Below, in pieces: positions 1 to 21,789 of a stretch of DNA of 21,789 nucleotides (positions are counted from its first letter, which is position 1; every line of letters begins with the position of its first letter). Under the pieces are notes generated by a model that saw nothing but the letters and a program-made list of their open reading frames with translations, made no database searches and had not been told where the DNA came from. This DNA is from a virus, in IMG/VR virus record IMGVR_UViG_3300044675_000841, positions 1 to 21,789 of that record, one strand, 5' to 3'. The position numbers and the translations under genes were made by a program.

Positions 1-1
1 T

Positions 2-436
2 TTTGTGTTCAATCCTTCTAACCACGATTACACTCACGGATTCTTTCTTGCTGATTGTATCAAAACACATTTTCGTCAAGCTGCAAACATTACTTTCGAC
101 TGCTCTCTTCAACATCGCAAGGCTTATCGATACGGAGAGAACTTAATCGGAACTACTCACGGAGATGGAGCGAAGCAGCAGGACTTACCGCTTTTGTTGG
201 CTACCGAGTTTCCTATGGATTGGAGCTTGACTAAACACAGGTACGTTTATATGCACCATATTCACCATAAAGAAAGTAAGGACTATCAAGGTGTAACCGT
301 AGAATCTTTGCGTTCTGCATCAGGAACTGACGGATGGCATCACCGAAACGGCTATCAACACGCTCCGAAAGCTATCGAAGGATTCCTGCATCATAAAAAA
401 CACGGACAAATAGCACGTTTATCTCACATCTTTTAG
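2..436 (+). CDS. Metallophosphoesterase (calcineurin-like), 5'-truncated by window edge
   Basis: This is the C-terminal 144 residues of a protein whose N-terminus lies before the window. The frame is open to the first base; a GTG at 5 exists but falls directly before a family motif, so it is not the likely start. Seen: an NHD motif near the left edge (PSNHD, where most family members have GNHD), then GTTHGD, then a His-rich MHHIHH segment. These match the order of metal-binding motifs III-V of the calcineurin-like phosphoesterase fold, which uses two metal ions to hydrolyse phosphoesters, often in nucleic acids. Such genes are common in Bacteroidetes phages. The very His-rich C-terminus fits metal binding. 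The gene is the last of its operon, since a strong terminator follows 37 bases after the stop. The substrate cannot be inferred. Confidence 0.72.
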   Translation, partial: FVFNPSNHDYTHGFFLADCIKTHFRQAANITFDCSLQHRKAYRYGENLIGTTHGDGAKQQDLPLLLATEFPMDWSLTKHRYVYMHHIHHKESKDYQGVTVESLRSASGTDGWHHRNGYQHAPKAIEGFLHHKKHGQIARLSHIF

Positions 437-472
437 TAAATTTGTGACACCTGCCACTTATTCATAGCGAAG

Positions 473-497
473 AGCCTCCTTAATTGGGGGCTTTTTT
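473..497 (+). terminator. Rho-independent terminator after the metallophosphoesterase
   Basis: AGCCTCC (473-479) pairs with GGGGGCT (486-492) around a 6-base loop, with one G-T wobble, and six T follow. It ends the operon entering from the left and insulates the control region that follows. Confidence 0.85.
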
Positions 498-562
498 GTT
501 AGTTATAACTTGCATAAACGGCAAAATTCCGACTTTCTGCATATTATATTACACATAAAACC

Positions 563-574
563 CACTTTAAAGTG
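563..574. repeat. 12-bp perfect palindrome
   Basis: CACTTTAAAGTG is identical to its own reverse complement. It lies in the control region upstream of the early genes. Such a perfect dyad is a plausible operator for a dimeric phage regulator, but no cognate protein can be assigned. Confidence 0.6.
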
Positions 575-603
575 TGATTATTTATACCCGATAGGTAATA
601 ATT

Positions 604-709
604 TGTCATAAAAAGGACGAAATCACAATATATTGTACCTTATAGGGTACGTTATGTCATAAAGTAAGGGTAAAACCTGACGAATTTTGTCATAAAATAA
701 GGGTAAAAC
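604..709 (+). repeat. Three direct repeats starting TGTCATAAA
   Basis: Copies start at 604, 655 and 688. The second (655-676) and third (688-709) are 22 bases long and differ at one base: TGTCATAAA, then G or A, then TAAGGGTAAAAC. They are exactly 33 bp apart, close to three helical turns, so bound proteins would sit on the same DNA face. The first copy keeps TGTCATAAA followed by a diverged AAGGACGAAA tail. They may be operators or iterons. Confidence 0.75.
635..650. repeat. Near-palindrome GTACC-N6-GGTAC
   Basis: GTACC at 635-639 and GGTAC at 646-650 are reverse complements around TTATAG; with one T-G pair the arms extend to six. It lies between the first and second TGTCATAAA repeats, so it may belong to the same protein-binding array. 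Confidence 0.5.
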
Positions 710-804
710 ATTAAAAAGTGAAAAAAAGTTTGCGTCTGAAACACTTGTAAACACTACAAATTTTAACTTCAAGAAAAAAAATGTTAAAAAAATATGTTAA
801 TAAG

Positions 805-836
805 TTTGCGTATCTCGATATAAGAATATAATTTTA
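805..836 (+). promoter_or_regulatory. Candidate Bacteroidetes-type promoter for the early genes
   Basis: TTTG at 805-808 is followed after 20 bases by TAATTTTA at 829-836, seven of eight matches to TAnnTTTG. Transcription would start around 840-845, about 20 bases before the ATG at 864. An alternative -7 element, TAAGTTTG at 801-808, has no TTG at the right distance. The call is tentative because the last base of the -7 box is wrong. Confidence 0.42.
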
Positions 837-863
837 CCCTCGTAACCAATTAACAATAACGCT

Positions 864-950
864 ATGGAAATTGAATGGACATTAGAAGAAGCTCGAAAAT
901 TTGCTCAATACTTAATCAAAGAGAAAGAGCAAGAACAATCAGAAAAGTAA
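864..950 (+). CDS. Small early protein, 28 aa, unknown function
   Basis: The frame reads MEIEWTLEEARKFAQYLIKE and ends in a Glu/Lys/Gln-rich tail. It is almost certainly a single amphipathic helix. Support for it being a real gene: it is the first ATG after the candidate promoter, it has the AACGCTATG start context shared with four other genes here, and it is followed by a structured leader that precedes the next gene. No function can be assigned. It could be a leader peptide or a small modulator of a host protein. Confidence 0.5.
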   Translation: MEIEWTLEEARKFAQYLIKEKEQEQSEK

Positions 951-957
951 TTTAAAA

Positions 958-1002
958 ACGAGGGGTGCGACTCGGTAACGCACATTAATTTTAAACGCTA
1001 TG
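958..1002 (+). promoter_or_regulatory. Structured leader with GTGCG/CGCAC hairpin (copy 1)
   Basis: A G-run (962-965) leads into GTGCG (965-969), a 9-base loop ending GTAA, and CGCAC (979-983); 16 bases later comes the ATG at 1000 in the context AACGCTATG. A near-copy lies at 7068-7111 in front of the ERF gene. Its place right before start codons suggests a translational operator or an RNA-binding site; a DNA dyad operator is the alternative. Confidence 0.6.
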
Positions 1003-1176
1003 ACAAAAGACGAAATTTTAGAACTAATCTTCAACGAAGAAAGAGAGCTTTACGCAGAGCTTCAAGAACAACGTAAATACTTCGGTTATGATGACAGAGG
1101 TACGCTACACACTCAAGCGCAATGGGGTGCATTAGTAAACATTTTAGATAAAATTGAAGAGAATGAAAACAATTAA
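1000..1176 (+). CDS. Small early protein, 58 aa, unknown function
   Basis: The protein starts MTKDEILELIFNEERELY and is acidic and largely helical, with a central Tyr/Phe/Gly segment (KYFGYDDRG) that breaks two helices. I do not recognise the family. The start is fixed by the AACGCTATG context directly behind a structured leader, and the end overlaps the next gene by 14 bases. Coding is supported by this packing and by the balanced composition of the product. It is probably an early accessory protein made together with the membrane protein that follows. Confidence 0.6.
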   Translation: MTKDEILELIFNEERELYAELQEQRKYFGYDDRGTLHTQAQWGALVNILDKIEENENN

Positions 1177-1408
1177 AGAATTTACAATTTGGTTCAAAGG
1201 ATTGAATCAGGACGAGAGACAAATTTTAGGCGGTGCAGTTACGGCAGTTTTAGGCTTTGCGTTTTTATGTTGGTTAGCTTCAACGAACACTTACCCAGTG
1301 TTAGATGCAAAAACACGAGATAACCAAACGTATCAAAAGAAGACCTACGAACTCAAGCCGTCATTTGACAAATATGTTAACCACGTTTATAACGACAAAT
1401 TCAAATAA
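1163..1408 (+). CDS. Small single-span membrane protein, 81 aa
   Basis: The N-terminal 20 residues are polar and charged (MKTIKEFTIWFKGLNQDERQ). One hydrophobic segment follows at about residues 21-40 (ILGGAVTAVLGFAFLCWLAS), then a polar, Lys/Tyr-rich C-terminal 40 residues. That pattern fits a single-pass inner-membrane protein. ATG 1163 is preferred over TTG 1154, which would add only three residues. The gene overlaps the previous one by 14 bases. No family is recognised. Early phage membrane proteins often act on host membrane processes or superinfection, but nothing in the sequence shows that here. Confidence 0.6.
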   Translation: MKTIKEFTIWFKGLNQDERQILGGAVTAVLGFAFLCWLASTNTYPVLDAKTRDNQTYQKKTYELKPSFDKYVNHVYNDKFK

Positions 1409-1409
1409 A

Positions 1410-1718
1410 ATGATTGTACCTGAACTTAAAGACTTTGATGTTTACTCACCAAGCGGACTTAATTTTGTTTACCTGATGGTAACGATACACGACGAAGGAG
1501 ACACGGATACTAACGGAGAGATCCTTGCTGAATATGAAATTAAAATCTACGATGCTTACGCTCATTACAAAATCACTAAAAAAACCTACGATGAAAAACT
1601 TACAATTAAACAAACAAGAGAATGCGATGAATGCCTTGAGAGACTTTACGAATCCAACACGTTTGAAGATGCCTACGTTGAAGCCTACAACGACGAGGGC
1701 TATATGTGGGGCATTTAA
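1410..1718 (+). CDS. Hypothetical early protein, 102 aa
   Basis: The protein starts MIVPELKDFDVYSPSGLNF. It is acidic and rich in Tyr, Asp and Glu, with a predicted beta-rich N-terminal half and a helical segment around the CDECLERL pair of cysteines. ATG 1410 is chosen over an upstream in-frame start at 1305, which would lie wholly inside the previous gene; it falls one base after the stop of the membrane-protein gene. No family is recognised. An 81-base gap follows before the next gene, and a second open frame (1525-1803) covers that gap; see the rejected list. Confidence 0.62.
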   Translation: MIVPELKDFDVYSPSGLNFVYLMVTIHDEGDTDTNGEILAEYEIKIYDAYAHYKITKKTYDEKLTIKQTRECDECLERLYESNTFEDAYVEAYNDEGYMWGI

Positions 1719-1799
1719 TAACTACCAAGTGAACCGATTTTGGACATCATTTAACCACGACTTATACAACCGAATTTGTGAAATTAAAATGCAAGAGAT

Positions 1800-2000
1800 A
1801 TGACACCGAGAGAAAAAGCAATAGAATTAGTAGAGCAATTTTCATCCGTGTTGATGCACGATGAGTTATACGATGATTCCATTAAATGTGCAGGTTTATT
1901 TGTTGATGAATTAATTGAGGCTTTACACGAGAATGCTTGGCAAAATAGATTAATAATAGATTTTTGGAAAGAAGTAAAACACGAATTAGAAAAGCTATGA
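1800..2000 (+). CDS. Small conserved phage-type protein, 66 aa
   Basis: The sequence MTPREKAIELVEQFSSVL followed by a central AGLFVDELIEAL and a C-terminal FWKEVKHELEKL has the look of a small helical protein I associate with Bacteroidetes phages and prophages, where versions read MTPKEKAxELVxKF and end FWxEVKxEIEKL. The function is unknown. The start overlaps the end of another open frame by ATGA, and the stop overlaps the next gene by ATGA, so it sits within a coupled string of small genes before the replication proteins. Confidence 0.72.
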   Translation: MTPREKAIELVEQFSSVLMHDELYDDSIKCAGLFVDELIEALHENAWQNRLIIDFWKEVKHELEKL

Positions 2001-2152
2001 GATACAAACTAACATACAAAATAGGACTGGCAGTAGTTCAGGAATGGATACTCACATCACAGTCTTTAGCCTATTGGAAGAAACACGATTTACTTGTGAC
2101 AGGCAGATACAATGACGGAAAATTTATAGTAACACCAATCGAACCGAAATGA
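1997..2152 (+). CDS. Hypothetical protein, 51 aa
   Basis: The product is MRYKLTYKIGLAVVQEWILT followed by a short basic and polar tail (YWKKHDLLVTGRYNDGKFIV). ATG 1997 gives a 4-nt ATGA overlap with the preceding stop, and the gene ends with another ATGA overlap into the next gene; the longer in-frame start at 1964 would lie deep inside the previous gene. Alternating hydrophobic residues suggest a small beta-rich fold. No family is recognised. Confidence 0.6.
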   Translation: MRYKLTYKIGLAVVQEWILTSQSLAYWKKHDLLVTGRYNDGKFIVTPIEPK

Positions 2153-2541
2153 CGAAAGTAGAAATTATAGAAAGCCTGATTAATGAATACGGCTTAAAAT
2201 CAAAGAACCGAAGTAGAGATTACATATATCGCAGGTACTACCTTTACAACGAACTGCGCAAAATTGACTACACCTTAACCGAAATAGGAAATATGTTTGG
2301 TGGTAAACATCACGCTACCATCCTGCACGGACTACGTCAACACGAAGACCTTCACAGGTTCGGATACGAAGACTACAAGATAGCTACAAGGCGAATAGAC
2401 GAGGTCTTATACGGTGCAACTCTTCCTTACTACGATGATTCACCTGACTTGGTTAAAGACGTTCTAAAGGCAAAAACGTACACGCAGTTTAAGAAGATTC
2501 AGCGACACATAAAATTAGGTAAATACGAAAAAAATTTATAG
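2149..2541 (+). CDS. DnaA domain IV-like DNA-binding protein, 130 aa
   Basis: Residues about 25-66 resemble the C-terminal DNA-binding domain (domain IV) of the replication initiator DnaA: a helix rich in Arg/Tyr (RRYYLYNELRK), then the turn LTEIGNMFGGKHHATILHGL. The last part parallels the DnaA signature, in which GGRDHxTVxHA contacts the DnaA box. There is no AAA+ ATPase domain, so this is a stand-alone domain of 130 residues rather than a truncated DnaA. It could recognise origin repeats or recruit or compete with host DnaA. It is the last gene of the first early block; the next gene begins 150 bases later behind a promoter element and RNA candidate. Family likeness is strong at the motif, weaker elsewhere. 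Confidence 0.72.
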   Translation: MTKVEIIESLINEYGLKSKNRSRDYIYRRYYLYNELRKIDYTLTEIGNMFGGKHHATILHGLRQHEDLHRFGYEDYKIATRRIDEVLYGATLPYYDDSPDLVKDVLKAKTYTQFKKIQRHIKLGKYEKNL

Positions 2542-2570
2542 CTGATGCAACTTTTTTGATAGTTATACGT

Positions 2571-2578
2571 TATATTTG
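2571..2578 (+). promoter_or_regulatory. -7 element TATATTTG of a probable promoter
   Basis: The octamer matches TAnnTTTG exactly and is the same variant used in the promoters at 6802 and 9589. There is no TTG at the usual 17-23 base distance; the nearest (2556-2558) is only 12 bases upstream. Transcription would begin near 2584, at the base of the structured RNA that follows. Confidence 0.55.
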
Positions 2579-2584
2579 TAGACG

Positions 2585-2672
2585 AGTTGGCTGGACACCA
2601 TAAACTCTTAAGGTATTATTGACCCTTGTATTGATTCGCAAGTCCAGCCGCGATGAGATGCAGGGGTTTTTT
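2585..2672 (+). ncRNA. Candidate structured RNA or attenuator upstream of the replication operon
   Basis: GGCTGGAC (2589-2596) is perfectly complementary to GTCCAGCC (2642-2649), with one extra wobble pair, closing a 45-base loop. Inside the loop, ACCCTTG (2622-2628) can pair either with the local TAAGG (2609-2613) or with CAGGGGT (2661-2667), which runs into six T (2667-2672). The second pairing would form a pseudoknot or terminator-like structure. The predicted transcript start falls at the stem base. It may be a small RNA or a leader controlling the replication genes. I recognise no known RNA family. Confidence 0.5.
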
Positions 2673-2691
2673 ATTGACTAAAAATTATATT

Positions 2692-2862
2692 ATGACTGAA
2701 AAAGATTCTTTTGTAACATTAAATGAAGATGAATTTACTATCTACATTGGAGAAATGACTGGTAAGTTAATTGTAAAACCAAATTCAAATTTAACATTTG
2801 AAAAAGAAGAGGTTGCAGACTTGATTAAAATTTTAAAATATTTTTATGATCGGATGGATTAA
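2692..2862 (+). CDS. Hypothetical small protein, 56 aa
   Basis: The product starts MTEKDSFVTLNEDEFTIYIG, with an acidic beta-like N-terminal half and a C-terminal helix (KEEVADLIKILKYFYDRM). ATG 2692 is chosen over 2653: the longer form would add residues encoded by the U-run and stem of the candidate RNA. The gene overlaps the replication initiator by 17 bases, so translation of the two is likely coupled. No family is recognised. Confidence 0.6.
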   Translation: MTEKDSFVTLNEDEFTIYIGEMTGKLIVKPNSNLTFEKEEVADLIKILKYFYDRMD

Positions 2863-3505
2863 AATACATCGCAAGTTTTTAGAGTGGGAATGGTTCAATA
2901 AATCGGAGGCAGTACACTTGTTTATTTATATGCTTTTAAAAGCTAACCACAAGGATGGTAAATGGCAAGGCATTGAAGTAAAAAGAGGTCAGTTCATTTC
3001 GTCTTTAGGTAACATTTCTAACGCTACTGGTATATCAATTCAGACGATTAGAACCATTTTAAAAAAGTTGGAAAAGACTAACGAAATTGAAGTAAAATCA
3101 ACAAGCCAATTTACTATCGTAACTATCTCAAAATATGAATGTTACCAAGATGAAAACGATGAGACTAACAAGCCACTAACAAACAATCAACAAGCGACTA
3201 ACAAACAACTAACAACAAACAAGAATGAAAAGAATGAAAAGAATAATAAATATAGCTTTTTAGCTTCGCTACTTGAAAACGGATTTGACGAAAAGTTGTC
3301 TCTTGAATGGATGGAAGTTCGTAAACAATTGAAAGCCGTAAATACTGAAACTGCGTTCAACTCATTTATGAGCCAAGTACAAAAACACGGAGGAGATCGT
3401 AACCATATTTTAAGAAAATGCGTAGAGCGTTCGTGGAAAGGATTTAACGCTAATTGGCTTGAAAAGGAAAACGATAGATTATTAACCGCACTAAAAAATA
3501 ACTGA
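2846..3505 (+). CDS. DnaD-like winged-helix replication initiator, 219 aa
   Basis: The N-terminal 100 residues resemble phage replication proteins of the DnaD/DnaB N-terminal winged-helix type: GWIKIHRKFLEWEW, then RGQFISSLGNISNATGIS and a recognition-helix region (QTIRTILKKLEKTNEIEVKS). A Thr/Asn/Lys/Gln-rich linker covers about residues 104-132, and a helical C-terminal domain follows (134-219). The family binds origin DNA and loads the replicative helicase, which is encoded immediately downstream with a 1-nt TGATG overlap. The linker DNA carries five 11-bp direct repeats followed by an AT-rich run, resembling the lambda O gene, where the origin lies inside the initiator gene. The exact subfamily is uncertain. 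Confidence 0.78.
   Translation: MIGWIKIHRKFLEWEWFNKSEAVHLFIYMLLKANHKDGKWQGIEVKRGQFISSLGNISNATGISIQTIRTILKKLEKTNEIEVKSTSQFTIVTISKYECYQDENDETNKPLTNNQQATNKQLTTNKNEKNEKNNKYSFLASLLENGFDEKLSLEWMEVRKQLKAVNTETAFNSFMSQVQKHGGDRNHILRKCVERSWKGFNANWLEKENDRLLTALKNN
3164..3218 (+). repeat. Five tandem 11-bp iterons inside the initiator gene
   Basis: ACTAACAA occurs at 3164, 3175, 3197 and 3208, and a degenerate copy ATCAACAA fills the slot at 3186, giving an exact 11-bp period over five units. Eleven is not a multiple of three, so the units fall in different codon frames and the repetition is not simply a protein repeat. They would lie on one DNA face, like replication iterons. Confidence 0.75.
3219..3262 (+). 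other. AT-rich segment next to the iterons, possible unwinding element
   Basis: Directly after the iterons comes an A-rich run with AAGAATGAA at 3221 and 3230 and a partial third copy at 3239, ending in AATAATAAATATAG. Together with the iterons it has the layout of a phage origin: repeats for the initiator plus an easily melted region. The 9-base period is codon-based (Lys-Asn-Glu), so this half is weaker evidence. Confidence 0.5.
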
Positions 3506-4449
3506 TGCTACTAAAACAAGGAGACTCACTACAATACCTACTCGATGTTAGAGATGGTAAAATCAAACAAGGACTCGGACTTGACTGCTTTTTGGATGAG
3601 CATTTAAAATTCAAGCCTAAACAACTAAACATCATTTTAGGACACGACAACGTTGGTAAGACGTATTGGATTAACTGGTACTTTATTACGCTTGCACTTA
3701 AACACGGACTAACGTTCTGCATTTGGTCAGGCGAGAATCAGAAAGGTCAAATCCTGCGAGATATGATTCAAATGTACCGAGGCAAGCACTTCAGTAAATT
3801 AAGCCACAATCAAATCAGCGGTGATCTTGCGTACTTGGAGCAGTTCTTTACGTTCATAGACAACTCGAAATTGTACAAACCTGATGAGATACTTGAGCTA
3901 TTTAAGAAGAGCGGTGCTAATGTAGGACTTATAGACCCATTTACAGGTTTAGACCGTGAGATGAGCTTTTCAGGTAACTACGAATTTATGAATAAGGCAC
4001 GTCAGTTTGTGAATCAAAACGGAATGACAATCTACATAAACACGCACCCTAACTCCGAATCAGGTAGAGGAGGTAACTTGTATGCAGAAGGAGAGTTAAA
4101 AGGGCATTTAAAAGCACCTTTAAAAGACCATATTGAAGGCGGTAAGAGCTTTACTAACCGCTGCGATGATATGTTAGTCATTCACCGATTGATTAAACAT
4201 CCCGAACATAAGTACAAAACTTGGATTCAAGTAGAAAAGGTCAAGGATATGGAGACTGGAGGTAAACATACGGAGATGGATTTTCCTGTGATATGTGATT
4301 TCAATTCAGGTATCGGATTCCAAATAAACGGAGTAGATCCTTTAGCGCCATTCCGACCAAACGAGAAGCAGATGGTCATACCAAAAGACGGACAAATAGA
4401 AAGTACATCGGATAAACTCCGTAGATTAGCAAACCAAAACCCTTTTTAA
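3505..4449 (+). CDS. RecA/DnaB-fold replicative helicase-like ATPase, 314 aa
   Basis: The protein has a single RecA-fold core. Walker A is GHDNVGKT at residues 46-53, a catalytic-type Glu lies in WSGEN (77), Walker B is VGLIDP at 140-145, and the sensor-like INTHP is at 178-182. The order and spacing match the DnaB C-terminal/RepA-like helicase family, which unwinds DNA at replication forks. It lacks the DnaB N-terminal domain, being about 310 residues rather than 450. It follows the DnaD-like initiator with a 1-nt overlap, the expected partner pair. A RadA/RecA-like recombinase is less likely, given this context. Confidence 0.8.
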   Translation: MLLKQGDSLQYLLDVRDGKIKQGLGLDCFLDEHLKFKPKQLNIILGHDNVGKTYWINWYFITLALKHGLTFCIWSGENQKGQILRDMIQMYRGKHFSKLSHNQISGDLAYLEQFFTFIDNSKLYKPDEILELFKKSGANVGLIDPFTGLDREMSFSGNYEFMNKARQFVNQNGMTIYINTHPNSESGRGGNLYAEGELKGHLKAPLKDHIEGGKSFTNRCDDMLVIHRLIKHPEHKYKTWIQVEKVKDMETGGKHTEMDFPVICDFNSGIGFQINGVDPLAPFRPNEKQMVIPKDGQIESTSDKLRRLANQNPF

Positions 4450-4450
4450 A

Positions 4451-4747
4451 ATGGACTTATCACTTAAAATACTATGGGCAAAGACAACCGTATGGACTGT
4501 TAAAGAACGAATCAAGAACGTTAGAGAGAAACTAGAAAAGGACAAGCCTAATGCCAAAGACTACATCAACGGAGGTAAGGAAAGCGAGGAGTATTTACTT
4601 GAGACGATTCAGGTAATCAACCTACTTGAAGACGAAATAACGAATCTAAACCGAGAGCTAAACCAACTGGCAAGAAGAAACGCTCAACTGCGAGTAGCCT
4701 TCCAAGAATTACAAGAAGAAATTAAATACAAAAATGTTGAGCTATGA
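4451..4747 (+). CDS. Coiled-coil protein of the replication operon, 98 aa
   Basis: The protein is highly charged with heptad-like hydrophobic spacing through most of residues 40-98 (INLLEDEITNLNRELNQLAR and on), so a coiled coil is likely. The N-terminus (MDLSLKILWAKTTVW) is more hydrophobic. It begins one base after the helicase stop and ends with an ATGA overlap into a 33-residue gene. It could be a helicase accessory or a small structural partner. No family is recognised. Confidence 0.68.
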   Translation: MDLSLKILWAKTTVWTVKERIKNVREKLEKDKPNAKDYINGGKESEEYLLETIQVINLLEDEITNLNRELNQLARRNAQLRVAFQELQEEIKYKNVEL

Positions 4748-4845
4748 CTAAACTTCAAAAATTAATCAAAGAAACAATCGTAAAACCACTAACAAAAGAC
4801 GAACACAAAGCATTAAGATTAAACGTATATAAACCTAAAAAATAA
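4744..4845 (+). CDS. Very small basic protein, 33 aa
   Basis: The product MTKLQKLIKETIVKPLTKDE ends in a Lys-rich tail. It starts with a 4-nt ATGA overlap on the preceding stop and ends three bases before the next start, filling the gap between two genes exactly. That packing is the main evidence that it is translated. The basic charge would suit nucleic-acid or acidic-partner binding, but no function can be assigned. Confidence 0.55.
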   Translation: MTKLQKLIKETIVKPLTKDEHKALRLNVYKPKK

Positions 4846-4848
4846 AAT

Positions 4849-5106
4849 ATGAAAGTAGAAAAAAAATTGGTCGCATTAACTGCCTTCCTTCCTGTGTTGG
4901 CAGACTTTATCGAAGATTTAAACGACCAGTATGTCTTTAAACAAGGACTAAAACGCAAAGCAAATATGCTTGCAGAAGAAATCCAACGAGTAGATAGAGA
5001 AATCCTACGAATAGACGGAGAGAACGCAGGTAAGATATTTGACGAGCAAATTCAGTTGCAGATTTTGTTTCGCCAATGGATTGAAGAAGTAATTGAATTA
5101 GACTAA
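4849..5106 (+). CDS. Hypothetical helical protein, 85 aa
   Basis: The product begins MKVEKKLVALTAFLPVLADF and continues with charged helical stretches (EEIQRVDREILRI and FRQWIEEVIEL). It looks all-helical, possibly oligomeric. It sits three bases after the 33-residue gene in the replication operon. Its composition is like its neighbours, in contrast to the AT-rich gene that follows. I do not recognise the family. Confidence 0.65.
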   Translation: MKVEKKLVALTAFLPVLADFIEDLNDQYVFKQGLKRKANMLAEEIQRVDREILRIDGENAGKIFDEQIQLQILFRQWIEEVIELD

Positions 5107-5118
5107 AAAAAACACGCT

Positions 5119-6285
5119 ATGAAAAAAATTTTGTTAAAATCAAAAATACTCAATGATAAATACACAGAATATGTATACGATACTTTTGAAATTCAAAATA
5201 GAAATGAAACATCAGTAAGTATATTATATGACATAAGTAAAATAAATTATTTTGAATGGAATATAGGTGTAGTTTTAGGTAGTAGCGGAAGTGGAAAAAC
5301 AACAATTTTAAAATCACTTGGTCAGTTTAAAAATGTCAAATTTGATATAGATAAACCTTTGATTAGTAATTTTGATTGGTTAGAACCTAAAGACGCATCA
5401 TTGGTATTAACATCAATGGGTTTATCATCTATTCCAACTTGGTTAAGACCTTTTCATACTTTAAGCAATGGAGAAAAGTATAGGGCAACATTAGCATATT
5501 TAGTTGCATCATCTAAAGATGGAGAAGTTATTTTAGTTGATGAATACACATCTGTAGTTGATAGAGATGTGGCTAAATCAATGAGTTTTGCATTACAAAA
5601 ATATATCAGACGAGTAAACAAAAAAATTATTTTAGCATCTTGTCATTATGACATATTAGAGTGGTTAATGCCAGATTGGACTTGTTCACCGCAAAAAGGA
5701 GGCGCACTCGAAAGGTGTGACTATCGAAGGCACGGAAGACCAAAAATCGAATTACAAGTTAGTAGAGTCGAACCTAAAACTTGGAACTTCTTTAAAAAAC
5801 ATCATTATTTAACGGAAGACTTAAATAAATCGGCAAAATGTTTTTTGTTTGAATTTAACAATCATCCAATTGCAATATGTTGTGTATTAAATACACCAAG
5901 AAATAATAACCCTAATGGCGTATCAATATCAAGAATAGTTGTTTCTCCAGATTATCAAGGTTTAGGTTTAGGCTCTAAAATATGTAATTTTATAGGTGGA
6001 ATTTTTTTAAATAATAATAATGATTTATATATAAAAACAGTGAATCCTGCTTTAGGAGAATACTTCAATAATAATGATAATTGGATTGGCACTTCACATA
6101 ATATGAAAAAACGAATTGATGTTAAATATGCAAAAGAAAAAGGATATAAAAAAAGATTAGAAAGGTTTTCATATTGCCACAAGTATGTTGGAAAAACAAT
6201 AATTGGATATGAAGATTTGATGTTTCCAATAGATAAAATGCGTGAAAATAAAATGAATGAAAATCAATTAAAATTATTTATATGA
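5119..6285 (+). CDS. ABC-ATPase fused to GNAT acetyltransferase-like domain (COG2401-type), 388 aa
   Basis: Domain 1 (about 30-190) is an ABC ATPase without membrane segments: Walker A GSSGSGKTT at 54-62, signature LSNGE at 115-119 (usual LSGGQ), Walker B VILVDE at 137-142, D-loop SVVD at 145-148 and H-loop His176. Domain 2 (about 212-330) is GNAT-like: R/Q-x-x-G-x-G/A appears as QGLGLG at 280-285 after RIVVSPDY. A HHY triad (228-230) near its start recalls the His-Tyr of phage Mu Mom, a GNAT-fold DNA-modifying enzyme. ABC-GNAT fusions are known as COG2401, of unresolved function. Base composition is visibly more AT-rich than neighbours (runs of AAT codons), suggesting separate acquisition. 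It starts in the AACGCTATG-like context and overlaps the NinG gene by ATGA. A DNA-modifying role is inference. Confidence 0.82.
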   Translation: MKKILLKSKILNDKYTEYVYDTFEIQNRNETSVSILYDISKINYFEWNIGVVLGSSGSGKTTILKSLGQFKNVKFDIDKPLISNFDWLEPKDASLVLTSMGLSSIPTWLRPFHTLSNGEKYRATLAYLVASSKDGEVILVDEYTSVVDRDVAKSMSFALQKYIRRVNKKIILASCHYDILEWLMPDWTCSPQKGGALERCDYRRHGRPKIELQVSRVEPKTWNFFKKHHYLTEDLNKSAKCFLFEFNNHPIAICCVLNTPRNNNPNGVSISRIVVSPDYQGLGLGSKICNFIGGIFLNNNNDLYIKTVNPALGEYFNNNDNWIGTSHNMKKRIDVKYAKEKGYKKRLERFSYCHKYVGKTIIGYEDLMFPIDKMRENKMNENQLKLFI

Positions 6286-6797
6286 GATGCAAGAACTGCA
6301 AGGATAAGTTTGAACCTATCCGCTTCAATCATAAATACTGCTTGAAAGACGAGTGTGTCCGTGCTTTTGTATCCGAAGCCAAAGAGAAGCAATGGAAGCA
6401 GACTAAAACACGAATGAAAGATAACCTAAAGACAACATCAGATTGGTTAAAAGAAGCACAGGTAGTCTTCAATAAGTATATAAGAGAGCGTGACAAAGGA
6501 TTGAACTGCATAAGTTGCGACAAGCCACCTCTCAAAAAAAACTGCGGACACTACTACTCTCAAGGAGGTCACTCAAATGTTAGGTTTGACGAAGACAACT
6601 GCCACTTACAATGCGAGCATTGCAACACTTATTTAAGCGGAAACCTACTAAACTATCAAATTGGTATAGAAAAACGAATAGGGGCGGAAAAATTGATTGA
6701 ATTACAAGGTATAGCGCATTTACAAAAGAGATGGTCAGTTGACGAACTAAAAGAATTGATAAAAAAATATAAAAAAAAGATTGCAGAATTAAAATAA
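6282..6797 (+). CDS. ninG: NinG/Rap-like recombination nuclease, 171 aa
   Basis: The protein is rich in paired cysteines: CKNC at 3-6, C20 and C25, CISC at 76-79, then CGHYYSQGGHSNVRFDEDN and CHLQCEHCN at 107-115. That pattern matches phage lambda NinG (Rap), a structure-specific endonuclease that acts on recombination intermediates such as Holliday junctions, with an HNH-like zinc-bound core. Length is slightly below the lambda protein's roughly 200 residues. It is coupled by ATGA to the ABC-GNAT gene and is the last gene of this operon; a new promoter overlaps its 3' end. It would resolve branched DNA made by the ERF/exonuclease pair of the next operon. Confidence 0.85.
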   Translation: MRCKNCKDKFEPIRFNHKYCLKDECVRAFVSEAKEKQWKQTKTRMKDNLKTTSDWLKEAQVVFNKYIRERDKGLNCISCDKPPLKKNCGHYYSQGGHSNVRFDEDNCHLQCEHCNTYLSGNLLNYQIGIEKRIGAEKLIELQGIAHLQKRWSVDELKELIKKYKKKIAELK

Positions 6798-6809
6798 GTA
6801 TTATATTTG
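6781..6809 (+). promoter_or_regulatory. Bacteroidetes-type promoter TTG-N18-TATATTTG
   Basis: TTG at 6781-6783 and TATATTTG at 6802-6809, 18 bases apart, match the -33/-7 consensus. It overlaps the 3' end of the ninG-like gene. The leader to ATG 6832 would be about 16 bases. It should drive the recombination operon. Confidence 0.75.
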
Positions 6810-6831
6810 CATATAACAAAAACGCAACGCT

Positions 6832-7062
6832 ATGAAAAATGTGTTTAAAAAATGTAATACGAAAGCAGACTTAATGAAGGATTCACGTTTAGTGAATGGC
6901 ATTGAGTGGTGTCCTTACGAATGTGTTTGGGAAGGTTGGTTAAAGGCAGGCTATCAAGCCTATGGCAACGAACAACATTCAATAATTGAGCCAACTATTG
7001 AAGATTTCTGCAAAGTTATGAACGGTGTTCAGCTTTGGGAAAGTGACCCTGAATTAATTTAA
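6832..7062 (+). CDS. Hypothetical protein, 76 aa
   Basis: The product begins MKNVFKKCNTKADLMKDSRL, with an aromatic centre (EWCPYECVWEGWLKAGYQAY) and an acidic C-terminus. It has three cysteines and several tryptophans, but no motif I can name. It is the first gene after the promoter at 6781-6809, starts in the context AACGCTATG, and is separated from the ERF gene by the second hairpin leader. That leader may let the phage control ERF separately from this gene on the same transcript. Confidence 0.65.
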   Translation: MKNVFKKCNTKADLMKDSRLVNGIEWCPYECVWEGWLKAGYQAYGNEQHSIIEPTIEDFCKVMNGVQLWESDPELI

Positions 7063-7067
7063 TTTTA

Positions 7068-7111
7068 ACGGGGGGTGCGCATCCGTAACGCACGAAATAA
7101 TAAACGCTATG
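7068..7111 (+). promoter_or_regulatory. Structured leader with GTGCG/CGCAC hairpin (copy 2)
   Basis: Five G (7071-7075) run into GTGCG (7075-7079), a 9-base loop ending GTAA, and CGCAC (7089-7093); the ATG at 7109 follows after 15 bases in AACGCTATG. The layout repeats that at 958-1002 almost base for base although the downstream genes are unrelated. It begins five bases after the upstream gene's stop, so it is probably read as RNA within the operon. Confidence 0.62.
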
Positions 7112-7636
7112 AAAAGTTTACTAAAAGTTCAGGCAGAACTAAAATGCCCTAAAGGTTCTTTCAACTCGTTTGGAAAGTACAAGTACAGGAGTGCAGAGCA
7201 TATTCTCGAATCACTTAAGCCATTGCTACAAAAACACGAGCTACAATTAATTCTTACCGATAATATAGTTGAGGTAGGTAGTAAGCTATTTTTAAAGGCT
7301 ACTGCAATCATTTTAGATGCTTCAGGTGAAAGTCTAACAGTTTGTGGTTTTGCAGAGCTTGGAGAACACAAAGGAATGTCATCGGAGCAATGTACTGGCA
7401 CGGCATCAAGCTACGCTCGTAAGTACGCTCTCAATGGTTTATTCTTAATTGACGAAACTGAATCCGACCCTGATTCAAAAGACAACTCAAAGACGGAGAA
7501 GAAACTGCCTGCTATTGATCAAAAGCGATTTAGTGCAGCAGTACAAGCTATCGCCAAAGGTGAATTTACACGAGAGAAACTCGAATCCTCCTTTGCATTA
7601 ACTGAAGGTCAAATTGATATGCTTAACGCACTATGA
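7109..7636 (+). CDS. erf: ERF-family single-strand annealing recombinase, 175 aa
   Basis: The N-terminal half carries the ERF family features: LLKVQAELKCPKGSFNSFGK, then YKYRSAEHILESLKPLL, and the hallmark TGTASSYARKYALNGLFLID at about residues 97-115. ERF proteins form rings on single-stranded DNA and anneal complementary strands, allowing phage genomes to circularise or recombine. The C-terminal third is charged and variable, as usual. It is followed with an ATGA overlap by the exonuclease that would create its single-stranded substrate. A hairpin leader sits directly ahead of its start. Confidence 0.9.
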   Translation: MKSLLKVQAELKCPKGSFNSFGKYKYRSAEHILESLKPLLQKHELQLILTDNIVEVGSKLFLKATAIILDASGESLTVCGFAELGEHKGMSSEQCTGTASSYARKYALNGLFLIDETESDPDSKDNSKTEKKLPAIDQKRFSAAVQAIAKGEFTREKLESSFALTEGQIDMLNAL

Positions 7637-8313
7637 AAGCTCTCAAAATTCGGTGTTCTGCCATAGGTAAAATTATGGCAACACCTCGCTCTAAAACGGA
7701 GCTACTATCCCAAACCGCCAAAACATACATCCACGAACTCGTGTTACAAGAGAAATACGGCATCAGGAAGGAGTTTTCAAGCCGTTACACGGACAAAGGT
7801 AACGCAGTTGAGGATTTATCTATCTCACTTGTCAATGATGTGTTAGACGTCAAATTTATCTACAAGAACGAAGACTACTTCGAGAACGATTGGATTAAGG
7901 GAACACCTGACGTAAACACGGAGGATGTATTGCTTGACGTTAAATCAAGTTGGGATGCTACTACGTTTCCGTTTTTTGATACCGAAATCCCTAACAAAGA
8001 CTACTTCTATCAGCTGCAAGGCTATATGTGGCTAACTGGTAAGCAAGAATCAATGCTTTGTTACTGCCTTGTTGACACTCCGATTGATATGGTAGAGGAT
8101 GAGATTAGACGTGCGCATTGGAAACTGCACAAGATTGAAGAGGACTACGACTTGAGAGAGGAGATTCTGCGCAAACACGAATTTAGCCAAATCCCAAAGA
8201 ACCGCAGAGTAAAAGTATTCTACGTACAAAAAGACGAAGCAGTCATCCAACAAATTAAAGACCGTATAGAAGATTGCAGATTGTATTACGACACCTTAAT
8301 GAAATTCCTATGA
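7633..8313 (+). CDS. YqaJ/lambda-exonuclease-like PD-(D/E)XK nuclease, 226 aa
   Basis: Motifs occur in family order: RCSAIGKIM near the N-terminus, KGNAVE with Glu60, GTPD with Asp93, DVK with Asp102 and Lys104 (the catalytic D-x-K), and QLQGYM at 127-132. This is the YqaJ/alkaline exonuclease type of the PD-(D/E)XK fold, a processive 5'-to-3' exonuclease acting on double-stranded ends. The length of 226 matches lambda exonuclease. It pairs with the ERF protein encoded just upstream as a two-component recombination system. Confidence 0.9.
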   Translation: MKALKIRCSAIGKIMATPRSKTELLSQTAKTYIHELVLQEKYGIRKEFSSRYTDKGNAVEDLSISLVNDVLDVKFIYKNEDYFENDWIKGTPDVNTEDVLLDVKSSWDATTFPFFDTEIPNKDYFYQLQGYMWLTGKQESMLCYCLVDTPIDMVEDEIRRAHWKLHKIEEDYDLREEILRKHEFSQIPKNRRVKVFYVQKDEAVIQQIKDRIEDCRLYYDTLMKFL

Positions 8314-8567
8314 ACCTGAAACTACAAGTAGAAGACCCAATCGTACTCAAAGTGATGAGCAAGTTTTATGACCGCTCACAACGAGGAATAGAGAAGTACG
8401 GCACTATGTTAACACGAACTGATTTAGACTTCATTGACTGGGTTACGCACTTACAGGAGGAGATGTTAGATGCAGCTTTGTACTGCGAGCGTTTAAAACA
8501 CGAATACAAAAAGAACCAAAAAGCCGCTTTAATTCACTTGACCAATATGGAAAAGGATAAGGGGTAA
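8310..8567 (+). CDS. MazG-like NTP pyrophosphohydrolase-type phage protein, 85 aa
   Basis: ATG 8310 is chosen because it overlaps the upstream stop by ATGA; an in-frame start at 8274 lies inside the nuclease gene. The product contains RSQRGIEKYGTML, then DFIDWVTHLQEEMLDAALYC. That arrangement, a GxxKYG segment followed by H-L-x-E-E-x-x-D-A, is typical of small phage proteins related to all-alpha MazG-type nucleotide pyrophosphohydrolases, where the acidic residues bind Mg2+. It may adjust the nucleotide pool during replication. The protein is short for a complete MazG domain, so activity is uncertain. Confidence 0.72.
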   Translation: MNLKLQVEDPIVLKVMSKFYDRSQRGIEKYGTMLTRTDLDFIDWVTHLQEEMLDAALYCERLKHEYKKNQKAALIHLTNMEKDKG

Positions 8568-8614
8568 AAATTGCCACATATCTAAACACGAAATGTAAAC
8601 TAAACAACAAGACA

Positions 8615-8773
8615 ATGAAAATAGAAATAACCCACTACGGCAATAAAGCAAGCTATGAATTTGACCACGAGGATGTGGATATGGAAGATTTGATTTATCA
8701 CATCGAGCAGTTGATTCGATTGACTGGCTATTCAATTAATGGCAGATTAGAAATAGTAAACGAAGAACAATGA
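8615..8773 (+). CDS. Hypothetical small protein, 52 aa
   Basis: The product starts MKIEITHYGNKASYEFDHED and continues with DMEDLIYHIEQLIRLTGYSI, ending NEEQ. It is acidic, with a short beta-rich start and one helix. Coding is supported by the 4-nt ATGA overlap with the next gene and by the clean amino-acid composition. Forty-seven bases separate it from the MazG-like gene, with nothing recognisable in them. Function is unknown. Confidence 0.68.
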   Translation: MKIEITHYGNKASYEFDHEDVDMEDLIYHIEQLIRLTGYSINGRLEIVNEEQ

Positions 8774-8991
8774 AAGCAATACTACACTTTGACGACCACG
8801 AAGAACTACAAGATGCACTCGATGGATGGAAATGGAAGAACGCAATGTGGGAGCTTGACCAAGAAATGCGCTCGGTAGTTAAACACGGATATATTAAAAA
8901 CCGAGAGGCAACTGAAGCAGAAATGGAAGTAACTGACTATTGGAGAGATAAACTCCGTGAATTAATAAACGAAGATAATTTAAACTTATGA
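8770..8991 (+). CDS. Hypothetical protein, 73 aa
   Basis: The product begins MKAILHFDDHEELQDALDGW and contains the aromatic stretch KWKNAMWELDQEMRS, followed by VVKHGYI and a charged C-terminal helix. It resembles short proteins found in early regions of other Bacteroidetes phages, but I cannot attach a function. Both ends overlap neighbouring genes by ATGA, so it is translated in a coupled string between the MazG-like and SSB-like genes. Confidence 0.7.
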   Translation: MKAILHFDDHEELQDALDGWKWKNAMWELDQEMRSVVKHGYIKNREATEAEMEVTDYWRDKLRELINEDNLNL

Positions 8992-9086
8992 GCCCTGAAA
9001 AAGAATACCTCGCAGCAATTTGCACAATGCTACTTGTAACGGCAGTAGCAATTATTTTAGTAATCAATTTAATTTTTAGTATATAA
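8988..9086 (+). CDS. 32-aa single-span membrane peptide
   Basis: The product is seven polar residues (MSPEKEY) and then one hydrophobic helix, about residues 8-30 (LAAICTMLLVTAVAIILVIN). It starts with an ATGA overlap on the preceding stop and ends with a TAATG overlap into the next gene, leaving no free bases on either side, which supports translation. It may be a small membrane regulator. Nothing shows a holin function, and it is not near lysis genes. Confidence 0.6.
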   Translation: MSPEKEYLAAICTMLLVTAVAIILVINLIFSI

Positions 9087-9319
9087 TGGAAAACAAAACA
9101 AACACAGGAGCAATCTTTAAGAACGACAAAAAGACGAGCGACAAACAACCTGACTACAAAGGAAAGGTAAACGTTAACGGAAAAGAGATGGAAGTAGCTC
9201 TATGGGTTAAGCAAGGCAAAAACGGAAGTTTCTTCTCCGCTGCATTTAGCGAGCCGTATGTAGCACCAGTTGAACGTGCGCCAATTGGAGATAGTATTGA
9301 CGATGATCTACCGTTCTGA
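9086..9319 (+). CDS. DUF736-like protein with SSB-type acidic tail, 77 aa
   Basis: The order NTGAIFKND, then KQPDYKGKVNVNGKEMEVA and LWVKQGKNGSFFSAAF follows the small beta-rich DUF736 pattern (a PDY motif, a glycine-centred turn, aromatic strands). The C-terminus is IDDDLPF, which closely matches the acidic DDDIPF tail by which bacterial SSB recruits its partners. Placement with ERF, exonuclease and NinG fits a ssDNA-binding or partner-recruiting role in recombination. That role is inferred; the OB-fold itself cannot be confirmed by eye. Confidence 0.68.
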   Translation: MENKTNTGAIFKNDKKTSDKQPDYKGKVNVNGKEMEVALWVKQGKNGSFFSAAFSEPYVAPVERAPIGDSIDDDLPF

Positions 9320-9320
9320 T

Positions 9321-9542
9321 ATGTACATCAATGACGAAGACCTACGGAAGCAGATACACAAACTCCTACTTACCCGAACACGAAACCAAATCGTAGAGGA
9401 CATTAAGTTATTAGGATACAAGATGCATCACTTCCAAGTAAACAACTTCCTCAAAGGCAAAGACGTCACCTTGTCAACACTTCACAAGTTAGATAACTAC
9501 GTTAGCCGAGAGGTATATTTAAACGGATTAGAGCCACTTTAA
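9321..9542 (+). CDS. HTH (XRE-like) regulator candidate, 73 aa
   Basis: ATG 9321 lies one base after the preceding stop; in-frame ATGs at 9270 and 9303 would overlap the SSB-like gene. The product begins MYINDEDLRKQIHKLL and contains TRNQIVEDIKLLGYKMHHFQ, followed by VNNFLKGKDVTLSTLHKLDNY. The pattern of helix, turn, then a recognition-like segment with LKGKDVTLSTLHKLDNYV resembles an XRE-type helix-turn-helix. It may regulate early or late promoters. It is the last gene of the operon; the terminator hairpin overlaps its stop codon. Confidence 0.68.
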   Translation: MYINDEDLRKQIHKLLLTRTRNQIVEDIKLLGYKMHHFQVNNFLKGKDVTLSTLHKLDNYVSREVYLNGLEPL

Positions 9543-9557
9543 CAGGTGGCTTTTTTT
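9532..9557 (+). terminator. Rho-independent terminator overlapping the HTH gene's end
   Basis: AGCCAC (9532-9537) pairs with GTGGCT (9546-9551) around an 8-base loop, followed by a run of seven T (9551-9557). The stem includes the last codons and stop of the HTH gene. It separates the recombination operon from the sigma-factor operon. Confidence 0.85.
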
Positions 9558-9566
9558 GCGTGCAAC

Positions 9567-9596
9567 TTGTTTGATTAAAATATAGTCTTATATTTG
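9567..9596 (+). promoter_or_regulatory. Bacteroidetes-type promoter TTG-N19-TATATTTG
   Basis: TTG at 9567-9569 and TATATTTG at 9589-9596, 19 bases apart, are a full consensus match. It lies between a terminator and the sigma-factor gene, whose ATG at 9612 is only about 10 bases past the expected transcription start. No other promoter of this type is seen further right in the window. Confidence 0.82.
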
Positions 9597-9611
9597 TTTA
9601 GAATTTAACCA

Positions 9612-10136
9612 ATGGACAAAATTACTACATTAGCAAAACACCACAAAGAATGGCTATCAGTAGTCCGCACATTTGGTGACGAGTTCCTTGCTGAAGACAT
9701 CGTACAGGAAACATACCTCCGCATATTACGTTTAAATCATATAGACAAGATAGTAACGGATGATATTAATAGAGGGCATATGTGGTTGACGTTGCGAAGT
9801 GTTTACATTGACCACATCCGAAAGCAGAAGATGGATAGGTTAGATTTAAACGATGTTTATGATTTATCTTATGAAGAACCAGTCATAGCAAAACACGAAT
9901 CATTGGAGAGAATCTATGAGAGAATAGAATGGGAGATTAAAGGTTGGAATTGGTACGACCAAAAGTTGTGGAAGATATACAAAGACGAAAGAAAACCAAT
10001 GCGTCAAATAGCAGATGAAACAGGAATCAGTTTAAAGTCTATTTTCCTAACTATAAAATCTTGTAAAGAAAAAATACGTCAATCGGTAGGCGATGATTAT
10101 ACCGACTTTTTAAACGAAGAATTTGAATTAATATAA
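9612..10136 (+). CDS. Phage sigma-70/ECF-like RNA polymerase sigma factor, 174 aa
   Basis: Region 2 is visible as FLAEDIVQETYLRIL (25-39), a close match to the ECF sigma DIVQETFLRxW consensus that binds the polymerase clamp and the -10 DNA, followed by MWLTLRSVYIDHIRKQK. Region 4 is visible at about 114-156: LWKIYKDERKPMRQIADETG, then ISLKSIFLTIKSCKEKIR, a helix-turn-helix for the -35 DNA. It would redirect host RNA polymerase to phage promoters. It has its own strong host-type promoter and lies immediately ahead of the packaging and structural genes, suggesting a late switch. Phage-specific sigma-like regulators without full sigma activity are an alternative. Confidence 0.82.
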   Translation: MDKITTLAKHHKEWLSVVRTFGDEFLAEDIVQETYLRILRLNHIDKIVTDDINRGHMWLTLRSVYIDHIRKQKMDRLDLNDVYDLSYEEPVIAKHESLERIYERIEWEIKGWNWYDQKLWKIYKDERKPMRQIADETGISLKSIFLTIKSCKEKIRQSVGDDYTDFLNEEFELI

Positions 10137-10138
10137 TT

Positions 10139-10495
10139 ATGGCAAAAAGAAAAGCAACAGGTTTAGGTGATACAATCGAACAAATCACGGAAGCCACAGG
10201 AATCAAAAAGTTAGTAGAGTTTGTAGCAGGTGAGGACTGCGGATGCGAAGAACGTAAGAAGAAGCTCAATGAGTTATTCCCTTACCGCAATCCGAAGTGC
10301 CTACTCGAAGACGAATACAACTATTTAACTGAAACTAATGTATTGTACAAGGACACTTTAAAACCAAGTGAGCAAGACGCAATCCTAAAGATTTACAACC
10401 GTATCTTCGGAATCAGCAGAGAGCCTACTTCTTGTGCTACTTGTTGGATGGAGATTATCGACAAAATGAAAAAGGTCTACGCAGAATACAAATGA
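10139..10495 (+). CDS. Conserved phage protein with cysteine cluster, 118 aa
   Basis: The product has GLGDTIEQITEATGIKKLVE at residues 8-27, then CGC at 34-36, C54, and CATC at 99-102. The five cysteines arranged as pairs suggest one zinc-binding site. I have seen similar proteins with GDTIExITxATGIKK and a DCGCxxRK segment upstream of terminases in Bacteroidetes phages; their function is unknown. It starts two bases after the sigma-factor stop and overlaps the next gene by ATGA, so it belongs with packaging genes. Confidence 0.75.
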   Translation: MAKRKATGLGDTIEQITEATGIKKLVEFVAGEDCGCEERKKKLNELFPYRNPKCLLEDEYNYLTETNVLYKDTLKPSEQDAILKIYNRIFGISREPTSCATCWMEIIDKMKKVYAEYK

Positions 10496-10695
10496 GATTC
10501 TTTCTTTTAGACTACGGAAGAGACCTGATTGAGTATGCTCACGAAATGTCAGCGAGGATACGAAAAGACGGACACCACCTCATCGAATACTTTACCGATG
10601 CAGATGGACTGATGTGTTTAGAAGAGATAAGCGAAGACGAATTTTTAGACCACTTCAAGAAAGTAAAAGATGCCTACAATAACTCCACTACCTAA
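10492..10695 (+). CDS. Hypothetical protein, 67 aa
   Basis: ATG 10492 overlaps the upstream stop by ATGA and is preferred over a start at 10432 inside the previous gene. The product begins MRFFLLDYGRDLIEYAHEMS and ends in an acidic helix. It sits between the Cys-cluster gene and the small gene before the terminase. Function is unknown; no recognised motif. Confidence 0.62.
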   Translation: MRFFLLDYGRDLIEYAHEMSARIRKDGHHLIEYFTDADGLMCLEEISEDEFLDHFKKVKDAYNNSTT

Positions 10696-10852
10696 AGAAT
10701 TACCAATAGAGTTTCTACAAAGATGCATAGCAGATGACTCAATGGTGAAAGAGTTCCCTGATTTAGGAGTAAGGCACTCACAATGTATGATACAACTAAC
10801 AAAACACGAAATAAATAATGGCAAAAGTAGGAAGACCAAGAAAGATAGATAG
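10670..10852 (+). CDS. Small protein with phage head-region C-motif, 60 aa
   Basis: The product begins MPTITPLPKELPIEFLQRCI and contains MVKEFPDLGVRHSQCMIQL. The pattern F-x-x-R-C-(x)9-F-P-D-(x)3-R-x-x-x-C matches a short motif seen in small phage proteins, where versions read FxxRCMxDxxMxxEFPDxxQRxAVC. Its role is unknown. It overlaps the previous gene by 26 bases and the terminase small-subunit gene by 35, which is more than usual, so the exact ends are less certain. Confidence 0.58.
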   Translation: MPTITPLPKELPIEFLQRCIADDSMVKEFPDLGVRHSQCMIQLTKHEINNGKSRKTKKDR

Positions 10853-11255
10853 CCCTGAACATCTTTTAGATTTATTCAAAAGCTACAAACTATGGGTAAA
10901 GGAAAACCCAAGATACAAATACAACCTAAACCAAAGGACTGGTGATATGGTTGCAGAACCTCTCGAATGTCCACTTACAATGGAAGGCTTCGAAGTCTAC
11001 TGCTTCAATAAGTTTGACCTTACCGTATCGAACTACATTCAGAATCAAAACAAAGCGTACGACGAATTTTATGCTATCTCTACACACATAAAGCGAGAAA
11101 TCCGACAAGACCAAATCAACGGAGGCTTGGTAGGGCAGTACAACGCTAACTTAACTGCACGTTTAAACGGACTCACGGAGAAGACCGAGAACACTATCGT
11201 CACCGAGCAACCACTATTTAACTTTAATGTTTCAGGTAACAACGGCAATTCGTAA
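10818..11255 (+). CDS. terS: Terminase small subunit (DNA-packaging protein), 145 aa
   Basis: The N-terminus has GRPRKIDSPEHLLDLFKSYK, a basic start followed by helices; the central part contains PLTMEGFEVYCFNKFDLTVS. This matches the small terminase group of the gp3-like DNA-packaging proteins in Bacteroidetes phages, which bind the packaging site and stimulate the large subunit. The C-terminal tail (VTEQPLFNFNVSGN) is low-complexity and may contact the large subunit. It overlaps the large-subunit gene by 29 bases. Confidence 0.8.
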   Translation: MAKVGRPRKIDSPEHLLDLFKSYKLWVKENPRYKYNLNQRTGDMVAEPLECPLTMEGFEVYCFNKFDLTVSNYIQNQNKAYDEFYAISTHIKREIRQDQINGGLVGQYNANLTARLNGLTEKTENTIVTEQPLFNFNVSGNNGNS

Positions 11256-12387
11256 AATCTACGAACTCGAAAAGAGAGTTAAGATAATTCAGGGAGGCAC
11301 ATCCGCAGGTAAGACGTTTGGGATCTTGCCTGTGCTGATAGATAAGTGCGCTCGTGAAAAAGGATTAGAGGTATCAGTAGTTGCCGAGACTATCCCACAC
11401 CTTCGCAGAGGTGCGCTGAAAGACTTTCTCAAGATTATGCGGTGGACTGGTAGGTTTGTAGAAGACAGGTTTAACGCAACCCTATTAAGATACGAATTTG
11501 CCAACGGAAGCACGATGGAGTTCTTCTCTGCTGATAACGCATCTAAACTTCGAGGAGCAAGACGTGACATCTTGTACATCAACGAGTGCAACAACGTAAC
11601 CTTTGATGCTTACCTTGAGCTTTCCATCCGTACCAAGAAAGAGATCTACCTTGACTTCAACCCTGCAAATGAGTTTTGGGTTCACACCGAACTAAAAGAC
11701 GAACCTGACGCAGACTTTATTATCCTTACATACAAAGACAATGAGGCGCTTGATGAGAGCATAGTAAGGCAGATAGAGAAGAACCGTGATAAGGCAGTCA
11801 CAAGTAACTATTGGGCTAACTGGTGGAGGGTTTACGGACTCGGTGAGGTAGGAATGCTTGAGGGTGTAGTCTTTGGCAATTGGAAAGAGATAGACAAGCT
11901 ACCTGATGACGCAAGATTGATAGGCATAGGGTTAGACTTTGGATACACGAATGATCCTACCTCTGCAATTGAGGTGTATAATTGGAACGGAAAACGAATA
12001 GTAAACGAACTTGTTTACCGCACAGGGATGTTGAACTCCGACATTGCAAGAATACTTCCGTCTGCCGTTACTATCTACGCTGATTCAAGTGAGCCTAAAT
12101 CCATCGAGGAGATACGTAGGTTTGGAAAGACGATTAAAGGAGTAACCAAAGGCAAGGATTCAATCATCTACGGAATTGATGTAATGCAACGACAGGAGTA
12201 TTTGGTTACCAAGCAAAGTACAAACCTAATCAAAGAACTTCGCTCCTATTGTTGGGATGTAGATAAAAACGGAGTAAGGCTAAATAAGCCTGCAGGAGGC
12301 AATGACCACGCTATAGATGCCCTTCGATACCACGAGATGGAGAATCTCGGCTTAAATTCAAACTATGGACAATACGCAATCCGATGA
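11227..12387 (+). CDS. terL: Terminase large subunit (ATPase and nuclease), 386 aa
   Basis: Walker A is GGTSAGKT at residues 23-30, Walker B DILYINE at 114-120, and the coupling motif FNPA lies at 144-147. The nuclease domain shows GLDFGYTND with Asp237, YADSSEP with Asp286 and GGNDHAIDALRY with Asp364, the three acids of the RNase H-like fold. It is the motor that cuts concatemers and pumps DNA into the prohead. It is compact at 386 residues, PBSX-like. The gene directly downstream is not a portal, unlike in most phages. Confidence 0.92.
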   Translation: MFQVTTAIRKIYELEKRVKIIQGGTSAGKTFGILPVLIDKCAREKGLEVSVVAETIPHLRRGALKDFLKIMRWTGRFVEDRFNATLLRYEFANGSTMEFFSADNASKLRGARRDILYINECNNVTFDAYLELSIRTKKEIYLDFNPANEFWVHTELKDEPDADFIILTYKDNEALDESIVRQIEKNRDKAVTSNYWANWWRVYGLGEVGMLEGVVFGNWKEIDKLPDDARLIGIGLDFGYTNDPTSAIEVYNWNGKRIVNELVYRTGMLNSDIARILPSAVTIYADSSEPKSIEEIRRFGKTIKGVTKGKDSIIYGIDVMQRQEYLVTKQSTNLIKELRSYCWDVDKNGVRLNKPAGGNDHAIDALRYHEMENLGLNSNYGQYAIR

Positions 12388-12547
12388 GCTGCCTCGTATG
12401 AAGGCAATCGTTGAGGAATATATCTACAAACGAACTGGCAGGAAAGTACATATTGTCTTTGACGATGTGTTCTCAATGCGCAAACACGCTCAAATGTTAG
12501 CTCAAGCGTACTCATATGTCCTTGCTCAAGAATACAAAAATGATTAA
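12365..12547 (+). CDS. Hypothetical small protein after terL, 60 aa
   Basis: The product contains MKAIVEEYIYKRTGRKVHIV, a helix followed by a strand, then FDDVFSMRKHAQMLAQAYSY. It is similar in layout to small proteins after the terminase in other Bacteroidetes phages. The ATG at 12365 overlaps terL by 23 bases; an in-frame ATG at 12398 would give 49 residues starting MKAIVEEY and is a good alternative. The function is unknown. Confidence 0.65.
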   Translation: MDNTQSDELPRMKAIVEEYIYKRTGRKVHIVFDDVFSMRKHAQMLAQAYSYVLAQEYKND

Positions 12548-12562
12548 TAACGTTATATTATT

Positions 12563-13318
12563 ATGGAAATCCAAGTAAAAGTACCTACGTCACTAAACGA
12601 AATCCCATTAAAGCACTATGTAGATTTCCTAAAAGTGCAGGAAAATTCAAATGATGAGGAATTTGTAGCTCAAAAGATGATTGAGATTTTCTGCGGCATC
12701 CGTTTAGCGGACGTAGCAAAGATTAAGATGACCTCACTCAACGAAATGGTAGCTCACTTTGTTGAATTGTTTAGTCAGAAGCCTAAATTTCAGCAGACCT
12801 TTAGAGTTGGGGATATTGACTTTGGTTTTATTCCGAACCTTGAAGAGATTACATTCGGTGAGTACGTAGATTTGGAGAGCCATTTGCAGAGTTGGGAGAC
12901 CTATAACAAGGCAATGGCGGTTATGTACCGTCCTATCAAAACACGAGTTAAAGACAAGTACGAATTACACGAGTACAAACCAAGTAAAGACCATCAAGAG
13001 CTGATGCAGTTCGCTCCTTTGGATGTTTGCATTGCAGCATCGGTTTTTTTTTACAATTTAGGAAACGAGTTACTGACGGCTACCCTGAACTATTTGGAGA
13101 AGCAGATGAAGAAGGACAAGAACCTGTCAGCGACTTTAGTGAAACAACTCAATTTGCCAAACGATGGGGATGGTATCAGTCAATATATGGACTCGCTAAA
13201 GGAGACGTTACAAAGTTCGATGAAATTACGAAGCTCCGACTTACTAAATGTCTCACCTATCTCACCTTCGAGAAGCAAAAAAACGAAATTGAACAACGAC
13301 AACTCCAAAGACAAATGA
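12563..13318 (+). CDS. Tail assembly chaperone, zero-frame product, 251 aa
   Basis: The N-terminal part (MEIQVKVPTSLNEIPLKHYV, then EFVAQKMIEIFCGI and NLEEITFGEYVDLE) fits Bacteroidetes-phage tail proteins that bind the tape measure during tail assembly. Residues 162-163 (FF) are coded by the slippery T-run; after it the frame continues to about residue 230 with plausible protein (NLGNELLTATLNYLEKQMKK), then a low-complexity Ser/Lys/Asn tail. A -1 shift at 13045-13051 gives another product. The ATG follows AACG-N10, a context shared with two head genes. The position after the terminase and before tail completion genes fits a tail chaperone. Confidence 0.72.
   Translation: MEIQVKVPTSLNEIPLKHYVDFLKVQENSNDEEFVAQKMIEIFCGIRLADVAKIKMTSLNEMVAHFVELFSQKPKFQQTFRVGDIDFGFIPNLEEITFGEYVDLESHLQSWETYNKAMAVMYRPIKTRVKDKYELHEYKPSKDHQELMQFAPLDVCIAASVFFYNLGNELLTATLNYLEKQMKKDKNLSATLVKQLNLPNDGDGISQYMDSLKETLQSSMKLRSSDLLNVSPISPSRSKKTKLNNDNSKDK
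13045..13051 (+). promoter_or_regulatory. Slippery heptamer T TTT TTT, probable -1 ribosomal frameshift site
   Basis: In the zero frame the codons are GTT TTT TTT TAC, so positions 13045-13051 form X-XXY-YYZ with all T, the classic -1 slip type. The -1 frame is open from 12988 to 13326, so a slip continues without an early stop. Programmed shifts at this place are the rule for tail chaperones. A sequencing error in the 9-T run is the alternative. Confidence 0.65.
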
Positions 13319-13326
13319 GACGATGA
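13051..13326 (+). CDS. C-terminal part of the frameshifted tail chaperone, 91 aa
   Basis: After a -1 slip the ribosome would add LQFRKRVTDGYPELFGEADE and then FAKRWGWYQSIYGLAKGDV, TKFDEITKLRLTKCLTYLTF and a Gln/Arg-rich tail. The core WGWYxxIYxLAxGDxxKxDEITKL is what Bacteroidetes-phage tail chaperones show in their C-terminal domain. The fused product would be about 254 residues. The stop overlaps the next gene by ATGA, which supports translation of this frame to its end. Independent initiation at TTG 13027 is less likely. Confidence 0.7.
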   Translation, partial: LQFRKRVTDGYPELFGEADEEGQEPVSDFSETTQFAKRWGWYQSIYGLAKGDVTKFDEITKLRLTKCLTYLTFEKQKNEIEQRQLQRQMRR

Positions 13327-13778
13327 AAGGATTCTACACAATAACACAAGCCCTACAAACTCACTTCAATGCTGATGCACTAGTGAACACCGTAACCGAA
13401 GGAGACATCTTTGAGATAGACTTAAACAAGCAGACAATCTTTCCGCTTGTACACGTTATGATCAACAACGCATCGTTTGAGACCAACGTAGTCAGATTCA
13501 ATGTTAGCCTGATTGCAATGGACATCGTCAACATTAGTAAAGAGGCAACTACTGACGGATTCAGGGGAAACACGAACGAGCAAGACGTCCTCAACACTCA
13601 ATTAGAAATCCTAAACCGAGCTTATGCACAAATGCTACACGGCACAATGTGGGATTCACAAGTAGTAGTAGACGGTAACCCTAACTGCGAGCCTTTTGTT
13701 GAGAGATTTGAGAACAACCTTGCGGGATGGACAATGACATTTGACGTTTTAATCCCTAACGAGGTAACAATCTGCTGA
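13323..13778 (+). CDS. Tail completion-type protein, 151 aa
   Basis: The N-terminus MKGFYTITQALQTHFNADAL and the following VNTVTEGDIFEIDLNKQTIF resemble tail-terminator or neck proteins in Bacteroidetes phages: an N-terminal helix, then a beta-rich body (PLVHVMINNASFETNVVRFN). It would close the head-proximal end of the tail tube. Size fits this class, typically 130-160 residues. It is coupled to the -1 frame of the tail chaperone by ATGA and is followed directly by the gp10-like gene. The assignment rests on order and fold pattern. Confidence 0.6.
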   Translation: MKGFYTITQALQTHFNADALVNTVTEGDIFEIDLNKQTIFPLVHVMINNASFETNVVRFNVSLIAMDIVNISKEATTDGFRGNTNEQDVLNTQLEILNRAYAQMLHGTMWDSQVVVDGNPNCEPFVERFENNLAGWTMTFDVLIPNEVTIC

Positions 13779-14314
13779 TGGAACAAAGCGAGGTAAAGAA
13801 ATCTTTAGAGCGTTTCCGTAACCACGTTATTAGCGTATCTAAACGCAACTTAACAAACCAACGAAAGAACGTATCCAAGAGCTTGTACAACTCCATCAAA
13901 GGGGATGTAAAGGCTATGCCTAACTCTATCTCGTTGCAGTTTTCAATGTCCGATTACGGAGCGTATCAAGACTTGGGTGTTAAGGGTAAAAAAAGTTCAT
14001 CGAAAGCACCTAAATCTCCGTTTAAGTTTGGATCAGGTACAGGTAAAAAAGGCGGACTGACAAAAGGCATATTTAATTGGGTTAAAAAAAGACGGATTCA
14101 ATTCAAGGATAGAAAATCAGGAAAGTTCTTAAGCTATGAATCTACTGCGTTTCTAATCACACGAGGAATATACAACAAAGGAATGAAACCGAGTATGTTT
14201 TTTACCAAACCATTTGAGGCTGCTTACAGGAATCTACCTGACGAACTGGTAGCATCTTTCGGATTGGATGCAGAAAAACTATTCAACCAACAAATTGATA
14301 ATATACTGAAATAA
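13778..14314 (+). CDS. HK97 gp10-like neck/tail completion protein, 178 aa
   Basis: The N-terminal half has helical basic segments (KRNLTNQRKNVSKSLYNSIK). YGAYQDLGVKGKK comes at about residues 67-80, followed by a Gly/Ser/Lys-rich loop and a C-terminal helix with GMKPSMFFTKPFEAAYRNLP. The Y-x-x-Y-Q-x-x-G segment and the M-F-x-x-P motif near the end are typical of gp10-like head-tail joining or tail completion proteins. It overlaps its upstream neighbour by one base and ends with TAATG. Confidence 0.68.
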   Translation: MEQSEVKKSLERFRNHVISVSKRNLTNQRKNVSKSLYNSIKGDVKAMPNSISLQFSMSDYGAYQDLGVKGKKSSSKAPKSPFKFGSGTGKKGGLTKGIFNWVKKRRIQFKDRKSGKFLSYESTAFLITRGIYNKGMKPSMFFTKPFEAAYRNLPDELVASFGLDAEKLFNQQIDNILK

Positions 14315-15363
14315 TGGCAACAATTAACGCACGGAATCCGTACATAGTTACGATTAACGAAACATCGCAGATAGAAACCAAGTTAGAGATCTTTCTTTGG
14401 AACGGCACAGGCTCAATGCCTGCTTCACCTGCTTACACATTAAGCAAGAAGATACCTTCTTCAAACAATCCTGCGACTTACTACGACGTTTCGCCTTACA
14501 TCCGTGAGTATATAGACCACGACACACTACAAACGATAACAAACGTAATTACTGCAACTCCAACAACGCAATGGTGCAACGTAGGCTTGAAGCTATTTAA
14601 GAAAATTAGCACTTCTTTTATTCAGGTAGGAAGCACTCAAACGCACTTTGGTGTTGATGGATACGGATACTACGAAGAAGGATACAACCCTGCGCTCGGA
14701 AACTATCTACTCTCATCAGGAACTTATACCTACAACTATGATTTAAGCGGTGAGTATGGATGGCTAACGCTATACACAGGCAGCGGAAACTCGGTTAAAT
14801 ACACGAACCTATCTACAGGTGCAACAACAACTACAGGTCTTACAAACAACGTGTGGCGAGACATCCCAAGAGTGCTATCAACATATGCAGCAGTAGGCAA
14901 CAAGTTAGAAATCATTGACGGCAGCGCAGCGGTATTGTTTACGGCTACGTTTCAACCAAAAGAGGAGTGCAAGTACACACCAGTTCAATTGGACTTTGTC
15001 AACAAGTTTGGAGCTTGGCAGCGTGAATGGTTCTTCAAAGCAAGCAACGATAGTTTGGCAGTTGAAAACACCGAGTACAATCTGATGCAAACTCGTTACC
15101 CTAACTACTCAACTTTGGAAGGGCAGAGAGCGATCTTTAATGCCAACGGAAAGAAGATGATTCGAGTGAATACTGATTGGGTTAAGGAAAGTTTCAAAGA
15201 GGTGATTCAGCAGTTGATGCTATCGGAGCGCATTCTAATCAACAAAAAGCCTGCTAAACTAAACACCAAAAACACGGAGTTATTCAAGAGCATTAATACT
15301 CATATGATCAACTACCAACTCGAGTTTGAATTTGCTTATGACGTTATCAATTCAGTAGTCTAA
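14314..15363 (+). CDS. Bacteroidetes-phage tail structural protein, 349 aa
   Basis: The protein begins MATINARNPYIVTINETSQI and is beta-rich with many Thr, Ser, Tyr and Asn residues, as in virion proteins. A repeated Gly/Tyr stretch (GVDGYGYYEEGYNPALGN) occurs near residue 110. The C-terminal third contains VQLDFVNKFGAWQREWFFKA, a conserved-looking patch. Its place before the 756-residue protein and tape measure suggests a tail tube or baseplate component. I know this architecture from Bacteroidetes phages but cannot name a function. Confidence 0.65.
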   Translation: MATINARNPYIVTINETSQIETKLEIFLWNGTGSMPASPAYTLSKKIPSSNNPATYYDVSPYIREYIDHDTLQTITNVITATPTTQWCNVGLKLFKKISTSFIQVGSTQTHFGVDGYGYYEEGYNPALGNYLLSSGTYTYNYDLSGEYGWLTLYTGSGNSVKYTNLSTGATTTTGLTNNVWRDIPRVLSTYAAVGNKLEIIDGSAAVLFTATFQPKEECKYTPVQLDFVNKFGAWQREWFFKASNDSLAVENTEYNLMQTRYPNYSTLEGQRAIFNANGKKMIRVNTDWVKESFKEVIQQLMLSERILINKKPAKLNTKNTELFKSINTHMINYQLEFEFAYDVINSVV

Positions 15364-17633
15364 TGAGAAAGGTACAACTATACATAGAAGGTAACCGCAT
15401 TGAGCTATTCAATGACGAGCAGATACAGGTAACAAGCTCTATCCAAAACGTTCAGGACATATCTAAAACGTTTACGGATTTCTCGCAAGGATTCACCGTG
15501 CCTGCATCGGATGTTAACAACGTATTCTTCGAGCATTGGTATAATTCAGACATTGATTTCACAACGGACAACAACCTACGAAAAGACGCATATATAGAAA
15601 TAAACCTAACTACCTTTCGTAAGGGAAAAGTACAATTAGACGGAGCAACGCTAACAAACGGCAAACCGAGTTCTTACAAGCTCACTTTTTACGGAGAAGG
15701 AGTAACGCTTAAAGATACCTTTGGCGAGGATTTACTTTCGGATTTAGACTATACGGCATATGCTCACGAGTTTACTTCTGCGGAGGTTTTAGCGCGCATT
15801 GAGGATGCCAATAACACTTACGATGTAAAGTATCCGCTAATCACTTCTTATCGAATTTGGGAGTATCAATCGCAGTCAGTAGATCCGCCTACACCTAACA
15901 CGTCAACAGGTACATCTACAAATAACGACATACACACCAATTCCGGAGCGATAAATAAAAACGAATTATTTCCAGCATTAAGAGTTGCCAGAATCTTTGA
16001 CGAAATACAAGCTAACTACGGAATAACTTTTCAAGGAGCTTTTTTGCAGGATGAGCGTTTCACGGATTTGTTTTTATGGTACAAAGGCAAGGAGAAGTTT
16101 ATTAATATCTCAAGTGCGCAAACTATTGATTTTACAACGGTAACTCCTACGTTTACTACATACGATTTAACAAATTATGTAAACACGACTGAAGAATCTA
16201 TACACGTTCAATATATAGACTCTAACATAATCAATCACGTCATCCGTTTAAATGTAACTTCGGTTTCGTCATCCGACCCGTACTACATTGATGTCTATCA
16301 AAACGGAAATTTGATGAACTCAATTCAAGGAACGAGCGTGCAGTCTTTTCTGCTTGACATAATTCAAAGCGTCATTGGTTTAGATTCAGTTTATACGTTT
16401 AAGGTTCGTGGTCAAGGAGCAAACAATATTGCTTTAAATATGCGCTATGAGGTAACGTATTTTGATAGCGGAAACTTGTTTACTGATTACGTTGCCATTG
16501 CTGCATCAAATGTTGTTTATACATCTACAGTAGACCTTTCGGCAAACGCACCTGTTATGAAGATAGCTGATTTCTTCGCAGGGATTCTAAAGGTGTTTAA
16601 TATGACCGTCTACTCAATCACGGACGGAGAGTATTGGGTTGAGCCATTAGATGACTGGTATTCAAAAGGAGGAGTTGTAGACGTATCGGAGTACGTTGAT
16701 GTCAACACAATTGAACACGCAAGGATGCCGCTCTACAAAAAGATTTCTTTCAAGTACCAAGATTCCGAGTGCATACTCAACAAGTATTTCTCGCAGACAT
16801 TTAGCAAGTCTTACGGAGACACGACATATCAATACAACTACGACGGCGGTGAGTTTGTAGTTGAAGTACCTTTCGAGAATTTACTTCAGCAGAAATTTAA
16901 CGGAACGCAGGTATTGCAAGTTGGCTACTCTTTGAACTCGGAGTTTGCTCCATACATACCAAAGCCAGTTCTATTGTATCAGTACCGAAATCAAGAGAGC
17001 GATTTCAAATGGGCTAACGATGGCGGAGGTCATAGCACGGTTGTTGACTATACTCCATTTGGGCAGGACTTGCTCTACAATAACACGGACTATACTTTGA
17101 ACTTTGCGCCCGAAACAAGTACGCTACTTGACTACCCTATCCAAAACACACTCTTTGCTAATTACTATTTCAGCTACCTGTACAACCTTTACAATCTAAA
17201 GCAGCGTTTAGTTAGCGTAAAGGCAAGACTACCTGTGAGCCTACTAACAGGATTGCAGCTAAACGATAGACTTGTAATCAGAGACAGGAGGTACATCATC
17301 AACGAGATGAGAACGAACTTAACTACCGGAGACGCAGATCTGCAACTGATCTTGGATTTTAGACCGATTGTCAACTCTACGAATCCAAACCCGAAAGTAT
17401 CTACTGAAGGCGGCAGCGTAAAGTACCTAATCAACCTACCAAACAACGCAGTACAGGCATCTTTTTCGTGTTCTGATACTGACGTAACTTTCTCACCGAA
17501 TCCGATGACTGCGAGCGGTTCTTTGACAATAGGTTTGCCGAGTGGCGCAGCAGGTACGGTTTATACTATCGTAGTTACATATACGTATTTAGACGGAAGC
17601 ACAACAACTGAATCTTTTTATATAATCCAATGA
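15363..17633 (+). CDS. Large tail/baseplate-type structural protein, 756 aa
   Basis: The N-terminus (MRKVQLYIEGNRIELFNDEQ, then IQNVQDISKTFTDFSQGFTV) is the conserved part of a large virion protein of Bacteroidetes phages; it is beta-rich throughout. Residues around 400-450 include MKIADFFAGILKVFNMTVYS. The last 70 residues (VSTEGGSVKYLINLPNNAVQ, then SDTDVTFSPNPMTASGSLTI) look like an added Ig-like beta-sandwich, possibly glycan-binding. It may be a distal tail or hub-type protein. A 1-nt overlap joins it to the preceding gene. Confidence 0.66.
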   Translation: MRKVQLYIEGNRIELFNDEQIQVTSSIQNVQDISKTFTDFSQGFTVPASDVNNVFFEHWYNSDIDFTTDNNLRKDAYIEINLTTFRKGKVQLDGATLTNGKPSSYKLTFYGEGVTLKDTFGEDLLSDLDYTAYAHEFTSAEVLARIEDANNTYDVKYPLITSYRIWEYQSQSVDPPTPNTSTGTSTNNDIHTNSGAINKNELFPALRVARIFDEIQANYGITFQGAFLQDERFTDLFLWYKGKEKFINISSAQTIDFTTVTPTFTTYDLTNYVNTTEESIHVQYIDSNIINHVIRLNVTSVSSSDPYYIDVYQNGNLMNSIQGTSVQSFLLDIIQSVIGLDSVYTFKVRGQGANNIALNMRYEVTYFDSGNLFTDYVAIAASNVVYTSTVDLSANAPVMKIADFFAGILKVFNMTVYSITDGEYWVEPLDDWYSKGGVVDVSEYVDVNTIEHARMPLYKKISFKYQDSECILNKYFSQTFSKSYGDTTYQYNYDGGEFVVEVPFENLLQQKFNGTQVLQVGYSLNSEFAPYIPKPVLLYQYRNQESDFKWANDGGGHSTVVDYTPFGQDLLYNNTDYTLNFAPETSTLLDYPIQNTLFANYYFSYLYNLYNLKQRLVSVKARLPVSLLTGLQLNDRLVIRDRRYIINEMRTNLTTGDADLQLILDFRPIVNSTNPNPKVSTEGGSVKYLINLPNNAVQASFSCSDTDVTFSPNPMTASGSLTIGLPSGAAGTVYTIVVTYTYLDGSTTTESFYIIQ

Positions 17634-17794
17634 TAAAGCAAATAATCGCAATGCTACAACTTGACAACTTCTACGGAGAATCCGAGTTGATTGACATAGC
17701 CAAAGGGAAACACGAACTGACAAGCTCTACAAAAAAAATGTGGAAACAACAATTAAGAAAAAAACTATACAATGGCAGAGACAAGAAAAATTAA
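17630..17794 (+). CDS. Small protein before the tape measure, 54 aa
   Basis: The product MIKQIIAMLQLDNFYGESEL continues with IDIAKGKHELTSSTKKMWKQ and a basic tail. It starts with an ATGA overlap on the large tail gene's stop and overlaps the tape-measure start by 23 bases, so it fills the gap of 138 bases between them. It is basic and mostly helical. No function is known; coding is likely but not proven. Confidence 0.55.
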   Translation: MIKQIIAMLQLDNFYGESELIDIAKGKHELTSSTKKMWKQQLRKKLYNGRDKKN

Positions 17795-19700
17795 GATTGA
17801 CGTTGAATCGAACGCAGACGAAGCAGCAAAAGACTTTAAGAAAGTTGCTGATAATATTGATGACTCAACCGATAGCGTTAAGAGGTTAAATAAGGAAGTC
17901 AAAAAGACGGACGATGCTGCTGATGGCGCATCTAAAGGCTTTAAGAAAATTAGTTCTGCTGCCAAAGGTTTAGGTATGGCACTCAAGGGTGCAGGTATCG
18001 GTTTAATCATTGGAGCATTGGCAGGATTAAAATCTGCATTTGAATCAAGCGGTGAAACGGCAAGTGGATTCCAAAAGATTATGGAAACCCTATCTATCCT
18101 ATTCAATCAAACGGTAGGTGCATTGGTAAACGCTGCAAAGGCTGCTTATGAATCAACTGGTGGCTTCAATGCGTTAGGTAAAGTGATGGGTGGATTATTA
18201 AACATAGCACTCACTCCTCTAAAACTTGCTTTTTATGGCATTAAATTAGGTGTTCAAGAACTTCAGTTAGCTTGGGAGAAATCATTCTTGGGAGACAAAG
18301 ACCCGAAGACAATTAAAGAACTGCGTAAGAATATCAAAGCCACTCAAAAGGACATTGACCAAGTAGGTAAAGACTTCATTAAGTCAGGAAAAGATATCAC
18401 GGATAACTTTATTGAGGCGGCAACGGAAGTAATAGATTTTGGAGGAAAGGCAGTTCAAAATTTGAGCAAAATTTCGGTTACGGCTGCTTATGAACAAGCA
18501 TCTGCATTAGTTGACGCTCGTAATAACGCTGCGGTGGCTGCTGCCCAACAAGGTAGACTCGTTGAGATTTACGATAGACAAGCAGAAACTCTACGTCAAA
18601 TTCGTGATGAAGAGCGTAACTCTATACCCGAAAGAATTGCTGCAAACAACAAGTTAAAAGATGTATTAGACCAACAAGAGAAAGCAATGTTGCGTCAAGC
18701 AGATTTGCAGATTCAGGCAGCTCAAATGGAATACAACAAGAGCAAGACTGTAGAGAATCAGGTAGCACTTACTGAAGCACAAGCAAATCGTGAAGGTGTT
18801 TTAGCGCAGATTCAAGGACTACGTTCAGAGCAGTTAGCAAATGACCTTGCATTGCAAAAAGAGGCAGATGAACTTATCAAAGCACGAACTGAAAGCGAAG
18901 TAACTTTAAGCATAGAACGTCAAAAAGCAGAGGCAGAGTTCATCAAAGAAGAAGATAGGAAAATTCAAAAGCTCATTGATATCTCAAAGCAAGAACGTGA
19001 GTTGCAACTGGCAAGATTACAAGAGCAAATTGACATCCATAAAGAAGGAACTCAAGCAAGATTAGATGCAGAGATTGCTTACAACGAACAGAAGCAAGCG
19101 TTAGACATTCAGCAAGCACAACTTGAGGAGCAATTACGTAAAGAGCAAGAGCGCAAAGACGATGAAATGCTCAAAAAAGACCTCGAAGATATCAAGGCGG
19201 TAAATGAGCAGAAGGTTGCATTGGCACAAGATTCGTTAGCTTTAATTTCAAGCATTACTGAATTATTCGGTCAGCGTAATGAGCGTCAAGCAAAGGCTGC
19301 CTTCAACATAGATAAGGCTGCAAAGATTGCTTCATCTACTATCGCAACAATTGAAGGTACAATTGAGGCTTGGAAGACTGCACAAAAATCACCTATAACC
19401 GCTGTGATGCCTGCTTATCCTGCTATACAGGCGAGTTTAACTGCTGCTTTCGGTGCGGCAGGTATTGCTAAAATTGCTGCTGCTAAATTTGGCGGTAGTG
19501 GTGGTGGTGAATCTTCATTAAATTCTCCATCAGGTAGCGGTGGTGGTGTGATGTCTCCATCATTTAATGTCGTAGGCAATTCAGGAATGAATCAGCTTGC
19601 ACAAATACAACAACAACCAATTCAAGCGTATGTTGTAAGTGGTGAGGTCACATCTGCACAGGCACTTGACCGCAATAGAATTAAAAACGCAACATTGTAA
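17772..19700 (+). CDS. Tail tape measure protein, 642 aa
   Basis: The N-terminal 60 residues are charged (MAETRKIKIDVESNADEAAK), followed by a hydrophobic Gly/Ala segment at about 70-90 (AAKGLGMALKGAGIGLIIGA). Long helical coiled-coil segments rich in Gln, Glu, Lys and Ala span roughly 235-510. Then come Gly/Ser-rich linkers (GGSGGGESSLNSPSGSGGG) and a conserved end (QAYVVSGEVTSAQALDRNRI). This is the pattern of a phage tape measure, which sets tail length and lies in the tail lumen. At about 1.5 angstrom per residue the tail would be near 95 nm, an inference. No lytic domain is seen. Confidence 0.88.
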   Translation: MAETRKIKIDVESNADEAAKDFKKVADNIDDSTDSVKRLNKEVKKTDDAADGASKGFKKISSAAKGLGMALKGAGIGLIIGALAGLKSAFESSGETASGFQKIMETLSILFNQTVGALVNAAKAAYESTGGFNALGKVMGGLLNIALTPLKLAFYGIKLGVQELQLAWEKSFLGDKDPKTIKELRKNIKATQKDIDQVGKDFIKSGKDITDNFIEAATEVIDFGGKAVQNLSKISVTAAYEQASALVDARNNAAVAAAQQGRLVEIYDRQAETLRQIRDEERNSIPERIAANNKLKDVLDQQEKAMLRQADLQIQAAQMEYNKSKTVENQVALTEAQANREGVLAQIQGLRSEQLANDLALQKEADELIKARTESEVTLSIERQKAEAEFIKEEDRKIQKLIDISKQERELQLARLQEQIDIHKEGTQARLDAEIAYNEQKQALDIQQAQLEEQLRKEQERKDDEMLKKDLEDIKAVNEQKVALAQDSLALISSITELFGQRNERQAKAAFNIDKAAKIASSTIATIEGTIEAWKTAQKSPITAVMPAYPAIQASLTAAFGAAGIAKIAAAKFGGSGGGESSLNSPSGSGGGVMSPSFNVVGNSGMNQLAQIQQQPIQAYVVSGEVTSAQALDRNRIKNATL

Positions 19701-19720
19701 CCTAAAAACGTTATTTTATT

Positions 19721-20296
19721 ATGAATGTATTAGAGCTAATCATTGACGAAAAAGACCTACAAGGCGGCATCAATGCGGTATCCGTGGTAGAAGCACCTGC
19801 CATAGAGGAGAACTTCATCGCGTTAGCAAAACACGAAGTAGAACTCAAAGAAATTGACACCGAGAAACGTATCCTAATGGGTGCTGCTCTTATCCCTAAC
19901 AAGAAGATTTACCGCAGAAACAAAGAGGAGGAGTTTTACATTTACTTTTCAGAGAACACCGTGCGTCAAGCTATGGAGTTATTCTTTAAGAAAGGCAATC
20001 AGAACAACGCTACCTACGAACACAAGGACGCTATCAAAGGAATGAGCGTAGTAGAATCGTGGCTAATCGAAGACGAAAAGATGGACAAAAGCCAGTTGTA
20101 CGGATTCAACCTACCAAAAGGAACTTGGATGATTTCTATGAAGGTGGACAACGATGAGGTGTGGCAAGACGTAAAAGAAGGCAAGATAAAAGGATTCTCT
20201 ATTGAGGGATACTTTGCTGACAAGATGCCTGATTCACCTCGTGAGGAGCAAGAGAAACACGCAATCATTGAACAACTTAAAAACTTACTAAAATAA
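19721..20296 (+). CDS. XkdF-like prohead serine protease, 191 aa
   Basis: Features in order: DEKDLQGGINAVSVVEAPAI (10-28), then ENFIALAKHEVEL (30-42), MGAALIPNKKIYR (53-65), YEHKD with the likely catalytic His (near residue 100), WLIEDEKMDKSQLYGFNLPK, and GFSIEGYF with the likely catalytic Ser (near 170). These fit the XkdF-type putative phage serine protease that matures the capsid. Its C-terminus is helical. It lies after the tape measure rather than near the terminase, which is unusual. The start has AACG-N10-ATG context. Confidence 0.85.
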   Translation: MNVLELIIDEKDLQGGINAVSVVEAPAIEENFIALAKHEVELKEIDTEKRILMGAALIPNKKIYRRNKEEEFYIYFSENTVRQAMELFFKKGNQNNATYEHKDAIKGMSVVESWLIEDEKMDKSQLYGFNLPKGTWMISMKVDNDEVWQDVKEGKIKGFSIEGYFADKMPDSPREEQEKHAIIEQLKNLLK

Positions 20297-20301
20297 AAAC
20301 G

Positions 20302-20685
20302 ATGAACAATATCCTAAACAAAATTGCTCAAATGGAGCGTAACGCAGCAGAGTTACAAGAAGTACAATTAACAAAACACGAAGTACAATTAGGTATGTTT
20401 GACACGTTTAAAACAAATATAAACGTAGATAATAAGAACATTGCTCAATTGGAAAAAATGGTCGAAGCTATAAAAAAATCCGCAAGTGAATTAGGAGCTA
20501 AATTAGCTGAAGCTGATAGAGGTGCGTTGACTACCGCAAAACAATACGATAAAGTTGTAGAAACTGCAAAAGAACTTGGCATTGGATTGCAAGAAATTAA
20601 TAGTAGTAAAGAAGTTCAAGAGATGGAAAAAAACGGAGTTCGTCTTACTGAAATTTTAAGATACGTTCAAAAAATAAAAGGTTAA
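20302..20685 (+). CDS. Helical head-region protein, 127 aa
   Basis: The N-terminus MNNILNKIAQMERNAAELQE is followed by VQLTKHEVQLG (21-31), nearly the same as the protease's LAKHEVEL. Later come coiled-coil-like helices and AKELGIGLQEINSSKEVQEM (about 90-110). It resembles the 134-residue protein encoded at 20928 in layout and motif, so the two may be distant paralogs. It begins five bases after the protease stop. A role in head assembly is inferred from context. Confidence 0.65.
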   Translation: MNNILNKIAQMERNAAELQEVQLTKHEVQLGMFDTFKTNINVDNKNIAQLEKMVEAIKKSASELGAKLAEADRGALTTAKQYDKVVETAKELGIGLQEINSSKEVQEMEKNGVRLTEILRYVQKIKG

Positions 20686-20687
20686 TT

Positions 20688-20891
20688 ATGAGCAAATTCA
20701 AAACACCAAGTACGGCAAGTCCAAGAGCAGGAGCAAGAAGAGGCTGCCTATGTTCAAACGGAAAATACTCTACAAAATGTTGTGACGGAAGTTTAGAGGC
20801 ACAAGGCATTGGAAAGACGGAAGGAACTGCTGATGTAGTGACTACAACTATAGTAAGCGGAGTGAGAACTACAGTACGTCAAAACGGATAA
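20688..20891 (+). CDS. Cysteine-motif head-region protein, 67 aa
   Basis: The product has ASPRAGARRGCLCSNGKYST, then KCCDGSLEAQGIG, with four cysteines at 20, 22, 31 and 32. The motif RRGCLCxxGKYSxKCCDGS recurs in small proteins near head genes of other Bacteroidetes phages, in my recollection, with unknown function; the Cys pairs could bind zinc or iron. The C-terminal half is Thr/Val-rich. It lies between the two KHEVEL-type genes. Coding is well supported by motif and spacing. Confidence 0.68.
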   Translation: MSKFKTPSTASPRAGARRGCLCSNGKYSTKCCDGSLEAQGIGKTEGTADVVTTTIVSGVRTTVRQNG

Positions 20892-20927
20892 AAACGCAAC
20901 AAGTAATCTATAAAACGTTATATACAT

Positions 20928-21332
20928 ATGAACACACAAAAATCTATCTACAACAAGTTGTTTAAAGAAGAGGCTACGGAGCTTGCTTCACATCAAGTTG
21001 AATTAGCAACAACCGATGAGATTGCATCTATTGTTAAGACACTAACGAGTAATGTGCCTAAATACTCAAGACTTGGAGCAACCGTTCAAAAAAATGCAAC
21101 TGCATTAAATATTGCATATAAAGACATTTTAGTTGGTAAAGATTATCCAAAAACCATAACTAATATGTTAGGAAAATTAGAAACTACAATTACTAAACAA
21201 GCTAATGATTTAGGAGTTGATGTAAAGCAATTACCCGCTTGGAAACAACTTATGGATGGTTATGCTTTTGCAGAAGAAATTAATACAGCTATTCAAGGTG
21301 CTGTTGATGCAGTTAAAACAATAGGTAAATAA
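20928..21332 (+). CDS. Helical head-region protein, 134 aa
   Basis: The N-terminus MNTQKSIYNKLFKEEATELA has LASHQVEL at 19-26, matching the motif in the two preceding gene products. The body is helical, including ITKQANDLGVDVKQLPAWKQ near residue 95, which lines up with AKELGIG in the 127-residue protein. The last helix is Ala/Ile-rich (EINTAIQGAVDAVKTIGK). The start has AACG-N10-ATG context. Its position between protease and scaffold suggests a minor head or scaffold partner. Confidence 0.68.
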   Translation: MNTQKSIYNKLFKEEATELASHQVELATTDEIASIVKTLTSNVPKYSRLGATVQKNATALNIAYKDILVGKDYPKTITNMLGKLETTITKQANDLGVDVKQLPAWKQLMDGYAFAEEINTAIQGAVDAVKTIGK

Positions 21333-21338
21333 AAACAA

Positions 21339-21789
21339 ATGAACGAAAAATCACTCTTAAACAAAGTCCGCACACTTCTTGGAATGGAAGTGAAGTTGGA
21401 AACTATGCGCCTTACTGATGGTGTATCTATGCTTGAAGCAGAAGTATTCGAAGCAGGTCAACCTGTGTTTATCCTAACTGAAGACGAACAACGCATTGCT
21501 CTTCCTGTAGGTGAGTATGAGTTGGAGGATATGCGTATCCTTGTAGTAATCGAAGAAGGTGTAATTGCTGAAATTCGTGAAGCTGCTGCTGAAGAAGAAG
21601 TAGAAGTTGAAGACGAAGTTGAAACAGGTAAAATGCCTGAAGAAGAAATGGCACAAGAGCCCGCTGCACCTACTGCAAAGAAAATCATCGAATCAGTAAC
21701 TAAAGAATCTTTCTTTAGCGAAATCGAAGCCTTGAAAAAAGAAAACGAAGAGTTAAAAGCACAACTCAATTTATCTACTGAAGTTGCAG
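21339..21789 (+). CDS. Scaffold-like head assembly protein, 3'-truncated (150 aa visible)
   Basis: Residues 1-70 (MNEKSLLNKVRTLLGMEVKL, then VSMLEAEVFEAGQPVFILTE and ALPVGEYELEDMRILVV) form a small beta-rich domain I associate with scaffold-type proteins of Bacteroidetes phages. A strongly acidic stretch follows (EEEVEVEDEVETGKMPEEE, 85-105) and then a coiled-coil start (FFSEIEALKKENEELKAQL). Acid-rich, helical proteins next to a protease usually scaffold the prohead and are degraded. The frame is open to the window end, so the length is unknown and the capsid gene is probably just beyond. Confidence 0.74.
   Translation, partial: MNEKSLLNKVRTLLGMEVKLETMRLTDGVSMLEAEVFEAGQPVFILTEDEQRIALPVGEYELEDMRILVVIEEGVIAEIREAAAEEEVEVEDEVETGKMPEEEMAQEPAAPTAKKIIESVTKESFFSEIEALKKENEELKAQLNLSTEVA

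Follow-up and report, generated by a model that had tools for sequence, protein, structure and literature searches.

A probable iteron-type replication origin within the initiator gene of an uncultivated phage, and its 11-bp spacing among relatives

Lambdoid origins were reportedly treated by Grosschedl and Hobom in 1979, Lactococcus phage Tuc2009 by McGrath in 1999, and the RepA_N initiators by Weaver in 2009 and Schumacher in 2014. In phage lambda, the initiator's sites are set midway within its own gene, with an AT-rich region adjoining, according to PMC7466680, which also describes the lambda iterons as 19-bp imperfect inverted repeats and O as existing as dimers. The gp38 protein of phage SPP1 binds direct repeats inside gene 38, beside an AT-rich unwinding element (PMC6316719), and SPP1 has a second origin, oriR. 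In Francisella phage KIRK, the replication gene fhv_0043, which carries a Phg_2220_C domain, is predicted to hold a putative origin with four iterons (PMC7924643), and the iterons of the Vibrio cholerae satellite PLE1 are given as three semi-palindromes of about 30 bp in an intergenic position (PMC8263062).

The window analyzed here is the whole of the uncultivated virus record IMGVR_UViG_3300044675_000841, 21,789 bases classed as linear, in which an original prediction had placed a candidate origin of five 11-bp units inside the replication initiator gene, mirroring lambda ori. We conclude that positions 3164-3259 are very probably the replication origin of this phage, an origin of iteron type encoded in cis in its own initiator gene, which by analogy would function in the manner of lambda ori yet outside the lambda family. 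This reading builds on computed results: the repeats themselves, DNA conserved beyond what the protein requires, repeat types that are inherited with the binding domain and co-vary with it, and an AT-rich neighbor. An iteron origin within an initiator gene is a known kind. A family-wide spacing of one helical turn was not found described: among titles and abstract openings of the open literature, in which older reports may exist, we found no description of 11-bp iterons in initiators with the window-type N-domain.

The likeness to lambda proved to be one of layout, with sites internal to the initiator gene beside AT-rich DNA, and not of family, as the N-domain HMM reached lambda O only at E = 0.67 (11-protein set, lenient) and P22 gp18 at E = 0.047 (1-protein set, lenient); the window's N-domain and lambda O may nonetheless share a winged helix-turn-helix (wHTH) fold. 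Lambda iterons are 18 bp long and the distances between their starts are 20, 24 and 23 bp, whereas the window has 11-bp direct units, and the gene after the initiator is P in lambda and a helicase-like gene in the window. SPP1 gp38 and oriL, compared by description, resemble the window in having in-gene sites and an AT-rich element. KIRK, likewise compared by description, shares Phg_2220_C with 2/73 relatives of the window initiator, and the intergenic PLE1 iterons are unlike the in-gene 11-bp units. The rep gene of Tuc2009 is annotated 'contains origin of replication' and holds four CAACCAA units every 11 bp (0/2000 shuffles, in a stretch chosen after the units were seen), but the family HMM does not recognize the N-domain of its product (E = 0.15), and a lag of 15 in another part of the gene outscores lag 11; the rep gene of TP901-1, annotated 'experimental', has no lag-11 array.

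The array and its surroundings in the window

Flavobacterium phages supply all of the ten best phage matches to the window's large terminase (52% identity), so the window likely comes from a phage of Bacteroidota. As predicted, the array lies inside a replication initiator gene (Table 1): the 219-aa product matches phrog_2514 'DnaD-like helicase loader' (E = 3.2e-31), phrog_6451 'primosomal protein' (E = 2.8e-25) and phrog_678 'replication initiation O-like' (E = 2.8e-21) in profile searches. The curated DnaD C-terminal domain PF07261 is absent from this protein and present in 2/73 of its relatives (best E = 1.1e-18). The last base of the initiator gene is the first base of a helicase-like gene, whose product matches phrog_18375 DNA primase/helicase (1.3e-18) and phrog_19 DnaB-like (1.6e-06).

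Table 1. Features of the putative origin and of the genes around it (positions in the window)
Feature	Position	Strand	Basis
Replication initiator / helicase-loader-like gene, 219 aa, holding the array	2846-3505	+	Profile matches
N-terminal winged helix-turn-helix domain, residues 1-101, presumed iteron-binding	2846-3148	+	AlphaFold2, structural matches
Predicted recognition helix, residues 65-77	3038-3076	+	Model; co-variation peak at residue 66
Iteron 1, ACTAACAAGCC	3164-3174	+	Letters, TRF, lag self-identity
Iteron 2, ACTAACAAACA	3175-3185	+	Letters, TRF, lag self-identity
Iteron 3, ATCAACAAGCG, degenerate	3186-3196	+	Letters, TRF, lag self-identity
Iteron 4, ACTAACAAACA	3197-3207	+	Letters, TRF, lag self-identity
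Iteron 5, ACTAACAACAA	3208-3218	+	Letters, TRF, lag self-identity
AT-rich run, presumed DNA unwinding element and C-domain joint	3215-3259	+	80% AT
Exchangeable helical C-terminal domain, residues 133-219, presumed helicase-recruiting	3242-3502	+	Swaps, AlphaFold2
Helicase-like gene, directly downstream of the initiator gene	3505-4449	+	Profile matches

Elsewhere in the window, a stand-alone 130-aa HTH protein resembling DnaA domain IV is encoded just upstream of the initiator gene (2149-2541; Bac_DnaA_C, E = 4e-09), and a terminator-like hairpin followed by a T run stands between this DnaA-like gene and the next (2621-2672; folding of 2575-2685 gave z = -2.0, with 8/200 shuffles equally stable). 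The region 5119-6285 encodes a 388-aa protein with matches to an ABC-type ATPase and a GNAT acetyltransferase domain and to phrog_11143, of unknown function (E = 2.4e-130), and 9612-10136 encodes a possible phage sigma factor (Sigma-70 region 2, E = 2.8e-04, under the curated cut-off). No tRNA was found in the whole window, and no Rfam element at 2300-3600, where the single match was sub-threshold (E = 0.23).

The five units stand directly one after another, with ACTAACAA at 3164, 3175, 3197 and 3208 and its two-mismatch form ATCAACAA at 3186; a degenerate unit in this third place recurs in other members of the window's class. These starts are the predicted ones. TRF reports 3164-3215 with period 11, 4.7 copies and a score of 62, and period 22 scores 77, while lag-11 self-identity at 3164 is 31/41, the top value of lags 4-40 anywhere in the window (runner-up, 29). 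Single units are not rare, as eight copies of ACTAACAAAC with at most one mismatch occur in the window against 3.3 expected (eight being reached by 1/100 shuffles), three of them inside the array; what is unusual is the regular spacing.

Because the period is not a multiple of three, codon repetition had been thought ruled out as its explanation. Permutation of the linker codons never reached the window's lag-11 score (0/5000), and synonymous recoding of the same protein reached it in 68/5000 cases, or in 20/1000 when any lag of 5-30 that is not a multiple of three was allowed. Part of the periodicity is therefore carried by the residues, and for the window alone the repeat goes only moderately beyond what they force; deciding between DNA and protein as the leading element takes more than one gene. 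These matching recodings, together with the good conservation of linker residues within the window's class, are what would be expected if the periodicity were a by-product of a repetitive linker rich in Thr, Asn, Lys and Gln and kept for its protein properties, a reading to which we return with the relatives below.

The AT-rich stretch predicted to follow the units is present (80% AT over 3215-3259); of all 45-base windows, 2.5% have a lower stability. A GC-skew check proposed along with the prediction gave it no support, with minima away from the initiator gene both in the window and in three chosen relatives. These minima, and the Bac_DnaA_C protein encoded just upstream, would suit an origin elsewhere, opened by the DnaA-domain-IV-like protein or by host DnaA, with the repeats serving restart or helicase loading only; we consider this very unlikely, since DnaA-box-like sites show no excess in the window (21 against 27.9 expected), where we rejected a DnaA-box origin, and the initiator-gene array holds the highest lag-11 score of the window and likewise of each of the three relatives, narrowly so in one (22 against 20).

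Spacing and linker DNA among relatives

Scans of viral contigs yielded loci L001-L080 (80 of 175 relatives), L082-L115 (34/34) and, from three scans, L116-L327 (80 of 97, 52/52 and 80 of 94 relatives); the query classes L011, L023 and L080 were picked after their repeats had been seen. One of six search patterns lay in the linker for the 80-of-175 scan and one of six for the 80-of-97 scan, and none did so for the 52/52, 80-of-94 and 80-of-121 scans. An open frame with the window-type N-domain was present in 318/328 sequences (202 distinct; the 10/328 without the N-domain were dropped), and removal of 8/202 distinct sequences without the full N-domain or 100 bases downstream left 194 complete sequences, which formed 52 clusters at 70% N-domain identity. 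A second set, which may overlap the viral one, came from bacterial and archaeal genomes scanned with an alignment of ten N-domains and two patterns, both within the N-domain, a first genome scan with the window's own N-domain having found no relative. From it, 80 of 121 loci were taken and 3/80 dropped, and the 77 usable loci formed 68 clusters, with titles naming Bacteroidota, Clostridia, Bacilli, Chlorobiaceae, Fusobacteria, Gastranaerophilales, Alphaproteobacteria and others.

Within the 90-base stretch that follows the N-domain, lag 11 was the best or joint best of lags 5-20 in the representatives of 42/52 clusters, compared with 2/52 N-domain segments and 4/49 C-part segments. The mean lag-11 score over the 52 clusters was 24.4 of 33, as against 17.0 under synonymous recoding (largest of 300, 18.1) and 14.3 of 33 for base shuffles, and 43/52 clusters passed p < 0.05 one by one. 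In the second set, lag 11 was best or joint best in 54/68 clusters and scored at least 20 of 33 in 57/68; 54/68 exceeded the synonymous null at p < 0.05, and lag 12 was best in 10/68. The unit letters differ between clusters (GACCAACGAGC, GAAACGCAGAC, GGGTCGCAAGC, AACCCGACAGG, GGGCAGATGGA, GGCACAGCAAA and others) and the linker residues change along with them, but lag 11 stays, which indicates that the DNA is what is kept. The comparison proposed with the original prediction, of whether the units persist while linker residues vary, was thus borne out in both sets, and the argument against codon repetition, insufficient for the window alone, stands across clusters.

Synonymous change tells the same way. 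Among the 50 distinct sequences of the window's class, the ratio of synonymous difference to expectation is 0.57 over residues 4-104 and 0.12 over residues 107-125, the latter a value lower than in any of the 88 windows of nineteen codons that begin at residues 1-88. The ratio drops already in the last third of the N-domain (0.27-0.41 for windows starting at about residues 71-91), and the contrast with the nearest stretch is accordingly less than 4.7-fold. Linker residues 105-135 are predicted by AlphaFold2 to be disordered, between a confident wHTH domain and a helical C-domain. This depletion of synonymous change across the repeats, in a linker predicted to be disordered, supports the earlier suggestion that the linker protein is shaped by the DNA. 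We reject codon or amino-acid repetition as the sole cause on the recoding nulls, the clusters and the synonymous depletion, and, with a period that is not a multiple of three and linkers that differ in residues between clusters while lag 11 stays, we regard the by-product reading as scarcely credible.

We propose the 11-bp spacing as a common trait of these initiators, though one with exceptions. Lag 11 scored below 20 of 33 in 10/52 clusters; in five of these a clear chain runs at 11/12 or 12 bp (matched by at most 3/300 shuffles), and the cluster of L023, with 34 members, has a weak chain only (26/300 shuffles). At L187 (1995-2741), five copies stand exactly 12 bp apart, not 11 (0/300 shuffles). 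An 11-bp series (25 of 33) also follows the related N-domain of L414, on a metagenome-assembled contig titled as the archaeon Methanosphaera sp. that could be misbinned.

Among named phages, the family HMM matches the O proteins of Escherichia phages mEpX2 and mEp235, 'Gp18' of Salmonella phage SE1, and loaders of Staphylococcus, Shewanella, Listeria, Klebsiella, Bacillus and Lactobacillus phages (E = 1e-32 to 1e-22) and of a Paenibacillus phage (1e-14), all in an 11-protein set, and Cellulophaga phage phi18:3 encodes a homolog of the N-domain (tblastn, E = 2e-22). An 11-bp array follows the N-domain in mEpX2, mEp235, SE1 and the Staphylococcus, Listeria, Bacillus, Lactobacillus and Cellulophaga phages, homologous initiators that differ from the window's in repeat letters, C-domains and hosts. 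In 16 named phages, hand-picked from match lists and thus non-random, lag 11 was the top lag in 11; in Staphylococcus phage tp310-1 it scored no more than one below the top, alongside lags 22 and 33, and a lag-11 array was absent from 4/16, namely Vibrio 1.189.B (with lag 23 in its place), Paenibacillus phiIBB, Dulem 31 and Shewanella 3/49.

Tests of the AT-rich run, dyad symmetry and co-variation used the 42 clusters with a clear array, leaving out the 10/52 representatives with lag 11 below 20, which were dropped from the repeat-similarity analysis below as well. The 50 bases after the array average 74% AT (A, 57%; T, 17%), compared with 63% and 64% for the flanking coding parts, and are the least stable of the three segments in 36/42 clusters. 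Inverted repeats with 6-bp arms exceeded 95% of shuffles in 0/42 arrays, in a test in which lambda reaches 0.4% and P22 only 7.8%; iterons of the lambda inverted-repeat type are rejected for these 11-bp direct repeats without a dyad.

Presumed binding domain, C-domain and downstream gene

The N-domain is predicted with block means of pLDDT of 86-95 over residues 11-100, and its structural matches are led by CRP/CAP wHTH domains (Z = 9.7), the nearest neighbors being mostly transcription regulators. RepA_N initiators, of plasmids and Vibrio cholerae PLE satellites, may share this wHTH fold. Entries 4pt7, 4pql and 5kbj, which we take to be RepA_N structures, were all matched: 4pt7, 'Structure of initiator', at Z = 8.8 (rmsd 3.2, 91 aligned) and 5kbj, 'Structure of Rep-DNA complex', at Z = 8.1, each tied with other wHTH proteins. 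RepA_N is not among the eight Pfam families found for the initiator at E up to 1, Foldseek with the full initiator model gave no match at E ≤ 0.001, and a sequence search of solved structures returned FNR regulators alone (E = 1.5).

Autoregulation, too, would lead one to expect a wHTH protein whose sites lie within the gene that encodes it, the nearest structural neighbors are mostly transcription regulators, and the GC skew does not mark the array; the repeats could on these grounds be an operator that limits the gene's own expression or blocks transcription, with replication starting elsewhere. The sites, however, lie deep within the gene and away from its start, and an AT-rich run follows them in 36/42 clusters. 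The profile matches, the DnaD C-domains in 2/73 relatives and the helicase-like gene that comes next point to replication, and the Tuc2009 rep gene, alike in layout, is annotated as an origin. SPP1 gp38 is a tested case of such a layout (PMC6316719). We therefore hold an operator to be unlikely and a cis-encoded origin the preferred reading of the array.

To relate the domain to the repeats, we scored how well each N-domain residue explains repeat similarity beyond overall identity among the 42 cluster representatives. The top-ranking of 99 columns was residue 66, which is part of the recognition helix (0.32; the maximum at any column was as high in 60/3000 permutations), followed by residues 70, 75 and 86 and then by residues 27, 37 and 28, which are outside the expected contacts. 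Winged-helix proteins usually contact DNA through the recognition helix and the wing. The co-variation of wing residues 84-91 was reached by 5/3000 permutations and that of helix residues 64-72 by 34/3000; the best 13-residue window was the wing at 79-91 (0.30), to be read beside random sets of 13 columns, which gave up to 0.37 in 500 draws (mean, 0.08). The co-variation with helix and wing is an indirect sign that the N-domain may bind the units.

The initiator genes also appear to be modular. The same C-domain is found behind different N-domains, and the window-class N-domains carry about six kinds of C-domain, judged by eye. Repeat similarity was 0.83 for pairs with the same N- and C-domain (413 pairs), 0.80 for the same N- and a different C-domain (838 pairs, seven clusters), 0.58 for a different N- and the same C-domain (250 pairs, five cluster pairs) and 0.55 when both differed (7838 pairs), with 45/184 sequences of lag 11 below 20 and all pairs of C-similarity 0.3-0.5 left out, and the Mantel test gave rho = 0.50 (0/5000). 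The similarity of the downstream protein, compared after dropping 33/194 sequences without a downstream ORF, was 0.92 with the same C- and N-domain, 0.90 with the same C- and a different N-domain, 0.27 with the same N- and a different C-domain, and 0.09 with neither shared. In these sequences, then, the repeat type goes with the winged-helix N-domain and not with the swapped C-domain, and the downstream protein goes with the C-domain. As N-domain and repeats, and likewise C-domain and downstream gene, are adjacent on the DNA, such co-inheritance could be hitch-hiking, against which the residue-66 signal is modest evidence.

Modeled alone with AlphaFold2, the C-domain has five helices (mean pLDDT, 79.5); Foldseek and VIA gave nothing convincing for its fold, and its match to DnaA_N is weak (E = 0.022). 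Two further loci, L094 (2611-3264) and L105 (2539-3261), combine the window's C-domain with an N-domain missed by the family HMM and an 11-bp series in the linker (23 and 26 of 33, scores without a null), which hints at convergence on one-turn spacing. At L112 (1501-2226) and L113 (2545-3276), a related C-domain follows another type of N-domain, with a lag-33 repeat (25 of 33, not the top lag) and, in the linker of L112, an inverted repeat with 8-bp arms.

A proposed mode of action and its meaning

For 3164-3259 we infer binding, stoichiometry, melting, helicase loading and the start of replication from the features above. The winged-helix N-domain would bind the 11-bp units, and initiator molecules would line up in a head-to-tail row on one face of the DNA, because the units are direct repeats, one helical turn apart and without dyad symmetry. 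The loaded array would strain the adjoining A-rich run until it opens, and the C-terminal domain would recruit the helicase encoded by the next gene. With the sites placed in DNA for a disordered linker, the binding domain and its sites may be inherited as one cassette, while C-domains, with their helicase gene, may be swapped at the AT-rich joint.

Beyond this phage, we find it evenly balanced whether these origins form a widespread class apart from lambda's, with one wHTH family, head-to-tail sites one turn apart in linker-coding DNA, inheritance as a cassette, letters that track recognition-helix residues as a readable code, plug-in C-domains and a one-sided ladder. If they do, the initiators would form such a one-sided ladder along the DNA and not bound dimers as in lambda.

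To our knowledge, the origins of most uncultivated phages are unknown. A spacing rule, an 11-bp period in the linker of a DnaD- or O-like initiator, would let many phage and prophage origins be read directly from sequence, with Bacteroidota, Bacillota and enterobacteria among the hosts. The natural series of paired binding domains and sites would offer a basis from which to derive a recognition code, and the linker would be a plain example of a DNA site that dictates the residues of the protein segment in whose coding DNA it lies.
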